Below, piece by piece: positions 1 through 64,000 of a DNA stretch of 64,000 nucleotides. This stretch comes from Natrinema pellirubrum DSM 15624 (GTDB taxonomy: Archaea; Halobacteriota; Halobacteria; Halobacteriales; Natrialbaceae). The stretch lies in assembly GCF_000230735.2 (NCBI RefSeq), contig NC_019962.1, positions 1,302,001 to 1,366,000 of the forward strand. The letters are read 5' to 3'. Made by a program: the position numbers and the translations under genes. Each line of letters opens with the position of its first letter. Positions within the stretch are counted from its first letter, which is position 1. The notes under the pieces are model-generated. The model was not told the origin of the DNA, made no database searches, and worked only from the letters and a program-made list of their open reading frames with translations.

Positions 1-1061
1 GGCGCTCGATTCTCGCGGCTGACAGGCTCCGAATCGCCCTCGCGGTCGGCACACGGGCGCTCGAGGTCCTCGCTCGCCGCGGCGTCGAGTTTGATCGCGG
101 AGCCGAGCGAGACGAGGCCGAGCATGGTGGCGACGAACGACGCGATTCCGGCGGTGAACCCGTCCCCCTCGCGAGTCGCTCGGGCGGCCGATCCGGCCAG
201 TCCGACCAGCCCGCCGGCCAGGCCCAGCGAGCCGACGGCGTAGTGGACGACGGCCGGGTTGAACGACCGGGCGACGTACTTGGTCTTCAGCCGCCAGCAG
301 AAACTACGCAGCAACAGCAGGGAGACGAACCGGACGAACGGCACGTAGCGGATGCTGCTCTCCTCGTCGCCGTAGACGGCCGACATGGGGACGTCCGCGA
401 CTCGGCGATCGGCGACGTTGAGGTGAGTCAGGATGTGGTTGAGAAACCCGTACCGGTCGGTGATCGCCTCGAGGTCGAGTTCCTCGATCGTCTCCCGCGA
501 GATGGCGGTGTAGCCGTTCTGCGGGTCGCCGATCGACCAGTAGCCCGACGCGAACTTCGAGAGGCCGGTGAGGACGGCGTTGCCGAACAGGCGGAACCTC
601 GACATCTCCGCGCGGTCCGCGGGGCTGCGCAGCCGGTTGCCCTTCGCGTAGTCGGCCTCGCCCGTGGCGACCGGGTCGACGATCCGATCGAGGATCGCGG
701 GGTCCATCTGGCCGTCGCCGTTCATCACGGCGACGACGTCCATCCCGTCCGCGGCGGCCCGCCGGTAGCCGGTCTTGACGGCCGCCCCGTAGCCGCGGTT
801 TGCCTCGTGGCGGATCGGGACGACCCGGCGATCGTCGCCCCCGTCGGCCACGGCGACGGCCGGATCGGCACCCTCACTCGCCGCCCGCTCGTTGAGCCGC
901 TCGGCGACCCGCTGAATCACGCTCCAACTCTCGTCCGGCGAGGCGTCGTCGATGGCGTAGATCCGATCGACGAAGTCGGGGACGGTTTCGATGACTCGCC
1001 CGACGAAGGCCGCCTCGTCGTAGGCCGTGACGACGACGCCGATCCGCTTGCCCTTATACAT
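1..1061 (-). CDS. Family 2 glycosyltransferase, partial (runs off window)
   Basis: This is a dolichyl-phosphate-sugar-synthase-like GT2 enzyme that would transfer a nucleotide-activated sugar to a lipid carrier. Translation of the complement from the ATG at 1061 begins MYKGKRIGVVVTAYDEAAF, the usual GT2 opening. It carries the IDDASPDES segment (about residues 37-45) and the acidic NGDGQMD motif (114-120) expected for metal and nucleotide binding. Two hydrophobic helices follow the catalytic domain near the visible C-terminus, so it is membrane-anchored. Its ATG overlaps the end of the upstream dehydrogenase by 8 bases, making it the fifth gene of the operon. The C-terminus lies before base 1. 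The acceptor and sugar cannot be told from sequence. Confidence 0.9.
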   Translation of the reverse strand, partial: MYKGKRIGVVVTAYDEAAFVGRVIETVPDFVDRIYAIDDASPDESWSVIQRVAERLNERAASEGADPAVAVADGGDDRRVVPIRHEANRGYGAAVKTGYRRAAADGMDVVAVMNGDGQMDPAILDRIVDPVATGEADYAKGNRLRSPADRAEMSRFRLFGNAVLTGLSKFASGYWSIGDPQNGYTAISRETIEELDLEAITDRYGFLNHILTHLNVADRRVADVPMSAVYGDEESSIRYVPFVRFVSLLLLRSFCWRLKTKYVARSFNPAVVHYAVGSLGLAGGLVGLAGSAARATREGDGFTAGIASFVATMLGLVSLGSAIKLDAAASEDLERPCADREGDSEPVSRENRA

Positions 1062-2541
1062 CGGCGCCTCCGTCGGTCGTCGCCGGCGTCGTCTCGGCGT
1101 CGCCGCCGTCCGTTCCACCGCCCTCACGTCGCCGACCTCGAGGCGGCCGCCCGTCGCTCGAGCCCGCGAGGTCGTACTCCCGATGGTGCGTCCCCGAGAG
1201 GTCGACCGCGTCCCGGCCGTCGACGACGACCATCGGCTCGAGGGCGTCCCACGCGATGCGGTCGAACGCTGCGTGGGGCGTGACGACCACCGCGGCGTCG
1301 AACCCCTCGCCACGTAGGTCGTCGATCTCGACGGGCCGCGCGCCGTAGTCGACCGGATCGACGAGCGGGTCGACGCCCGCAACGTCGGCCCCGAACTCGT
1401 CCAGCACGTCGATGACTCCCAGCGCGGGCGAGGCGCGGGTCTCCTCGACACCGGCCCGATACGTGATCCCGAGAACGACGACCGACGCGTCCGCGAGGTC
1501 GGTGCCGTCGCGGGCGAGTTCCCGCTCGAGGCGCTCGACGACGGTCGCGGGCATCCCGTCGTTGACCCGGCGGGCCGTCTCCGTCACGGCCATGGACTCG
1601 TCGGTCCGGCCGAGCAGGAAATGCGGGTAGTAGGGGATGCAGTGGCCGCCGACGCCCGGGCCGGGGTCGTGGAGCTGGCACATCGGCAGGTCGTTGGCGG
1701 TATCGATCGCCTCGCGCACCGAGATCTCGAGTTCGTCCGCGAGCCGGCCGAGTTCGTTGGCCAGCCCGATGTTGACGTCGCGGTAGATCCCCTCGAAGAC
1801 CTTGACCGCCTCCGCGGTGGTGGCGTCCGAGACAGGGTGAACCGCGTTCTCCGAGAGTTCGTCGTAGACGACGGCCGCGGCCCGGGTACTCTCCGAATCG
1901 ACCCCGCCGACGACTTTCGGGTACTGGCCGCGGATGTCCCGCAGGGCGGTCCCCGAGGACGTCCGCTCCGGACAGAAGGCCAGCCCGAACTCGTCGGGCT
2001 CGAGGCCGCTTTCGTTCGCGAGATGGGGCCGGAGGACGTCGCGACAGGTCCCCGGCGGCAGCGTCGACTCGGCGATCACGAGATCGCCGGGGGCCAGTCC
2101 GGCCGCGATGTCGTCGGCGACCGACTCGACGGTCGTCAGGTCGGGCTCGTTCTCCGCGTCCAGCAGCGTCGGCACGATGATCACGTGGATCCGCGCCGCG
2201 GCGGCGGCCGCCGGGCCGTCGGTCGTCGCCGCGAGCCGACCTGCCGCGACCTGCTCGGCCACCAGCTCGTCGAGGCCGGGCTCGCCGACGACGTGGCTCT
2301 CGCCGTCGGCGACCGTCTCGACGACGGCGGGATCGACGTCGACGCCAGTGACGTTTCCCGTCGTCTCGGCGTAGACCGCCGCCAGCGGCAGCCCCATTTT
2401 GCCCAGCCCGTAGACGGCGACGGGAACCTCGCCGTCCGTCAACCGTTCGCGCTGGCGGTCCGGGGACAGCTGCGAACCGTAGAGCCCCTCGACGGTCGCC
2501 CCGGTACCCTCGTCGCGTTCGTCGCTCGAGTCCGCGACCAT
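1054..2541 (-). CDS. UDP-GlcNAc/UDP-ManNAc-type nucleotide sugar 6-dehydrogenase
   Basis: This enzyme oxidises C6 of a UDP-N-acetylhexosamine to the uronic acid using two NAD+. The 495-residue protein has the N-terminal Rossmann motif GLGKMG (residues 45-50), the central AEAVK segment with the conserved lysine (K247), and the catalytic-cysteine motif GGHCIPYYP with C301. The C-terminal UDP-binding domain ends in an acidic tail. The length suits the UDP-ManNAc/UDP-GlcNAc dehydrogenase branch (WecC/WbpA type). The start at 2541 overlaps the stop of the preceding oxidoreductase in a TGATG arrangement. A much longer in-frame extension upstream is arginine-rich and is a shadow of the neighbour. 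WecC versus WbpA activity cannot be separated here. Confidence 0.92.
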   Translation of the reverse strand: MVADSSDERDEGTGATVEGLYGSQLSPDRQRERLTDGEVPVAVYGLGKMGLPLAAVYAETTGNVTGVDVDPAVVETVADGESHVVGEPGLDELVAEQVAAGRLAATTDGPAAAAAARIHVIIVPTLLDAENEPDLTTVESVADDIAAGLAPGDLVIAESTLPPGTCRDVLRPHLANESGLEPDEFGLAFCPERTSSGTALRDIRGQYPKVVGGVDSESTRAAAVVYDELSENAVHPVSDATTAEAVKVFEGIYRDVNIGLANELGRLADELEISVREAIDTANDLPMCQLHDPGPGVGGHCIPYYPHFLLGRTDESMAVTETARRVNDGMPATVVERLERELARDGTDLADASVVVLGITYRAGVEETRASPALGVIDVLDEFGADVAGVDPLVDPVDYGARPVEIDDLRGEGFDAAVVVTPHAAFDRIAWDALEPMVVVDGRDAVDLSGTHHREYDLAGSSDGRPPRGRRREGGGTDGGDAETTPATTDGGADV

Positions 2542-3566
2542 CAGGCTTCCACCTCCCGGTCCTGGGGGAGTTCGTCGTCGGATTCGTCGGACGGTCCCGC
2601 AGCGAGCCGGTCGATCAACTGGACCGTCTCGAGGGCCGCGATCCCGTCGTCGGCGGTGACTTCCGGCACCGAGCCGGTCCGGACGGCGTCGAGGAAGGAC
2701 TCGAGTTCGTACCGGAGCGGCTCGCCGTTGTCGACGTGGGGGCGTTCGACGACGCTCTCGTGGCGATAGCGGGGCTGGCCGTCGTCGGCGAGGTACTCGG
2801 GGTAGGAGTCGCGATGGATCAACACCGACTGCTCGAGGTAGTCGACCTCGACGAGACACTCGCGGGCGGTGACGGTCAGTTTCCGCACTTTCTTCTGGGT
2901 GACGCGGCTCGCGGTCACGGTGGCGATGGCGTCGCCGTACTCGAGCGTCGCGGTGGCGTAGCGGCCGTTCTCGGTCCCCATCGCGGCGACCGATCGGGGC
3001 CGTTCGCCAAGCAGCGCGCCGACGATGTCGACGTCGTGGACCATCAGATCGAAGACGACGTTGTCCGTCGCCGTCCGGTCGATCGGCGGCCCGAGCCGCT
3101 CGGCCTCGACGCTGATCACGTCGAGGTCGTCGATCAGGTCCGAAAGCGTCCGAACCGCCGGGTTGAACCGCTCGATATGGCCCACCTGGAGGACCCGCCC
3201 GGCCTCGCGAGCCTGCTCGGCGAGGCGCTGGCCCTGTTCGACGGTCTCGGCGATCGGCTTCTCGACGAGGACGTCGACCCCCGCCTCGAGACACGTCGAA
3301 ACCGTCTCGTAATGCGCGTGGGTCGGCACCGCCACCGTCACGGCGTCACAGCGCTCGCAAAGCGTCTCGAGGTCGATCGCCTCCGTTCCGTACTCGGCGG
3401 CGACGCGGCGGGCGACCTCGTCGTCGTGATCGGTGATGCCGACCAGTTCGACGCCCGGGAGTTCGCGGTAGACCCGTGCGTGGTTCTCGCCCATGGAGCC
3501 GACGCCGACGACGCCGGCGCGGAGCTGTTCCTCGGTCGTCGCGTTCGCTCGATCGTCTGTACTCAT
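2541..3566 (-). CDS. Gfo/Idh/MocA family oxidoreductase (WlbA/WbpB-like)
   Basis: The 341-residue protein has an NAD-binding motif GVGSMGENHA at residues 21-30 and the family signature EKP at 102-104, whose lysine lies in the active site. The C-terminal substrate domain ends near residue 300, followed by a short acidic tail. Beside a nucleotide-sugar dehydrogenase, an aminotransferase and a left-handed-helix acyltransferase, the most likely job is oxidation of C3 of a UDP-N-acetyl-hexosaminuronic acid before amination, as in WlbA/WbpB. The gene overlaps its downstream neighbour by one base and its upstream neighbour by four. Substrate assignment is inference from context. Confidence 0.9.
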   Translation of the reverse strand: MSTDDRANATTEEQLRAGVVGVGSMGENHARVYRELPGVELVGITDHDDEVARRVAAEYGTEAIDLETLCERCDAVTVAVPTHAHYETVSTCLEAGVDVLVEKPIAETVEQGQRLAEQAREAGRVLQVGHIERFNPAVRTLSDLIDDLDVISVEAERLGPPIDRTATDNVVFDLMVHDVDIVGALLGERPRSVAAMGTENGRYATATLEYGDAIATVTASRVTQKKVRKLTVTARECLVEVDYLEQSVLIHRDSYPEYLADDGQPRYRHESVVERPHVDNGEPLRYELESFLDAVRTGSVPEVTADDGIAALETVQLIDRLAAGPSDESDDELPQDREVEA

Positions 3567-4765
3567 TGGGTCGTGAAATGGTCGCGGACTGCTTCGACGA
3601 CGATCCGCCTGTCGCGCTCCGAGAGGGTCGGATGGACGGGCAGGGACAGCACCTCGTCGGCCGCCCGCTCGGCCACCGGGAACTCGGCCGCGGCCGAACT
3701 CACCGTCTCGTAAGCCGGCTGGCGGTGGATCGGCGTCTCGTAGTAGATCCCCGTTCCGACGTCGCGCTCCTCGAGGGTCGCCGCAAGGGCGTCCCGGTCG
3801 TCGGTCCGGACGGTGTACTGATGGTAGACGTGCCGGTAGCCGGCCGGCTCCGTCGGCGTTTCGACCGGCATCTCGGCCAGCGCTTCGTCGTAGACGGCGG
3901 CGTTCTCGCGGCGCGCTCGATTGTGTTCGGCGAGCCGGTCGAGCTGCGCGCGGCCGATCGCCGCCTCGAGGCTGGTCATCCGGTAGTTGTGGCCCAGTTC
4001 GACGTGGTCGTAGCCGCCAGTCCCACCGACATCGCGCCCGTGGTTGACGTAGCTCGCGGCGCGCTCGGCGACGTCGTCGCGGTCGGTGACGATCATCCCG
4101 CCTTCGGCGGTGGTCATGTTCTTGGTGGGATAAAACGAGAAGCAGGCGGCGTCTCCGAAGCCGCCGACCCGGGTGCCGTCGACGGCCGCGCCGTGGGCCT
4201 GACAGGCGTCCTCGAGGACGAACAGGTCGTGGTCGTCGGCGATCTCACAGAGAGCCGCCATGTCGGCGGGCAGCCCGTAGAGGTGGACCGGCAGGAGGCC
4301 GACGACGTCGTCGCGCTCGCGGAGGACACGCCGTACGTCGGCCGGATCCAGCGTGTACGTCTCGGGATCGATGTCGGCGAAGACCGGTTTGCCGCCGGCC
4401 AGCCGGACGGCGTTTGCACTCGCGACGAAGGAAAACGGCGAGGTGATCACCGCGTCGCCGTCTTCGAGCCCGATCGCCTCGAGGGCGGCGTGCAGCGCGG
4501 TCGTGCCGTTCGAGGTCGCGACTCCGGCATCGGTTCCACAGTAGGCGGCGAACTCGTCCTCGAAGGCCCTGACTTCCGGCCCGTCGGCGAGGCGGCCGTC
4601 CGCGAGGAGCGACTCGACCCGCTCGAGGGCCGCCTCACTCAGTTCCGGATCGGCGATCGGAACGGGGCCGGCACCGGGGTCGACCTCGGTTGCCGCGGTC
4701 TCGTCCGACCCGGTCGCGTCCTCGACGCCCCCGTCGGGCTCGGCGTTCGTTTCGGTGTCGGTCAT
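3563..4765 (-). CDS. DegT/DnrJ/EryC1/StrS-family sugar aminotransferase (WlbC/WbpE-like)
   Basis: This is a PLP-dependent aminotransferase that would place an amino group on a keto-sugar nucleotide. The 400-residue protein has the EDACQAHG segment (aspartate at about 187 binds the PLP pyridine nitrogen) and the Schiff-base lysine in SFYPTKNMTT (K215). The start at 4765 gives MTDTETNAEP, an acidic N-terminal extension of about 35 residues before the fold begins at VPIADPELSE. The upstream in-frame extension to 5410 is arginine-rich and belongs to another frame of the acyltransferase gene. It overlaps the acyltransferase and the oxidoreductase by ATGA. With the latter it would form the oxidation-transamination pair of the diacetamido-uronate pathway. 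Confidence 0.92.
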   Translation of the reverse strand: MTDTETNAEPDGGVEDATGSDETAATEVDPGAGPVPIADPELSEAALERVESLLADGRLADGPEVRAFEDEFAAYCGTDAGVATSNGTTALHAALEAIGLEDGDAVITSPFSFVASANAVRLAGGKPVFADIDPETYTLDPADVRRVLRERDDVVGLLPVHLYGLPADMAALCEIADDHDLFVLEDACQAHGAAVDGTRVGGFGDAACFSFYPTKNMTTAEGGMIVTDRDDVAERAASYVNHGRDVGGTGGYDHVELGHNYRMTSLEAAIGRAQLDRLAEHNRARRENAAVYDEALAEMPVETPTEPAGYRHVYHQYTVRTDDRDALAATLEERDVGTGIYYETPIHRQPAYETVSSAAAEFPVAERAADEVLSLPVHPTLSERDRRIVVEAVRDHFTTQ

Positions 4766-5352
4766 GCGAGCCGGTTCTCCCCCTCGAGCGGCTCCGGCAG
4801 CGGTTGCGTCGTCGCCGGCGACCCGACGGCTAGTCGCCCGGCCGGTACGTCCTCCGTGACGACGGCCCCGGCCGCGACGAAGGCGTTCTCGCCGATCGTC
4901 ACGCCGGGCAGGACGGTCGCGTTCGCGCCGACCGACGCGCCGTCCTCGATCGTCGGCCCCTCGAGGCCGTCGTCGGTCCGGACCGGGTACTCGTCGTTCG
5001 TGAGGACGGCACCCGGCCCGACGAAGACGTTGGAGCCGATCGTCGTCTCGGTCGGGACGTAGACGTTCGTCTGGAGGCTGACGTGGGAGCCGATCGTCGT
5101 CTCGCCGTCGATGACCGTCTTGGTCCCGACGAGGACGTCGTCGCCGATCGTCGTCCCCTCGCGGACCAGCACGTCGTGGCCCGTCGCGAACCCGTCGCCG
5201 ATCCGCACGTCGCCGTAGACGATCGAGCCGGCCCTGATCGTCGCGTCGTCGCCGAGCCGGGTCGGCTCGTCGAACTCGCCGTAGCCGACCGTCGCGTCGT
5301 CGTCGATCGTACAGCCGTCGCCGCGGACGACCTCGCGTACCGTCTCGCTCAT
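4762..5352 (-). CDS. Left-handed beta-helix sugar N-acyltransferase (WlbB/WbpD-like)
   Basis: The 196-residue protein is made almost wholly of hexapeptide repeats (for example TIGDDVLVG, TIGSHVSLQ, TIGSNVFVG, TIGENAFVA). These build a trimeric left-handed beta-helix acetyltransferase that uses acetyl-CoA. The tail VPAGRLAVGSPA is typical of this family. It is the first gene of the operon, so the promoter should lie in 5353-5530. Its likely reaction is N-acetylation of the new 3-amino group on the sugar nucleotide. Substrate is inferred from the operon only. Confidence 0.9.
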   Translation of the reverse strand: MSETVREVVRGDGCTIDDDATVGYGEFDEPTRLGDDATIRAGSIVYGDVRIGDGFATGHDVLVREGTTIGDDVLVGTKTVIDGETTIGSHVSLQTNVYVPTETTIGSNVFVGPGAVLTNDEYPVRTDDGLEGPTIEDGASVGANATVLPGVTIGENAFVAAGAVVTEDVPAGRLAVGSPATTQPLPEPLEGENRLA

Positions 5353-5804
5353 CGTCCACCTCGAGTGCGGTCAGGCGCGGGCCGGCGCTCGCTTGTGCGA
5401 GCGCGGTCACGCGCGATCCGCGTTCGAACCGCCGTTCGTCGTCGGTCGTGTAGTCGTTCCATAGTGAATCGATACCCGCGTGGGCAGTCGTGCTGACACA
5501 CCCGGTAACGAGGCTTTGTTATCCCCGCCTTGAGCGGCCCGTAGCCGGGAACTACAGCGTCGCTGTCGGTCGCTTCCGTCGCTCGCTGGGGCTGCCGTCG
5601 TGACCGTGATCGAGGGCCCGGCCTCCGCTGAATCGACGAAACGTCGGTATCAGCGTCTGTCACGGACGCTAACTGGTATAATTCGCTTTCGGACGGGTAG
5701 CCCGGTGATAGTAAAGTGTCAATCGCTGTCACTCGAGGCTGTGAGCTATCCGAATACACCCGTCGGATCGGAACGGGACCCACTGGGACACGACGAGGGC
5801 ACAC
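5353..5804. other. Divergent intergenic region between glycan operon and DUF7344 gene
   Basis: These 452 bases hold no convincing gene. The complement at 5515-5524 reads GGATAACAAA, an AT-rich promoter-like patch about 163 bases before the acyltransferase start that resembles patches before the DUF1616 and PadR genes. A 37-codon arginine-rich reading frame (5349-5462, complement) ends in ATGA over the acyltransferase start; its composition argues against a real protein. On the plus strand, TATAATTCG-like and GATAGTAAAG patches at 5670-5715 could serve the 5805 gene. Confidence 0.4.
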
Positions 5805-6341
5805 ATGGCTGAGAGCAACCTCACGCAGGCCGAACTGTTCGACGTCTTCAGCAACGCGCGCAGACGACACGCAGTCCAGTATCTCAAACGCACCGGCGGC
5901 GCCTGCGACCTCGCACCGCTCGTCGAACAGGTCGCCGCCTGGGAGAACGACACCGACCCCGACGACGTCACCCGGACCCAGCGCCGCCGGGTCTACATCT
6001 CGCTGTATCAGACCCACCTCCCCATGCTCGAGGACCACGGTATCGTCGACTGGGATCCCGACGGCCACCGGATCGAACTGCTGCCGAGCGAGGAGCGGTT
6101 CGACCCGTATCTGGATCGCCACCTCGAGGACGAGCGGGCGTGGCAGTATTGCTACGGGGCTGTGACGGCCGTCGGTGCGATCGGCATCGTCCTGTCGGCA
6201 CTCGCCGTCGGCCCGTTGACGACGGCCGTCGCGCCGGTCGTCGCGGCGGGGCTCTGTCTCGTCGTTCTCGCGCTCGCAGCGGCACAGCACGTGTCACACC
6301 GGTCCGATCTCCGCCGTTCGCTCGGGTTGGCAGGCCGGTAA
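5805..6341 (+). CDS. DUF7344 winged-helix membrane protein
   Basis: The 178-residue protein has an N-terminal ArsR-like winged helix (LFDVFSNARRRHAVQYLKR, then a recognition segment ending YISLYQTHLPMLEDHGIVDWD). Its two C-terminal transmembrane helices are at about residues 115-135 and 140-158. This is the haloarchaeal DUF7344 layout, probably a membrane-tethered DNA-binding regulator. It stands alone next to the divergent glycan operon, and a paralogue lies at 9786. Target genes are unknown. Confidence 0.85.
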   Translation: MAESNLTQAELFDVFSNARRRHAVQYLKRTGGACDLAPLVEQVAAWENDTDPDDVTRTQRRRVYISLYQTHLPMLEDHGIVDWDPDGHRIELLPSEERFDPYLDRHLEDERAWQYCYGAVTAVGAIGIVLSALAVGPLTTAVAPVVAAGLCLVVLALAAAQHVSHRSDLRRSLGLAGR

Positions 6342-6612
6342 TTCGGCCGCCGTGTCTCCAGTCGCAGCCCGAACGCGATCGCTCCTCACCGGAGACTCCT
6401 CTCGGCTCCCGTCGCCACTGACACGATTCACACCGATCACGATGTCGTCGTGTAATCGGGTGGACAGTGATTCAGTGGCGACGGGTTTGGTCGACGAGCC
6501 GTCCGACGCGAACAGTTCCGCCCGTCGTGAGTGATCGCGTCCCCGGGCACGGCTTCAGCTCCGATCTCACGGTAGCAACAGTGGGTTGAGACGGGCTCGA
6601 TCGAGGGCCGAG

Positions 6613-7599
6613 TTACCCGCCGGTGACCGTCACCCAGAAGTGCGTACTCTCGGCCGCGTTGTCGTTCGTCGGCGTCGACGGCGGTTCGTCCTCGTAGAGC
6701 AACACGCTGATCCGAACCGTCTCACCGGCGTCTGCCGTCGGCGCGATCGCTCGCTCGCCGCTTTCCGTCTCCCCCGCCGGGACGGTCGTCTCGATCCGTC
6801 GTAGCTCCGTCCGCTCGACGACCTCACCGTCCTCGAGGACCTGTTGTTGGACGACCGCCGTGTACGTCCGGTCCTCGCCTTCCCGGTTCTCGATCTCGAC
6901 GACGACCGGGACCGACTCGCCCGCCTCGACCTCGCTCGGGAGATCCGCTACGATCTCCCCGTCCGCAGTTTCGTTGTACAGCGCGAGTTCGGTGAAGCCG
7001 CCGCCCGAAACGGGAAACAGGAAACCGACGAGCAACGCGCCGACGGCCGTTCCGATCGCCACGACCAACACCACCGTCGACACCGTCGCCGCCGCCCGGC
7101 CGTTCCGACGGAGCCGCTTGAGGCCGGCCAGCGGCGACACGGTAAACCGCTGTGGTGCCGGCGTCCGAAGCCGTCGAACCACGCCGAGTTGGGCCAGGCA
7201 GACGGCGATGCCGGCCAGTCCCGCCGCCACGGAGGTCGTGGTCAACCCCCACGACGTGACCGCCAACACCAGCACGACAAGCGGCGCGATCGTCAGCGAC
7301 AGGACGAACGCCAGCCCGAGCCGTTCTATGGCATCGATCCCGCGGGGACGGGCGTCGGCGGTCGTCGCCGCCGTCTCGCGGTCCTCGCGCTTGTCAGCCG
7401 GGAACAGAACCGACCCCAGCCCGTAGCCCGGCAGAAACAGGGCGAGCGGCAGCGTCGCCAGTAGTCGAAGGCCCCCGTTCCCGCTTTCGCCCGTTACGAG
7501 CAGGTACGCGACGACCGCGCCGATCGAGACGGCGGCGAGATCGAACGGGTAGCGGCGAACGAACCCGAACCGCGTCCAGGTACTCGTTCGATGACTCAT
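6613..7599 (-). CDS. DUF1616 domain membrane protein
   Basis: The 328-residue protein starts MSHRTSTWTRFGFVRRYPFD and has four hydrophobic helices (about residues 20-40, 45-65, 95-130 and 165-190). A C-terminal extracytoplasmic beta-rich domain of about 140 residues carries repeated short Glu/Asp-rich strands. The LFLPGYGLGSVLFP segment is typical of DUF1616 proteins. In haloarchaea these often sit in polysaccharide or glycosylation clusters, which fits the operon 1.3 kb away, but the biochemical role is unknown. The start at 7599 follows arginine-rich shadow sequence. An AT-rich patch with ATAACAAAG on the coding strand lies about 85 bases upstream. Confidence 0.85.
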   Translation of the reverse strand: MSHRTSTWTRFGFVRRYPFDLAAVSIGAVVAYLLVTGESGNGGLRLLATLPLALFLPGYGLGSVLFPADKREDRETAATTADARPRGIDAIERLGLAFVLSLTIAPLVVLVLAVTSWGLTTTSVAAGLAGIAVCLAQLGVVRRLRTPAPQRFTVSPLAGLKRLRRNGRAAATVSTVVLVVAIGTAVGALLVGFLFPVSGGGFTELALYNETADGEIVADLPSEVEAGESVPVVVEIENREGEDRTYTAVVQQQVLEDGEVVERTELRRIETTVPAGETESGERAIAPTADAGETVRISVLLYEDEPPSTPTNDNAAESTHFWVTVTGG

Positions 7600-7856
7600 C
7601 GGTCCACCGCTGTCGGCGCGTTCGGTCTCCGTTCGGACGATCCGGATGCCATGCTCCTCCGATCGGTATACGCTGTCGTTCTTTGTTATGACCGTATTAT
7701 CGAAGAAAATGTATGCCGTACAACGCGGCTCGAGGCCGCTACTGGTCGTCCTCGAGCGATCGACCTGTCCATGTGCAGTCGGTGTCAGGTACACGGCGGT
7801 CGGCCACCACGAACGACGGGCGACGGCCGCGGACCGACGATCGGATTGGCGGCCGC

Positions 7857-8132
7857 TCAGAAATCGACGTACTGCGATTCCCACTCCCGACGCTCTTGGA
7901 TCTGCTCTCGACCGGCATCGGTGATCGCATAATAGTTCGTTCGTCTGTCGAGCTGTCCCTTCTCGACCAGTTCTTTGTTGACGAGCGTGTCCAGGTTCGG
8001 ATACAGTCGTCCGTGATTGATCTCCGAACTGTAGTACTTCTCGACTTCGTCCTTGACGGTCTGGCCCGACGGACGGTCGGCACCTGCGATCACGTACAGC
8101 AGGTCGCGCTGGAAGCCGGTCAGATCGTGCAT
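7857..8132 (-). CDS. PadR family transcriptional regulator
   Basis: The 91-residue protein is a minimal PadR winged helix. It begins MHDLTGFQRDLLYVIAG and contains the typical INHGRLYPNLDTLVNKELVEKG and NYYAITDAGREQIQERREW segments. It lacks the C-terminal dimer helix of longer PadR proteins, like most haloarchaeal members. It probably binds its own promoter: a 19-base inverted repeat lies 29-47 bases upstream of the start. Ligand and targets are unknown. Confidence 0.92.
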   Translation of the reverse strand: MHDLTGFQRDLLYVIAGADRPSGQTVKDEVEKYYSSEINHGRLYPNLDTLVNKELVEKGQLDRRTNYYAITDAGREQIQERREWESQYVDF

Positions 8133-8160
8133 TGCTCAATCACACTGACCGTTCCAGTGA

Positions 8161-8179
8161 ACGGATATTTGTTATCCGT
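8161..8179. promoter_or_regulatory. Inverted repeat ahead of padR-like gene, likely operator
   Basis: The sequence acggatatttgttatccgt has perfect 7-base arms around TTTGT. On the coding (complement) strand it includes the TATA-like ACAAATATCC, so a bound regulator would block the promoter of the PadR gene that starts at 8132. A second repeat, CACTG-7-CAGTG, lies at 8143-8159. Assignment to PadR is inference from position. Confidence 0.5.
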
Positions 8180-8329
8180 ATCATACAGCCATCGTTCTCC
8201 GATTTCACCCCGTATTACCGGCAGAAACGATAGTGTCATCTGAATATCAAACGCTCCTAATAGTGTGTTCGACCGACCGCTCGCACCCACGCTTGCTCGA
8301 GTCGGTCGGTCCCGATCGCGGCCGCGGCG

Positions 8330-8683
8330 TCACTCTCGGTCCGACAGGTCCGGTTCGTTCGGTTCCGAAACCGCGACCTCGATCCCGTCGGCGTCGATCC
8401 GAACCCGAAGGCTGTCGACGGTCGCCTCGTAGGCGGTGGTATGGGAGCCGTCGTCCTCGAACCGCACACACTCCGCGATGAGGTCGCTCTCGAGGAGGTT
8501 GTTGATCCGGCGATAGACGGTCGCCGACGAGCTGTCGGTCCGCTCGGTCAGTTCCTTGGCCGTCTTCGGCCCCTCGCTGGTCGCGACGAGGATCGTCCGG
8601 GCACAGTCGTCCCCGAGGACGTCCAGCTGGGTCGCAGGGTTGGTCGTCGATTCCGTTCGCGTGTCACTTGCTTGTGTTGACAT
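8330..8683 (-). CDS. Winged-helix (ArsR-like) transcriptional regulator
   Basis: The 117-residue protein has a central winged helix (QLDVLGDDCARTILVATSE, then TAKELTERTDSSSATVYRRINNLLESDLI) and a C-terminal beta extension ending in an acidic tail. It is typical of small haloarchaeal regulators that follow ArsR-type folds without metal-binding cysteines. The ATG at 8683 is preferred. A GTG at 8695 would add four residues (MTPT). No partner gene is adjacent, so the target is unknown. Confidence 0.85.
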   Translation of the reverse strand: MSTQASDTRTESTTNPATQLDVLGDDCARTILVATSEGPKTAKELTERTDSSSATVYRRINNLLESDLIAECVRFEDDGSHTTAYEATVDSLRVRIDADGIEVAVSEPNEPDLSDRE

Positions 8684-9243
8684 AGTGGGAGTCACCGAAT
8701 GGGATGGATCTGGTCCGTTCGCTCTTCGTGAGAGGTGGCGATTCGAGAGAGGTCACAGGGGGGCAGCCACTGTCGGGGGGTCCACCGATACATTCCGGCA
8801 CGAGGATCGGTAAGCCATAGTGGTATTTTATAACGATGTACCTTATGCGCGTTTGGCACGTCCTTCGACAACGTAAGATCGTATTTCGGCCTGGAAACGA
8901 CTTGTTTCGAGCGGCGACCGGCCGGCACAATCTCTCGTTTGAAAGCCGACACAGCGCCAAGACGACTGAATTCGGGTTGAGATCGGTCGGTCGGACCGTT
9001 CCGGAACGGCGAATTTGAGCCGCTACAGCCGTTTTGTCGGGCAGCAATCGGCTATTTCCCGCGTTCGGGGGTCGCGTCATCGGTGAACGGTCGGCGTCCT
9101 TTATTCTCGTTTGCCCCCCTCGATACGACGATGCCCGGACGGGTATCGCTGGACATCGGCGGTGTTACCGTTGCTCTCGGGACGGCCCGAACTCGGTTCC
9201 GCACGACGGTCCCACGCCCGTCCGAGTACACCCCCCACCACCC
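8684..9243. other. Long intergenic region with a perfect 14-base palindrome
   Basis: No gene is supported in these 560 bases. A strong TATA-like ATTTTATAAC lies at 8825-8834 and could act in either direction. CCGTTCCGGAACGG at 8996-9009 is a perfect palindrome. A TTTATTCTCG patch is at 9100-9109. Short reading frames here are basic and unlike haloarchaeal proteins. Confidence 0.4.
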
Positions 9244-9435
9244 ATGAACGCCCACAAACACGACTGGAAGCCCATGGAATCGTCGACAGCCGGCGCTCGC
9301 TGTCGAAACTGCGGGACACACGTCACACAGCAGTTCGCTCGCGTCTTCGGCGATAACGGCGACGTCGTCCACGGCTGTCCGTCCTGTACCACCTATCGCG
9401 AGATGCAGTCCGGCGGCCACCTCCCCGGCGACTGA
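9244..9435 (+). CDS. DUF7563 small zinc-binding protein
   Basis: The 63-residue protein contains CRNCGTHVTQQFARVFGDN followed by a second CPSC pair, so four cysteines would bind one zinc. This is the haloarchaeal DUF7563 pattern. Such proteins are suspected nucleic-acid or protein binders but have no known role. The start at 9244 is the methionine next to the conserved core; the reading frame extends upstream without a conserved segment. It is a single gene, followed by a 350-base gap. Confidence 0.8.
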   Translation: MNAHKHDWKPMESSTAGARCRNCGTHVTQQFARVFGDNGDVVHGCPSCTTYREMQSGGHLPGD

Positions 9436-9785
9436 CCTCGGTCGGGCGTCGAGACGACGGTGACGCCGCTGCGACGGTACGTGGCCGCGATTCGTCGCTC
9501 CACCGGCCGCTTCGACGGTCGCGACGAGCGGTTCGTGAATCGATTCACAACGTTTCGAGGGGCGGTTGCTCTTCTCCGAGACGACCCGCTGACCGACAGC
9601 GCCGTCCGAGACGACCCGCTGCTGTACCCGCCCCCTACCCCGGCTCCCGATCCTCGCCGGCTCGCGGCTCTGGCCGGCGACCCCCGTAACCTGCAAAAGT
9701 TAAAGTCGCTGGTGTCAGAACTAGCGGGATATGGTCACTGGTGGTGGATCGCCCCTCGAGAATCGGCTCCCCTTCTCCCTGATCG
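9436..9785 (+). other. Intergenic region ahead of second DUF7344 gene
   Basis: No gene is supported. Two near-identical stretches, gagacgacccgctg, occur at 9577-9590 and 9609-9622. An AT-rich AAAAGTTAAAG at 9695-9705 may be the promoter of the gene at 9786. Confidence 0.35.
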
Positions 9786-10289
9786 ATGTCAGTTCAAACG
9801 AACCGAGCTGACCCGTTGGCGGAGAGCGAAGTGTTTCACATCCTCGGCAACGACAGGCGACGAGCGATCGTCCAGTTGCTCGCCGAGGACGGCGGACAGA
9901 TCGATGTCTCCGATGTCGCGACCGAAATCGCCGCGACCGAATCCGACACGACCCCGGTCCCGAACAACCTCTACAAGAGCGTCTACGTCTCCCTCCAACA
10001 GACGCATCTCCCCCAACTCGAGGAAGACGACGTGATCGAGTATGACTCCGACGCGAAGACGATCCAGCCCGGCCGGCACTTCGCCGAGGTCCTGCAGTAC
10101 GTCGACGGTCACGCCGACGACCACTCTCGAGTCCTGCAGTTACACCTCGGCTGTTGTCTCCTCGGGCTCGCGATCATCGCGCTGGTCGGGCTCGGCCTTC
10201 CGGTGGTTTCGGCCCTCGATCCGATCCTCTCGAGCGTGCTAGTGTTGCTCGTCGTCGGCGCGAGCAGTCTCTATCAACTGCTTGCTTGA
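9786..10289 (+). CDS. DUF7344 winged-helix membrane protein (paralogue)
   Basis: The 167-residue protein matches the layout of the 5805 gene. A winged helix (EVFHILGNDRRRAIVQLLAEDGG, given here in parts: EVFHILGND, RRRAIVQLL) ends with YVSLQQTHLPQLEEDDVIEYD. Two C-terminal transmembrane helices, about residues 120-140 and 145-165, follow. It is probably a membrane-tethered DNA-binding regulator. The two paralogues bracket the DUF1616/PadR region, which may mean they regulate surface functions, but no target is visible. Confidence 0.85.
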   Translation: MSVQTNRADPLAESEVFHILGNDRRRAIVQLLAEDGGQIDVSDVATEIAATESDTTPVPNNLYKSVYVSLQQTHLPQLEEDDVIEYDSDAKTIQPGRHFAEVLQYVDGHADDHSRVLQLHLGCCLLGLAIIALVGLGLPVVSALDPILSSVLVLLVVGASSLYQLLA

Positions 10290-10406
10290 GGACGATTGAC
10301 GCCGCTCTCCGGGTCGAGAACTGTCACAGGCGACCGCCCTGACCGGCCGGTCACTCGAGCCGTCGGTTCAAAATGAGAAAGCGCGCTGTCCGTTGGGGAA
10401 CTCTCC

Positions 10407-12698
10407 TTACGCGCCGACGAGTGCGGGTTCTTCGTCGGTGTCGTTCTCGAGACCGTCGTCGGTCCCGTTGTCCGCAGTTTCGTTGTCGGCGGTGTCGTTC
10501 TCGAGGCCGTCGTCGCCGTCCTCGAGTTCGGTGTCGTCAGTCTCGGTGTCGTCGGTCGCCTCGGTCAGTTCGAGGGTCGCGACTTCACCGGTCTGGTCGG
10601 CCAGGATCATGTGGATGTAATCGCCGGCCGCGAGGTCGCTCGTGTCGACCTCGAACTCGACGTCGTCGCTCGTGTCGACCTCGAACTCGACGTCGTCGCT
10701 CTCGTCGCCCTCGAGCGTGACGTTCTGTTCGTCGACGAGGTCACCGTCGAGACGGAACTGTGCCGTCTCGGTGCGTTCCTCGTCGCTCGGGTTCTCGATC
10801 GTCGCCGTCACGGTAATCGTCTCACCGACTTCGGCGCTCGTGGGTGCATCGAGGTTGCTGACCTCGAAGGACTCCGCCGATTCCGTCTCGTTGTCTATCG
10901 GCTCCTCTTCGGTTTCGTTGTCGGTCGGCTCGTCCTCGATCGGCTCGAGGCCGTCGTCGGTTTCGTTGTCCTCGGTTTCGTTGTCCTCAGTCGGCTCGTC
11001 TTCGATCGGCTCGAGGCCGTCGTCAGTTTCGTTGTCCTCGGTTTCGTTGTCCTCAGTCGGCTCGTCCTCGATCGGCTCGAGGCCGTCGTCAGTTTCGTTG
11101 TCCTCGGTTTCGTTATCGACCGGTTCGTCCTCGATCGGCTCGAGGTCGTCGTCGGTTTCGTTGTCTTCAGTCGGTTCCTCTTCGACCGGTTCCTCGTCCT
11201 CAACCGGTTCGTCCTCGACGGGCTGTTCGTCCATGCCCTCGAGGTTGACGTATACGGTGGCCTCTTCGATGGTCACCTGGATCTGGTCACCATCGTCCTC
11301 GACGGCCCCGTCGTCACCGTTATCGACACCATCTGCAGCGTCGTCGGTGTCGGTTTCGGTGTCGTTGGTCTCGGTGTCGAGATCCTCGCCGGTTCCGTCA
11401 TCGTTCGAGGGGGCGTCGGAAGCGCTCTGGATCTCGATGTTCTCGACGTCGACGGTGACCGTCACCTGCTCGAAGGACAGATCGCCGTTACCGAGCAGTC
11501 CGGCGGCGTCCGCCATCGTCTCGTCGCCCGTTTCAGTTTCATCGTCGGCCATCCCGTCGTCGCTGTCGACTGCGCCGTCGTCAGTGGCCGTCTCGTTTCC
11601 GTCGACGGTCGCCCCGTCGTCGGCCTGCTCGTCTTCGTATCCGGCGTCCGTCTCGCCGTCCATCGCGAGGTCGTCACCGTTCTCGCTGACGATGACAGTG
11701 AGCTGTTCGATCACGACGTTGATCGTTAGCCCGTCATCCATCGCCGGTTCGTCGTCGACGACATCCTCGTCTTCGTCAGCCGGTTCCTCGTCAACGACCG
11801 TTTCGTTGTCCTCTTCGACTGGTTCCTCGTCAACGACTGTTTCGTTATCCTCTTCGGCCGGTTCTTCGTCAACGACTGTTTCGTTATCCTCTTCGGCCGG
11901 TTCTTCGTCAACGACCGTTTCGTTGTCCTCTTCGGCCGGTTCCTCGTCAACGACTGTTTCGTTGTCCTCCTCGACCGGTTCCTCGTCAACGATCGTTTCG
12001 TTGTCCTCTTCGGCCGGCTCCTCCGCAACGGGTTCCTCGTCGGCCGCACCGACCGACACCACTGCGTCGTCGGTCACCGGCTCGTCGGCGGCCGTGAGGT
12101 ACGGCCCGTCGGCCGCACCCTCACTCTCGACGAAATCGTATTCCTCGTTGTCGTTCGTATCGCGATGCGGCATCGCGATCAGGGTCTCGTCCTCCTCGAG
12201 CGGTTCGTCGAGGGTGACTTCGACCTGTTCGTGGGTCCCCGCCTCGAGATACGCGGAGGTGCCGATAACGCTCTCGAAGACGTTTCCGACCAGCAGGCTG
12301 CTGTCGTGGATCGTCACGAAGCCGCCGCTCGCGAGCGTGACGTTCTCGACCACGACCGTCTGCCCGTCGGTCTCCTGGTCTTCGAACGTCACGTACGCGG
12401 ACTGTTGGCCGGCCGCGTCTTCCTCGAGGCCGGTTTCGTTGTCCGCCATCTCTCCATCGTCGTCATCGACCGCCATGTCGTCTTCGTCGGCAACTGTGTC
12501 GTCTGTCGTTGATTCGTCGACGTTCGTCTCGTTCGCCGAGTCGTATTCGCCGTCGCTGGCAGTGTCACCCGAATCGACGGCCCCAGAGCCCGAAGCTGCT
12601 GTGACCATCGCCCCGCCGGAACAAACTACCATCAGCGCGGTGAATACGACCAGTACCTGTTTGCGTGCGTTCATGGTTGCCGTAATGGCATCCGTCAC
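10407..12698 (-). CDS. Secreted acidic DUF7282 protein with two tandem-repeat arrays
   Basis: The protein is about 763 residues with a signal-peptide-like N-terminus (QVLVVFTALMVVCSGGAMVTA). If translation starts at the ATG at 12674 (MNARKQ) it is eight residues shorter. In order it has an acidic linker, a DUF7282 domain (about residues 95-215, QSAYVTFEDQ to VTDDAVV), a 13-residue repeat array, an acidic middle, a 22-residue repeat array, a CARDB-like domain (SFEVSNLDAPTSAEVGETIT onward), and an acidic end. Many NET/NGT sites could be N-glycosylated. No PGF-CTERM or sortase-like tail is visible, so how it stays at the surface is unclear. A winged-helix gene lies 131 bases upstream on the same strand. 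Confidence 0.85.
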   Translation of the reverse strand: MTDAITATMNARKQVLVVFTALMVVCSGGAMVTAASGSGAVDSGDTASDGEYDSANETNVDESTTDDTVADEDDMAVDDDDGEMADNETGLEEDAAGQQSAYVTFEDQETDGQTVVVENVTLASGGFVTIHDSSLLVGNVFESVIGTSAYLEAGTHEQVEVTLDEPLEEDETLIAMPHRDTNDNEEYDFVESEGAADGPYLTAADEPVTDDAVVSVGAADEEPVAEEPAEEDNETIVDEEPVEEDNETVVDEEPAEEDNETVVDEEPAEEDNETVVDEEPAEEDNETVVDEEPVEEDNETVVDEEPADEDEDVVDDEPAMDDGLTINVVIEQLTVIVSENGDDLAMDGETDAGYEDEQADDGATVDGNETATDDGAVDSDDGMADDETETGDETMADAAGLLGNGDLSFEQVTVTVDVENIEIQSASDAPSNDDGTGEDLDTETNDTETDTDDAADGVDNGDDGAVEDDGDQIQVTIEEATVYVNLEGMDEQPVEDEPVEDEEPVEEEPTEDNETDDDLEPIEDEPVDNETEDNETDDGLEPIEDEPTEDNETEDNETDDGLEPIEDEPTEDNETEDNETDDGLEPIEDEPTDNETEEEPIDNETESAESFEVSNLDAPTSAEVGETITVTATIENPSDEERTETAQFRLDGDLVDEQNVTLEGDESDDVEFEVDTSDDVEFEVDTSDLAAGDYIHMILADQTGEVATLELTEATDDTETDDTELEDGDDGLENDTADNETADNGTDDGLENDTDEEPALVGA
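10641..10700 (-). repeat. Exact 30-base tandem duplication inside the DUF7282 gene
   Basis: Bases 10641-10670 and 10671-10700 are identical and duplicate the ten residues DDVEFEVDTS in frame within the CARDB-like domain. Confidence 0.95.
10925..11180 (-). repeat. 66-base tandem repeats (22 residues) in the DUF7282 gene
   Basis: Units begin at 10925, 10991 and 11057, 66 bases apart, with a shortened unit from about 11120. They encode variants of EDNETDDGLEPIEDEPTEDN. All keep frame. Differences are mostly synonymous or conservative, so the array is under protein-level selection or recently expanded. Confidence 0.9.
11782..12015 (-). repeat. Six 39-base tandem repeats (13 residues) in the DUF7282 gene
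   Basis: Six consecutive 39-base units, with a decayed seventh after 12015, encode EPAEEDNETVVDE with A/V and I/V variation. Each carries one NET glycosylation sequon. Number of units could vary between strains by slippage. Confidence 0.95.
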
Positions 12699-12829
12699 GT
12701 CGTGGCTTCGGCGGATAAACCGGCAGAACCATTACGCTGAGAAATCGGAAACTACGGCCCAACAGTGGCGAATTCAGTCTCTCGTTCTGCTTCCGAAATC
12801 AACGGTTGCTGATAGGAACGGTGGCCGCG

Positions 12830-13324
12830 CTAGTCATCGCCGGCCTGTTCGGGCGATTTCGATGCGGTCGGTTCGTGTCCGGGAAGACAAACGAGGTTCT
12901 CCCGACCGAGGCGCAGTTTCGTGATCTGGCCGTCCTCCTCGAGATCGGCGAGCAGCCGACTGACCTTCGCTTTCGACCAGTCGACGGAGTCGACGATGTT
13001 CGATTGCTTCATTCGACCTCCATTGTCCCGGAGCAACTGTCGGACTCGCTCCCGGTCGGTGACGAACTCCTCTCGATCGGGCTCCGTCTCGTGACCGGCC
13101 TCTGGACCGTCGTATCGGTTCCGAGCGACGAGTACGCCACCAAGCAGTGCGAGTGCAACCATCCCGACGAGAGCCGCAAGGTGTGCGTTTCCCTCTAGTT
13201 GGAGCGGTTCAGCGGCTCGCGAAACCTCGGGTCGGAACCCGAACCCGACCGTCATCGCAACCGCCCCGTTGGTCGACGATTCGAACGCATCGACGACCGC
13301 GGACGCCCGTCGTCGGATAGTCAT
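12830..13324 (-). CDS. Membrane-anchored winged-helix regulator (DUF7343-like)
   Basis: The 164-residue protein has an N-terminal segment outside or at the membrane, one transmembrane helix (AALVGMVALALLGGVLVA, about residues 50-67), and a C-terminal MarR-like winged helix (RVRQLLRDNGGRMKQSNIVD, then KAKVSRLLADLEEDGQI). It should act as a membrane-tethered DNA-binding protein. It lies directly upstream of, and on the same strand as, the DUF7282 surface protein, so it may control that gene. A GGGGG ribosome-binding-like run precedes the ATG at 13324, and a TTATAAAAAA promoter-like stretch lies near 13390-13400. Confidence 0.82.
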   Translation of the reverse strand: MTIRRRASAVVDAFESSTNGAVAMTVGFGFRPEVSRAAEPLQLEGNAHLAALVGMVALALLGGVLVARNRYDGPEAGHETEPDREEFVTDRERVRQLLRDNGGRMKQSNIVDSVDWSKAKVSRLLADLEEDGQITKLRLGRENLVCLPGHEPTASKSPEQAGDD

Positions 13325-13802
13325 GCCCCCTGAGATGCTGTCGTTCGATGGTTCATGTCCGATACCCTCGTGACCGTCTCACAAGTCGTTTTTTATAACC
13401 CATATGCTGTTAGTCGCGTCGGTGTCTCTCATGCCGACCGAACGGTCCGTGCGTTCGACCGGTTCCGGTCGGACGTCTCATCGGTGATCGGCTTCTCCCG
13501 GTGGCTGGCGGGCGTCAGTCCTGTCGGTGCCGGGTTTCGGTTGACACTCCCTAGTCATGATATGGCCACTCGTTGCTCGACGGGAGGAATAAACCGGCCC
13601 GGACGTTTCGATCGGTTAGCCCGGATTCGCTCCGGATTCAGACGGTAATCCGATACTGGCGTGACTCTCCGTGGAACGAACACGGTCGGTAGTCACTCGA
13701 GATCGCCGGCAAGACGACGCCACATCGGTCAGTTCGGACGGCCGCGGTCTCCCGCGAGCGGCCCGTCGATGGAATCGCCAGGGAGAACTATCGAACACCG
13801 GG
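13325..13802. other. Intergenic region between winged-helix and epimerase genes
   Basis: No gene is supported; a 97-codon plus-strand frame at 13355 has un-haloarchaeal basic composition. The region holds a strong TATA-like run at 13389-13399 and a perfect inverted repeat, CGACCGG-TT-CCGGTCG, at 13456-13471. Confidence 0.4.
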
Positions 13803-14777
13803 TCACTCGCCGGGTAGTTCGACCGCCGTCTCGGTATCTCCGCGAGTCGGGACACCCGTATCGCGTTCGACCAGCGATCGGATCCCCGACTCGAGGCCGA
13901 CTCGCGCCTCGAACCCGAGTTCGCGGGCTGTTTTCGTGGTGTCGGCACCGCTGTGTCTGATGTCGCCGGGACGGGGCTCGCGGTGGACGATCGACGAGGA
14001 CGAACCGGTGGCGTCCCGAACGGTCTCGGCGAGTTCCCGGATCGTCGTCCGCTCGCCCGTGCCGATATTGTAGGCCTCGCCGACCGCGTCGGTTACAGCC
14101 GCTCGCAGGTTCGCACGAACGACGTCGCTGACGTGGACGAAATCGCGGCTCTGCTGGCCGTCGCCCTCGATCGTAATCGGCTCGTCTGCGCGGGCCTGCT
14201 CGAGGAACGTCGAAATGACGCCGCTGTAGGGGCCCTGCTGGCGGGGTCCGTAGACGTTGAAGTACCGCAGGGCGACGGTCGGGAGGTCGTACAGCTCCGC
14301 GTAGAGGCGGGCGTACTCGTCGAGCGCGAGTTTCTGGACGCCGTAGGGCGAGGTCGGATCCGTCGGTGCCGTCTCCGAGACGGGCAGCTCCGCCGGGTGA
14401 CCGTACACCGCGGCGCTCGAGGCGACGACGACTCGCGCGTCTTCCTGACGGGCCTGCTCGAGGACCAACAGTCCGGCCTCGAGGTTCGTCTGATTGCTCT
14501 GTCGAGGGTTGTCGACGCTCTGGGTGACGCTGACGACCGCGGCGTGATGGAAGATGACGTCGACGCCGCGAGCGGCCTCCTGCAGGGCGATCGGATCCCC
14601 CACGTCGCCCACGATCACCGTCGCGTCGTCGGGCAGGTGGGCCGGATTGCCGGTCGAGAAATCGTCGAGGACCCGTACCTCGTTGTGTGGCACCAGGGCG
14701 TCGACGAGGTGGCTGCCGATGAAGCCGGCACCGCCGGTCACGAGTACCGTGCTGTCGCGGATCGCTGGGGAGTCCAT
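13803..14777 (-). CDS. NAD-dependent sugar epimerase/dehydratase (GalE-like SDR)
   Basis: The 324-residue extended short-chain dehydrogenase acts on nucleotide sugars. It has the cofactor motif TGGAGFIGSHL (residues 14-24), the SSAAVYG segment with the catalytic serine, the YGVQK catalytic Tyr-Lys pair, and RYFNVYGPRQQGPYSGVIST, typical of UDP-glucose/UDP-GlcNAc 4-epimerases of the GalE/WbpP type. It stands alone and is divergent from the membrane protein at 14945. It could supply a UDP-sugar to the glycan operon at 1-5 kb, but that is inference. Substrate is not determined. Confidence 0.92.
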   Translation of the reverse strand: MDSPAIRDSTVLVTGGAGFIGSHLVDALVPHNEVRVLDDFSTGNPAHLPDDATVIVGDVGDPIALQEAARGVDVIFHHAAVVSVTQSVDNPRQSNQTNLEAGLLVLEQARQEDARVVVASSAAVYGHPAELPVSETAPTDPTSPYGVQKLALDEYARLYAELYDLPTVALRYFNVYGPRQQGPYSGVISTFLEQARADEPITIEGDGQQSRDFVHVSDVVRANLRAAVTDAVGEAYNIGTGERTTIRELAETVRDATGSSSSIVHREPRPGDIRHSGADTTKTARELGFEARVGLESGIRSLVERDTGVPTRGDTETAVELPGE

Positions 14778-14912
14778 CCACTGAAGCCACCGGATCCTCG
14801 CTGTTTAGTATCGCGCTCGTACCCCCGCTGATCTCGCGGTTGCGTGCGCGTAGGCGGTGCTTACGCTCGTCCTCGTCGACGGGTCGGCCGGCCCCGGCAC
14901 CATCGCAGCAAG

Positions 14913-14919
14913 CTATAAG
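14913..14919 (+). promoter_or_regulatory. TATA box for the 14945 gene
   Basis: CTATAAG lies 26-32 bases before the ATG at 14945, the spacing of a leaderless archaeal promoter. It decides that start over the upstream frame extension. Confidence 0.6.
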
Positions 14920-14944
14920 TCTCGTCGCCGAACACGTCGGATCG

Positions 14945-15325
14945 ATGTCGATCGCCATCGGCCACTTCGCGTTCGGGGCGGCGATGACGACGCTGGTCGT
15001 CACCTTTCTCGTTCCGACCGACCGGTATCCGCGAACGATCGTCCTGTTCGGTGGCGGATGGGCGATGCTCCCCGACTTCCACTGGATCAGCCCGATCGCA
15101 GCCGAGCGGCTCCGCGAACTCCACCAGACATCGGCGCTTACCGATATCTTCTGGCTGCACCGCACGTGGGACCGGCTCGATCCGACCGATTCGAAACCGA
15201 TCGCGGCAGGACTGCTCGCCGTCCTCTTCGTCGCGACGGCGATCGCGGAACGCCGGGAGTATCGGGTCCCGCGGTCGGTCGAAACGACCTATCGGGAGTA
15301 TCTTGACCTCGAGTCGGACGACTGA
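14945..15325 (+). CDS. Small conserved membrane protein, function unknown
   Basis: The 126-residue protein starts MSIAIGHFAFGAAMTTLVVT. It has hydrophobic segments at about residues 7-25, 34-45 and 85-100, with a charged C-terminal tail (REYLDLESDD). The GHFAFGAAM and MLPDFHW segments loosely recall metal-dependent membrane hydrolases, but the matches are too short to claim. The promoter 26-32 bases upstream supports this start. I do not recognise the family. Confidence 0.75.
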   Translation: MSIAIGHFAFGAAMTTLVVTFLVPTDRYPRTIVLFGGGWAMLPDFHWISPIAAERLRELHQTSALTDIFWLHRTWDRLDPTDSKPIAAGLLAVLFVATAIAERREYRVPRSVETTYREYLDLESDD

Positions 15326-15397
15326 GTCGCCGACCGCGATTCCGACGCCGCTCGGGACGCCGGTCGCCGCGGTCGGGTCGTGACCCGTTTGGGGAAG

Positions 15398-15404
15398 CTA
15401 TATG
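15398..15404 (+). promoter_or_regulatory. TATA box for the amidohydrolase gene
   Basis: CTATATG lies 26-32 bases before the ATG at 15430 and supports that start and a leaderless transcript. Confidence 0.6.
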
Positions 15405-15429
15405 CGCCGCCCTCGGCAACTGCCGGGCA

Positions 15430-16800
15430 ATGACCGTCGATCTCGTCGTGCGCAACTGTACCGTCGTCACGCCCGCGGGGCGGACGCCCGATGCGGGCGT
15501 CGCCGTCGAGGACGGGGAGATCGTCGCCGTCGGGCGGAGCGACCGGCTCCCCGGCGCCGACCGCGTCCTCGACGGCGAGGGGAACGTCCTCGTGCCGGGT
15601 ATCGTCGACGGCCACATCCACAACCGCGAGCCCGGCCTCGAGTACAAGGAAGACTGGGAGTCCGCGACGCGGGCCGCGGCCGCCGGCGGCGTGACGACCG
15701 TCGTCGGCATGCCCAACACGGACCCGGTCATCGATCGTCCGGACCACCTCGAGTTGAAGTTCGAACGCGGCGAGGCGTCGGCTCACGTCGACTTCCAGAG
15801 CTACGCCGTCGTCACGTCGGAGAACCTCGATCTCATCCCGGAGATCGCCGAGACCGGCCCGCTCGGGTTCAAGATCTTCCTCGGCTCGACGGTGGGTGAC
15901 GTCCCGCCGCCGAACGACGGCGAGATCATAGAGGCCATGGAGAAGATCCGCGAAACGGGCAAGCGACTGGGCTTTCACGAGGAGAACGGCGAGATCATCG
16001 ACCACTACACGGAGCGGTTCAAGTCGGAGGGGCGAAACGACCCCATCGATCACTCCCACTCCCGTCCCGTCATCGCCGAGCAGGAAGCCGTCGAACGCAT
16101 GATCACCTTCGCCGAGGAGACCGGCGCGAAGATCCACATGTTCCACGTCTCCTCTGGTTCGGCGGCCGAGGCCGTCGCCCGCGGGAAAGAGCGCGGCGTC
16201 GACGTCACCGCCGAGACGACGCCGCACTACCTCTGGTTCACCGAGGAGGTCATGCGCGAGAAGGGCAACCCCGCCCGCATCCAACCGCCGATCCGAAACG
16301 CCGCGGAACGCGAGAAACTCTGGCAGGTCGGGATCGACGACGGCGCGATCGACTCCATCGCCACCGACCACGCGCCCCACACCCCCGAGGAGAAGAAGGT
16401 CGACGACCCGTTCGGAAATACATGGGAGGCGATCTCGGGCTTCGTCGGCCTCGAGACCGAGGTACCGGTCATGCTCACGTTCGTCGATCAGGGGCGGCTC
16501 ACGATGGAGGAGTGGGTCCGCCGCCACTCGACCCGGCCCGCTCAGATCTGGGGCATGTACCCACAGAAGGGGTCGCTGCAGGTCGGCACCGACGCCGACT
16601 TCACGATCGTCGATCCCGACCGGGACTGGACGCTCGAGGACGCCGACGAACTCCACTCGAAAAACTGCGTCACACCGTTTATCGGCGAGTCCTTCACCGG
16701 GAAAGCGGTCGCGACGGTCGTCCGCGGCGAGATCGTCGCCGAGGACGGCGACGTCGTCGGTGAGTCGGGGTACGGCACCCGTGTCGACGTCGATACCTGA
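15430..16800 (+). CDS. Dihydroorotase/allantoinase-type cyclic amidohydrolase
   Basis: This 456-residue metal-dependent hydrolase opens or closes a cyclic amide ring. It has the metal motif DGHIHNREPG (H62, H64, R66) and MPNTDPV. A lysine in GFKIFLGST (K148) sits where dihydropyrimidinase, allantoinase and some dihydroorotases carry the carboxylated metal bridge. HMFHVSSG, ETTPHYL and ATDHAPH supply further metal and catalytic residues. The carboxy-lysine and the RIQPPIRNAAER segment lean towards the allantoinase/archaeal dihydroorotase side. PyrD lies 1.8 kb away, but an acid-catabolism set also follows, so the substrate could be dihydroorotate, allantoin or a hydantoin-like compound. It is a leaderless single gene. 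Confidence 0.85.
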   Translation: MTVDLVVRNCTVVTPAGRTPDAGVAVEDGEIVAVGRSDRLPGADRVLDGEGNVLVPGIVDGHIHNREPGLEYKEDWESATRAAAAGGVTTVVGMPNTDPVIDRPDHLELKFERGEASAHVDFQSYAVVTSENLDLIPEIAETGPLGFKIFLGSTVGDVPPPNDGEIIEAMEKIRETGKRLGFHEENGEIIDHYTERFKSEGRNDPIDHSHSRPVIAEQEAVERMITFAEETGAKIHMFHVSSGSAAEAVARGKERGVDVTAETTPHYLWFTEEVMREKGNPARIQPPIRNAAEREKLWQVGIDDGAIDSIATDHAPHTPEEKKVDDPFGNTWEAISGFVGLETEVPVMLTFVDQGRLTMEEWVRRHSTRPAQIWGMYPQKGSLQVGTDADFTIVDPDRDWTLEDADELHSKNCVTPFIGESFTGKAVATVVRGEIVAEDGDVVGESGYGTRVDVDT

Positions 16801-16890
16801 GTGAGACGGCGTCCTCTGTCCCTCGACGATCGTCGAAGTCGAATTGGCCGTTTCCCGTGACAATTCTCAGTGCCTGAAAGTAGCAACCTG

Positions 16891-16898
16891 TTTATATT
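16891..16898 (+). promoter_or_regulatory. TATA box for the 16936 gene
   Basis: TTTATATT lies 38-45 bases before the ATG at 16936, giving a short leader of about 10-15 bases. Confidence 0.5.
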
Positions 16899-16935
16899 CC
16901 CGTTTCGGCCTTCCGATGCCGACAGGGACCCCGCG

Positions 16936-17175
16936 ATGACCGATTCAGACTCTCAGACGGACGCAGGCGACGAAACGGACGGTACGGACAAGACGGAACA
17001 GCTCCGGTCGCTGTATCTCTCCGTGACCGACGGCGACGCCGAGCCGGTCGTCGAGACACAACGGGAGGACTCCGACCGCCGAGAAATCGACGAAGCGCGG
17101 GCCGACGAAGCCGTCGGACCGGCCGAACTCCACGGGCTCGACGACGCGATCGACGACCCCGAACCCGCCGACTGA
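16936..17175 (+). CDS. Small acidic conserved hypothetical protein
   Basis: The 79-residue protein is extremely acidic, with an N-terminal low-complexity run and a conserved-looking core, TEQLRSLYLSVTDGDAEPVV, then AVGPAELHGLDDAIDDPE. No catalytic motif or membrane segment is visible. It ends six bases from the convergent pyrD gene. The start at 16936 is chosen from the TATA box; the frame is open upstream to 16870. Function is unknown. Confidence 0.7.
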   Translation: MTDSDSQTDAGDETDGTDKTEQLRSLYLSVTDGDAEPVVETQREDSDRREIDEARADEAVGPAELHGLDDAIDDPEPAD

Positions 17176-17181
17176 CTCACC

Positions 17182-18252
17182 TTACTCGAGGTCCGCACCG
17201 ACCGCGTCCTCGACCGAGGCGAACCCATCACGCTCGAGCAACGCGGCCAGTCCGCGGTTGATCCGCTTTGCGGTCGAGGGGCCCTGATAGACGAACCCGG
17301 TATACAACTGGACCAGCGAGGCACCGGCCCGGATCTTCGCGTAGGCGCTTTCGGCGGAATCGACGCCGCCGACGCCGACGATCGGCAGGTCGCCGTCGGT
17401 GTACTCGGCGAGCGACCGAATGACGGCCGTCGAGCGGTCCGCGATCGGCTTGCCGCTGAGCCCGCCCCACTCCTCCTGCTCGGGCGACGTGAGTCCCTCG
17501 CGGCTCGTCGAGGTGTTGGTCGCGACGATGCCGTCGAGGCCGAACTCCTGAACGATGTCGACGAGATCGAAGATCGACTCTTCGGGGTCGTCGGGGCCGA
17601 TCTTCACCAGTATCGGCACGTCGCGATCGTTCTCGGCCTCGAGGGTCTCGAAGATCGCCCGCAGATGCTCGGGCGACCCCTCGTCGAACTCCTCGGGCGT
17701 GTTCGGACAGGAGACGTTGACGACGACGTAGTCGGCAAAGGGCGAGAGCCGGTCGAAAACCCGGCGATAGTCCTCGATGGCTTCGGCTTCGCTCGAGGAG
17801 TTCATTTTGCCGATGTTCACGCCGAGCGGAATCCCGGGCGTGCCGTCTGCCTCGAGCCGCGACTTGACCCGTTCCATCCCCTGCCCGTTGAAGCCCATCC
17901 GGTTGATCATCCCCTCGTCCTCGCGCAGCCGGAAGAGGCGGGGCCGATCGTTGCCCGCCTGCGGGTAGGGCGTGACGGTGCCGATCTCGACGAAGCCGAA
18001 GCCGAGCGCCTCGAGCGCGTGGGTCACTTCGGCGTTCTTGTCGAAGCCGGCCGCGACCCCGACCGGGTTCGGGAACGTGGTATCGAAGCGGTCGACCTCG
18101 AGAGCTGGATCGTCGTACCGATACGCATACGAGAGCGCCGCCCGCGTCGGTCGCGTCGACTGAGCCGCCCGGAGCGTCCGTTTGCCCAGGTCGTGGGCCG
18201 TCTCGGCCGGCAGTTTGAACGCGAGGGGGCGGACCCGCGAGTACAGCGTCAT
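17182..18252 (-). CDS. pyrD: Dihydroorotate dehydrogenase, quinone-type (class 2)
   Basis: This enzyme oxidises dihydroorotate to orotate in pyrimidine synthesis, passing electrons through FMN to membrane quinone. The 356-residue protein has the class-2 N-terminal helix region (LYSRVRPLAFKLPAETAHDL), VGVAAGFDKNAEV, IGTVTPYPQAGNDRPRLFRL, GVNIGKMN, KIGPD and the FMN-binding GVGGVDS. In NVSCPNTP the catalytic-base position is cysteine, where textbook class-2 enzymes such as E. coli PyrD have serine. The start at 18252 matches the usual N-terminus; a longer in-frame extension overlaps the region after the MmgE/PrpD gene. It is transcribed towards the small acidic gene. Confidence 0.95.
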   Translation of the reverse strand: MTLYSRVRPLAFKLPAETAHDLGKRTLRAAQSTRPTRAALSYAYRYDDPALEVDRFDTTFPNPVGVAAGFDKNAEVTHALEALGFGFVEIGTVTPYPQAGNDRPRLFRLREDEGMINRMGFNGQGMERVKSRLEADGTPGIPLGVNIGKMNSSSEAEAIEDYRRVFDRLSPFADYVVVNVSCPNTPEEFDEGSPEHLRAIFETLEAENDRDVPILVKIGPDDPEESIFDLVDIVQEFGLDGIVATNTSTSREGLTSPEQEEWGGLSGKPIADRSTAVIRSLAEYTDGDLPIVGVGGVDSAESAYAKIRAGASLVQLYTGFVYQGPSTAKRINRGLAALLERDGFASVEDAVGADLE

Positions 18253-18327
18253 TGCCGGGACGTGGGGGCGGCCAACAGGTAAACGTCCCGAAGCGGCGCG
18301 CCCGGTCGCTCGAGGGGCCGTCCGCAA

Positions 18328-19686
18328 TCAGAGCGACTCGAGGACTTCGCTCACGTCCGCGACGGATCGCAAATCGTCCAGCGCTGCCAGCGCGTCGTCG
18401 GTGGCGACCGCAGTCGGCGCGCGGTCGGCACACATCCGGAACTTCTCGCACAGTTCGTCGATCGAGAGCGGGTCGTCGTGGGTGCCCGGCGGCCGCTCTC
18501 GGGTGCGTTCGTACGTCTCGCCGCTGCGGGTCGTTACCGCGACCCGGGCGGCGTTGGAGTCGTAGGCCAGCCCGTCGCCGACGGTCAGCGTGACCCGCTC
18601 ACGGACGGTCTGGACCGCGGGTTCGTCGATGGAGTCCCGATCGAAGGCGGCGAGTCCGACATCCCGGCGGGCGATCGCGCGCCCGATCAGGTACGGCATC
18701 GAGAACTTGGCCTCGAGTCCCGTCTCCGGATCGTCGTGGGCCAGCGCGTCGGCCGCGCCCTGCGAGGCCGTCACGGTCACGTCGTCGATCGCGTCGGGCT
18801 CGAGGTCGTACTCGTCGGCAAGCCCGATCGCGGCGTCGATCGCGGCGTGGGTGTAGTAACAGCAGGGATACTTCTTGACGTCGATGCCGTCCTCGAGGAT
18901 CGACCAGCGGTCGCCGAGGGCGGGCAGGGCCCCGAGGTCGGGCTCGCCGTCGCCGCGATAGAGGTCGAAGAAGCCGCGCTCGCCGTCGATCGCCGTCGAA
19001 TCCGCGGTCGCGCCCTCGGCGGCGAGCAGGGCAGCGGTCGTCCCGGAGCGAGCGGCCTGGCCCGCGTGGACCGGCTTGGTCGTCGAGCCGAAGTTGCGCT
19101 TGAGGCCGGCCGGCATCGAGGCAGCGATCGAGAGCGCGTGTGCGGTCCGCGCGGCCGAGAGGTCGAGCAGGTTCGCCACCGCCGCGGCGGCGCCGAAGAG
19201 ACCGATCGTCGAGGTGGCGTGCCAGCCGCCCTCGTAGTGGCCGGGACTGATGGGGCTCGAGAGGGAGTGTTGGGTCTCGAAGCCGGCGACGAAGGCCGTC
19301 AGCAGGTCCCGGCCGCTCGCGCCCTCGCGCTCCCCGACCGCTAGCAGCGGGGCGACCATCGGTACGCTGGGGTGGCCGTCCATCGCGGCCAGCGCGACGT
19401 CGTCGAAGTCGAGCGCGTGGCCGGCGGTCGCGTTCACGAAGACGGCGTCGGACAGCGGCAGTCGGTCGTCGCGACCGAGAACCGTCGTCTCGCCGTGGCC
19501 GTCGCTTGCCGTGACCGCGGCGATACTGCCGGCCTCGGCGTCCGCGCCCGCGAGGGTCACGCCGACGGTGTCGAGGATCGCCCGTTCGGTGAGTCGAAGC
19601 GCGTCCTCGGGAACGTCGGCGGCGGCGAGCGAACTCACGAACGTCGCGAGGTCGGTCGCGACCCCGCCCGCGTCTGCGTCCGTCAT
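18328..19686 (-). CDS. MmgE/PrpD family protein (2-methylcitrate dehydratase-like)
   Basis: The 452-residue protein has the family fold throughout. LTERAILDTVGVTLAG, NATAGHALDFDDVALAAMDGHPS (quoted in part: GHALDFDD), the HSLSSPISPGHYEGGWHATS region and KKYPCCYYTHAAIDA are present. Members dehydrate 2-methylcitrate or decarboxylate cis-aconitate, but many are uncharacterised. No methylcitrate synthase or lyase is nearby, so propionate oxidation by the methylcitrate cycle is not supported here. It is divergent from the small MaoC gene and near a CoA-transferase/acyl-CoA dehydrogenase set, suggesting a branched or hydroxylated dicarboxylic acid substrate. The start at 19686 gives MTDADAGGVATDL. 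Confidence 0.9.
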   Translation of the reverse strand: MTDADAGGVATDLATFVSSLAAADVPEDALRLTERAILDTVGVTLAGADAEAGSIAAVTASDGHGETTVLGRDDRLPLSDAVFVNATAGHALDFDDVALAAMDGHPSVPMVAPLLAVGEREGASGRDLLTAFVAGFETQHSLSSPISPGHYEGGWHATSTIGLFGAAAAVANLLDLSAARTAHALSIAASMPAGLKRNFGSTTKPVHAGQAARSGTTAALLAAEGATADSTAIDGERGFFDLYRGDGEPDLGALPALGDRWSILEDGIDVKKYPCCYYTHAAIDAAIGLADEYDLEPDAIDDVTVTASQGAADALAHDDPETGLEAKFSMPYLIGRAIARRDVGLAAFDRDSIDEPAVQTVRERVTLTVGDGLAYDSNAARVAVTTRSGETYERTRERPPGTHDDPLSIDELCEKFRMCADRAPTAVATDDALAALDDLRSVADVSEVLESL

Positions 19687-19818
19687 GTCGTGTTCGTCTC
19701 TCGGGCAGCGGCATAATCGTGGCCCCGCCGGTCGACTTTTTGACCGGTCGCCGACCCGAGGCCAGCCCGACGCGACGCCGCGACGGAGTCTCGCACGCAC
19801 CGCCGCGTCCACAGGCAG

Positions 19819-19826
19819 TTTTAGTA
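19819..19826 (+). promoter_or_regulatory. TATA box for the 19850 MaoC gene
   Basis: TTTTAGTA lies 24-31 bases before the ATG at 19850, supporting that start and a leaderless transcript. Confidence 0.5.
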
Positions 19827-19849
19827 TCGTGGCCACACGGGACAGTCGT

Positions 19850-20233
19850 ATGCACGAGCCGACCGAAGGCGACCGCCATTCCTTCGAACGGGCGTTTACG
19901 ACCGACGACGTCCGCCGGTTCGCCGACCTCTCACAGGACACCCAACCCCGCCACACCGAGCCCGACGCGGACGGCCGACTGCTGGTCCACGGCCTGCTGA
20001 CCGCGACGCTACCGACCAAGATCGGCGGCGACCTCGAGGTGCTGGCCAGGACGATGACCTTCGAGTTCGTCCGGCCGGTCTACACCGGCGAGACGATCGC
20101 CTGTACGCTGACGATCACGGCCGTCACGGAACGGGACGACCGCTACGACCTCGAGGGGGAGGTCGTCTGCGAAAACGAGGACGGCGAGGTCGTCCTGACC
20201 GCGAGCCTCGAGGGACTCGTCGAAAAGGCGTAG
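19850..20233 (+). CDS. MaoC-like hotdog-fold dehydratase, single domain
   Basis: The 127-residue hotdog-fold protein begins with a FERAFTTDDVRRFADLSQDTQP segment (quoted in part: FTTDDVRRFADLSQD). This is the usual (R)-enoyl-CoA hydratase-like opening, whose catalytic aspartate and histidine occur in SQDTQPRHTEPD and VHGLLTATL. The C-terminus EVVLTASLEGLVEKA is the typical last strand. It would hydrate or dehydrate an acyl-CoA. It is convergent with the CoA-transferase, leaving three bases between stops, and divergent from MmgE/PrpD. The frame extends far upstream but only as a shadow. Confidence 0.85.
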   Translation: MHEPTEGDRHSFERAFTTDDVRRFADLSQDTQPRHTEPDADGRLLVHGLLTATLPTKIGGDLEVLARTMTFEFVRPVYTGETIACTLTITAVTERDDRYDLEGEVVCENEDGEVVLTASLEGLVEKA

Positions 20234-20236
20234 GTT

Positions 20237-21415
20237 TCAGATCACGTCCGCGTCGCGCAACTCCTCGATCTCCGCGCTCGAGTAGCCAAGCGCCGCGAGG
20301 ACGTCCTCGGTATCCTCGCCCAGGTCGGGCATCGGTTCGGCCGCGAACTCGAGTTCGCTCGAGTCGATCGGGGTGTCGACGTAGGGGACGGGGCCGTCCT
20401 CGGTCTCGAACTCCTTGACGAGATCGAGGTGGTCGGCCTGTGGATGATCGAGGACATCGTCGAGTTCGTTGACGTCGCCCCACGGGATGCCCGCCTCGGC
20501 CAGCCGTTCGGCCCAGTAATCGCGGGGGTAGTCGGCGATCAGGTCCTCGATCAGCGGCTCGAGCATCCCGCGGTTTTCGACGCGCTTCTCGTTCGTTTCG
20601 AAGCGCTCGTCCTCGAGCAGGTCGGGGCGCTCGAGGACGTCCGTACAGAGCAGTTCCCAGTGGGCCTCGCTCAGGATGGCGAAATTGACGGACTGGTCGT
20701 CGGCCGTCTCGTGGGGACCGTAGGGGGTCAGCAGGTGGTGGCGCATCCCGATCCGCTCGGGAATCTCGTCGGTGTGCCAGTACTTGTGGGGGAAGTAGCC
20801 GAGCCATGAGAGGATGCCGCCGAACATCGTGACGTCGAGTTCCTGGCCCTCGCCGGTGCGCTCGCGGTGAAAGAGCGCGAGCAGCGTCGAGATGGTGCCG
20901 TAGGTCGCGGCGTTGATGTCACAGATGCTCAGCGGGATCTTGGCCGGAGCGTCGGGCGAGCCGTTCATCGGAATGAGGCCGGTCTCGCCCTGCATGACCA
21001 TATCGTAGGCCTTGCGGTCCTCGTAGGGGCCGTCGCGGCCGTAGCCCGAGATGTTGAGATAGATCACGTCGTCGTTGTACTCGGTCACGTCCTCGTAGCC
21101 GACGCCGAGTCGCTCGACCACGCCTGGCGAGTAGTTCTGGACGATCACGTCGGCCTCGGCGGCCAGCTCGCGGAAGACCGCGCGGCCCGCGTCGGCTTTC
21201 AGGTTCAACTCGACACTGAGCTTGTTCCGGTCGACCCAGACGTGGGCCGACGAGTCGCCGTAGACGGCCGTGTCCCAGTGGCGGTTGACGTCGCCGACGC
21301 CCGGGCGCTCGACCTTGATCACCTCCGCGCCGAAGTCCCCCAGCAGCCGGGTACACAGCGGCGCGCTGATCCCGCTCTCTAAACTGACGACCGTGATATC
21401 CTCGAGCGCGAGCAT
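20237..21415 (-). CDS. Family III (CaiB/BaiF) CoA-transferase
   Basis: The 392-residue protein moves CoA between an acyl-CoA and a free acid via an aspartyl anhydride. It begins with the family start MLALEDITVVSLE, followed by GDFGAEVIKVERPGVGD, DRNKLSVELNLK and QNYSPGVVERLGV. The IPLSICDINAATYG segment contains the candidate catalytic aspartate. The ending EDVLAALGYSSAEIEELR is the family C-terminus. It overlaps the upstream MaoC gene by one base (TGATG), so the two are translationally coupled and probably share a substrate. The acid is unknown; succinate, mesaconate, citramalate or similar are candidates. Confidence 0.93.
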   Translation of the reverse strand: MLALEDITVVSLESGISAPLCTRLLGDFGAEVIKVERPGVGDVNRHWDTAVYGDSSAHVWVDRNKLSVELNLKADAGRAVFRELAAEADVIVQNYSPGVVERLGVGYEDVTEYNDDVIYLNISGYGRDGPYEDRKAYDMVMQGETGLIPMNGSPDAPAKIPLSICDINAATYGTISTLLALFHRERTGEGQELDVTMFGGILSWLGYFPHKYWHTDEIPERIGMRHHLLTPYGPHETADDQSVNFAILSEAHWELLCTDVLERPDLLEDERFETNEKRVENRGMLEPLIEDLIADYPRDYWAERLAEAGIPWGDVNELDDVLDHPQADHLDLVKEFETEDGPVPYVDTPIDSSELEFAAEPMPDLGEDTEDVLAALGYSSAEIEELRDADVI

Positions 21416-21993
21416 CAGCAGTCCTCCGGCTGCGTGCCGATCCCCTCGGGCCAGCCCGGCGGCTCCGCGGCGGAAGGCTCGGCGTACTCGCGTTTCAGCA
21501 CCATCGGGGTGCGCTCCAAGCTCAGGACAAGGTCGTCGTGCTGGTTGTACGCCCGGAGTTCGGTCTCGACGATGCCGACGTGGTCGCGGGACTCGAGTTC
21601 GCGCTTCGATCGAACCTCGCTCTCGGCGAAGATGGTGTCGCCGTGAAAGACGGGATTGTGGTGGCGAACGTCGTCGTAGCCCAGATTCGCGGTGGCGTTG
21701 ACCGAGACATCGATGACGCTCATCCCGACGGCCGTCGCAATGACGACGAGTCCGTTGACGAGACGCTCGCCGAACTCCGTCTCCGCGGCGTAGGCCTCAT
21801 TGAAGTGCATCGGGTTGCAATTCATCGTCACGTTGGTCAGCCAGACGTTGTCCGTCTCGGTGACGGTCCGGCCGAAGGGGTGCTTGTAGACGTCGCCGAC
21901 TGCGAAGTCCTCGTAGTAGCGGCCGTGCCAGCCTTCGACGAGGCGTTTGTCGGTCTGTTCGTCCGCGTCGTCGGTGTCGCTGTCGTCGGTCAT
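21415..21993 (-). CDS. MaoC family dehydratase (mesaconyl-CoA-hydratase-like)
   Basis: The 192-residue single hotdog domain has RYYEDFAVGDVYKHPFGRTV, TETDNVWLTNVTMNCNPMHF with the catalytic Asp/Asn-His region, and FGERLVNGLVVIATAVGMSV. It resembles beta-methylmalyl/mesaconyl-CoA hydratase proteins but is about half the length of the fused double-hotdog enzymes. It is coupled to the CoA-transferase, with the acyl-CoA dehydrogenase upstream, so it should hydrate the enoyl-CoA formed by that dehydrogenase. Substrate is not proved. Confidence 0.88.
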   Translation of the reverse strand: MTDDSDTDDADEQTDKRLVEGWHGRYYEDFAVGDVYKHPFGRTVTETDNVWLTNVTMNCNPMHFNEAYAAETEFGERLVNGLVVIATAVGMSVIDVSVNATANLGYDDVRHHNPVFHGDTIFAESEVRSKRELESRDHVGIVETELRAYNQHDDLVLSLERTPMVLKREYAEPSAAEPPGWPEGIGTQPEDC

Positions 21994-22019
21994 TGTCTTG
22001 GATGGAGAGCAATCGTCGG

Positions 22020-23225
22020 TCAGTACGAGCGCGACAGTCCCAGCACGTTCTCACCGATGTAGTTCAGGGCGAGCTGCTGGGTGATCGGCACCAGCCGGGT
22101 CAGTCGGGCCTCGCGGAAGTAGCGCTCGACGTCGTACTCCGTCGCGATGCCGAACCCGCCGTGGGTCTGGACCGCCGCGTCGGCCGCCTCGTAGGCCGCG
22201 TCGGCCGCGAGGAACTTCGCCGCGTTCGCGTATGCGCCCAGGTCCACGTCCTCGTCCGAGGCCGCCCGGTCGGCCGCGTTGTAGGTCAGCTGTTTGGCCG
22301 CCTGCAGGCGCGCGTAGGCCTCCGCCAGCGGGTGCTGGATCGCCTGATTCGTCCCGATCGGGCGGTCGAAGACCTCCCGGTCGGTGGCGTACTCGACGGC
22401 CCGCTCGAGCGCCAGCCGGCCCAGCCCGATGCACTCGGCGGCGATGACGAGCCGCTCCTCGTTGAGGCCATCAAGCACCTGATAGAACCCGTCGCCCTCG
22501 ACGCCGATCAGGTTCGACTCCGGAACGCGCAGGTCGTCGAACCAGAGTTCGAACGAGTGGACGAAGTCGCTGGCGGACTTGGGGATCGGCTCCATCTCGA
22601 GCGCGCCCTGTTCGTGGGCGTCCGCGAGGTCGACGAGGAACATCGAGATGCCGCGGGTGCGCTTGTCGACGTCAGCGCGGGGCGTCGTCCGCGCGACGAG
22701 GACGATGTAGTCGGAGACGTCGACGCGGGAGGTCCAGATCTTCTGGCCGTTGATGACGTACTCGTCGCCCTCCTTTTGTGCGCGCGTCTCGATCGCCGTC
22801 GAGTCCGAGCCGGCGTTGGGCTCGGTGAGGCCGAACGCCTGGATCGACGTCTCGCCGGCGGCGACGTCGGGGAGGAGATCGTCTTTGATCTCCTCGCTGG
22901 CGTACTCGACGATCGGTACGGAGTTGTAGACGCCGCCGTGGACCGCCTGCGCGGCGCTGAACCCGCCCCCGTTGGCAGCGATTTCTTCCATCATGACGAC
23001 CGTCTCTCGAGTGCCCATCCCGGCACCCCCGTACTCCGCAGGGAGCAGGATTCCCATCCACCCGTGATCCGCCAGCGCGTCGACGAACTCCTTGGGGTAT
23101 GCCCCCTCGTCGGCCCGCCGACGCCAGTACTCGCGGTCGAAGTCCGCGCAGATCTCCCGGATGTTGGACCGAACCAACTGCTGGCGTTCCGTCAGTGCCA
23201 CCGCGTCGCTGAGGAGTCGGGCCAT
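22020..23225 (-). CDS. Acyl-CoA dehydrogenase (FAD)
   Basis: The 401-residue protein introduces a 2,3 double bond into an acyl-CoA, passing electrons to ETF. It has FGLTEPNAGSDSTAI and INGQKIWTSR for FAD and substrate binding, the DREVFDRPIGTNQAIQH segment, and QTHGGFGIATEYDVERYFRE with the catalytic glutamate at about residue 363. An AT-rich patch near 23249-23260 is the probable promoter. It lies 26 bases before the MaoC gene on the same strand, so the likely operon is dehydrogenase, hydratase, CoA-transferase. Confidence 0.93.
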   Translation of the reverse strand: MARLLSDAVALTERQQLVRSNIREICADFDREYWRRRADEGAYPKEFVDALADHGWMGILLPAEYGGAGMGTRETVVMMEEIAANGGGFSAAQAVHGGVYNSVPIVEYASEEIKDDLLPDVAAGETSIQAFGLTEPNAGSDSTAIETRAQKEGDEYVINGQKIWTSRVDVSDYIVLVARTTPRADVDKRTRGISMFLVDLADAHEQGALEMEPIPKSASDFVHSFELWFDDLRVPESNLIGVEGDGFYQVLDGLNEERLVIAAECIGLGRLALERAVEYATDREVFDRPIGTNQAIQHPLAEAYARLQAAKQLTYNAADRAASDEDVDLGAYANAAKFLAADAAYEAADAAVQTHGGFGIATEYDVERYFREARLTRLVPITQQLALNYIGENVLGLSRSY

Positions 23226-23360
23226 TGGGGGATGGTCTCTCGGTCGGAAGAAAAACGTTATGTGATACCGTGGCTCGGAGGCACATTCGCCGACCGTAAC
23301 GGCCGCAGCTATTCCTCACCGACGCGTCGATCCGCTTTCCGACAGCGGGGTCGGGGTTCG

Positions 23361-23402
23361 GACGGCGATCCGATCGCTCGAGACGGCGATCCGATCGCTC
23401 GA
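23361..23402. repeat. Two exact 21-base direct repeats between catabolic genes
   Basis: Bases 23361-23381 and 23382-23402 are identical (unit starts GACGGCGATCCGATC, ends GCTCGA). They lie just after the stop of the acyl-CoA ligase. A slippage product or a protein-binding site are both possible. Confidence 0.9.
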
Positions 23403-23438
23403 GGCGGCGTCCCTGCCCCTGGCGGTGAGAACGCGACG

Positions 23439-25073
23439 TCAGTCCTCGAACCGGTCGCGGACCCGGTCCCGGAGGACGGTCTTCTGGACCTTCTCCCCGT
23501 TCGGTCCCTCGGTCGTCGGGAACTCGTCGACGACCTCGACCGCCTCGGGCACCTTGTAGTCGGCGACGCGGTCGTCGAGGAACGCCTCGAGGTCGTCGGT
23601 GGGAACGTCGCCGTCGGCGGAGACGACGAACGCGACCGGCACCTCGCCGTGGCGCGGATGGGGCGCGCCAACGACCTCGCAGGCGCGAACGGCGGGGTGG
23701 TCCTCGACGGCGGCCCCGATCTCGCGAGGCGCGACGAGAAAGCCCCGGACCCGCAGGGCGTCGTCGAGTCTCGAGCGGTAGTAGACGTAGCCGTCCGCGT
23801 CGATCTCGGCGAGGTCGCCGGTGTAGAACCACCCTTCCTCGTCGAAGGCTTCGGCGGTCGCCTCGGGCTTGTCGAGGTAGCCGTCGGCCAGCGGGTAGCC
23901 CCGGATCGCGAGTTCGCCCTCCTCGCCGGCCGGCAGTTCCGCGCGCGTTTCGGGGTCGACGATTTCCGCGTCGATCGCCGGATGGATCGGCGGGCCGCCG
24001 ACCCGTTTGCGCCGCTCGGCGGGGTCGGCCGGGTCGCCGACGAAGAGCTGGCTGTTGGCCTCAGAGAGGCCGTAGGGCTGGACGACCGGGAAGCCGAACG
24101 TCGACTCGATCCGCTCGAACAGGGCCTCGTCGAATCCCTTGCTGATGAACCCCACGACGCCCTTGTCGATGGTCTCGACCCGCGTGGCGTCGAAGGCGTC
24201 GGCCTCGAGCATGCGCTCGAACATCACGCCCAGCCCGGTGAGGTAGGTGGCGTCGTACTCGTCGACCAGCCGGATCGTCTCGTCGGGATCGAAGTGCGTC
24301 TGTGCGACGAGCATGCCGCCGGTCGCGAGGACGCTGAACAGCGTGTTGTAGCCCCAGATCCCGCAGAACGGCAGCGTCGCGACGCCGACGTCGTCCCCGT
24401 CCACGCCGAGGTGATCCGCGACGTGTGCGGAGTGGTTCAACAGCGATCGGCTCGACTGGAGACAGCCCTTTGGATCGCTCGTCGTCCCGCTCGTGTAGAA
24501 GATCGCCGCCGGGGCTTCGGGATCGGATGCGGGCTCTACGTCGTCGCTCCCCCGCGCTCGTCCCGTCGCCACCACGTCGTCGTAGTCACGCAGCGCCGGC
24601 AGTTCGGCCGACGACTCGAGGCTGACGACCGCCTCGAGGGCCGGAAACGAATCGGGATCGAACGCCTCGGGCGGTCCCGCGGCGATCTCGGGAACCGTCG
24701 CTTCGAGCATCTCGTGGTAGTCCCGTCCGAGCAGGGCGTCCTCGGTGACCAGCACCGACGCACTCGAGTCGGCGAGCATGTACTCGAGTTCGTGGCTCCG
24801 GTAGCGGGTGTTGACCGCGACGGTCGCCGCGCCGAGCATCGAGGTCGCCAGTTGGCAGGCGATCCATTCGGGGCGGTTGCCGAGCCAGACAGCGACGACA
24901 TCGCCGTCCGAGACGCCCAGTTCGGCGAGGCCAGCCGCGAGACTACGGCTCTCAGCAAGCAGGTCGTCGTACGTCCACGTCTTGCCCTCGAAGACGACGG
25001 CCCGCTGTTCCGGCCGCTCGGCCGCGACCGTCGCAATCCCCTCGTAGATGGTTTCTTCTGGCCACGTGAGCAT
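23439..25073 (-). CDS. AMP-dependent acyl-CoA synthetase/ligase
   Basis: The protein activates a carboxylic acid with ATP and CoA. From the ATG at 25073 it is 544 residues (MLTWPEETIYEGIATVAA). ATG at 25085 and GTG at 25088 are also in frame, but a TATA box at 25095-25103 sits 22-30 bases before 25073, which favours a leaderless start there. It has the ATP motif YTSGTTSDPKG, the QPYGLSEANS segment, GWFYTGDLAEIDADGYVYY, and the C-terminal lysine region GEKVQKTVLRD. It precedes the acyl-CoA dehydrogenase operon on the same strand and probably supplies its CoA thioester. Confidence 0.92.
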   Translation of the reverse strand: MLTWPEETIYEGIATVAAERPEQRAVVFEGKTWTYDDLLAESRSLAAGLAELGVSDGDVVAVWLGNRPEWIACQLATSMLGAATVAVNTRYRSHELEYMLADSSASVLVTEDALLGRDYHEMLEATVPEIAAGPPEAFDPDSFPALEAVVSLESSAELPALRDYDDVVATGRARGSDDVEPASDPEAPAAIFYTSGTTSDPKGCLQSSRSLLNHSAHVADHLGVDGDDVGVATLPFCGIWGYNTLFSVLATGGMLVAQTHFDPDETIRLVDEYDATYLTGLGVMFERMLEADAFDATRVETIDKGVVGFISKGFDEALFERIESTFGFPVVQPYGLSEANSQLFVGDPADPAERRKRVGGPPIHPAIDAEIVDPETRAELPAGEEGELAIRGYPLADGYLDKPEATAEAFDEEGWFYTGDLAEIDADGYVYYRSRLDDALRVRGFLVAPREIGAAVEDHPAVRACEVVGAPHPRHGEVPVAFVVSADGDVPTDDLEAFLDDRVADYKVPEAVEVVDEFPTTEGPNGEKVQKTVLRDRVRDRFED

Positions 25074-25094
25074 TAGGCGTGCCATCACAAACCA

Positions 25095-25103
25095 CGGATA
25101 AAA
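25095..25103 (-). promoter_or_regulatory. TATA box for the acyl-CoA ligase
   Basis: On the complement GTTTTATCC lies 22-30 bases before the ATG at 25073 and only 10-18 before the ATG at 25085, so it decides for the shorter protein. Confidence 0.55.
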
Positions 25104-25211
25104 CGGTTGCGTGCCCGGCCGTCTTCGGTTCCCGACTCGAGCGGCTGCCGTAGTTTCGGTGTTACCGCAGGATAGTCGCGTCGTTCCGCGAAATCCGGCT
25201 GGCGGACCGGC

Positions 25212-25541
25212 TCAGGCCTCGCCGACTCGTTCGGCGTCCGGCCCGAAGACCGATTCGAGCAACGTGGGGACGTCCTCGGGGGAGACGTCGGAGTACCAGC
25301 GGTTTCGCGGCTGGATCGTGATCGCGGTCCCGTCCTCGCTACAGAGGCCGAGACACGAGGTCTCGCTGACCGAGACGGCGGTCCAGAAGGCGTCGCGCTC
25401 GCGCAGCCACGCCTTGACCGCTGCGGCGGTCTCGTCGGCACCGACCGCACCACAGCTCGCGTGTTCGCCCTCGCGGTCGTTCGTACAGACGAAGACGTGG
25501 GCGTCGAGCCGCTCGGTGTGTTGCTCGGTCCGGTCGTTCAT
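25212..25541 (-). CDS. Thioredoxin-like [2Fe-2S] ferredoxin domain protein
   Basis: The 109-residue protein has the thioredoxin-like 2Fe-2S pattern. VFVCTNDREGEHASCG supplies two cysteines, and SETSCLGLCSEDG supplies the other two. It overlaps the cbtA gene by ATGA, so the two are translated together. Ferredoxins of this type accompany cobalt-chelatase or cobalt-transport genes in haloarchaea. A redox role in cobalt handling is inference. Confidence 0.88.
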   Translation of the reverse strand: MNDRTEQHTERLDAHVFVCTNDREGEHASCGAVGADETAAAVKAWLRERDAFWTAVSVSETSCLGLCSEDGTAITIQPRNRWYSDVSPEDVPTLLESVFGPDAERVGEA

Positions 25542-26311
25542 GGGCTCGTCAGCAGGTCGTCGTGGCGCTCGGCTGCCGGCTGCGCGCCGGCCCGCGTCTG
25601 GAGCCAGCCGAAGCAGGCGGCCACCAGCGCCCAGAGCGCGGCCTGACTCAGGACGGTCAGTCCACGGAACGCGGTCACCAGGTCGGCCGACAGCGCACCG
25701 GTCTCGACGATCGTCGGTGCCGCGACCGTCGTAACGACGACGAGTACGACGATCGGGACTGCGGCCACACCGACCCCAAGCGGCCGGTTCTCGGGCGACA
25801 GACGGCCGTAGCCATAGACCGACGCCGCGGCGACGACGGCCCCGACGGCCATCATTCCCGCGTAGATCGCGCTGCGAAGTGTCGGGTCGAACGCCAGTTC
25901 GGCCCCGGGCGTCGTTGGCGGCAACACCAGCCACGGGGCGACCGAGACGGTCAGGAAGCCGGCCGCGGCCAGCACGTAGGCCTTGACCCGCCCGCGGCCG
26001 GGCAGCGCCGGCTCGAGGAAGTAGAAGGCGAGCGCGAAGGCACCGCCGAGCAGGATTCCCCAGAGGACGCCGCTGCCGATGCTGACGGCCGCGGTCGTCG
26101 CCTCGCTGACCGCGTGAGCGCCTTCGCCGGCGGCATGGGCGTGTTCGCCGGCCTCGTGTGCGTGTTCACCGGCGTGGGCGTGGTCGCCGCCCTCGGCGCG
26201 CGTCTCCATATAGCCGACGAGGGGATTCGCGACTAGCGCCACGTAGGCTCCGTAGGCGATCCCCGCGATCGCCCCGGCGAGGACGCCCCGCTTGAGGTAG
26301 TCGACGAGCAT
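25538..26311 (-). CDS. cbtA: CbtA cobalt transporter subunit
   Basis: The 257-residue membrane protein has five or six hydrophobic helices (about residues 8-30, 75-98, 108-130, 145-165, 182-202 and 215-235). Between the first two is a striking histidine-rich stretch, GDHAHAGEHAHEAGEHAHAA (about residues 41-60), that should bind Co2+ or Ni2+ at the outer face. CbtA and CbtB are predicted cobalt importers of cobalamin producers. It overlaps cbtB by one base (TGATG) and the ferredoxin by four, so the operon is cbtB-cbtA-ferredoxin. Confidence 0.92.
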   Translation of the reverse strand: MLVDYLKRGVLAGAIAGIAYGAYVALVANPLVGYMETRAEGGDHAHAGEHAHEAGEHAHAAGEGAHAVSEATTAAVSIGSGVLWGILLGGAFALAFYFLEPALPGRGRVKAYVLAAAGFLTVSVAPWLVLPPTTPGAELAFDPTLRSAIYAGMMAVGAVVAAASVYGYGRLSPENRPLGVGVAAVPIVVLVVVTTVAAPTIVETGALSADLVTAFRGLTVLSQAALWALVAACFGWLQTRAGAQPAAERHDDLLTSP

Positions 26312-26496
26312 CAGTGGCAGATGACGCCGGCCGCGTGCCGGAAGTTGTGCATCGCGTCGTGAGCCAGCGGCTCCTGCAGGAACAGCAAGGCAAACGTCGC
26401 TGCCGCGACGAACGCGAAGACGGCGAGCAGTTGTCCGGTTGTGAGGTCGTCACGTGCGGTCCCGATACGATCGTGGACGGTGTCGGTCGTCGTCAT
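26311..26496 (-). CDS. cbtB: CbtB cobalt transporter small subunit
   Basis: The 61-residue protein has a single transmembrane helix (LLAVFAFVAAATFALLFL) followed by the CbtB signature HDAMHNFRHAAGVICH, whose histidines and cysteine should bind the metal. It is the first gene of the operon. A TATA-like GTTTTACA on the complement lies at 26529-26536. No cobalamin riboswitch fold was recognised in 26497-26739. Confidence 0.92.
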   Translation of the reverse strand: MTTTDTVHDRIGTARDDLTTGQLLAVFAFVAAATFALLFLQEPLAHDAMHNFRHAAGVICH

Positions 26497-26739
26497 GCAA
26501 GTCAGTTTTCCCTACTGAAACTCCGATTGTAAAACTACCGATCGTCCGCCGCCGGCACCGTATTTCTCCGCCGTCGACCGTGCGACGGAACGGAACTCAG
26601 ACCGTCACGAACGATCCGAATGAATTCGACGGATCGGGCGACTGCTGGGGAATAACGAAATCGTTTTCCTACGGCTGACGCTTGACTCGACCAACGAGAG
26701 TCATGCATATCCAACGACGGTCACCCGGAGGGAACGGCC

Positions 26740-27771
26740 GTGGCGGTTGAACGCCTGCTCGTCCCGCTGTCGGACACGGTGACCGTCCGACAGACGGTCG
26801 GTTACGCCGTCCAGTCGGGCCTCGAGCGTGCCGACTCGCTCGAGTGTCACCTGGTCGTTGCCCTTCCCTACGACGACGACGTCCCCGAGAGCGCGCGCCA
26901 GCACGAGGACGCCGACGACCTGCTGTCGCGGGCACGCAACTGGGTTCAGGAAGACGCCGGCGAGGCCGACGTGACGATCGAGACGGCGACGCTGGGCGCC
27001 GACGAGTACCTCTTCGGTCCCCGCGACTACGCGGAGATCTTCGACGCCTACGCCGCCGAGAACGACCTCGACCGAGTCGTCCTCGATCCCGAATACGAGC
27101 CCGGCGTCACCGCCCGCATCCTCCAGCCCCTCGAGCGGGAACTCGACCGGATCGGACTGGCCTACGACGAGGCACCGGTCGAGCGCTCGACCCGCCGCGG
27201 CCGACTCACGGGAAGCGAGGACTTCGACCGACTGTTCGCGACGTTTATGGTCTCCTATGGCTTCTATCTCGTCCTGGGCGATCCCACCTACTGGTTCGAT
27301 CTGGTTACCGGCGCGGCGGTCGCGGGCATCGTCGCCATCTCCCTTGCGCGAGTGACGTTTTCGGTGCCGCTGGACCGTGTCCAGTCGCCGATCCGGGTCG
27401 TCCGCTTTGCCCTCTATATCCCTTACCTGCTCTGGGAGATCGTCAAGGCGAACATCGCGGTCTCGGCCGTGATACTCCGGCCGTCGATGCCCATCGAGCC
27501 GACGCTGACGCAGGTCGACTCACGAGTCAGAAGCGGGCTACCCCTGACTGCGCTGGCCAACAGCATCACCCTCACCCCGGGCACGCTGACCGTCCGGGCC
27601 ACCGACCAGCGGCTGCTGGTCCACACGCTGATCCCCGCCGCCCGCGAGGATCTCTTCGACGGCGGCCTGGAGCGAGGGATCAGATTCGTCTTCTACGGCC
27701 GCGAGTCGGCCGCGATCCCCTCGCCGCGCGAACGCGACGACGCCGAGATCGTCGGAGGTGACGAGTTGTGA
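26740..27771 (+). CDS. mnhE: MnhE/MrpE antiporter subunit with N-terminal UspA-like domain
   Basis: The 343-residue protein combines a cytoplasmic UspA-like domain (about residues 1-145, MAVERLLVPLSDTVTVRQTV onward) with the MnhE membrane domain (about 165-310). The latter has the typical FALYIPYLLWEIVKANIAVS, ILRPSMPIEPTLTQVD and LANSITLTPGTLTV segments. It starts with GTG; a GGAGGG ribosome-binding site lies about eight bases before it. Its stop overlaps the next start (GTGA). It is the first gene of the nine-gene antiporter operon. The Usp domain is common in haloarchaeal MnhE and may sense ATP or stress. Confidence 0.93.
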   Translation: MAVERLLVPLSDTVTVRQTVGYAVQSGLERADSLECHLVVALPYDDDVPESARQHEDADDLLSRARNWVQEDAGEADVTIETATLGADEYLFGPRDYAEIFDAYAAENDLDRVVLDPEYEPGVTARILQPLERELDRIGLAYDEAPVERSTRRGRLTGSEDFDRLFATFMVSYGFYLVLGDPTYWFDLVTGAAVAGIVAISLARVTFSVPLDRVQSPIRVVRFALYIPYLLWEIVKANIAVSAVILRPSMPIEPTLTQVDSRVRSGLPLTALANSITLTPGTLTVRATDQRLLVHTLIPAAREDLFDGGLERGIRFVFYGRESAAIPSPRERDDAEIVGGDEL

Positions 27772-28049
27772 CGCCGGTCCCGCTCGAGGACGTCTTCCTC
27801 GCCGCGGCCGGCCTGTTCGTCGTGTTGGCTATCGCGATGTTCTACCGGGCGGTCGTCGGGCCGACCACGCAGGACCGACTGCTTGCAGTCAACGTCCTCG
27901 GGACGAACACGGTCGTCATCCTCGCCCTGCTGGCGGCGGGACTCGATCAGCGGTGGTTTCTCGACGTGGCGCTGATCTACGCCCTGCTGAACTTCCTGAT
28001 GTCGGTCGCCATCTCGAAGTTCACCGTCGAACGGGGTGGTGTGCTGTGA
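27768..28049 (+). CDS. mnhF: MnhF/MrpF antiporter subunit
   Basis: The 93-residue protein has three transmembrane helices and the family sequence FYRAVVGPTTQDRLLAVNVL and LDVALIYALLNFLMSVA. The acidic residue in the last helix is conserved in MrpF. The GTG start overlaps the mnhE stop, and its own stop overlaps the mnhG start, so translation is coupled. Confidence 0.93.
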   Translation: MTPVPLEDVFLAAAGLFVVLAIAMFYRAVVGPTTQDRLLAVNVLGTNTVVILALLAAGLDQRWFLDVALIYALLNFLMSVAISKFTVERGGVL

Positions 28050-28429
28050 TCGAACCGACCCCGCTGCAGGTAACCCTCGAGACGGTCCGGTTCTGGGCGA
28101 TCGTCGTCCTGCTGGGACTGGGCGTGTTCTTCACGCTCGTCTCGACGATCGGCGTCCTCCGACTGCCGGACATCTACGCGCGGGCCCACACCGCCTCCCA
28201 GACGGACACGCTCGGGGCGGGCTTTGCCCTGGCCGGCGTCGCCCTGGCCTTCGGCTGGCAGCACGCGGCGGTCTATACCGTCTTGTTGCTGTTTTTCGTG
28301 TTCATCACGAACCCGACGGCCGCCCACGCGATCGCACGATCGGCAGCCGAGACCGGCGTCGAACCGATCCTCGCGGAGGAAGGCGAAACGGACGATGCGA
28401 CCGCCGAAACGGAGGGTGAGAATCGATGA
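28046..28429 (+). CDS. mnhG: MnhG/MrpG antiporter subunit
   Basis: The 127-residue protein has three transmembrane helices. FTLVSTIGVLRLPDIYARAH and ASQTDTLGAGFAL are the MnhG signature, and an acidic C-terminal tail follows residue 95. It uses a GTG start that overlaps the mnhF stop. A long frame extension upstream is shadow sequence. Confidence 0.93.
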   Translation: MIEPTPLQVTLETVRFWAIVVLLGLGVFFTLVSTIGVLRLPDIYARAHTASQTDTLGAGFALAGVALAFGWQHAAVYTVLLLFFVFITNPTAAHAIARSAAETGVEPILAEEGETDDATAETEGENR

Positions 28430-28965
28430 GCCTCTTCGTCTACTCGCTCGTCGCGTTCGTCCTCGCGACGGCGGTGGCGACGGCGCTGTTTCGCGACGTG
28501 TTGTCCACGATTATCGTCTTCGGGGCCTACAGCCTCGGGATGGCGATCATCTATACGTTCCTGCTTGCCCCCGACGTGGCGATGACCGAGGCCGCGATCG
28601 GTGCCGGCGTCACGACGCTGTTGCTCTTACTGACGATCGCGCGCACGACCCGACCCACGACCGACCGGCTCAGAGAGCGGATCCACGTCCCGGCGGTCGT
28701 CGTCGTCGGCGCGTTCGTCCTCCTGCTGTGTACCGCGGTCCTGCCGGAGATGTACGCGGTCGGCAGCACGGAGACGCCGGTCTGGTCGAACCCCGAAGTG
28801 ACCCAACACTACATCACGGAGACGTACCACCAGACTGGCGTCGAGAACGCCGTCACCGCCGTCCTCGCGGCGTATCGTGGGTTCGACACCTTCGGCGAGG
28901 CGGTCGTCGTCTTCGCCGCCGGCGTCTCGACGCTGCTCGTCTTGAAACGCGAGGTGTTCGCCTGA
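28426..28965 (+). CDS. DUF4040/MbhD-type subunit (MrpA C-terminal part)
   Basis: The 179-residue protein holds a DUF4040-like membrane domain (FRDVLSTIIVFGAYSLGMAI, LAPDVAMTEAAIGAGVTTLL). This corresponds to the part of MrpA after its ND5-like domain and to MbhD of membrane hydrogenases. A second segment (AVLAAYRGFDTFGEAVVVFA) matches the MbhE-like end. In bacteria these are fused to MrpA; here they form a separate protein. It overlaps mnhG by four bases and touches mnhB. Confidence 0.9.
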   Translation: MSLFVYSLVAFVLATAVATALFRDVLSTIIVFGAYSLGMAIIYTFLLAPDVAMTEAAIGAGVTTLLLLLTIARTTRPTTDRLRERIHVPAVVVVGAFVLLLCTAVLPEMYAVGSTETPVWSNPEVTQHYITETYHQTGVENAVTAVLAAYRGFDTFGEAVVVFAAGVSTLLVLKREVFA

Positions 28966-29496
28966 ATGTCCGACTACGACGATACCTACACCGAGAGTCA
29001 GGTGATCATGACCGCCGTCAAGATCATTGCACCGTTTACGCTCACCTACGGGCTGTTCATGACCTTCCACGGGGGCGACGCCCCCGGCGGCGGCTTCCAA
29101 GGGGGGACTGTCGTCGGCGTCACCGTCCTCATGCTCGCTTTCGCCTTCGGGATCGAACCGACCCGGCAGTGGCTCAGAAATTCCTTCATTACGGGTCTCG
29201 TCACCGGCGGCGTCGTCATCTTCGGCGCGATCGGGCTGGGGATGATCGCGCTCGGCGGGGAGTTCCTCGAGTTCTACAAGCTCAAGGAGGTCTTCCATAT
29301 CAAGCCCAAGTGGGGGCTCGAGGCCGTCGAGATCGGCGGCATCTCGCTGATCGTCTCGGGGGTCATCATCAGCCTCTTCTTCACGATGGCCGCGGGCTTT
29401 ACGCCCGACCGGCCCAGCGGCACCGGTGGCGTCAGCGGCGTCGACGTCGACGACGCGCCGGACGCGGCCGAGCCGGAGGTGAGCGACGATGATTGA
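28966..29496 (+). CDS. mnhB: MnhB/MrpB antiporter subunit
   Basis: The 176-residue protein has four transmembrane helices and the signature FHGGDAPGGGFQGGTVVGVT followed by the long acidic tail DVDDAPDAAEPEVSDDD. MnhB-type subunits help form the ion path between the large proton-pumping subunits. Its end overlaps mnhC by eight bases. Confidence 0.93.
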   Translation: MSDYDDTYTESQVIMTAVKIIAPFTLTYGLFMTFHGGDAPGGGFQGGTVVGVTVLMLAFAFGIEPTRQWLRNSFITGLVTGGVVIFGAIGLGMIALGGEFLEFYKLKEVFHIKPKWGLEAVEIGGISLIVSGVIISLFFTMAAGFTPDRPSGTGGVSGVDVDDAPDAAEPEVSDDD

Positions 29497-29866
29497 GCTG
29501 CTGACGAGTCACTACCTCTACGTCCTGACGTTCGTCCTGCTCGGACTGGGGATCTACATGGTGATCGCCAGCGAGAACCTCGTGAAGAAGCTGATCGGGG
29601 TGAACCTGTTTCAGACGGCCATCTTCCTGTTTTTCGTCGCGATGGCCTACATCGATGTCGACGGGGCCTCGGCACCGATCGTCCCCCACGAGGGCACGCC
29701 GGGCGAGGTCATGGTCGCGAGCCCGCTACCGCAGGTCATCGTCCTGACCGCCATCGTCGTCGGCATCGCGCTGACCGCCGTCGGGCTGGCGCTGATCATC
29801 CGCATCTATTCGGAGTACGGGACGCTCCGCGAGGACACCCTCCGGGAGGTGCGTGCCGATGAGTAG
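29489..29866 (+). CDS. mnhC: MnhC/MrpC antiporter subunit (NuoK-like)
   Basis: The 125-residue protein resembles NuoK. It has three helices with LGIYMVIASENLVKKLIGVN, NLFQTAIFLFFVAMAYIDVD and PLPQVIVLTAIVVGIALTAV. The conserved glutamate in helix one and the QVIVLTAIVVG segment are those of MrpC. The end overlaps the next start. Confidence 0.93.
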   Translation: MIELLTSHYLYVLTFVLLGLGIYMVIASENLVKKLIGVNLFQTAIFLFFVAMAYIDVDGASAPIVPHEGTPGEVMVASPLPQVIVLTAIVVGIALTAVGLALIIRIYSEYGTLREDTLREVRADE

Positions 29867-31484
29867 CATCGACCTGCTGCCGCCGCTGCTGATCGCCGCT
29901 CCCATTCTGGCGGCGACGCTGCCGATCGCGCTCGGGCTGTGGTTCGACCGGACCGGCTGGTCGGTCGCCGCAGCAACGACCAGCGGCCTGTTCGTCGGGG
30001 CCGTCGTCCTCGCGAACGCCGTCTACACCAACGGAGACGTGAGCCACCGGCTCGGCGGCTACCCCCGTACCTACGGGATCGAACTCGTCGCCGACGAGTT
30101 CTCGATGCTGATCGTCCTGCTCGTGACTGCGGTCGCGACCGGCGTCCTCGCGTACACGCGCCGGGGCGGCCCGCGCGGGAACACGTTTTACACCGCCTAC
30201 CTGCTGTTGACCGCCGGCCTGCTCGGCATCTCGCTGACTGGCGACGTGTTCAACCTGTTCGTCTTCCTCGAGATCACGAGCATCGCGACCTACGCCCTGG
30301 TCGCCAGCGGTGACGGCCCCGAGGCGGCGGTCGCGGCCCTGAAGTACCTGATCCTGGGGACCGTCGCCGCCTCGATGTACCTGATCGGGGTTGCGTTCGT
30401 CTTCATGGCAACGGGGACGCTCAACATGGTCGAACTCGCCGGCGCCATCCCCGAGGCCAACACCACCCTGATCCGGGCCGGGATCGCGTTCATGATCGTC
30501 GGCTTCGCCGTCAAGGTCGCCCAGTGGCCGCTGCACACGTGGCAGCCAAGCGCCTACCAGCGGGCCCCCGACGGCGTGACGCCGCTGATCGCGGCGCTCG
30601 TCTCGACGGCCTCCGCGTACGCGTTCGGCCGCATCATCGTCACCGTCCTCGGGGTCGAGTACCTCGCGGGCACGCCGAACGTGGCTCCGATCGTCCTGAC
30701 GATCGGTTGCGTGAGCGTCCTCGCCGGCACCGTGCTGGCGGTGATCCAGACCGAGGTCAAGCGGATGCTCGCCTACTCGTCGGTCTCGCAGTTCGGACTG
30801 GTACTCGCCGCCTACGGCGTCGTCATCGCCGGCGAGTCCGAAACCGCGCTGATCGGTGCCGCCATCCACCTCGTCGGACACGGCGTGTTGAAAGCCGGCC
30901 TCTTCCTTGCTGCCGCACTCGTCGCGACGAGCTACGGCGCACGCACTGTCGACGAATACGCCGGCCTCGCTAAACGCCGGCCGTTCGTCGCCGGCTCCAT
31001 GGCCGTCCTCCTGCTGGCGCTAGTCGGCGTCCCGCCGGGCGTCGGCTTCGTCGGCAAGTGGTACATCGCCTTGGGCGCCGTCGAATCACAGCTCTGGCCA
31101 GTCGCAGCCGTGATCTTCCTCAGCACCATGCTCACCCTCGCCTACGCCGCTCGCCTGCTCGAGAAGATGTACTTCACGCCGTCGGCACCCGCCGACGCGA
31201 GTCGTCCGGGGCCGGCCGCGACCGACGGCGGAACGGCCGACACCGACGCCGCGGCCGCGACCGACGGCGGAACGGCCGACACCGACGCCGCGGCCGCGAC
31301 CGACGGCGGAACGGCCGACACCGACGCCGCGGCCGCGATCCGCGGCGCGGGGGCGGCTGATCCCGTCTCGATCGGCATGGTCGCCGTCGTCGTGATCGCC
31401 GCCGTCGTCGCCGTCGCGCTCGGCTTCGCCGGCGGCACGATCGCCGACCTGCTCGAGCCGTTCCTCACGGAGGTGTTCAACTGA
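29859..31484 (+). CDS. MnhD-type ND4/ND5-like proton-translocating subunit (1 of 3)
   Basis: The 541-residue protein has about 14 transmembrane helices. NLFVFLEITSIATYALVASG carries the helix-5 glutamate; AALKYLILGTVAASMYLIGV and AQWPLHTWQPSAYQRAPDG are typical Mrp/complex I antiporter motifs. The ATG at 29859 overlaps mnhC by eight bases; a GTG six bases earlier is possible. A cytoplasmic or external loop before the last helix holds three exact copies of a 13-residue Thr/Asp/Ala repeat. It is probably MnhD. Confidence 0.92.
   Translation: MSSIDLLPPLLIAAPILAATLPIALGLWFDRTGWSVAAATTSGLFVGAVVLANAVYTNGDVSHRLGGYPRTYGIELVADEFSMLIVLLVTAVATGVLAYTRRGGPRGNTFYTAYLLLTAGLLGISLTGDVFNLFVFLEITSIATYALVASGDGPEAAVAALKYLILGTVAASMYLIGVAFVFMATGTLNMVELAGAIPEANTTLIRAGIAFMIVGFAVKVAQWPLHTWQPSAYQRAPDGVTPLIAALVSTASAYAFGRIIVTVLGVEYLAGTPNVAPIVLTIGCVSVLAGTVLAVIQTEVKRMLAYSSVSQFGLVLAAYGVVIAGESETALIGAAIHLVGHGVLKAGLFLAAALVATSYGARTVDEYAGLAKRRPFVAGSMAVLLLALVGVPPGVGFVGKWYIALGAVESQLWPVAAVIFLSTMLTLAYAARLLEKMYFTPSAPADASRPGPAATDGGTADTDAAAATDGGTADTDAAAATDGGTADTDAAAAIRGAGAADPVSIGMVAVVVIAAVVAVALGFAGGTIADLLEPFLTEVFN
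31218..31334 (+). repeat. Three exact 39-base tandem repeats in the first ND5-like gene
   Basis: The units 31218-31256, 31257-31295 and 31296-31334 are identical and encode ATDGGTADTDAAA three times in frame. They lie between the 13th and last transmembrane helices. Perfect identity means recent expansion. Confidence 0.95.
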
Positions 31485-33403
31485 TGGTCGCAGACATCCG
31501 CCCGCTTGCGGCCGTCCTCGTCTCGGTGGTCGCGATCGTCCTGATCGTTGCGTCGCATCGCCGGCCGAACCTCCGCGAAGGGTGGTCCGTCCTAGCCGCC
31601 CTCGCGAAGTTCGCCATCGTCGCGAGCATGCTCCCCGCGGTCATGGACGGGACCGTCTTCCGGTGGAGCCTCGCCGACTCGACTGGTGTCGAGTTCCTCG
31701 CAGGGCTGGACTTCGCCCTGCGAGCCGACCCGCTGGGGATCTTCTTCGCCCTACTGGCGAGTTTCCTCTGGATCTTTACCTCCTTTTACGCGGCGGGCTA
31801 CATGCGCGGGCTCGACGAACACTCCCAGACGCGCTTTTTCGCTTCCTTCGCCGCCAGCCTCTCGGCAGCGGTCGGGATCGCCTTCGCCGCGAACCTGGTG
31901 ACGATCTTCGTCTTTTACGAACTCCTGTCGCTGGTGACCTACCCGCTGGTCGCCCACAACGAGGACAGCGAGGCCCGCATCGCCGGCCGGAAGTACCTCA
32001 CCTACACGTTCTTCGGTGGCGGGGTCTTCCTGCTCGCCGGCACCGTCATGATCTACTGGCTGACGAGTCTCGTCGGCGAGCCGACGCTGGCCTTCGAGGC
32101 CGGCGGGATGGAGGCGCTGGCTGCGGCGGCACAGGCTGAGCCGGTCTACGCACAGGCCGCTTTCTTCCTCCTGATCGCCGGCTTCGGCGTTAAGGCTGCG
32201 CTGATGCCGCTTCACTCCTGGCTCGCGGATGCGATGGTCGCGCCGACGCCCGTCTCCGGGCTGCTCCACGCCGTCGCGGTCGTCAAGTCCGGCGCGTTCG
32301 GCATCGCTCGAGTCATCCTCGAGGTCTACGGGCCGGGACTCATTTACGATCTCCCGCTCGATGTCCCGGGAATCGGCGAAATCGGGCTCAACATCCCCGT
32401 CGCCATCGTCGCCGCGTTCACGCTGACTGCGGCCAGCATCATCGCGATGCGGAAGGACCACCTCAAGCGCCGGCTGGCCTACTCGACGACGGCCCAACTC
32501 TCGTATATCGTCCTCGGACTCTCCTTGCTGCACCCCTATACCGTGGTTGGGGCCCTGTTCCATATTCCCGCCCACGCGTTCGCGAAGCTGACGCTGTTCT
32601 TCTGTGCTGGGGCGATCCACGTCGAGACCCACACGGACTACATCAGTGAAATGGCAGGGATCGGCAAACGGATGCCGCTGACGATGGCGGCGTTCACGAT
32701 CGGCGCGGCCGGCATGGCCGGGCTCCCGCCGGTCGCCGGCTTCGTCAGCAAGTTCTACATGTTGATCGGCAGCGCGGACGTCGGCGGGAGCTACTGGCTC
32801 TTTGCCGGCGCACTGTTGCTCTCGGCGGTGCTTAACGTCGGCTACTTCTGGCCGGTCGTCTACACCGCCTTCTTCGAGAGCGAGGACAGCCACGACGCCA
32901 AGCCGCTGCTCGAGTTCCCGGCCGGCGGGCTGGTTCAGTCCTACCGCACCGAGGGGGACGACGTCGCCGCCGACGGCGGTCGGCCGACCGACGGCGAGGC
33001 CGATGCGCCTGCCGGCGACGCGGACGCGACCGAGACGGAACACGCCGCCGCAGCCGACGACGGCGACTACGAGTACGCCGTCGACGAGTACCCGAGCGAT
33101 GCCGACGTCCCCGTGGGCGGGCAAGTCAGTGCCGTCGACCACCACGGCAACCACGACGACCACCTCACCGGCGGGCCGCCGGCCGACGTCTGGCAGCGCC
33201 GCTCGCCGTTTACCGAAAGCACGTGGCTCATGCTCGCGCCCATCGCTGTCATCGCGACGGGCGCGATCGTCCTCGGAGTCGGTCCCGACTACGCGGTCTT
33301 CCTCGAGCTGGCGACGCGGATCGTCGAGGAGGTCTTCGGAATGCCCTTCGAGGAACTGGGGACCGTCCCCTTTGACGAACTCATGACGGAGGTGAACAAC
33401 TGA
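31484..33403 (+). CDS. ND5/MrpA-like proton-translocating subunit (2 of 3)
   Basis: The 639-residue protein has about 14 helices. IFVFYELLSLVTYPLVAHNE has the helix-5 glutamate and MPLHSWLADAMVAPTPVSGL is the MrpA/NuoL-type segment. LKRRLAYSTTAQLSYIVLGL follows. A long acidic and histidine-containing linker (about residues 465-570, ending NHDDHLTGGPPADVWQRRSP) separates helix 13 from the last helix. It begins by TGATG overlap with the preceding gene and ends with the same overlap. Confidence 0.92.
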   Translation: MVADIRPLAAVLVSVVAIVLIVASHRRPNLREGWSVLAALAKFAIVASMLPAVMDGTVFRWSLADSTGVEFLAGLDFALRADPLGIFFALLASFLWIFTSFYAAGYMRGLDEHSQTRFFASFAASLSAAVGIAFAANLVTIFVFYELLSLVTYPLVAHNEDSEARIAGRKYLTYTFFGGGVFLLAGTVMIYWLTSLVGEPTLAFEAGGMEALAAAAQAEPVYAQAAFFLLIAGFGVKAALMPLHSWLADAMVAPTPVSGLLHAVAVVKSGAFGIARVILEVYGPGLIYDLPLDVPGIGEIGLNIPVAIVAAFTLTAASIIAMRKDHLKRRLAYSTTAQLSYIVLGLSLLHPYTVVGALFHIPAHAFAKLTLFFCAGAIHVETHTDYISEMAGIGKRMPLTMAAFTIGAAGMAGLPPVAGFVSKFYMLIGSADVGGSYWLFAGALLLSAVLNVGYFWPVVYTAFFESEDSHDAKPLLEFPAGGLVQSYRTEGDDVAADGGRPTDGEADAPAGDADATETEHAAAADDGDYEYAVDEYPSDADVPVGGQVSAVDHHGNHDDHLTGGPPADVWQRRSPFTESTWLMLAPIAVIATGAIVLGVGPDYAVFLELATRIVEEVFGMPFEELGTVPFDELMTEVNN

Positions 33404-35259
33404 TGGAACTCGAACTCCTGTCGCTTGCGTACCCGCCGCTGTTGATCTTCGCGGCGGCACTGCTCGTCCTCGTCCTGCCCCGGATCGCCGGCTTCACCGT
33501 CGGCGCGCTCAGTCTGGCAGCCGTCCTCGCGATCTCGCTGATCGCGCCGGAAGGCCAACACCTGGCCGGGACCTTCCTCGGGTTCGAGGTCGTCCCTTAC
33601 TACATCGACGACTTCTCCCGAATGGTCGGGCTCGGGCTGGGCTTCCTCGGGGTCTGTAGCGTCATCTATGCCTACTCGAGCGAGGCCAGTAAGACGCTGG
33701 TCGCGTTCGCGCTCGTCTACGTGGCCTCGTCGGTCGGCGCGGCCTTCGCCGGCGACTGGCTCGTCTTGTTGTTCATGTGGGAACTGATGGCCGTGACCAG
33801 CACGCTCGTGGTCTGGCACTACGGCGGCGACGCGGTCCGGGCCGGCTTCCGGTATGCCCTCTTCCACGGCACCGGCGGCGTCCTCGTGATGTTGGCAGTC
33901 GCCGCCCACTACGTCCAGACGGGCACCTTCATCTACGACGGGACCGGGATCGCGGACGGAATCCCGGCCCTGCTCGCGGTACTCGGAATGGGCGTCAACG
34001 TCGCCTTCATCGGCGTTCACACGTGGCTGCCCGACACCTACCCGCGGCCCCATATCGCCGCCTCGGTGTTCCTCTCGGTCTACACGACCAAGACCAGCGC
34101 GTTCGTCCTCTACCGGGCGTTCCCGATCGGTGCCGAGAGCGACCTCGGTATCTACATCGCGTACATGGGTGGCCTGATGTCCGTCTACGGCGCGACCTTC
34201 GCGCTACTCCAACACGACATGCGGGCGCTGCTCTCCTATCACATCCAAGCCCAACTCGGCTACATCGTCGCCGGGATCGGCATGGGTGCCTGGATGATCG
34301 AGAGCGAAATCGCCGTCGCTGGCGCGATGAGTCACCTCTTCAATAATATCCTGTTCAAGAGCTTGCTGTTCATGGCCGTCGGCGTCGTCATCTATCGGAC
34401 CGGCGAGGAGGACCTGTACGAGCTGGGCGGGCTCTGGCGTGAGATGCCCCTGACCGCGATCGGGTTCGGCCTCGGCGCGCTCTCGATCACCGCGATTCCC
34501 GGCTTCAACGGGTACGTTAGCAAGGGGATGCTCTTCGACGCAGCCGATCCCCACTATTACGGAATCGAGGCCTCCGAGCCGCTGTACTGGCTGCTCTGGC
34601 TCGGTGCGATCGGCACGCTACTATCCTTTATCAAGCTCGGGTACTACGTCTTCTTCCACGGAGAGAGCGACGTCTCGGTTCCCGACGCCAAGCCCGGCCA
34701 GACCGTCGCGATGCTCGGCCTCGGCGCAGCCTGCGTCCTCTTCGGGGTCTGGTGGGAGGGGCTGGCCGACCTCGCGCCGACGCTGCACGCCCACGGCGGC
34801 GGTGAGTTCACGTTCGCCTATCCGAACGACGGCGAAGGCCACATGCATCCCTACAGCACGAGCCACCTCCAGACGGCGGGCGTTCTGACTGCCGTCGCCG
34901 CGATCACGTTCGTCGTCGTCCGCAAGCCCCTCTCGAAACTCGACCTCGGGGATCCGGCGATGATCGTCTACCCCATAACCTATCACGTCAGCCGATGGAC
35001 GATGCTCGCGGTGACCGAGATCTACGCTGCCGTCGACCGAGTCGTCGTCGGCGGCGTCAAGCGCTGCTACTGGATCGGAAACAATCCCGTCCTCGCGGTC
35101 AACGCGGCCGCACGGCGGCTCCCGCTGGTCGACGTCGAGGAACGGCAGCCGACGGACGGCGGCCGGCCGTCGACGATCCACCTCCGAACGAGCATCGGAA
35201 CGACCGTCCTCCTACTGACGCTCGTCCTGACGGTGGTCCTCTGGCTGCTCGTCGTCTGA
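33403..35259 (+). CDS. ND4/ND5-like proton-translocating subunit (3 of 3)
   Basis: The 618-residue protein has about 16 helices. LVLLFMWELMAVTSTLVVWH has the helix-5 glutamate, and FIGVHTWLPDTYPRPHIAAS and MRALLSYHIQAQLGYIVAGI match MrpD/NuoN-NuoM-like antiporters. The C-terminus is extended: a helix at about 485-505, an amphipathic stretch, then a last helix (TVLLLTLVLTVVLWLLVV). It closes the operon; the recombinase gene converges on it 19 bases downstream. With the other two large subunits it gives this antiporter three putative proton channels. Confidence 0.9.
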   Translation: MELELLSLAYPPLLIFAAALLVLVLPRIAGFTVGALSLAAVLAISLIAPEGQHLAGTFLGFEVVPYYIDDFSRMVGLGLGFLGVCSVIYAYSSEASKTLVAFALVYVASSVGAAFAGDWLVLLFMWELMAVTSTLVVWHYGGDAVRAGFRYALFHGTGGVLVMLAVAAHYVQTGTFIYDGTGIADGIPALLAVLGMGVNVAFIGVHTWLPDTYPRPHIAASVFLSVYTTKTSAFVLYRAFPIGAESDLGIYIAYMGGLMSVYGATFALLQHDMRALLSYHIQAQLGYIVAGIGMGAWMIESEIAVAGAMSHLFNNILFKSLLFMAVGVVIYRTGEEDLYELGGLWREMPLTAIGFGLGALSITAIPGFNGYVSKGMLFDAADPHYYGIEASEPLYWLLWLGAIGTLLSFIKLGYYVFFHGESDVSVPDAKPGQTVAMLGLGAACVLFGVWWEGLADLAPTLHAHGGGEFTFAYPNDGEGHMHPYSTSHLQTAGVLTAVAAITFVVVRKPLSKLDLGDPAMIVYPITYHVSRWTMLAVTEIYAAVDRVVVGGVKRCYWIGNNPVLAVNAAARRLPLVDVEERQPTDGGRPSTIHLRTSIGTTVLLLTLVLTVVLWLLVV

Positions 35260-35278
35260 TCGTTCGACGACCGCTTTC

Positions 35279-36403
35279 TCAGCCGGAATCGCTAGACTCC
35301 TCGCCCTCGACCGGCTCGGCATCGACGACCAGCGGCTCCTCCGGTGGGACGGCGATCGATTGCTCTAACACCGAGGCCCGTAGCGTCGGCTTCGAGGCCG
35401 TCGCCTCCTGTCGGTAGTCGTCGTCGATCCGGTCCCCGCGGACCCCGCGTGGCGTCAAGTAGTCGCCGTCGACCTCGAGCCCAGCCGCCTCACAGAGCCG
35501 GCGTAGAACCGACCGCGCCCCCTCGGTGGTGATCGCCGGCGGCGCGATCGCACGCTCGCGGGCGAGTTCCCGGGCCGTCGAGGTCTCGAGCAGCGACTCG
35601 ATCTCTGCTTCGTCGTGGCCACGCTCGGCGAGGACCGTCCGCACGCGGCGGGCGATCGACGGGGCGTGGCCGGTCGGAAACAGCGGCCAGTCGTTCGCGG
35701 GCGGGTCCAGTACGATCCGATACCGACGCAGCGGCGTCCGCGCTCGGGCCGGGAGCGGGACGTCCTCGAGGCGCTGGGACTTGCCCAACACGCGGATCGT
35801 CCCCGTGTAGAAGTCCACGTCGTCCCACGTCGCGCCAACACGGCGGTCGTCGTCGGGGACCCGGAACAGCTCCGAGCCCCGGACCGTCGAGTGGGCGAGG
35901 ACCGCCACCATCGCGTACTCGCGCAGGCGGGTTCGGCGCTCGCTCGTCGACCGGGTCCCCGACTCGAGCGCTCGCTCGCGGACGTGGCGCTCGAGTTCGC
36001 GACGCTGGTCGGCCGTCCACGAGTCGCTTGTGGGCCGGGCGTCGGCGGTCGGCAGCGCTGCCTCGGCCCGGTCGGTCGCGGCGGGATTGGTCTCGAGGAT
36101 GCCGCCACGAACGCACCACGAGAGGAACGCCCGAACCACGGCGTAGTAGGTGCCGGCGGTCGAGGCGGTGTACTGGCCCCGTTCCGTCCGGCGGCGAAGC
36201 TCCGCGGCGTAGGCGCGCATGTGATCGACTGCAAGGGCGTCGATCGATCGGATCCCGTGGTCGGTCTCGAGCCACTCGGCCCACCGCCGCAGGATCGACT
36301 CGGCGTTGGAGGCGTAAGCACCCGCGCCGGAGCCATCGGGATCGCCCACCGCCTTGCGCTGGATGTAGGTGTCGACCGCATCGGTGATCGCGACGCCGGT
36401 CAC
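35279..36403 (-). CDS. Tyrosine recombinase-like protein lacking catalytic residues
   Basis: The 374-residue protein has a SAM-like core-binding domain (about residues 1-105, TGVAITDAVDTYIQRKA onward) and a C-terminal catalytic-like domain with R175 in STVRGSELF and a lysine (K209) in LGKSQRLEDVPLP. The HxxR box is replaced by TPRGVR (317-322). The only later tyrosine, Y330, is just eight residues on, and nothing resembling the nucleophile region follows. It is probably inactive for cleavage but may still bind DNA. The GTG at 36403 overlaps the stop of a 35-codon upstream frame (36400-36507). The upstream arginine-rich extension to 36559 is not used. Confidence 0.8.
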   Translation of the reverse strand: MTGVAITDAVDTYIQRKAVGDPDGSGAGAYASNAESILRRWAEWLETDHGIRSIDALAVDHMRAYAAELRRRTERGQYTASTAGTYYAVVRAFLSWCVRGGILETNPAATDRAEAALPTADARPTSDSWTADQRRELERHVRERALESGTRSTSERRTRLREYAMVAVLAHSTVRGSELFRVPDDDRRVGATWDDVDFYTGTIRVLGKSQRLEDVPLPARARTPLRRYRIVLDPPANDWPLFPTGHAPSIARRVRTVLAERGHDEAEIESLLETSTARELARERAIAPPAITTEGARSVLRRLCEAAGLEVDGDYLTPRGVRGDRIDDDYRQEATASKPTLRASVLEQSIAVPPEEPLVVDAEPVEGEESSDSG

Positions 36404-36507
36404 GGCGCGATCACCCGCCCGACGCCCGCGTCTGTCGCCCCGGATCGCCGTCGCCCAGTCCGATCCTGCCGGTCGGCACGACTCTCGAGGGTGACGCCAG
36501 TGGTCAT

Positions 36508-36713
36508 CGGTTCGTGTGTTCCTGTTCCACGGCCCTAAATCTGTGTTTCGAATCCACACTGGTCGAAAAAACTGCGATCACACGCGAGCGAGGGCCGGCG
36601 ACGGAATCCGGCCCATCCGAAACCGTCGGGGACCTACCCGCTCGTTCTTGGCGGCCGGCTCGACATTCAGAACCGAGTATACCGGCTGACAATTTTTCGA
36701 TAGTCGATACTGA
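36508..36713. other. Intergenic region upstream of recombinase and remnant
   Basis: On the complement GATTTAGGG at 36535-36543 could be the promoter of the recombinase unit. The right end (36659-36713) is homologous to the promoter region of the 42924 gene. Nothing else is seen. Confidence 0.35.
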
Positions 36714-36814
36714 ATGACGCGGTCGATCACCGTACGAATGCGTCAGTCACTCCGAATCGTACGAATTGAGCGGCGGCGCGCCCGACGACGGCTCGGTCGA
36801 TCGTCGGCGTGGCG
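36659..36814 (+). repeat. Homologous segment 1a (pairs with 42869-43024)
   Basis: This segment aligns without gaps to 42869-43024 from the CTCGACAT to GGCGTGGCG. In the coding part about four of five bases agree by eye (19 differences in 101), and the promoter part also aligns. Confidence 0.85.
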
Positions 36815-36926
36815 CTCGTTTCGGCTGCCCATCGGTACCGACACGCCCGCCGCCCTCACTTGGGCCGAACAGCGCTACGAGTCCGTCAAACAGGTCGCAG
36901 AACCCGTTTCACTCCCCGACGTCTAG
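36714..36926 (+). pseudogene. Remnant: N-terminus of the 42924 gene joined to a shared tail
   Basis: A 70-residue reading frame begins MTRSITVRMRQSLRIVRIER, matching the first 34 residues of the membrane protein at 42924 (MTRPITARIRQPLRIARVER). It then jumps to TWAEQRYESVKQVAEPVSLP, a tail found again at 45178. The parts between, about 2 kb at the other locus, are missing. It is best read as a deletion-scarred copy, though the in-frame fusion could still be translated. It has no transmembrane segment. Confidence 0.65.
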
Positions 36927-36947
36927 CACCGTTCTGGTCTCGCGAGC
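36861..36947 (+). repeat. Homologous segment 2a (pairs with 45178-45270)
   Basis: The first 61 bases from TGGGCCGAAC differ from 45178 onward at about four positions. Similarity fades after the stop codon region near 36947. Both copies start abruptly at the same base. Confidence 0.85.
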
Positions 36948-37075
36948 GTTGCTACTGGTCGACACGGGCCCAGGACAGTATGGTCAGCACCGCGTCTCTC
37001 GAGCGGCGCTCGCTGCGGTGTAGCGACGCACTCGAGGTCTCGGTTCGCTCGGCGGTCGGACCGAAATCGAAGCAG

Positions 37076-37086
37076 AATATTTACAA
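37076..37086 (+). promoter_or_regulatory. TATA box of the ABC importer operon
   Basis: AATATTTACAA is the strongest TATA-like stretch before the importer genes. A start of transcription about 26 bases on would fall near 37110-37120. Confidence 0.5.
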
Positions 37087-37092
37087 GTATAG

Positions 37093-37106
37093 TTTCAGTA
37101 CTGAAA
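37093..37106. promoter_or_regulatory. Perfect palindrome, likely operator of the ABC importer
   Basis: TTTCAGTACTGAAA is a perfect 14-base palindrome placed between the TATA box and the predicted transcription start, the classical position of a repressor site. The regulator is unknown. Confidence 0.55.
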
Positions 37107-37119
37107 TTCAGGTTTCACA

Positions 37120-37275
37120 ATGGTTGGAAACGAAACATCGATGCGGAGTGATGGCCACGGTGGCCGTGACGTATCGACACCGGCGACGGCCCGGTCGTTC
37201 CGCGGCGGGAGGCGGTGTCGACGGCGTCGCCCGAACGACAACTCCCGAACCCGAGGTTCGGTGAGGGGACACTGA
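37120..37275 (+). CDS. Possible 51-residue leader peptide
   Basis: An ATG at 37120, close to the predicted transcription start, opens a 51-residue frame beginning MVGNETSMRSDGHGGRDVST. It ends exactly in TGATG over the importer binding-protein start. The arginine-rich second half is unlike haloarchaeal proteins. A coupling leader or chance are both possible. Confidence 0.25.
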   Translation: MVGNETSMRSDGHGGRDVSTPATARSFRGGRRCRRRRPNDNSRTRGSVRGH

Positions 37276-38819
37276 TGGACGAGTCACGTCGACGGGTACT
37301 CGCCGGCATCGCCGGTGGGGGACTCGCCTCTCTTGCCGGGTGTGCAACCGGCGACACGGCCGACGAGACCGCATTTACGATCGGGCTGGCGGCGGATCCG
37401 ACCGACACCAGTCGATACGACAACTGGGGCGGCATGGCTCCCTATTGGACACGCGTCATCGAGCCGCTGGTCTGGGGCACTGACGATATGCAACCGAAAC
37501 CGTGGCTCGCGACCGACTGGACCGCCACCGACGACACCACCTGGGAGTTCGAACTCCGCAAGGGCGTCCGCTTTCACAACGGTGCGGAACTGACTGCCGA
37601 CGACGTCGTCTACACCTTCGAGGAGAACATCCTCTCCGAGCGCGGCGACTTCGTCTACGGGTGGCTCCACCTCGAACCGGGCAGCGTCACGAAACGCGAC
37701 GAATACACCGTCGCGTTCGAGACGACGGACCCGTTCCCCGGCTTCCCCGGCACGATCGCCCACAACATGATCGACATCCAGCCGCCCGCAGCCGATCGGC
37801 AGGCGGGCGAGATCATCGGTACCGGACCGTTTACCCTCGAGGAAATCCGGCGCGGGCAGTACGTCCGCGTCGAACGGTTCGCGGACTACTGGGGCGGCAA
37901 ACCGGCCCCGACGGAACTCACGTTCCGGGCGGCCGAAGACGAGACGACGCGGACCGATCTCCTCGAGAGCGGCGAGGTCGATCTGATCTATATGCCGGCC
38001 AAAAGTCGCCTCTCATCGTTTCGCGATCGCGACGACGTTCGCGTCGAATCCCAGCAGTCCGCGGGGGCGGTTTCGGTCTGGCTCAACATCTATCGCGACC
38101 CGACCGACGACCTGGCCCTGCGGCGCGCGCTCAACTACGCGGTCTCCCAGACGGAACTCGTCGAGACGGTACTCGAGGGGGTCGGCGAGCCGGCCCGCGG
38201 CCCGATATCGACGGTCATCGACTGGGTCGACGAGGACGAACTGCCGACCTACGAACGCGATCGGGACACCGCGCGTGACCTCGTCGATCAGTCGGCCTAC
38301 GACGGCTCGGAACTGACCTGTCTCGTGGACACCGATATGGACGACGGGAGGACGATCGGACAAGTTCTCCAGTCGTCGTTCAAGGAAATCGGCGTCGATG
38401 TCAGTCTCGAAGTCCGCGAGCGCGCAGCAATAAACGACCTGACGGACCGCGGCGAGTTCCACCTTCTGGTCGGGAGTACGGGATCGAACAGCCCCGGCGC
38501 GGACTATCTCATGTGGGAGAACTTCCACACGATGGGTGTCGACAACAAGAACCGCTACGAGGCCGACGGGACCGGGCTGTACAACCTCGGCGGCAAGGTC
38601 GATGACCTCATCGAGACCGGCTATCAGGCGCGTGACCCGGCCGCGAAACGCGACGCCTACATCGAGGCACAGCGGAAAATCATGGCGGCGGCCGTCGTCG
38701 TCCCGCTGTTCTACCAGGAGTACGTCGTCGCCGCCGACGCCGCGCTCGACGGTCTCGAACTCCATCCGATCGAGAAGTTCGCCGAGTGGAGCGACCTGAC
38801 GCGAACGACCTCACGATGA
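37275..38819 (+). CDS. ABC transporter substrate-binding lipoprotein, family 5
   Basis: The 514-residue protein binds a peptide, nickel complex or similar solute outside the cell. It has a twin-arginine lipoprotein signal (SRRRVLAGIAGGG, lipobox LAGC, C23). The family-5 fold follows: PYWTRVIEPLVWGTDDMQPK, LRKGVRFHNGAELTADDVVY, IIGTGPFTLEEIRRGQYVRV and RRALNYAVSQTELVETVLEG. Similarity in tone to NikA and DppA does not settle the ligand. A GAGGGG site lies about nine bases before the ATG. Overlaps (ATGA, GTGA) and an eight-base gap link it to the permease and ATPase genes in one operon. Confidence 0.93.
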   Translation: MDESRRRVLAGIAGGGLASLAGCATGDTADETAFTIGLAADPTDTSRYDNWGGMAPYWTRVIEPLVWGTDDMQPKPWLATDWTATDDTTWEFELRKGVRFHNGAELTADDVVYTFEENILSERGDFVYGWLHLEPGSVTKRDEYTVAFETTDPFPGFPGTIAHNMIDIQPPAADRQAGEIIGTGPFTLEEIRRGQYVRVERFADYWGGKPAPTELTFRAAEDETTRTDLLESGEVDLIYMPAKSRLSSFRDRDDVRVESQQSAGAVSVWLNIYRDPTDDLALRRALNYAVSQTELVETVLEGVGEPARGPISTVIDWVDEDELPTYERDRDTARDLVDQSAYDGSELTCLVDTDMDDGRTIGQVLQSSFKEIGVDVSLEVRERAAINDLTDRGEFHLLVGSTGSNSPGADYLMWENFHTMGVDNKNRYEADGTGLYNLGGKVDDLIETGYQARDPAAKRDAYIEAQRKIMAAAVVVPLFYQEYVVAADAALDGLELHPIEKFAEWSDLTRTTSR

Positions 38820-39766
38820 CTACCTACGATTACCTCGCGTCCCGACTCACGACGTCGCTTGCCGTTACGGTCGGTGTCTCGCTTGTCACGTACGGGCTGA
38901 TATTTCTCACGCCCGGCGAGCCGGCCGAGATCATTCTCTCCCAGCAGCTCGGCCGCCAGCCCTCTGCGGCCGAAATCGAGGCGTTTCGGGCGGAAAACGG
39001 CCTGAACGAGCCGGTCCCGGTCCAGTACCTGAACTGGCTGCTGGACGTCTGCCGGGGCGATCTCGGCACGTCGTACTACAGCGACACGCCGGTCTCGACG
39101 CTGATCGTGGAGGCGCTACCGGTGACACTCGAGTTGGCCCTTGCCGCAATGGTCGTCGCGCTCGCGATTTCGATCCCCGCTGGCGTCGCCAGCGCCGTCC
39201 ACCAAGGCTCCTCGATCGACTATGCAAGCCAACTGGGCGCGCTACTCGGCGTTTCGATGCCGAACTTCTGGCTCGCGTACCTGCTGATCCTGCTGTTCCC
39301 GCTGACGCTCGGCGTCTTCCCGGTCGCCGGTGCCGGCAGCGTCGGCCACCTCGTGTTGCCAGCGATCACACTGGGTACCGGCATGGCTGCCGTCGTCACG
39401 CGACTCGTCCGAAGTTCCATGCTCGAGGTCCTCGACGAAGCGTACGTCGATACCGCCCGCTCGACGGGACTCCGTGAGCGGATCGTCGTCTACAAACACG
39501 CGCTGCGAAACGCGCTCGTCCCGGTCGTAACGGTTCTCGGCCTCCAGTTGGGGACATTGCTGAACGGCGCAGTCGTCGTCGAGATAATCTTCCAGCGGCC
39601 GGGGCTTGGTACGTTGCTCGTCGATGCGGTGTTCGAACGCAACTACCCGGTCGTACAGGGGGTCACCCTCGTTACCGCGGTCGTCTTCGTCGTAACGAAC
39701 CTGGTCGTCGATCTCACGTACCGCTATCTCGATCCCCGCGTCCGGCTCGGGGGTGAGACGGCGTGA
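38816..39766 (+). CDS. ABC transporter permease, DppB/NikB type
   Basis: The 316-residue protein has six transmembrane helices. It begins TTYDYLASRLTTSLAVTVGV, with the family segment GEPAEIILSQQLGRQPSAAE and GDLGTSYYSDTPVSTLI in the first loop. The EAA-like loop for ATPase contact is YVDTARSTGLRERIVVYKHA, followed by LRNALVPVVTVLGLQLGTLL. The start overlaps the binding-protein stop as ATGA. Confidence 0.95.
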   Translation: MTTYDYLASRLTTSLAVTVGVSLVTYGLIFLTPGEPAEIILSQQLGRQPSAAEIEAFRAENGLNEPVPVQYLNWLLDVCRGDLGTSYYSDTPVSTLIVEALPVTLELALAAMVVALAISIPAGVASAVHQGSSIDYASQLGALLGVSMPNFWLAYLLILLFPLTLGVFPVAGAGSVGHLVLPAITLGTGMAAVVTRLVRSSMLEVLDEAYVDTARSTGLRERIVVYKHALRNALVPVVTVLGLQLGTLLNGAVVVEIIFQRPGLGTLLVDAVFERNYPVVQGVTLVTAVVFVVTNLVVDLTYRYLDPRVRLGGETA

Positions 39767-40671
39767 TCGGCTGTTTCGAGGCCCTCGTGGCGGGCCTTCG
39801 ACGACGGTACCGTGCGGTTCGGACGTCCCGGGCGACCGCGGCGTTTTTCGCGAACCCGCTCAACGTTGTCGGGCTGGTGATCGTCGCCACCCTGACGATC
39901 GCCGCCGTGTTCGGTCCCGTCGTCGCACCCACCGACCCGTCGAGTCAGGAACTCGCGAATCGATTACAGCCACCGACACTGGCCCATCCGATGGGGACCG
40001 ATCAACTCGGACGGGACGTCTTCTCGCGACTCCTATACGGTGCCCGGCTCTCGCTCGGTATCGCCGTCGCCGTCACCGCGATAAGGCTCGTCCTCGGGAC
40101 GGCGATCGGCCTGCTCGCGGGCTATGCCGGCGGCCTGATCGACGAACTCCTGATGCGACTCGTCGACGTCCAACTCGCGTTCCCGGGGCTGGTACTCGCA
40201 CTCGTGGTCGCCGGCATTCTCGGCCCCAGCCTCCGAAACGTGATGCTCGCACTCGCGGTCGTCGGCTGGGCATCCTACGCCCGTCTCGTCCGCAGCAGTG
40301 TCCTCTCGACGAAAGAACGCGAGTTCGTCCAGGCGGCCCGGCTGATGGGCGTCTCCCGGCATCGCATCGCCATCCGCCATCTCCTCCCGAACACCATCGG
40401 CCCGATCATCGTTCTCGCGACAATGAACCTCGGAACGGTGATACTGGGAACGGCCGGTCTTTCGTTTATCGGCCTCGGCGCACAGCCACCGACGCCCGAA
40501 TGGGGAACGATGCTTTCGACCGGCCGCCACCACCTCCGGGGGGCGTGGTGGCTCGCGAACGCTCCGGGCGCGGCGATCATGCTCACCGTCCTTGGATTCA
40601 ACCTGCTCGGTGACGGGCTCCGTGACGTCCTCGATCCGAACCACGATACACCCCTCGAGAAACCGACGTGA
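39763..40671 (+). CDS. ABC transporter permease, DppC/NikC type
   Basis: The 302-residue protein has a cytoplasmic N-terminus and six helices. FGPVVAPTDPSSQELANRLQ and MGTDQLGRDVFSRLLYGARL are DppC markers. The ATPase-contact loop is FVQAARLMGVSRHRIAIRHL, then LPNTIGPIIVLATMNLGTVI. A GTG start overlaps the previous stop. Confidence 0.95.
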   Translation: MIGCFEALVAGLRRRYRAVRTSRATAAFFANPLNVVGLVIVATLTIAAVFGPVVAPTDPSSQELANRLQPPTLAHPMGTDQLGRDVFSRLLYGARLSLGIAVAVTAIRLVLGTAIGLLAGYAGGLIDELLMRLVDVQLAFPGLVLALVVAGILGPSLRNVMLALAVVGWASYARLVRSSVLSTKEREFVQAARLMGVSRHRIAIRHLLPNTIGPIIVLATMNLGTVILGTAGLSFIGLGAQPPTPEWGTMLSTGRHHLRGAWWLANAPGAAIMLTVLGFNLLGDGLRDVLDPNHDTPLEKPT

Positions 40672-40678
40672 TCACGAC

Positions 40679-42778
40679 ATGACTGGACAATCGACGGATT
40701 CCACGTTGCTTTCGATCGATAACCTCCACACGCAGTTTCAGACCCGCAATGGCCTCGTCCGCGCAGTTGAGGGCGTCTCGATGACCGTCGACCAGGGCGA
40801 AATCGTCGGCCTCGTCGGCGAGAGCGGGAGCGGCAAATCCGTGACCGCACGCTCGATCGTCGGCCTCCAGGACCCGGGCGAGATCGTCCGGGGATCGATC
40901 CACCTCGACGACGTGGCAGTGACCGATGCGACCGACCGACAGCTCCGCCGGCTCCGGGGAGACACCGTCTCGATGGTGTTTCAGGACCCGACTGAGACGC
41001 TGAACCCCGTTTTCGACGTCGGCGAGCAGATCGCCGAATCGATCAAGGTCCACGAGGAACCCGGTCCCCAGCGCCTGCTCGAGTACCTCCATCTCCCGCC
41101 GTTTAGCAGCCGGTCGGAGTGGCGCGAGTACCGCGAACGGGCGATCGACCTCATGGAACAGGTCGGAATCGCCAGCCCGGCCGACCGGGTTGACGCATAC
41201 CCCCACGAACTCTCCGGCGGACAACGCCAGCGGGCCGGCGTCGCGATCGCGCTCGCATCCGACCCGGACCTGGTGATCGCCGACGAACCGACGACCGCGC
41301 TCGATGCGACCACGCAGGCACAACTCCTCGAGCGATTCCGTCAGTACAACGCCGAGCGCGGGACGGCGATCCTGCTGATCACGCACGATCTGGGCGTCGT
41401 CGCCGAAATCTGCGACCGCGTCGTCGTGATGTACGCCGGCGAGGTGATGGAAACCGGCCCGACCGAACGCATCCTCGAGGACCCTCGCCACCCGTACACG
41501 AAGGCGCTGCTCGAGTGTCTCCCCCAGCGCGTCGACCGGGAGAGCCGACTCCCGGCGATCGACGGATCGGTTCCCGAACCGACCGCCGATCGGGCAGGCT
41601 GTCCGTTTGCCCCCCGGTGTGAGTACGCGACTGCCGCCTGTCGGGACGGGGAGGTCCCGACCGTTGCTCTCGCTGACGGCCGCGGAAGCGTCACCTGCGT
41701 CGAGTCGAACTGGTCCGAGTCGGATACCCCGTCCTCGAGCAGGGGCGCTCCCGATGCCAGGTCCGAATCGACCGCGGCCGCCGAATCGGCCCCGGGCGAC
41801 TCGGACCGACCGTCCCCGATCGTCGAACTCGAGGGTGTTTCCAGACACTACTCGCTCGCGAGCGGGCTGATCGAACGCCTCCTCGGAGCCGACGACACGC
41901 TCCGGGCCGTCGACGGGGTCGACCTCGAGATCCGGGCCGGAGAAACGCTCGCACTCGTCGGCGAGAGCGGCTGTGGCAAGTCCACGCTTGCATCGCTGAT
42001 TACCGGCCTCGAGAGGCCGACGGCCGGGACGGTCCGAATCGACGGGACGCCAGTCGGCAGCGTCGCCGACCGCGATGCCGATACCCTCACCGACGTCGGC
42101 GTCGTCTTTCAGGACCCGCACTCGAGTCTCAACCCCCGACTGACGGTCGAGCAAACGATCGGTGAACCGCTACGGAGTGTCGGCTGGGACCGACCTCGTC
42201 GCAAGGACCGCGTCCGCGAGTTGCTCGATCGCGTCGGGCTCTCGGAACACCAGGCGACGAGCTACCCGCACGAACTCTCGGGCGGACAGATCCAGCGCGT
42301 CGCGATCGCGCGTGCGATCGCACTCGATCCCTCGCTCGTCGTCCTCGACGAGCCGGTCTCCGCGCTCGACGCCTCCGTTCAAGCCCGCCTCCTCAACGTC
42401 CTCGCGGACCTTCAAGCCGATCTCGGTCTCGCCTATCTGTTCATCTCTCACGACCTGACCGTCGTCGAACACGTCGCGGACCGCGTGGCAGTGATGTATC
42501 TCGGGGAACTGATGGAGGTCGGCCCCGCCGACAGGGTGTTCGATCGGCCGACACATCCGTACACGACGGCACTGCTCGAAGCGATTCCGTCGCTCGAACC
42601 CGGCGGTTCCATGGGGGCCTCGATCGCGGACGCGCCGCCGAACCCGACCGATCCACCGAGCGGGTGTGTCTTCCGGACCCGCTGTCCGATGGCCGAGCCG
42701 AAATGTGCGGCTACCGACCCTGAGCAGCACCAACTCGAGGCGGGCCGCTCGAAGTGTCACTTCGCCCGTGATCACTGA
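40679..42778 (+). CDS. Fused double ATPase of the peptide/nickel-type ABC importer
   Basis: The 699-residue protein joins DppD-like and DppF-like ATPases in one chain. The N-terminal ATPase has Walker A GESGSGKSV, signature ELSGGQRQR and Walker B LVIADEP. A Cys-rich oligopeptide-type tail follows (GCPFAPRCEYATAAC). A Ser/Asp-rich linker is at about residues 345-380. The C-terminal ATPase has Walker A GESGCGKST, signature ELSGGQIQR and Walker B LVVLDEP, with a second Cys-rich tail (GCVFRTRCPMAEPKC). Both sites look intact. ATG at 40679 follows the permease stop by seven bases. Confidence 0.95.
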   Translation: MTGQSTDSTLLSIDNLHTQFQTRNGLVRAVEGVSMTVDQGEIVGLVGESGSGKSVTARSIVGLQDPGEIVRGSIHLDDVAVTDATDRQLRRLRGDTVSMVFQDPTETLNPVFDVGEQIAESIKVHEEPGPQRLLEYLHLPPFSSRSEWREYRERAIDLMEQVGIASPADRVDAYPHELSGGQRQRAGVAIALASDPDLVIADEPTTALDATTQAQLLERFRQYNAERGTAILLITHDLGVVAEICDRVVVMYAGEVMETGPTERILEDPRHPYTKALLECLPQRVDRESRLPAIDGSVPEPTADRAGCPFAPRCEYATAACRDGEVPTVALADGRGSVTCVESNWSESDTPSSSRGAPDARSESTAAAESAPGDSDRPSPIVELEGVSRHYSLASGLIERLLGADDTLRAVDGVDLEIRAGETLALVGESGCGKSTLASLITGLERPTAGTVRIDGTPVGSVADRDADTLTDVGVVFQDPHSSLNPRLTVEQTIGEPLRSVGWDRPRRKDRVRELLDRVGLSEHQATSYPHELSGGQIQRVAIARAIALDPSLVVLDEPVSALDASVQARLLNVLADLQADLGLAYLFISHDLTVVEHVADRVAVMYLGELMEVGPADRVFDRPTHPYTTALLEAIPSLEPGGSMGASIADAPPNPTDPPSGCVFRTRCPMAEPKCAATDPEQHQLEAGRSKCHFARDH

Positions 42779-42868
42779 CGACGCGTCCGATCCGTGACTC
42801 GCCGTTCTTTCCCGTCCGTAGCCGTCGGGGTCCCGATTTCCACGTACTCGTACGGCCGAGACGAACGA

Positions 42869-43024
42869 CTCGACATGCAGAATTAAGTGTCGCGTGCCAT
42901 AATTTTCCACTATCCGGAAGTGAATGACCCGCCCCATCACCGCACGGATCCGTCAGCCTCTCCGAATCGCGCGAGTCGAGCGACGGCGTACCCGGCGACG
43001 ACTCGGTCGATCGCCGGCGTGGCG
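42869..43024 (+). repeat. Homologous segment 1b (pairs with 36659-36814)
   Basis: It covers the promoter region and the first 34 codons of the 42924 gene, aligned without gaps to 36659-36814. It lies in the same orientation, so the two copies form direct repeats around the ABC importer operon. Confidence 0.85.
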
Positions 43025-44570
43025 AACGGTCCTCGCCGTCACGTTCGTCTTGGTTTCCACGCTCCTCGGTGCCGGTGCGTACGAGGTCGGCCGATCGTTG
43101 CGGCGCGGAACCGCCGCTCTCCCCCTCGAGACGATATATATCGCCACCGTCTCGGGGTTTCTCACGTTGGTCTGGGTGTTCGCTCGACGAACGTCGACGG
43201 TAATGGAACGCATCGAACCCGAGTTGCTTCTCACGAGCGTTCCGCCCCGGACGGTCGCGCTCGGTGTCGTCGCCACGATCGTCGGCGGGATTGCCGTTCC
43301 GCTGTCTCTACCCGCCGTCTGCTTCGCGGTCGGACTCGCGTTCGGACACCAATCCCTGTCGGGGCCGTTTACCGTCTTGCTCGCCGTTTCCGGCGGCGTC
43401 GCGCTCGCGGCACTGATCGGTGTAACGCTGAGCCTCGGACGGGAACTCGCCGCCCTCCGGTCGCCCCGACTCCGCCGGTACAGAACGCTCCTGTACGCGA
43501 CGGGATTCGCGGCCCTCGTGATCGCGTGGTTCCTACTGGCCAGCGATGCCGTCGGCTGGGACCGCCTCGCCTCGTGGCTTCCGGTCGTTCCGATCACCTG
43601 GATCGCTGATCTCGGCCTGCTCGGACTGACGAGGGCCGAGCCGATCGGCCCTCGTCCCGTCGGCGCGATCTGTCTGTTCGGCGTCAGCCTCCCGCTCTGT
43701 ACAGTCGCAGCGATCAGGCTCGCCGACCGGGTCTGGCATACCGATCCGGTCGGATCCGGAACGATCCACCGCTCGCGGTCCCTGCTCGGACCCGGACGCG
43801 CGAGGTGGCTGTTCGGCGGCCGGGTTTCTCGGCCCGTCCTCACCGTCGCCCGAAAGCGATGGCTTCAGGAACGGCGCGTCCCCCGGGGCCTGTTGACCGC
43901 GGGATACATGCTGCTGGTCCTTCCGATCGTCTACCTCCCGCTTCTCGCCGCCGGTGAGATACTGGCGGCTACACCGATGCTCCTCGCGTTCGTCCTCGCC
44001 GTCGGGACTGGCCTCGCGTTCGGAATCGAACTCCTCAGCGTCGAGTATCCCGCGCTCCCGCTGACGCTTACCGCCGCCTCGAGCCGCCAGTTCGTCCGCG
44101 GGACCGTCCTTGCGGGAACCGCGGTCGGCGCACCGGTGACGGTAGCGATAACCGCCGTTGCCGGGGTGGGAAGCCCTCTCGGTCCCCTCGAGGCGATCCT
44201 GACCGCCCTCGCGAGCGTTCCCCTCTGTCTCTGTGGCGTCACCGTCGCCGCAGCGATCGGTATGGACGCGTCCTATCGCGACTTTCGCCCGGTCCCGATC
44301 CCGTTCGTCGATACGACCGTCTACTCGGAGACCGGTCGACGGTCGTTTCTCAAGCTTGCTGTCGTGATGACACTCGTCGGGCTCGTCTGCCTTCCGGCGC
44401 TTACGGGGTATCTCTCGCCTGTGAACGAGCCGCTGGCGACGGGACTCGGGGTTTCGATACCGACCGTTCGCCTGCTGTCGCTCGTCGGAACGGTCGCACT
44501 CGCGATCGCGGTCTCGGCGGTTTCCTACCGGCGGGCGGTGAGGGCGTTCGAGGAGTATACGATTCCGTGA
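42924..44570 (+). CDS. ABC-2-like multi-pass membrane protein, unknown substrate
   Basis: The 548-residue protein begins with a strongly basic cytoplasmic stretch (ARVERRRTRRRLGRS) and has about 12 hydrophobic helices in two halves. A central cytoplasmic part around residue 300 (HRSRSLLGPGRARWLFGG) divides them. This looks like an exporter permease of the ABC-2 kind, but no ATPase partner follows. The next gene is a truncated halocin-like gene, so it may have been an exporter or immunity factor of a lost peptide system. A TATA-like GAATTAAG lies about 40 bases upstream. Family identity is not certain. Confidence 0.75.
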   Translation: MTRPITARIRQPLRIARVERRRTRRRLGRSPAWRTVLAVTFVLVSTLLGAGAYEVGRSLRRGTAALPLETIYIATVSGFLTLVWVFARRTSTVMERIEPELLLTSVPPRTVALGVVATIVGGIAVPLSLPAVCFAVGLAFGHQSLSGPFTVLLAVSGGVALAALIGVTLSLGRELAALRSPRLRRYRTLLYATGFAALVIAWFLLASDAVGWDRLASWLPVVPITWIADLGLLGLTRAEPIGPRPVGAICLFGVSLPLCTVAAIRLADRVWHTDPVGSGTIHRSRSLLGPGRARWLFGGRVSRPVLTVARKRWLQERRVPRGLLTAGYMLLVLPIVYLPLLAAGEILAATPMLLAFVLAVGTGLAFGIELLSVEYPALPLTLTAASSRQFVRGTVLAGTAVGAPVTVAITAVAGVGSPLGPLEAILTALASVPLCLCGVTVAAAIGMDASYRDFRPVPIPFVDTTVYSETGRRSFLKLAVVMTLVGLVCLPALTGYLSPVNEPLATGLGVSIPTVRLLSLVGTVALAIAVSAVSYRRAVRAFEEYTIP

Positions 44571-44692
44571 GTCACGGTCTCGAGCCCCGCGACCGACGAT
44601 GCAACTGAACGACCGGTCGTTGTGCAGTCGCGCGAAAAATAGATCGGCGTCTCGCTGCCGAGTCTGGCGGGTTCGTCGTCCCGGTTGGACGG

Positions 44693-45174
44693 TTACCAGA
44701 ACTCTTCGATACCACACTTCGCCGCACAGCCGGCCGCGGTGCCACCGATACAGACCGCACACGGGGCACAGCTGATTCGAGTCGGATCGGCGACACACAC
44801 CTGACACGGGGTCGCACAGAAGGAGCCCCACGTGATACAGTTCACCCAGCAGTCGATCCCCGATCCCTGCGTGGTGAACCCGTCGGACTGTGCGTCCAGA
44901 CTGTAGACGGATTCCAGCTCGGTCCCGTCGATTTCGGCGATGAGGAGGGTATCGGTACCGTTCTCCAGCGTTGCGGAGACGAACACCCTGGTGACTCCCG
45001 ACTCGAGGTCGCGATGGGCGGCCGCATCGGCCGTATCGACCGTCGCGACGTTCCCGTTCTCGAGGGCTTGGGTCCAGTCGTCACTGGCTTCCAGCGTCTC
45101 CAGTGCGTCGGCCGTGACCGTATCGCCGAGAACGAGGTTTTCGACGAGGATATCGTCGTCTTCATGCCGCGCTC
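44693..45174 (-). pseudogene. 5'-truncated halocin C8-like antimicrobial peptide precursor
   Basis: The complement frame encodes about 160 residues ending in a Cys-rich peptide with ten cysteines (for example CWVNCITWGSFC, CAPCAVCIGGTAAGCAAKC). A propeptide-like region precedes it (GDTVTADALETLEASDDW, then SGVTRVFVSATLENGTDTLL). This matches the plan of halocin C8-type precursors: an immunity or propeptide part, then a small cysteine-rich bacteriocin. The frame has no ATG, no signal peptide, and only a GTG at 44986. Its 5' end stops at the start of the repeated segment at 45178, where a TGA follows. It is therefore a truncated gene. Confidence 0.6.
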
Positions 45175-45177
45175 TCC

Positions 45178-45270
45178 TGGGCCGAACAGCGCTACGAGTC
45201 CGTCAAACAGGCCGCGGCACCCGTTTCACTTCCCGACGGCACCCTCTAGACACCGTCCTGTCCTCGCGAG
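45178..45270 (+). repeat. Homologous segment 2b (pairs with 36861-36947)
   Basis: It encodes a tail SWAEQRYESVKQAAAPVSLP ending in a stop at about 45249. The gene that this tail belonged to is missing at both loci. Copies share the same abrupt left edge (TGGGCCGAAC). Confidence 0.8.
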
Positions 45271-45347
45271 TCGTCGGTGTACTCGGAGGACTACTGGTGT
45301 TCGATATCGTGGCATATGATTTACCGTCACCTGATCGACCCAACGAG

Positions 45348-45512
45348 TCAGGACGGATGCTGGTGGCGGATCTTCTCGGCCGTCATCCCCGGTACCGGCG
45401 TTCCACAGTCCTTGCACTTCCACTCGGGCGTCGGTGTTCCACGTTCCTTCCGCAGGTCCTGCTTGAACTCGAGGCGGGCACCACACGGACACCGGTAGGT
45501 CGTGCGGGTCAT
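45348..45512 (-). CDS. Small two-zinc-knuckle protein (54 residues)
   Basis: The complement from the ATG at 45512 encodes MTRTTYRCPCGARLEFKQDL and ends HQHPS. Two Cys pairs, CPCG and CKDCG, would bind one zinc ion, as in the many small haloarchaeal zinc-finger proteins. It is too short for usual length cut-offs. TTTATCG on the complement near 45533-45541 is a plausible TATA box 21-30 bases before the ATG. Function is unknown; it lies between the halocin remnant and the hydrolase. Confidence 0.7.
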   Translation of the reverse strand: MTRTTYRCPCGARLEFKQDLRKERGTPTPEWKCKDCGTPVPGMTAEKIRHQHPS

Positions 45513-45636
45513 AGTCGGACCAACCACGTCGGGAGCGATAAACGATTCGCCGGCCGGGGTTCGAGCGCTCGAGTCGGCACCCGCTCTTTCTCGGGGAGCG
45601 CCGGGATCAAGACGCTGCCGCCCGTCGTCCGGGACG

Positions 45637-46385
45637 ATGCCGGAATCACACAGGATCCCGATCGAAACGGCGGCCGCGACGGGGTCGGCCCCCGAGGTCG
45701 CCGCGGTGCATCACGAAACCGACTCGGACGACTGGATCGTGTTCTGTCACGGCCTCCGCAGCGACAAGTCCGGCAGCTACGAGGGCCGGTGTCGGCGGGC
45801 CGTCAGGGAGGGGTACAACGCCGTCCGGTTCGACTGCCGGGGCTGTGGCGAGTCCGACGGTACGTTCGTCGACGCCACCCTCGAGGCTCGACTGGCCGAT
45901 CTCCGTGCCGTGACCGAGTACTTCGACCCCGATTCGTACGTCCTCTTTGGCTCGAGTTTCGGCGGGAAAATGGCTTTCCACGCCGCCGCAACGGACGACC
46001 GGGTGCGGGCGGTCGCGACGCGTGCGCCCGTGACGACTACCGATACGTTCGACGAGTATCGGTCGACCATCGACCGCGACGGGGGGGGGTACAGTTCGAG
46101 ACCGGCGAACGGATCGACCGTCGGTTCCTCGAGGCGCTGGATCGCTACCCCTTCGACGATGTCGTCGAATCGCTCTCGGTCCCGGTCGCGATCTTCCACG
46201 GCGGTGCCGACGACGTCGTCGATCCCGCCGACAGTTTCGCGGCCGCTCGGCGACTCGAGACCGACGTCCTCCTCGAGCGGTTCGCCGGCGAAGGCCATCG
46301 CTTCTCGCGGGTGGCCGAGGACCGATTGCGGAAGCGATTGTTCGACTGGCTCGAGTGGGCCGGCGGCGAGAGCAGGCGGTGCTGA
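45637..46385 (+). pseudogene. Alpha/beta hydrolase with frameshift at a G9 run
   Basis: The product would be a serine hydrolase of about 249 residues. The first frame runs MPESHRIPIETAAATGS through IVFCHGLRSDKSGSYEG, FDCRGCGESDGTF and LFGSSFGGKMAFHAA (nucleophile serine in GSSFG). At 46081-46089 nine Gs break the frame. One extra G would restore VQFETGERIDRRFLEALDRY, VPVAIFHGGADDVVDPADSF (acid residue) and FAGEGHRFSRVAEDRL (catalytic histidine). A single-base loss or sequencing error are both possible. All triad residues are present across the two frames. Confidence 0.8.
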
Positions 46386-46793
46386 TCCGCTGTGTAGTGG
46401 ATAAATTAGATATTGCTATACACAATTCGTGTGCGTTCGTGTGCGTCGACTCGGCGACCGACAACCCGCGACACGCCGAAGCGAGTACAGCAAGCGGCGA
46501 ACGCAACCAGGACCCGGATCCGTCACCGCCTTGGGGCCGGACATGCCTTCCGACTCGGAGTATCTATCGGGACGTCTACCCGGTGGACAGACCTGACTCG
46601 AGTTGATCCTCGAGTGTTGTCGACGATGTTTGGCCCGAGTTTCTCACTGCATCTCTCATGCAGTTCTAGATATAGCCGGCAGCCAAGCCTACCTGCGTAG
46701 TTGAGAACGCGGTTTCTATCCGACGTAGTACGCACTACATCCCGTTCGACGGCTCTCCGGTTCGGTACTCCGGTGGCGGGGTGATGTTCCGTG
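46386..46793. other. Intergenic region between hydrolase and membrane protein genes
   Basis: No gene is supported in these 408 bases. The stretch after the hydrolase is AT-rich (GATAAATTAGATATTGC). A perfect hairpin, ACTGCAT-CTCTC-ATGCAGT, lies at 46646-46664 and may end transcription of one of the convergent genes. Confidence 0.4.
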
Positions 46794-47540
46794 TCAGTTC
46801 ACGGAACAGAGAGAGAGATAGAGCAGGTATACTACCGTGAGGAGTGCCGGAAGCACTCCGCCCAGCCCGTAGATCGTACCGAGTCCGGCTGTTTTCAATG
46901 ACACCACGAGGTATTTCGTCCGGCGCGGGCCGAGAATAGCGGCGACAGTCGCGCGGTTCACTTCGTCGTCTCCGGTGATGTCGTTTACGTTCCGTGACTC
47001 GACACCTGCAAAGATGATGGCGAACCAGGCCATGAACACCGCCACCGTTGGCATCGTAACACGCAGTGTCGTACTGAGAAATATCGGGAGGAAAATCAGC
47101 ACTGCCCAGACCACTGCGACGTATGCAGAATCAATGACGGGATAGCGCTTCGAGTCGTCGTACGTATAGATGAATACAAGCGGTAATTGTGCGATGAGTA
47201 GTGCGAGTCCTGTCCGTGACGTCGATGCGAGGCCGATCGCAAAGAAGAGCGTGATGGCCTGATAGATGACGATACTGGCGAGGCTCGTATAGAGCAGTGG
47301 CGTATCGAAGCGTTCGACGAGCGCCGTCCTGTACGCGTTATTGATGCGGTCTTCCGGACTGATGTTGCGCCGGTCCTCGACGTAAATGACGTATACACCC
47401 AGTGCAGGGAGGAGTATCCCAACACCGATTGCTGAAAGTGGGATATCGAGCGTGATTGCGGTTATGCATACCATAAGCACAGCGCCGATGCAAAGCCAGA
47501 GATTCAACAGGAAGGGGGTATGAACGGTCCGTGTATCCAC
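46794..47540 (-). CDS. UbiA-like polytopic membrane protein
   Basis: The 248-residue protein has eight or nine hydrophobic helices. It shows two acid-rich loops at the positions of UbiA prenyltransferase motifs: one in VYVIYVEDRRNISPEDRINN and a second in RNVNDITGDDEVNRATVAAI, followed by LGPRRTKYLVV. The first motif departs from the usual NxxxDxxxD, so activity is uncertain. GTG at 47540 is preferred because an AATTTTAAC TATA-like stretch lies 28-36 bases before it; a GTG at 47636 gives an unlikely extension. GC is visibly lower than around it, like the kinase gene next to it. Confidence 0.7.
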   Translation of the reverse strand: MDTRTVHTPFLLNLWLCIGAVLMVCITAITLDIPLSAIGVGILLPALGVYVIYVEDRRNISPEDRINNAYRTALVERFDTPLLYTSLASIVIYQAITLFFAIGLASTSRTGLALLIAQLPLVFIYTYDDSKRYPVIDSAYVAVVWAVLIFLPIFLSTTLRVTMPTVAVFMAWFAIIFAGVESRNVNDITGDDEVNRATVAAILGPRRTKYLVVSLKTAGLGTIYGLGGVLPALLTVVYLLYLSLCSVN

Positions 47541-47636
47541 AGTACTCGTACCGAGGCACCATGCTGAGTTAAAATTTCCTGAGGGAATGGAATCAAAACG
47601 CCGTCGAATGGCTCCGTTCGAAGAACATGTGAACAC

Positions 47637-49331
47637 TTACCTATCCGAAACGGTCCGGGCTGGCTCGTCCTCGGACTCCGCAGGAACGGGAAGCGTAATA
47701 CGGATCTGTGCACCGCCGCTGTGCCGATTTCTACACTCGAAGACACCGCCCGCCTTTTCGGTCAGATACTTCACGATCCAGAGTCCGATCCCGCTAAGAT
47801 GACTCATTTGGGTCTCTCCTTCCTCTCTCAGTACCTCGAGTTCGGTTTCGGGGATGCCCTGGCCGTCGTCTTCGACGAATAACGTTACAGCGTCGTCCTC
47901 TATTTCGCTCCGAAGCACCACGGTAGCTTGATCGGGCTGGCCACGGTGTTCGACCGCGTTCTCGATTAGTTCCTGAACGGCGAAAGCGAATTTCGAATGA
48001 CACTGTACGTCGACATCGTGAATTGACACCTCGAGAACGGTATCCGAGGGAATTTCGGCCTTCGTTATACCGTCTTCGACCATTTCCGGGAGGCTAGCAA
48101 CCACGTTCCGGTCCTCACCGATCACACTATCGATAAGCCTAATTTTGTGGGCTTTATTCACGATGTCTTCCGAGGTATCCACAATATCTGTCAAATTATC
48201 GTCGCCCCCATCGGGAAGGTCCTTTTGGAGACTTTCCGATTGGCCGAGAATAATCTGCATCGACGTCCGGATATCGTGTCGAAAGAACCTGATTAGAACG
48301 TCTTTTATCCGCTCGAGTTCCTTCTCCCGCTGTTTGAGTTTCGTTATCTCTCCGACGACGATTAATTTCCCGGCTAACCCACGGCCGTACGCAAACGGTT
48401 GCGTCTGCGTCGTATAGTACTTGAGTTCGCCACGCTCCGTCCGAGAGAACGTCCCTTCGATTTCGCCTGTCGAAGAACGGGTCGGCAAGACGTCCTCGAT
48501 ACGTTCCCGGGAGTCCAAGTTCACATCGAACGTTTCAGCAGCGGTACTGTTCCCGTCGATGATTTCGTCTTCGGCGTTAAGAATGAAAACCGCTTCGTTG
48601 ATGGCATTGAACGCTTGGTTTCGAGCGACGGGTGAGAACTCCAGAAACCCATGCCGGTTCACGGAGTGAGCGAAGTAGATTCCCGCGAACCCGTACAGTA
48701 GCGCGGTTCCATCGTAGTATGGGGGAAGATAATCGACGATTGTGAGTGTCGTGGCGACCAGTACGCCGATGAAGAATATCGCGAGTGTCACCGCTCGTCT
48801 GCGATGCTTTCCGTCCGAGTGGATGGCTTCTGCGAAGAAAAGCGCAGTACTGGCGATCGTCATCAGATAGCCGTATCCCTGAACGATACTGACGAACAGG
48901 ATTCCTTGTGGGAACCCGACTTGAAGCACGCCGTCGGTACCAACAGTGTACTCGGCAGTGTAGACGATATCACCCGGATTGGTCCAACTAAGGGTGAAGA
49001 ATACGATCGCGGGCAGAAAAAAGAGGACGGCAACTCTGTTCGATAGCGGTTGTTTGTAGGCAAACTCATACGCGAACAGGAAGAACGCGCCACCTGTTGC
49101 AGTAACGACTGTCCAGAAGACGTTCGCGATCGCATACGTAAGGCCAGCGGCTGGGACTAGATTCATCGTCGCGTAAAGAAATGCCCAGGCGGCCGCCAGA
49201 ACCATGAAGAGAATAAACCATTGGATTGCCGGTTTCCGCCGCTTGTCGTACACCGTATAGGCGCTGTATAGTGCTGGGAGAGTACTCATGTATAACAAAA
49301 ATGTTATAGTTATATAATTTAGCATACTCAT
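47637..49331 (-). CDS. Seven-TM sensor histidine kinase with PAS domain
   Basis: The 564-residue protein has an N-terminal seven-helix sensor domain (about residues 5-220) and a PAS domain (about 225-330, AFNAINEAVFILNAEDEIID). A HisKA helix carries the phospho-acceptor histidine in IRFFRHDIRTSMQIILG, followed by a HATPase domain with the N box ELIENAVEH, VEDDGQGIPE and GIGLWIVKYL. No response regulator is adjacent, so it is an orphan kinase. The ATG at 49331 keeps the first helix; starts at 49325 or 49289 are possible. Lower GC suggests transfer. It may be coregulated with the UbiA-like gene behind it. Confidence 0.9.
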   Translation of the reverse strand: MSMLNYITITFLLYMSTLPALYSAYTVYDKRRKPAIQWFILFMVLAAAWAFLYATMNLVPAAGLTYAIANVFWTVVTATGGAFFLFAYEFAYKQPLSNRVAVLFFLPAIVFFTLSWTNPGDIVYTAEYTVGTDGVLQVGFPQGILFVSIVQGYGYLMTIASTALFFAEAIHSDGKHRRRAVTLAIFFIGVLVATTLTIVDYLPPYYDGTALLYGFAGIYFAHSVNRHGFLEFSPVARNQAFNAINEAVFILNAEDEIIDGNSTAAETFDVNLDSRERIEDVLPTRSSTGEIEGTFSRTERGELKYYTTQTQPFAYGRGLAGKLIVVGEITKLKQREKELERIKDVLIRFFRHDIRTSMQIILGQSESLQKDLPDGGDDNLTDIVDTSEDIVNKAHKIRLIDSVIGEDRNVVASLPEMVEDGITKAEIPSDTVLEVSIHDVDVQCHSKFAFAVQELIENAVEHRGQPDQATVVLRSEIEDDAVTLFVEDDGQGIPETELEVLREEGETQMSHLSGIGLWIVKYLTEKAGGVFECRNRHSGGAQIRITLPVPAESEDEPARTVSDR

Positions 49332-49351
49332 TCTTCTATCTCAATAGAAGA
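49332..49351. promoter_or_regulatory. Inverted repeat at the kinase start, possible operator
   Basis: TCTTCTAT-CTCA-ATAGAAGA has perfect 8-base arms and touches the kinase start codon. A TATA-like run (ATTTTTTAATA on the complement) lies at 49365-49375, so the repeat covers the predicted start of transcription. A second repeat, TATAACA-AAAA-TGTTATA, is at 49291-49308 inside the first codons. Confidence 0.45.
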
Positions 49352-49567
49352 TACGGCTCCGATCTATTAAAAAATTCTCTAGCTTGGAAAAATATTGGTG
49401 GCGATATAGAAAACGACTGACATCCTCGAACGGGAACGCCGCATCGCTTATCAATGCTCATCACGCTACAGCCATGTTACTCACCCACGTTTCGTTCTCC
49501 GAACCCTCTGACGTCTCCACGGCGGGGTGTTTTCTCAGCCAGAAAAACCGGACCGCTTTTGATAGCC

Positions 49568-49939
49568 ATGGCGGAAGGAACTGCCATACCAGTGAGTGAG
49601 GAAACTGACCTGTCGACCCTGCTTTCGGTTCTCGACGACGAGTACGCACGGGAAATCCTCACCCACACGAGCGTCGAACCCATGTCTGCTAGTACCCTGA
49701 GCGAACGGTGTGATGCCTCCCTCCCGACGATCTATCGACGACTCGATCGCCTCGAGGAGTGTCGCCTCGTCACCGAGGAGACCGAACTCGCATCCGACGG
49801 CAACCACTACAGCGTCTATAGTGCGAACCTCGACCACCTCGAACTGTCCTTGGAGGAGGGATCGTTCGAACTCGAGTTGACGTATCGCGAGGAAGACGTC
49901 GCCGACAAGTTCACCCGGATGTGGGAGGGGATGCGATGA
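49568..49939 (+). CDS. Winged-helix regulator paired with DUF7521
   Basis: The 123-residue ArsR-like protein has TDLSTLLSVLDDEYAREILT and SASTLSERCDASLPTIYRRL for the helix-turn-helix, then a wing (HYSVYSANLDHLELSLEEGS) and a C-terminal charged helix. It overlaps the DUF7521 gene by four bases, the arrangement seen widely in haloarchaea. It probably regulates that unit. Confidence 0.88.
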   Translation: MAEGTAIPVSEETDLSTLLSVLDDEYAREILTHTSVEPMSASTLSERCDASLPTIYRRLDRLEECRLVTEETELASDGNHYSVYSANLDHLELSLEEGSFELELTYREEDVADKFTRMWEGMR

Positions 49940-50247
49940 GTCGGAACGTCGTCCGGATCGATGAGGCGACGCTGTTCGAGCTGTTGACCGTCGCGAGTCT
50001 CTTCCTCGTCGCGCTGTTTGGCGCGGTCATCGCGTATCAGGCCTACCGGGGGTACCGGCGCAACGACGCACAGTCGATGCTCTATCTGTCCATCGGTCTC
50101 TCGCTGTTGACGGTGTTTCCGTTCCTGCTCAACGTCTTCGTGACGACGCTGGTCGATCCCGATCAGGTCGTCATCGCGTTGCTCGAGAACGTGAGCCGAC
50201 TGCTCGGACTGGTCGCGATCACGTATTCGCTGTACGGGCGACACTGA
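49936..50247 (+). CDS. DUF7521 membrane protein
   Basis: The 103-residue protein has three hydrophobic helices (about residues 17-37, 48-72 and 83-100). Between the first two is a basic cytoplasmic loop with AYQAYRGYRRNDAQSMLYLS. The DUF7521 pattern, together with an upstream ArsR-like gene whose stop overlaps its start, suggests a small membrane sensor acting on the regulator. Its role is unknown. Confidence 0.85.
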   Translation: MSRNVVRIDEATLFELLTVASLFLVALFGAVIAYQAYRGYRRNDAQSMLYLSIGLSLLTVFPFLLNVFVTTLVDPDQVVIALLENVSRLLGLVAITYSLYGRH

Positions 50248-50259
50248 GGATTCGGGCGG

Positions 50260-50460
50260 ATCGATCGGGCCGAAGCGGCAGGGACCATCGCTCAGGGGAA
50301 CGGCCGACGCCGCACGTCCCCGCGCGAGGGGGGAATCGCGGGGACGTGTGGGGCAGGCGTCGCGGCCGTGGGATGATCGGATGCGGGGAAGCGGGGGACC
50401 ACGCAGGCGTGCGGGGATTGCCTATCACGTCCCCCGTTTCCCGCTACTGCCCCGTTCCTA
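50260..50460. other. Intergenic region with strong nested hairpins (possible structured RNA)
   Basis: CACGTCCCCGCG (50313-50324) pairs perfectly with CGCGGGGACGTG (50337-50348) over a 12-base loop. GCGGGGAAGCGGGGGAC (50383-50399) pairs nearly perfectly with GTCCCCCGTTTCCCGC (50429-50444), enclosing a small CGCA-GGCG-TGCG hairpin at 50403-50414. GCCG-AAG-CGGC lies at 50269-50279. No protein frame uses the region. I could not match SRP RNA or RNase P RNA consensus. Strand of any transcript is unknown. Confidence 0.4.
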
Positions 50461-50477
50461 TTAGTGATCCGAGAGCG

Positions 50478-50494
50478 TTTTCCGAGTCGGAAAA
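50478..50494. promoter_or_regulatory. 17-base palindrome ahead of the UspA gene
   Basis: TTTTCCGA-G-TCGGAAAA has perfect 8-base arms about one base. It ends 70 bases before the ATG of the UspA gene at 50565 and is a likely operator. The regulator is not identified. Confidence 0.5.
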
Positions 50495-50564
50495 TCCGAC
50501 CGACCGACGCGTTCGACGGTCCCGATTCCATAGGTTTGTGTCGGCTGCTGCCTTACTGTCGGCT

Positions 50565-50948
50565 ATGCAGTATCTCGTCGGGACCGACTCGATCCACACT
50601 ACCGCAGCGATCTGTGACTACCTCGAGGAACGGGCAAGCGGCGACGACGCCGTCACCGTGGTCGCCGTCGCGCCAGCCGACGACCCGACGGCGCGCCGGG
50701 ACTGCGAGGAGGCGTTGAACGTCGCCCCTGTTCGGCTCGCGACGGTGGGTGAGGTCGAGACCGAGGTCCGGACCGGAGACCCAGTCGCGGAACTCCGCGA
50801 CGCGGCTACAGCCTCGGCGGCCGACGAACTCGTCGTCGGGGCCCACAGCGGCGATCCCGAAGCGACGCGCGACCTCGGTTCGACCGCGCGGGGGCTGCTT
50901 GCGGACGCGGACCGGCCGGTCGTCGTCGTCCCGATCCCTGTCCTCTAG
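50565..50948 (+). CDS. UspA-like universal stress protein
   Basis: The 127-residue single-domain protein has a Usp/HUP fold. The end pattern GAHSGDPEATRDLGSTARGL, then DRPVVVVPI, resembles the ATP-binding loop (G-2x-G-9x-G-S) but the middle glycines are partly replaced, so ATP binding is uncertain. It is convergent with the lipoprotein gene: their stop codons overlap in CTCTAGAG. A palindrome and structured region lie upstream. Confidence 0.85.
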   Translation: MQYLVGTDSIHTTAAICDYLEERASGDDAVTVVAVAPADDPTARRDCEEALNVAPVRLATVGEVETEVRTGDPVAELRDAATASAADELVVGAHSGDPEATRDLGSTARGLLADADRPVVVVPIPVL

Positions 50949-52951
50949 AGTTCGCCGTCGTAGGCGTCTTCGATGTGGTGCCCGTCGTACTGCACTCGGA
51001 CTTTCAGCGGCGGATCGTCCCGCTCGAGGTCGAGCAGTGCCACGGTATCCCCCGGCGCGAACGCGCCGTCGACCCGCTCGCCAAGTGCGACGTCCGTTTC
51101 CTCGTCGTCGACGTGGACCGTCGCGACGAGTTCGGAGGCCGGGAGCGCGGGGCCGCCGTCGTGGACCAGCGTCACCGTCCGTTCCTCGACCGCGAGATCG
51201 AACGAGACGTCCGGCCGCGCGGTGGCACTGCCGATCCGCAGCGCGTCCTCGCCCCAGACGACCTCGATCGACGTACCGACCGACACGTCCTCGAGTTCGA
51301 GCCGGTCACCGTCGGACACCGTCTCCCCCGCGTCGGTCCACTGGGTAGCCGCCGGCTCGCCATCGACGAGCAGTCGATACTCCGATGCCGGCCACGTCCG
51401 CCCGTCCTCGAGGGCGAGTTCGACGGTCGCCGTTCGCGTCTCGTAGTCGTAGTCGACGGTGGCTTCTCCCGGCGGTCGGATCCGTTCCCACGCCAGCGCC
51501 TCGCGGAACGTATCGCCCTCCCAGCCGACCAGTGCGACGGTTCCGGGGTCGACCCCCTCGAGGGTCGCCGTGGCACCGGTCGACGGTTCGGTGCCGGTCC
51601 ACGGGCGGGTCCGCTTGAGGGGGTCGGTGTCGCCCGACAGTAGATCGTCGTTCTCGCGAACGGCGACGACGACGCCGTCGCCGTCGAGCGGGTACTCGTC
51701 CTCGTACCGGACCGTCACCGTCCTCGCGTCGAGATCGTAGTCGAACGCGAACGCGAACTCGCTGTACAGCTTCGTCTCGGCAGTAGTGCCGTACTCGGTC
51801 TCGTGGCGAAGCGCGATCGAGACGTTCGGTTCGGCGTCCGCGGTCCGGATGCGTATCGTATCGCCGGCCGCAATCTCCTCGTCCCCGTCGGCCCAGATCG
51901 CCTCGTCGTAGGGTTCCCCGTCGACCTCGAGTACGAGTTCCGAGACCGGCGTCGGATCGCCGGTCGTGACCTCGATCTCGACGAACTCCTCGCCGGCCGC
52001 TAACTCGTCCGGCCGCAGGCCGCCCGGGCTTTCGTGTGCCGCGGCGCGTCGCCTGCTCTCGAGGTCGATCGTTTCGGTCGCTTTCAGGAGCGATCCCTCG
52101 ACTGCGGTGTCAACGGTCTCGTCCGCATCGACGATGCTCTGCTCGAACTGCTCGATCAAGGCGTCTGTGATCACCGACTCGTCGGTCACGGATAGCGCGT
52201 GACCGATCTCGAGCGTGTCGGGATCGCGTACCCTCGCGGTGAGCAGGAGGTACTCGCCGTCCTCGGCCGCCAGCTCCTCGTAGGTCCGCGACCACTCGTC
52301 GGCGTCCGTGACGACGGTCCGGACGTCGGCGTCGGGAAACACCGCGAGCGCGTCGTCGAAGCTGGACACCGCCTCTCGAACGCCCGGCGCGTCGCCGTTT
52401 CGGGCGTCGAAGGCGGCCTCGACCGTCGACTCCGCGTCGGCGACGACGCCGATCTCGTCCGCCACCCCGATTACGGCACCCGATTCGAGGGTGACGAGTT
52501 CGTAGTCCGGCCCGTCGTCGCGCCGACGCGTCGTGATGCCGTCCTCGAGTGTGACTGCGAGATCCTGTTCCGGATCGAACGAGACGTCCTCGAGTCTGAA
52601 CGCCATGACGAACGATTCCTGCTCGAAGTGAAGGGCGGTGACGCGACGGGTAACGGACATCCCGTCGGCGAACACGTCCTCGAGCAGGGTTCCTCTGGCG
52701 AGGTCGAACGGACCGACGAGTTCCATCGCACCGACCTCGCGGAGCCGGGAGTCGTCGATTGCCGACAGCGACATCGACTCGTCGACCGCATCGCCGGGGA
52801 CGGTGGCGAACAGCGACGAAAGCGGGCCGTCGTCGGTGGAATCGGCGGGTGGTTCGTCGTCTTCGCTACCGGTGTCAGAGAGACAGCCGGCCGCCGATAC
52901 GACCAGTGTAGTACCGATTCCGAGGAGGGCTCTGCGGGAGTGGGGACACAT
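50945..52951 (-). CDS. Haloarchaeal lipoprotein, function unknown
   Basis: The 668-residue protein has a twin-arginine-like lipoprotein signal (SRRALLGIGTTLVVS, lipobox AAGC, C23). Low-complexity Asp/Glu/Ser follows. The body has a mixed domain to about residue 290, and then four or five beta-rich repeats of about 75-100 residues. Each contains a sentence like PVSELVLEVDGEPYDEAIWA or PASEYRLLVDGEPAATQWTD. It should sit on the outer membrane face. No catalytic motif is seen and I do not recognise the family. Confidence 0.85.
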   Translation of the reverse strand: MCPHSRRALLGIGTTLVVSAAGCLSDTGSEDDEPPADSTDDGPLSSLFATVPGDAVDESMSLSAIDDSRLREVGAMELVGPFDLARGTLLEDVFADGMSVTRRVTALHFEQESFVMAFRLEDVSFDPEQDLAVTLEDGITTRRRDDGPDYELVTLESGAVIGVADEIGVVADAESTVEAAFDARNGDAPGVREAVSSFDDALAVFPDADVRTVVTDADEWSRTYEELAAEDGEYLLLTARVRDPDTLEIGHALSVTDESVITDALIEQFEQSIVDADETVDTAVEGSLLKATETIDLESRRRAAAHESPGGLRPDELAAGEEFVEIEVTTGDPTPVSELVLEVDGEPYDEAIWADGDEEIAAGDTIRIRTADAEPNVSIALRHETEYGTTAETKLYSEFAFAFDYDLDARTVTVRYEDEYPLDGDGVVVAVRENDDLLSGDTDPLKRTRPWTGTEPSTGATATLEGVDPGTVALVGWEGDTFREALAWERIRPPGEATVDYDYETRTATVELALEDGRTWPASEYRLLVDGEPAATQWTDAGETVSDGDRLELEDVSVGTSIEVVWGEDALRIGSATARPDVSFDLAVEERTVTLVHDGGPALPASELVATVHVDDEETDVALGERVDGAFAPGDTVALLDLERDDPPLKVRVQYDGHHIEDAYDGEL

Positions 52952-53072
52952 GTCACTGCCCGATACATCAACGCCACAAAAGTATGTTACTAAACATATA
53001 TCGGTCGGGAACGGTTCCAGTCCGGTTGATGACTGGAGCCACGATCGGCCGGTCGGCCGACGCGGCGCGATC

Positions 53073-53861
53073 TCAGAACGGGAACAGCGAGTCGGCCTCG
53101 AGATCCCGCTCGATGAGTTCGATCTCGTGGCCGTCCTGGTCTTTCGTGAACGCGTACATGTCGTCGCAGCTCTCGGGATCGCGGTAATCTGTTGCCTCCC
53201 GGGTCATGAGCTGGTCCCAGTCGTCGTGAAGGTCGTCGAGGCGGACACAGAGGTGGCCCCAGGCGTCGCCCATGTCGTACGTGCGGCCGTCGTAGTTGTA
53301 GGTGAGTTCGACGGACATCGCCTCGTCGGCGGCGTTTTCGGGCTCGACGAAGTAGTTCGCGAAGGTGTCGGCCTCCCAGCGGCCGACCTCGTCGTAGCCG
53401 AACTTCCGGGTCCAGAAGCCAAGCGCCTCATCGGCGTCCTCGACGCGGATCATGGTGTGGTCGAGCGACCACAGCGCGCCGGTCTCGCGCTGGACGATCT
53501 CGATCTCATGACCGTCGGGGTCTTTCACGAACGCGTAGCGCCCGCCACAGGACTCGGGGTCCCGATAGTCCGCGACGCCCTCGTCCATGAGCTGCTGGTA
53601 GTAGTCCTCGAGTTCACCCTCGGGAACGCGGACCGCGATGTGCCCCCAGGCGTCGCCCACGTCGGGCTCCTCGCCCTCGTTGTGAGTGATCTCGAGCATC
53701 GCGCCGTCCTCGTGCATGTCTTCGGGCCCGAGGTAGACGATGGTGAAGCCGTCGCCCTCGTAGCGGTCTTTCTCCTCATAGTCGAGGTGAGACTGGTACC
53801 AGTCGAGAGACGCCTCCAGATCGGCGACGCGAATCATCGTGTGATCGAGCGTTCCGTCCAT
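53073..53861 (-). CDS. Double-domain VOC/glyoxalase I-like protein
   Basis: The 262-residue protein contains two tandem VOC modules: residues about 4-125 (LDHTMIRVADLEASLDWYQS) and 132-252 (LDHTMIRVEDADEALGFWTR). Each keeps the metal pattern: His in LDHTM, Glu in MLEIT or SVELT, His in GHIAV or GHLCV, and Glu in HEIEI or HEIEL. The likely role is methylglyoxal detoxification, but the thiol cofactor is not known in haloarchaea. The start at 53861 drops a shadow extension. Confidence 0.92.
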   Translation of the reverse strand: MDGTLDHTMIRVADLEASLDWYQSHLDYEEKDRYEGDGFTIVYLGPEDMHEDGAMLEITHNEGEEPDVGDAWGHIAVRVPEGELEDYYQQLMDEGVADYRDPESCGGRYAFVKDPDGHEIEIVQRETGALWSLDHTMIRVEDADEALGFWTRKFGYDEVGRWEADTFANYFVEPENAADEAMSVELTYNYDGRTYDMGDAWGHLCVRLDDLHDDWDQLMTREATDYRDPESCDDMYAFTKDQDGHEIELIERDLEADSLFPF

Positions 53862-53909
53862 ACGCGAAGACAGGCCAGCAGACGGCAAAAACGTGGCGGA
53901 GGCGGCGGG

Positions 53910-55634
53910 CTACTCGTCTCCACCCGTCGAGTCCGCGTCGATTTCTCCCTCTGGCTCGGGCCCGGAGACGACCGGCTCCGTCGCGACCGGCTCGAGCCCC
54001 TTCCGGCCGGCGTCGAGTTCCGAGAGGCCGATGACGAGACCGACGAGGGCGACGACGCCGAGCGGGAGGAAGACGATCGGCGGGACGCCGAGATAGCCGT
54101 TGAGCAGGTAGCAGCCGACGACCACGAGGAAGACGGTCAGGGCGTAGGGTAGTTGCGTGCGAACGTGATCGATCAGGTCCGCACCGCTAAACGTCGCCGA
54201 GAGGACCGTGGTGTCTGAGATCGGCGAGGCGTGATCACCGAAGATCGCACCGGAGAAGACGGCACCGACGGCGACCGGCACGAGTTCGAACCCGCTTCCG
54301 AACTCGTAGGCGACCCGGACCGCGATCGGGGTGACGAGTCCCATCGTCGCCCACGACGACCCCATGGTAAACGCGACGAACGCGGCGACGAAGAGGATGA
54401 GGACGGGGAGCAACGCTTCCGAGAGGTACGGTTCGGCGGCGGTCGCCACGTACTCTCCCGTCCCGAGCGTCTCCGCGACGCTGCTGATCGTCCACGCGAG
54501 GACGAGGATGGTCACCGCCGTCAGCATGATTCCGAACCCGTCGATGACGGTCTCGACGCCCTCGCCGATGTCGAACAGGCCGTAGGCGAGGCCGATCGCG
54601 ATCGCGGTCACGACCATGGCGAAGGAACCCCATATCAGCGCCGTCGCGAAGCTGCCCGCCCCGACGACGTCGATCAGTACCTGCGTGAATCCCGCGTCGT
54701 TGACGGCTGCACCGAACGCAGTCGGCGCTCCCGCCTCGGCTTGACTCGACTGCCAGGACTGATATCCCGTCCAGAACGCGCCCGCGAGCGTGACCGCGAC
54801 CAGGACGACGACGGGCGCGAAGAAGGTCCGCAACATCGGCCGCTCGTCGATCGGCTCGCCGAGGTCTTCCTCGACCTTCTGGAGCGGTTGTGCGTCCTCG
54901 CGGTTGACGGCTCCCGTCGTCCGGGCGCGGTGTTCGGCGTCGAGCATCTCGCCGTAGTCCCGGCCGGTGTAAACGACGATCCCGACCATGACGATCGCCA
55001 ACAGTGCGTAGGTGTTGTACGGAATCGAGCGTACGAAGGTCGCGAACGCCGTCGGGGCCTCACCCGCGACACCCATCTCCTCGTAGGCACTGCCGATCAG
55101 CGACAACTGGAACGCGACCCAGCTCGAGATGCCAAGCGTTGCGACGGGCGCGGCCGTCGAGTCGACGATGTAGGCGAGCTTTTCGCGGGAGATCCGCAAC
55201 TGATCGGAGATTTCCCGCATGGTACTGCCGACGATGGCGGTGTTGGCGTAGTCGTCGAAGAACATGGCGATGCCAAGCCCCCACGTGGTCAGTCCGACGG
55301 TCTGTTGGGTCTCGAGGCGGTTCGTGGCCCAGTTTCGGACGGCGATCGCGCCACCGAGTCGCCAGATGAGAGCGACGCCGGAGCCCAGCAGCAGCGTGAA
55401 GACCAGAATCTGGACGTGGAAGCCGTCGTCGACGATGATCGCGGCCACGATCCAGTCGAAGGTCTGTGCGATGCCGTGGCCGCCGGTATGGATGATCGCA
55501 CCCGACCAGATTCCCAGAAACAACGCCAGCATCGGTCGGCGGGTCGCGATCGCAAGGGCGATCGCCAGTAGCGGCGGGACGAGCGAGAGTATCCCCGAAT
55601 CGATCAACTGTGAGAGCCACTCTATAGCAACCAT
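53910..55634 (-). CDS. NhaC-family Na+/H+ antiporter
   Basis: The 574-residue protein has about 12-14 helices. LVPPLLAIALAIATRRPMLA, MFFDDYANTAIVGSTMREIS (with the paired aspartates) and GAIFGDHASPISDTTVLSAT are NhaC family motifs; the HASPISDTT segment is the clearest. The long cytoplasmic loop at about residues 215-260 is acidic. It expels Na+ in exchange for H+. It stands alone, unlike the Mrp operon. Confidence 0.93.
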   Translation of the reverse strand: MVAIEWLSQLIDSGILSLVPPLLAIALAIATRRPMLALFLGIWSGAIIHTGGHGIAQTFDWIVAAIIVDDGFHVQILVFTLLLGSGVALIWRLGGAIAVRNWATNRLETQQTVGLTTWGLGIAMFFDDYANTAIVGSTMREISDQLRISREKLAYIVDSTAAPVATLGISSWVAFQLSLIGSAYEEMGVAGEAPTAFATFVRSIPYNTYALLAIVMVGIVVYTGRDYGEMLDAEHRARTTGAVNREDAQPLQKVEEDLGEPIDERPMLRTFFAPVVVLVAVTLAGAFWTGYQSWQSSQAEAGAPTAFGAAVNDAGFTQVLIDVVGAGSFATALIWGSFAMVVTAIAIGLAYGLFDIGEGVETVIDGFGIMLTAVTILVLAWTISSVAETLGTGEYVATAAEPYLSEALLPVLILFVAAFVAFTMGSSWATMGLVTPIAVRVAYEFGSGFELVPVAVGAVFSGAIFGDHASPISDTTVLSATFSGADLIDHVRTQLPYALTVFLVVVGCYLLNGYLGVPPIVFLPLGVVALVGLVIGLSELDAGRKGLEPVATEPVVSGPEPEGEIDADSTGGDE

Positions 55635-55872
55635 ATCTACCTACTAGTGGGGCTGCCGGATATTTTTGAGCGTTCCGTTTCGAACCCGTTCAGGTCAGAA
55701 ACCCGAGACCATCCGAAACTCACTGAGGCGGGCTAGTAAACGGCAGTATAGCCGACGATAGTACGCACTGAAACGATTCACACACGAATCGAAACGCAGT
55801 CGTGCGATTCGGAAGCGACGTACTGATAGTCTCCGGCAGGGTGTCGTCCGCTCGGCCGAACCCGTCTACGCG

Positions 55873-56985
55873 CTACCGTCGCAGAATCAGTTTCAGTACG
55901 TCCTCGTCCTCGAGGACGTGGTCCGTCCCGACCTGCTGTTGGTCGTGGGCCGCGCTGGGACCGGTCACCCGCGCAAAGCGGAACCGCTCTTCCATTTCGC
56001 CGCCGAGTTTCGCGACGGCCTCGCCGACGGTCGCGCCCTCCTCGACGACCAGCGGCTCCTCCCAGTCGATCCCGCGGCCGGGTTTGTCCATATAAACCCG
56101 AATGAGCCCGAGGTTCTCCCAGAGGCGGTCCTTGAGCGCCTCGAGGCCTTTCTCCTCTTCGGCGCTGATGAAGGTTACCTCCTCGGGGTCGAGGCCGCGC
56201 TCGCGCAACTGCTCGTCGACGGTTTCCTTGTAGTCGGGGTCGATGAGGTCGACCTTGTTGACGCAGGTGATCGAGGGGATGTACTCGCGATTTTCCATCA
56301 GGCCGTCGACCAGCCGGTCGATGGTGACGTTCTCTTGCAGGTTGACGTCGGCGTTGACGTAGCCGTGTTCGCGGAGGACGTGTTTGATCGTCTCCTCGTC
56401 TAGGTCCTGGTCGGTACTCGAGGTGATCTTGATGCCGTCTTTGATCTTCGGACGGACCGTGACCCGCGGGGGCTGCTGGTCGACGCGGATGTTGATGTCG
56501 TGGAGTTCCTTCTGGAGGCGGTCGTACTGTTCGATCTCGAACACCGAGAGCATGAAGACGATCAGGTCGGCGTTGCGCACGACCGCGAGTACCTGCTGGC
56601 CGTCGCCCTTGCCCGCGGCCGCGCCCTCGATCAGTCCGGGCACGTCCAGCATCTGGATGTTCGCGCCGCGGTGGCTGAGCATCCCGGGGTTGACGTCCAG
56701 CGTCGTGAACTCGTAGGAGCCGGTCTCGCTCTCGGCGTTGGTCATCGAGTTCAGCAGCGAGGACTTGCCGACGCTCGGGAAGCCGACCAGCGCGACGGTC
56801 GCGTCGCCGTGTTTCTCGACGGAGTAGCCGCCGCCACCGCCGCTGCCGGACTGCTGGTTCTCGAGTTTCTCCTTTTTCTCGGCGAGCTTGGACTTCAACC
56901 GGCCGATGTGGGCCTCCGTGGACTTGTTGTAGGGCGTGTTGGCGATTTCTTCTTCGATCTCCTCGATCTCGTCCTCGAGCCCCAT
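55873..56985 (-). CDS. DRG-family GTP-binding protein with TGS domain
   Basis: The 370-residue protein has a coiled N-terminus (EDEIEEIEEEIANTPYNKST), the GTPase core (G1 GFPSVGKS at 68-75, G3 DVPGLIEGAA, G4 NKVD), an inserted segment of the DRG type (about 170-250), and a C-terminal TGS domain (GLIRVYMDKPGRGIDWEEPL onward). DRG proteins bind the translation machinery. The start at 56985 is supported by a GGGTTTTTC stretch 25-35 bases upstream. The long frame running upstream is shadow sequence of the CARDB gene. Confidence 0.95.
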   Translation of the reverse strand: MGLEDEIEEIEEEIANTPYNKSTEAHIGRLKSKLAEKKEKLENQQSGSGGGGGYSVEKHGDATVALVGFPSVGKSSLLNSMTNAESETGSYEFTTLDVNPGMLSHRGANIQMLDVPGLIEGAAAGKGDGQQVLAVVRNADLIVFMLSVFEIEQYDRLQKELHDINIRVDQQPPRVTVRPKIKDGIKITSSTDQDLDEETIKHVLREHGYVNADVNLQENVTIDRLVDGLMENREYIPSITCVNKVDLIDPDYKETVDEQLRERGLDPEEVTFISAEEEKGLEALKDRLWENLGLIRVYMDKPGRGIDWEEPLVVEEGATVGEAVAKLGGEMEERFRFARVTGPSAAHDQQQVGTDHVLEDEDVLKLILRR

Positions 56986-57144
56986 TTGGTCGTACACAGC
57001 CGGTCGGGCCGAAAAACCCTTTCGAGACTCCGCGTTCGACTCCCGCCCGAAACGAGCCGGAAACCCGGACGTTCGTTTCCTCGCGCCGGTTCGTTCCCGA
57101 GAGCTTCGATTAGCTATACCGTTCCCCGAGCGGTATGTCAGCGT

Positions 57145-58770
57145 ATGCACAGGCGGGAGTACGTCACGGCGGTGGGAACCGTGGGAGCGCTCGCGACGCT
57201 CGGGACCGGGCGGGCACAGCGGGCACTCGAGCGGGGGTGTCCAGTCGACGACGCAACGAGCGTCCGGCCCGGCGAAGACGTCGTGTTCGAAGCGGCGGCA
57301 ACGCCGGGCGACGATCCGGCGACGGCCGAGTGGACGGTCGAGGGGCCGGGAGCGGCCGACCTCGCGGGAGCGGCCCCCTTCTGGAGTTACACGTATCGGA
57401 CGGGGCATCCGGCGGCTCACGGCCGATTCGAGGAGCCCGGCGTCTACGAGGTGTCGGTGACCGTCGACGGGGCGAGCCTCGCGTGGCAGGTTACCGTCAC
57501 CGACGACGCACCGTCGGCACCGACCGTCGAACTGACCTGCGAACCGGGACCCGACACGACCATTACGCCGAACGAGTCGATCGAGGTCACCGCGACGGCC
57601 GCCGACGACCACGGCGTTCTCCACTGGCTCGTCTGGCAGGAAGGGCGCAACGCAACCTATCTCGAGCGGGCCGATCTGTCGGGGTCGACGGCGACGGCCA
57701 CCTACGCTACGACCGGGGGCGATGCGATCTGGTTCATCGGCGGCTATCCGATGGCCGCGTGGGCCATCTGTCGCGACGGCCGGACGCGGGCAGCCCAGAC
57801 CGACGGCCCGTCGGTCGAGGCGCTGCGTGATGTCTCGATCACCGGGACGAACACGCCGGTTCACGCCGGCGAGGACCTCGTCGTGGACGCCGAGGTCGCG
57901 GTCGAGGGGCACTCGACCTATCACGGGTTCGTCGAGGCGACCGTCGATCTGATCGTCGGTCACGATCCGACCCACGTCGACAGCGAGACCGTCGAGGTGT
58001 TCGCGGGCGAGTCCGAGCCCGTTTCCCTCGAGTTCACCACTGCGACGGTCCGCAACACCCAGACGTTCCCGGCCCGCGTCGAGACGCGCCACGCCGCCGC
58101 GGAGACCGACGTCACCGTCATCGGGACCGATGACGCGGCCGAACACGGCCACCTCGCGGTGACCGGCCTCGAGACGAACGCGCCGGTGACCGGCGGCGAG
58201 TTCCTCGAGGTGACGGCCACGCTCGCGAACACGGGCGAGGGGCCGGCGAGTCGCGAGGTCGAACTCGTGGTGGGACACGATCCGACGACCGTCGATAGCC
58301 GATCGGTCGCCGTCGGGGCTGGTGAGACGACGACGGTCACGATGGGCTACGACACCTACCCCGTCGCGAACGACGACGAGTTCCCCGTCCGCGTGCGGAC
58401 GGGCGACGACAGCGCTTCGCAGTCGGTCCTCGTCTACGGGCGCGACGGGGGCGACGGCGGCGACGCGGCGCAGTTCGCCGTGTCGATTACCGGAACGAAC
58501 GCGCCGGTCACGGGCGGCGAGTTCCTCGCGGTGACCGCGACCGTCGAAAACGTCGGCGGGGCCGCGGGGTCGGGCGACGTCGAACTCGTGGTCGGCCATT
58601 CGCCGGAAGTGGTCGATTCCAGAAGCGTCGGACTCACGCCCGGCTCGATCGCGAGGGTCCGACTGGGGTACGACACATACCCGGTCGCGAACGACGATAC
58701 GTTCCCGGTGTCGGTGCGATCGCCCCACACGAGCGACACGCGGACGGTAACGGTCTACGGGACTGACTGA
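57145..58770 (+). CDS. Secreted CARDB-repeat surface protein
   Basis: The 541-residue protein has a twin-arginine-like N-terminus (HRREYVTAVGTVGALATLG). A PKD-like part (about 35-130) and a second Ig-like part (130-225) follow. Then come three CARDB-like repeats, each opening with an ITGTNTPV or ETNAPVTGGEFL motif and including VDLIVGHDPTHVDSET, VELVVGHDPTTVDSRS and VELVVGHSPEVVDSRS. Repeats two and three are close in sequence (GYDTYPVANDD shared). It should be an extracellular adhesive or scaffold. There is no C-terminal anchor. Confidence 0.88.
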   Translation: MHRREYVTAVGTVGALATLGTGRAQRALERGCPVDDATSVRPGEDVVFEAAATPGDDPATAEWTVEGPGAADLAGAAPFWSYTYRTGHPAAHGRFEEPGVYEVSVTVDGASLAWQVTVTDDAPSAPTVELTCEPGPDTTITPNESIEVTATAADDHGVLHWLVWQEGRNATYLERADLSGSTATATYATTGGDAIWFIGGYPMAAWAICRDGRTRAAQTDGPSVEALRDVSITGTNTPVHAGEDLVVDAEVAVEGHSTYHGFVEATVDLIVGHDPTHVDSETVEVFAGESEPVSLEFTTATVRNTQTFPARVETRHAAAETDVTVIGTDDAAEHGHLAVTGLETNAPVTGGEFLEVTATLANTGEGPASREVELVVGHDPTTVDSRSVAVGAGETTTVTMGYDTYPVANDDEFPVRVRTGDDSASQSVLVYGRDGGDGGDAAQFAVSITGTNAPVTGGEFLAVTATVENVGGAAGSGDVELVVGHSPEVVDSRSVGLTPGSIARVRLGYDTYPVANDDTFPVSVRSPHTSDTRTVTVYGTD

Positions 58771-58942
58771 GACACGATCGGAACGGAGCGCGATCTCGCC
58801 GTCGCGGTATCTGAGCGTCCCGAATCGCCGTCGCCGGCCGGGGTCCGCATCGGCCGATAATCCCCGCTACTACTACCCAGTACAATTACCATTCACAACG
58901 AAATTCCGGTACACCTAAACGAACTGCGGGCGATCCTCGAGT

Positions 58943-59146
58943 ATGTCGAACGCGTCGCAGCTGCGTGACAGCACCCAGATCGTGCTTCCCGCGGAGACCC
59001 TCGAGTCCCTCGAGCCGCAGCTCGACGAGGCGTTCACCGTCACGATCGCGCCGGCCGGCGAAGAGCGCCGTCGGATCATCGGCAGTCCCGTCGAGATCCG
59101 AGACGTCCACGAGTTTCTCACCCGCCGCGGCATCAGCGTCCGCTGA
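58943..59146 (+). CDS. VNG_1110C-like small conserved protein
   Basis: The 67-residue protein starts MSNASQLRDSTQIVLPAETL and contains RRRIIGSPVEIRDVHEFLTR. This is a haloarchaeal conserved family of unknown function. CCTAAAC lies about 25-31 bases before the ATG, consistent with a leaderless transcript. It ends six bases from the convergent tiaS gene. Confidence 0.8.
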   Translation: MSNASQLRDSTQIVLPAETLESLEPQLDEAFTVTIAPAGEERRRIIGSPVEIRDVHEFLTRRGISVR

Positions 59147-59152
59147 TCTCTC

Positions 59153-60445
59153 TTATCGCTCCGGGTGCGTCGGCGCGTCGAACCCGCCCCGAACCAGCGG
59201 TTTCGCGACGTGGCGACGCGCACACGGCGGCACCTCGTACCAGCCGCGCTCGAGGTCCCGCTCGAGGCGTCGAGTCGCCTTCTCGTCCCGGCTCGTCCCG
59301 CAGTCCCGGCAGCGGTACCCCTGATTCCGGCCGGCGCTTTTCATCCGCCGGTCGCAGTCGGGGCAGGTCGGCGTCACCCGCTCGGTGCGGACGAGGTCGC
59401 GGACCGCCAGCTTCTCGAGTTTGAGCGTCCCGTCCGCCACTTCGCCGCAGGCCGTGATGCGATCGCCGACCCGGAGCGCCCGGACGCGATCGCGGAACCG
59501 CTTCGTCGGTTCGAAGGCGGCACAGGTCAGCCGCTCGGTCGCTGCGCTCTCGCCGACCTCGGGCGGCTCGAGGTCGACGAAGACGTGGCCGCCGCGGCGA
59601 GTTTCGGGCTCGCTGGCGACCCGGCCCGGGAGCCGGTAGGCCCGCCCGTCCCGCACTTCGGGGATCGAACCGTCCCGGAGGTGGACGTCGGTCCCCTGAT
59701 TGGTCACGAACAGTTGGCTCGAGGCCGCCGGTTCGGCCGCGATGCGGTCGGCGACCGCCCGGACCGCGTCCGGATCGTCCCCGCGGATCCCGTGCAGGAT
59801 CGGGCCCGGCGTATGCGGGACGCAGACGGTCTCGTCCTCGCCGCGATCGACGGTGTCCCAGACAGCGGGATAGCCCCAGTCGGCCGCCGCGAAGACGCTG
59901 TCGTGATCGACGTCGCGGGGCGTTCCCCAGCGATCCGGCTCGCGGTAGGTGATGTACTCGTAGGTCCACTCCTCGAGGGCCGCCCACGCGCCGACGGCGG
60001 CCAGCGCGCCGATCCGGCCCCGGCCGTCGCCGGCGTGCCACGACCGATAGCCGCAGTCGTCGACGAGCGCTACGGCGTCGTCGATCGCGAGGTGATCGCG
60101 GATCGCAGCCCGCGAGAATCGGCTCACCGTGTCGGCCACGTCGCCGGGGTCGTGATCCGCGACGACCAGGCCGGGATTCGTGCGTTCGTCGGCGGTTTCG
60201 GACAGCGCCTCGAGGCGGTCGCGGGCGACGGCGGCCGCCGTGTCGGGATCGCAGTCGGTGTGGATCGCCAGTGCGGCGTTGCCCCGCGTCTTGTACTCGA
60301 CGGCGGGGTTGAGCCGGACGAGGAGGATGCGGGCAAGCGCCGCTCCGTGGTCCCGTTGCAGTCGATCCGCGATCGTCGCGGCGAGGTAGGTCGTACACAT
60401 CCCGCGCTCGCGCGAGTCGGTATCGTCGATCCCGACGACGGTCAT
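59153..60445 (-). CDS. tiaS: tRNA(Ile2) 2-agmatinylcytidine synthetase TiaS
   Basis: The enzyme attaches agmatine to C34 of tRNA-Ile2 so that it reads AUA. The 430-residue protein has the N-terminal GIDDTDSRERGMCTTYLA (kinase-like domain), LVRLNPAVEYKTRGNAALAI, HTPGPILHGIRGDDPDAVRA, a C-terminal OB-fold region and a zinc ribbon, CPDCDRRMKSAGRNQGYRCR followed by DCG. The start at 60445 gives MTVVGIDDTDSRE; a longer arginine-rich extension is rejected. It is divergent from the regulator at 60627. Confidence 0.95.
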   Translation of the reverse strand: MTVVGIDDTDSRERGMCTTYLAATIADRLQRDHGAALARILLVRLNPAVEYKTRGNAALAIHTDCDPDTAAAVARDRLEALSETADERTNPGLVVADHDPGDVADTVSRFSRAAIRDHLAIDDAVALVDDCGYRSWHAGDGRGRIGALAAVGAWAALEEWTYEYITYREPDRWGTPRDVDHDSVFAAADWGYPAVWDTVDRGEDETVCVPHTPGPILHGIRGDDPDAVRAVADRIAAEPAASSQLFVTNQGTDVHLRDGSIPEVRDGRAYRLPGRVASEPETRRGGHVFVDLEPPEVGESAATERLTCAAFEPTKRFRDRVRALRVGDRITACGEVADGTLKLEKLAVRDLVRTERVTPTCPDCDRRMKSAGRNQGYRCRDCGTSRDEKATRRLERDLERGWYEVPPCARRHVAKPLVRGGFDAPTHPER

Positions 60446-60530
60446 CGGCGGCCCTTGGCCGGGCAGCGGGTAACCCCTTTCGGGACGGCGTTGTCGTCGG
60501 GGATCGGCACCGGCCGTGGGTCGAACCAAC

Positions 60531-60546
60531 TATATAAGTATATTCC
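60531..60546. promoter_or_regulatory. Bidirectional TATA-like sequence between tiaS and the regulator gene
   Basis: TATATAAGTATATTCC is AT-rich and works as a TATA box in either direction, about 85 bases from both starts. A second candidate, CTTATAGG at 60598-60605, lies 22-29 bases before the regulator ATG. Confidence 0.4.
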
Positions 60547-60626
60547 CGGTACGGGTCCGAATCGCGACACGGCACACGGACATATCGGGGAAAACGTCTT
60601 ATAGGAGGAATCGCTTACAACCCCCT

Positions 60627-61592
60627 ATGTCCCGCTCCGCAATGGTCGGCAACGTGACCGCGATGTTAGAGGACGCGGGATTCGTGGTAAGCGACCGGTG
60701 TGCGATCCGGCCGAAGAGCTTCGATATCGCCGCGCGCCGCGGCGAGGATCTGCTGTTGGTCAAGATCCTCGCGAACATCGACGCGTTCAACGAAGCGACC
60801 GGCCACGAGATGCGGCGGCTGGGGACCTACCTCCGTGCGACGCCGCTGGTTATCGGCCTGCGGAGTCGCGACGAGGACCTGAAACCCGACGTCACCTACT
60901 TCCGACACGGCGTCCCGGTCCTCAGCCCCGACACGGCGTACAACCTCTTCATCGAGGAAGTACCGCCGCTGATCTACGCCGCCCCGGGCGGCCTCTACGT
61001 CAACATCGACGGTGACCTGTTGGCCGACGAACGCGAGGACCGCGACTGGAGCCTCGGACAACTCGCCAGCGAACTCGGCGTCTCCCGACGGACCGTCTCG
61101 AAGTACGAGGACGGCATGAACGCCTCCGTCGAGGTCGCGCTGGAACTCCAGGACCTCTTCGACGCGCCGCTGACCAGCCCCGTCGACGTCCTCGAGGGGG
61201 CCGACGACGTCCACGAGAGTGAAGCGACCCCGGACGACCCCGAGGCGGATCCGGACGACGAACAGGTCGTCGCCGTCTTCACCCGGGCCGGCTACAGCGT
61301 CCACCCGACCGCCCGCTCGCCGTTTACCGCGGTCAGCGAGGACGAAGACGACAGCGACGTCGTCCTGACCGGCCACTCCGAGTTCACCAAGGCCGCGGAG
61401 AAACGCGCCCGAATCATGAGTTCGATCGGTCACGTGACCCGCACCCGCTCGGTCTACGTCGTCGACCGGGCGAAACAGGACAACGTCGACGGCACCGCTT
61501 TGGTCGAACGCGACGAACTCGACGACCTCCGGGACGCCGACGAACTCCGCGACGTCATCCGGGAACGTGCCGACTACGAGGAAGCGGCCTGA
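60627..61592 (+). CDS. Archaeal HTH-type transcriptional regulator (Cro/CI-like)
   Basis: The 321-residue protein joins an N-terminal nuclease-fold-like domain (about 1-130, [40 protein letters not shown]) with a Cro-type helix-turn-helix (about 140-180, [20 protein letters not shown]). A C-terminal domain (about 215-315) contains [20 protein letters not shown]. The N-terminal part resembles archaeal restriction-endonuclease-like folds, but catalytic residues are not evident. This is the conserved archaeal regulator family; its targets are unknown. Confidence 0.88.
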
Positions 61593-61737
61593 GTCGGCCG
61601 CCTCCCCCTCTCGACCGCTGTTTTCCGTCAGTTAGTGTCTGTACGGCAGTTCTGAACGCAGTAGCTACGTCGACGAACAACCGGCTGTCGGAGGGGGAGA
61701 GACGACCGGAACTCGAGAAAATCGGCTCCCGTTGGTT

Positions 61738-61995
61738 TCAGGCCGCGCCGCTGCCGTAGGTCTCTTCGAGGTACTCGACGATGTCGTCGCTTTCGTTCAT
61801 CCCGTCGATCCCGTTGGCCTCGTCGACGATGACCGGGACGCCGGTCTGGCCGCTGACCTTCTCGACTTCCGTTCGCTCGCCGTGGGAGCGGGGCACTTCG
61901 ATGGTGTCGTACTCGAGGTCGAGTTCGTCGAGTTTCGAGCGGACCTTCGCGCAGTACGGACAGCCGGGGAGTTCGTACATCGTGATGTCTGCCAT
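61738..61995 (-). CDS. Glutaredoxin-like protein
   Basis: The 85-residue protein has the redox pair CPYC (residues 12-15) in MYELPGCPYCAKVRSKLDEL, the cis-proline segment TGVPVIVDE, and a typical last helix (SDDIVEYLEETYGSG). It should reduce disulphides in the cytoplasm. It stands alone between the regulator and the permease. Confidence 0.93.
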   Translation of the reverse strand: MADITMYELPGCPYCAKVRSKLDELDLEYDTIEVPRSHGERTEVEKVSGQTGVPVIVDEANGIDGMNESDDIVEYLEETYGSGAA

Positions 61996-62116
61996 GGTCG
62001 ACTAGTGGCCCGGAGGCCGTATCAGCCCACCGGTCGACCGAGCGGTTGCCGGAACCTCGGAGCGGCGAAACGGCGGCTCGCGGGCGAAACACGGATGGCA
62101 AACGGGGACGGGACCG

Positions 62117-63553
62117 TCAGAACGAGAGCATCTCGGCGTCGACGGCGAAGTAGACGGCGAAGTAGGCGACGAAGGCGATCGCGAGTACCCACTGCCCGGT
62201 CGAGACGTCGTCGGCCTCGCCCATCGCGCCTTTGACGAGCGGGTAGCTCATGATCCCGGCAGCGAGCCCGTTCGAGATCGACGCGGTCATGGGCATGACC
62301 GTGATCGTCAGTCCGCCCGAGATCGCCCACGCGGGATGTTGCCAGTCGATGTCGGTGACGCCTTGCAGCATGATGATCCCGACGACGACCAGCGCCAGAT
62401 AGGAGGCGTACTGTGGGATCGCGCTGATCAGCGGCACGAGCAGCAGCGACAGGAAAAACAGGCCCCCAACCACGAGCGCGGTGAAGCCGGTCCGGCCACC
62501 CTCTTCGACACCGGTCGAGGACTCGATGTAGGTCGTCACCGTCGAGGTCCCGATCATCGCACCGACCGTGGTCCCGATCGCGTCGGCCATCAGCGGCCGC
62601 TCGATTTCGGGGAGATCGCCGTTCTCGTCGAGGAAGCCGCCGATCTGGGAGACGCCGATGAGCGTCCCGGCCGTGTCGAAGAAATCGACGAAGAAGAACG
62701 TAAACACGACGATCACGAAGACGAGCGGATCGTCGGAGATCATGCCGAGCCCGTCGATGAAGCCGGCGACCAGCGGCGTGAAGTCGTACTGGACGTTCGC
62801 GATCAGGCTCAGCAGCCCCTCGTTCGTCATTCGTTCGTAACTCCCGGGCGGCGTCAGCGTCCCCGGCGAGACGACGTCGACGGCCGTCAGTAGCCAGCCG
62901 GCGACGGCCGTGGCGATGATCCCGATGACGATCGACCCTCTGATACCGCGAGCGTGTAAGACGAGCATCAGCGCGAGCCCGGCGACCGACAGTGCCGCGA
63001 CGGCGCTGGTCGCGACGTTCCCCAACGAAACGAGCGTGTCCGGGTTGTCGACGACGAGTTGCATCTCCTGCAGGCCGAGAAAGAGCAGGTAGACGCCGAT
63101 CCCGGCCCCGACGGCGAACTTGACCGGTTCGGGGAACAGCTCGATGATATAGCGGCGCGCGCCGACCGCGGTCAGGAGGATGAAGACGATCCCCTCGACG
63201 AAGACGGCCGCGAGCGCGACCTGCCACGGGACGCCGAGCCCGAGGACGACCGTGTACGCGAAGAAGGCGTTCAGTCCCATCCCGGGCGCGAGGCCGAACG
63301 GCCGGTTCGCCCAGAACGCCATCACTAGCATGGCGACCACCGACGAAAGGATCGTCGCGACGGTGATCATCTGCGTGACCTCGCCCGAACTGTAGCCCTC
63401 GAGCGAGATCGCCTCGCCGAGGATGACCGGGTTGACGACGATGATGTACGACATCGCCAGGAACGTCGTCAGCCCCGCGATCGATTCCGTCTCGAGGTCG
63501 GTCTCGTGGTCGCCGAATCGGAAGTACGCTGCGAGCGAGTCGAGTGCCCCCAT
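62117..63553 (-). CDS. NCS2 family purine/uracil-type permease (AzgA-like)
   Basis: The 478-residue protein has about 14 helices. GLTTFLAMSYIIVVNPVILG, FGLAPGMGLNAFFAYTVVLG and GTSTVTTYIESSTGVEEGGR are markers of the AzgA branch that carries guanine, hypoxanthine or adenine with H+. FDTAGTLIGVSQ is another. The start at 63553 (MGALDSLAAYFRFGDHETDL) is supported by CTTAACTAACC on the complement, 25-34 bases upstream. Substrate is not certain. Confidence 0.93.
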   Translation of the reverse strand: MGALDSLAAYFRFGDHETDLETESIAGLTTFLAMSYIIVVNPVILGEAISLEGYSSGEVTQMITVATILSSVVAMLVMAFWANRPFGLAPGMGLNAFFAYTVVLGLGVPWQVALAAVFVEGIVFILLTAVGARRYIIELFPEPVKFAVGAGIGVYLLFLGLQEMQLVVDNPDTLVSLGNVATSAVAALSVAGLALMLVLHARGIRGSIVIGIIATAVAGWLLTAVDVVSPGTLTPPGSYERMTNEGLLSLIANVQYDFTPLVAGFIDGLGMISDDPLVFVIVVFTFFFVDFFDTAGTLIGVSQIGGFLDENGDLPEIERPLMADAIGTTVGAMIGTSTVTTYIESSTGVEEGGRTGFTALVVGGLFFLSLLLVPLISAIPQYASYLALVVVGIIMLQGVTDIDWQHPAWAISGGLTITVMPMTASISNGLAAGIMSYPLVKGAMGEADDVSTGQWVLAIAFVAYFAVYFAVDAEMLSF

Positions 63554-63745
63554 ATTGGATGCTCGAGCATAACAACAGGGGTTAGTTAAGCGTTCTTGTC
63601 CGGATCGACGCGGAATGTGGCCACGTTCGTGCATAGTCACTCGAACCCGCCGGCCCACGGCCGCCGCGAGCGCCGCGGCATCGCGCCGCCTTGGGCAGCG
63701 ATGTCGGACGAACGTATTTCACCCCGGAGCGTGTATCCCGTTCAC

Positions 63746-64000
63746 ATGAGGTTTGTCATCGTGGGGTACGGCCGAGTCGGCTCCCGGACCGCGCGCATCC
63801 TCGCGGAGGAAGGCCACGACGTCGTCGTCGTCGACAACGACATGGACCGGATCGAGCGCGCCAGCGACGACGGGCTCGAGACGGTCCACGGCGACGGTGC
63901 CGACGAGGACGTCCTCGTCGACGCCGATATCGGGACCGCCGATGCGATCGGTGCGTTCACGCCCGATCTCAACGCCAACTTCGCGGCCTGTATGGTCGGG
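63746..64000 (+). CDS. TrkA-N (RCK) NAD-binding protein, partial (runs off window)
   Basis: The visible 85 residues begin MRFVIVGYGRVGSRTARILA with the NAD-binding motif GYGRVG. VVVVDNDMDRIERASDDGLE and VHGDGADEDVLVDADIGTAD follow, the opening of RCK/TrkA regulatory domains of K+ transporters. The rest is outside the window, so fusion to a channel or transport subunit cannot be told. Confidence 0.88.
   Translation, partial: MRFVIVGYGRVGSRTARILAEEGHDVVVVDNDMDRIERASDDGLETVHGDGADEDVLVDADIGTADAIGAFTPDLNANFAACMVG

Follow-up and report, generated by a model that had tools for sequence, protein, structure and literature searches.

In the window, by which we mean the whole 64,000-nucleotide stretch of Natrinema pellirubrum DSM 15624 analyzed here, two paralogous gene modules, A1 and A2, lie on either side of a dpp-like dipeptide/oligopeptide ABC operon (Table 1). 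A2 retains an intact ABC-2-like permease gene, the 3' part of a cysteine-rich precursor gene, and the tail of a regulator gene (regX); A1 has collapsed to a permease head joined to a second regX tail. Homologs were sought across the family (125 genomes) and the class (391 genomes). Among named relatives, the closest found was Natrinema thermotolerans DSM 11552, with flanks 95%–98% identical. A XerD-like recombinase gene lies at the left border; N. thermotolerans and G107, a genome from another genus of the family, likewise have it next to the module.

Table 1. Module genes, remnants, and border genes, with positions counted from the first nucleotide of the window.
Feature	Position	Strand	Evidence
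XerD-like tyrosine recombinase, left border	35282..36484	-	99.5% amino acid identity in N. thermotolerans; 72% ortholog at the G107 module
Second permease head, 36 codons, left remnant of A1	36714..36821	+	72% amino acid identity to the start of the 42924 protein
regX tail, A1; an internal deletion fused it to the permease head	36831..36926	+	93% identical to N. thermotolerans regX 229-258
dpp-like dipeptide/oligopeptide ABC operon, outside the module	37275..42778	+	96-98% identical to N. thermotolerans, there downstream of intact A1
ABC-2-like permease gene, A2, intact, 548 codons	42924..44570	+	Homologs beside precursors; dN/dS
3' remnant of the halocin-like precursor gene, A2	44693..45175	-	tblastn against the intact N. 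thermotolerans gene; open frame
Codons for the C-terminal 54-residue ten-cysteine peptide region	44696..44857	-	Sequence; family alignment
regX (FilR1-type regulator) 3' tail, A2, 27 codons and stop	45166..45249	+	85% identity to the N. thermotolerans regX C-terminus
Small zinc-ribbon-like protein, right border	45351..45512	-	Amino acid identity 100% in G075 (N. thermotolerans), 96% in G062, 73% in G107; same chromosomal site

The window has further features beyond the modules. At 45658–46385 (plus strand), an alpha/beta-hydrolase-like gene is frameshifted by a run of nine G (46081–46089), at a point where its N. thermotolerans counterpart stays in frame; the run could be a sequencing error, the mark of a pseudogene, or a slippery tract. 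Between 47000 and 50000 lies a low-GC island (52%–54% versus about 66%) that holds a multi-pass membrane protein (46794–47636) and a histidine-kinase-like protein (47637–49331). At 11709–12094, within a strongly T-skewed coding region, there is a tandem array of seven copies of a 39-nucleotide unit, with related repeats at 10456–11198.

The first-pass annotation described the A2 remnant as a truncated cysteine-rich precursor whose 5' end, signal peptide, and start codon were missing at the edge of a repeated segment, and this description was borne out. On the minus strand, no stop interrupts the frame between 45202 and its end at 44693, and the product closes with ...IDCWVNCITWGSFCATPCQVCVADPTRISCAPCAVCIGGTAAGCAAKCGIEEFW. 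Ten cysteines fall within 54 amino acids, which has a chance probability of 2e-11 to 5e-6 at cysteine frequencies of 0.8%–3%. The remnant comprises about 160 codons including the stop and is 85% identical by tblastn to residues 109–268 of the intact N. thermotolerans precursor. Homology starts at residue 109 (window position 45175) and breaks off where the repeat (45166–45238) begins, so that the Tat signal, the start codon, and the first ~108 codons are gone. We found no ATG, GTG, or TTG in the remnant frame upstream of the GTG at 44986, and no in-frame start offered a signal peptide. The remnant therefore cannot make a signal peptide, and this precursor copy is dead as a secreted weapon in this strain.

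The repeat at 45166–45238 is the coding tail of the plus-strand regulator, and its second copy, at 36831, is the regX tail of A1; the two tails account for the repeat that had been noticed. Alignment with the intact genes indicates that one deletion fused the A2 regX tail to the truncated precursor. At the right junction (45166), a short GCGCTCT-like stretch is common to both parents. The locus had been proposed to be decayed or hybrid. Decay fits what we see, and hybrid does not, as the junction joins two divergent genes of one module. Two other readings of the repeat were rejected. It is not a mobile element, since it consists of regX coding sequence, and the two tails are not phase-variable or recombination sites, since junction alignment shows that each adjoins a different deletion endpoint.

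Full-length homologs of the precursor (~268–283 amino acids) were found in N. thermotolerans, N. altunense AJ2, Haloterrigena salina, Halorussus halobius, Halocatena pleomorpha, and two further genomes (G024 and G109), with more distant homologs in G261, G147, and a second Halocatena pleomorpha locus. An intact precursor (~268 amino acids) consists of a Tat signal, a pro-domain of ~180 amino acids, and a ten-cysteine C-terminus. In most intact homologs the N-terminus is a twin-arginine signal (such as RRKLLK or RRDILK), for which the TIGR01409 model scored just under its cut-off. The ten cysteines are invariant across six aligned family members. AlphaFold gave a plausible alpha/beta model of the pro-domain (pLDDT ~80 over roughly residues 90–200) and left the cysteine domain unmodeled (pLDDT <40). 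A Foldseek search with the pro-domain model returned no significant match. In VIA-align, the model gave weak matches to several BLIP-like/DUF2874 (PepSY-like) secreted proteins (Z 4.5–5.8 over 108–132 residues); such matches would be in keeping with an inhibitory pro-domain but are too weak to claim one. Pfam, NCBIfam, and PADLOC searches with the fragment and its homologs gave nothing informative, a sequence search of the PDB with the precursor gave only weak unrelated matches, and the viral contigs searched contained no relative. Separately, we note another Tat-signal protein (RRTVLQTLG...) in Halorussus halobius (locus L078, 6631–7440, minus strand), 3 kb from the precursor cluster, which is a possible second precursor.

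Comparison across genomes shows that a complete module has four genes, encoding a FilR1-type HTH regulator, a divergently transcribed Tat precursor, an ABC-2-like permease, and its ATPase. Gene order varies. In N. thermotolerans it is xerD, permease, precursor (minus strand), regulator (plus strand), dpp operon, and zinc ribbon; in Halorussus halobius it is regulator (minus), precursor (plus), ATPase (minus), and permease (minus); and in Halocatena pleomorpha it is precursor, permease, ATPase, and regulator. Related clusters occur in G261 and at the second Halocatena pleomorpha locus. The first-pass annotation had proposed looking in other genomes for the full-length gene beside homologs of the permease, and such pairs were found, for example in N. 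thermotolerans, Halorussus, and Halocatena. Overall, eight sampled loci of this family, including those of N. thermotolerans, G062, G024, G026, G107, Halorussus, and Halocatena, have a permease homolog beside a precursor, whether intact or decayed. N. altunense AJ2 and G109 carry an intact precursor with no adjacent permease. The intact N. thermotolerans regX (261 amino acids), which is of the type with an HTH N-terminus, scores above the cut-offs for PF08350 (FilR1_middle, 66 bits) and PF25213 (49.5 bits); in the window only the tail is kept.

An ATPase gene adjoins the permease in Halorussus, Halocatena, G107, and G261, and is absent beside the permease in the window, N. thermotolerans, G062, G024, and G026; it is missing in Natrinema and Haloterrigena. 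The corresponding chromosomal site in G107, flanked by mrp/xerD on one side and by the zinc-ribbon and hydrolase genes on the other, holds an intact permease and ATPase with a 46-amino-acid precursor remnant. Its retained ATPase suggests that the site once carried an ATPase gene in Natrinema too. The cluster ATPases are PF00005 proteins, and their best NCBIfam scores (DrrA, GldA, and lantibiotic protection) are all below cut-off. A candidate for an ATPase acting in trans, 62%–64% identical to the cluster ATPases, is encoded elsewhere in the N. pellirubrum genome (C1, ~607.1–607.8 kb), where it adjoins another permease of the superfamily.

The A2 permease is predicted by hydropathy to have ~12 transmembrane segments. 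It had no match by sequence to Pfam, NCBIfam, or PDB chains, and its AlphaFold model (mean pLDDT 40) was too poor for a fold search. The gene is intact in both the window and G062, where the precursor is reduced to ~160 and ~34–39 codons, respectively. Between these two genomes the permease has a dN/dS of 0.26, with 36.5 non-synonymous versus 55.5 synonymous differences and no stops, although the constraint measured in this way may partly predate the truncation. The permease had earlier been proposed as the exporter or immunity partner of the peptide. Its place as a conserved partner holds; the exporter role is less likely, given that a Tat signal already serves to export the precursor. Survival of the permease past precursor truncation fits self-protection better than export, which falls short of proof, and a permease lacking its ATPase may not work. 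In N. thermotolerans A29, module A1 shows a deletion like that of A2 in the window, with the 5' parts of precursor and regulator lost; this is weaker evidence because the assembly shows frameshifts. Half of the related permeases examined, counting ten unlabeled rows of the permease tree, have no recognized cysteine-rich precursor alongside, and the transporter may therefore serve a general function.

The flanks and the permease group the genomes differently. Across the flanks, the window is closer to N. thermotolerans (96%–98% nucleotide identity) than to G062 (91%–94%), whereas its A2 permease is closer to that of G062 (94.4%, dS 0.123) than to that of N. thermotolerans (89.3%, dS 0.235). The A1 permease head of the window is 88% identical in nucleotides to N. 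thermotolerans A1 and 74% identical to the A2 of the window, A2 is 88% identical to G062 in this comparison, and N. thermotolerans holds A1 without A2. The simplest account of these comparisons starts from an ancestral pair, A1-dpp-A2; N. thermotolerans would then have lost A2 and G062 would have lost A1, with A1 collapsing in the window. A2 could instead have been replaced horizontally, but this explains the A1 head less simply.

The first-pass annotation had likened the fragment to halocin C8 precursors. The likeness holds in layout and gene setting and fails in sequence. As in halocin C8 (ProC8, TIGR04449), a Tat signal is followed by an N-terminal pro-region and a ten-cysteine C-terminal peptide, with a total length of ~270–285 amino acids. 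In halocin C8, immunity is conferred by the N-terminal part of the precursor. The cysteine spacing is 3-6-3-2-8-2-2-7-3 in the window family and 2-7-3-7-13-7-8-8-5 in halocin C8, the peptides are ~54 and 76 amino acids long, and the pro-domain and cysteine domain have no detectable homology to their halocin C8 counterparts. TIGR04449 (halocin_C8_dom, 24-bit threshold) matched neither the window frame nor four intact homologs, and a six-frame scan of the genome with this model found four other sites, the A2 site not among them. In hhalign comparisons based on shallow alignments, the cysteine domains aligned with 2% probability and the pro-domains with 0.3%, and the Tat signal alone aligned (87%). 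The search with halocin C8 models that had been suggested as a check thus counts against the family name and membership, and not against the broader idea of a halocin-like module.

Of 13 halocin C8 loci sampled, 7 have a related ABC-2-like permease nearby, some of them with an HTH regulator and one with an ATPase; the seven include one locus from N. pellirubrum itself and, in N. altunense, the locus of true halocin C8. A rough binomial estimate puts the chance of this linkage near 1e-12. The permeases linked to halocin C8 belong to the same superfamily as those of the window family and to a different branch; in the permease tree, a single branch separates the two groups. The TIGR04449 loci of N. 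pellirubrum itself are L096 (C1, ~3,771,600–3,772,500), L097, L098, and L099; one of them shares 60% identity with true halocin C8 and has a permease homolog at a distance of 1.7 kb, and one has an in-frame TAA in the scan. Another locus, L108 (G076, C26), combines a halocin C8-type precursor with permease and ATPase genes and part of a second permease (85% identical over the last 66 residues), which again suggests duplication and decay in such clusters.

The modules also resemble other described systems. Drug and lantibiotic-protection transporters of the DrrAB/LanFEG/BcrAB types are similar in the ATPase models with which the complete clusters score best, in a polytopic permease partner, and in linkage to a peptide gene, but the ATPase scores here fall under the curated cut-offs, the 548-amino-acid permease matched none of the Pfam or NCBIfam families, and an ATPase is missing from the window copy. 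By description, the ABC transporters of archaeal dark-matter islands (arCOG00194 and partners) are similar in combining a multidrug-type ATPase with a strongly diverged permease in an operon of predicted resistance function; the main text of that report mentions neither halocins nor Natrinema (PMC4158269). HFX_0892/HmHapP is likewise, by description, a secreted haloarchaeal precursor that needs proteolysis for activity, but its activity resides in the N-terminus, which has two helices (PMC12893001).

We interpret the locus as a decayed pair of halocin-like modules flanking the dpp operon, in which the peptide is no longer secreted and the permease has been kept, probably for self-protection; we give this reading a probability of about 0.68. 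In an intact module, we infer that the precursor would leave the cell through Tat and be cut outside, releasing a disulfide-rich peptide that would inhibit relatives, and that the ABC transporter would shield the producer. In the window, collapse has reduced A1 to its permease head and regulator tail, and one deletion in A2 took the precursor promoter, the signal and first ~108 codons, and most of the regulator, with the ATPase likewise gone. The strain has thereby lost secretion of the peptide, and the permease may give, or may have given, protection against the peptide of neighbors, perhaps with an ATPase supplied in trans. Purifying selection on the permease is as expected if it protects in this way.

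Other explanations deserve weight. The permease, with its ATPase, could be a dedicated exporter of the peptide, the window copy being a leftover heading to loss. The conserved linkage of permease, ATPase, and precursor would fit, as would a pump that looks non-functional in the window for want of an ATPase. Intact precursors have Tat signals, however, which make an ABC exporter unneeded, and halocin C8 is itself reported to leave by Tat, ProC8 being matured into HalI and halocin C8 (PMC11509114). Permease-ATPase pairs also occur without precursors, and the permease is intact and constrained in the window and G062 despite their truncated precursors, so we regard an exporter role as distinctly unlikely. 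The cysteine-rich protein could also be a small exported protein of non-antimicrobial function, such as signaling or metal binding, with the ABC transporter acting as an importer or general drug-resistance pump. Its closely spaced cysteine pairs (CxxC) could bind metal, the weak BLIP-like/DUF2874 resemblance of the modeled pro-domain could point the same way, the regulator is of a general haloarchaeal type, and antimicrobial activity in this family is so far a prediction. Against this stand the halocin C8-like layout, the same partner permease superfamily near halocin C8 loci, the patchy distribution, and the repeated loss, and we consider a non-antimicrobial function unlikely.

Explanations that leave the A2 precursor undamaged, or make the shortened frame useful, fare worse. 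The truncation is seen in a single assembly of this strain and could be an assembly or sequencing artefact, but the genome (three contigs, 4.35 Mb, 99.9% complete) contains two different scars, each with a clean breakpoint relative to N. thermotolerans, and two other genomes carry differing truncations; an artefact is therefore highly improbable. The shortened frame might still be expressed to some benefit; a start at the GTG at 44986, for instance, would give a 97-amino-acid cytoplasmic decoy or immunity peptide. It has 156 codons without a stop and a dN/dS of 0.32 against N. thermotolerans, yet most of these substitutions can be older than the deletion, the promoter and native start are gone, and G062 keeps only ~34–39 codons, making a functional product very unlikely.

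More tentatively, and at somewhat less than even odds, the precursors may represent a separate, unnamed family of haloarchaeal cysteine-rich bacteriocins that has no sequence relationship to halocin C8 yet is encoded in the same kind of module, from which lineages repeatedly drop the weapon together with its regulator and keep an orphan self-protection permease. Neither the family nor the cluster is in any of the family libraries searched. A 2019 survey of archaeal antimicrobial peptides and toxins by Makarova et al. (mBio) reportedly expanded the halocin families and may already list parts of it. Few halocins are known at the gene level, and a second type of ten-cysteine, Tat-exported precursor, intact in at least four genera, offers concrete candidates for expression. 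The shared permease superfamily is a candidate for a second route of self-protection besides the HalI pro-region. Finally, two paralogs with reciprocal loss form a natural series of intact, truncated, and collapsed modules in which to ask whether immunity outlives the weapon.
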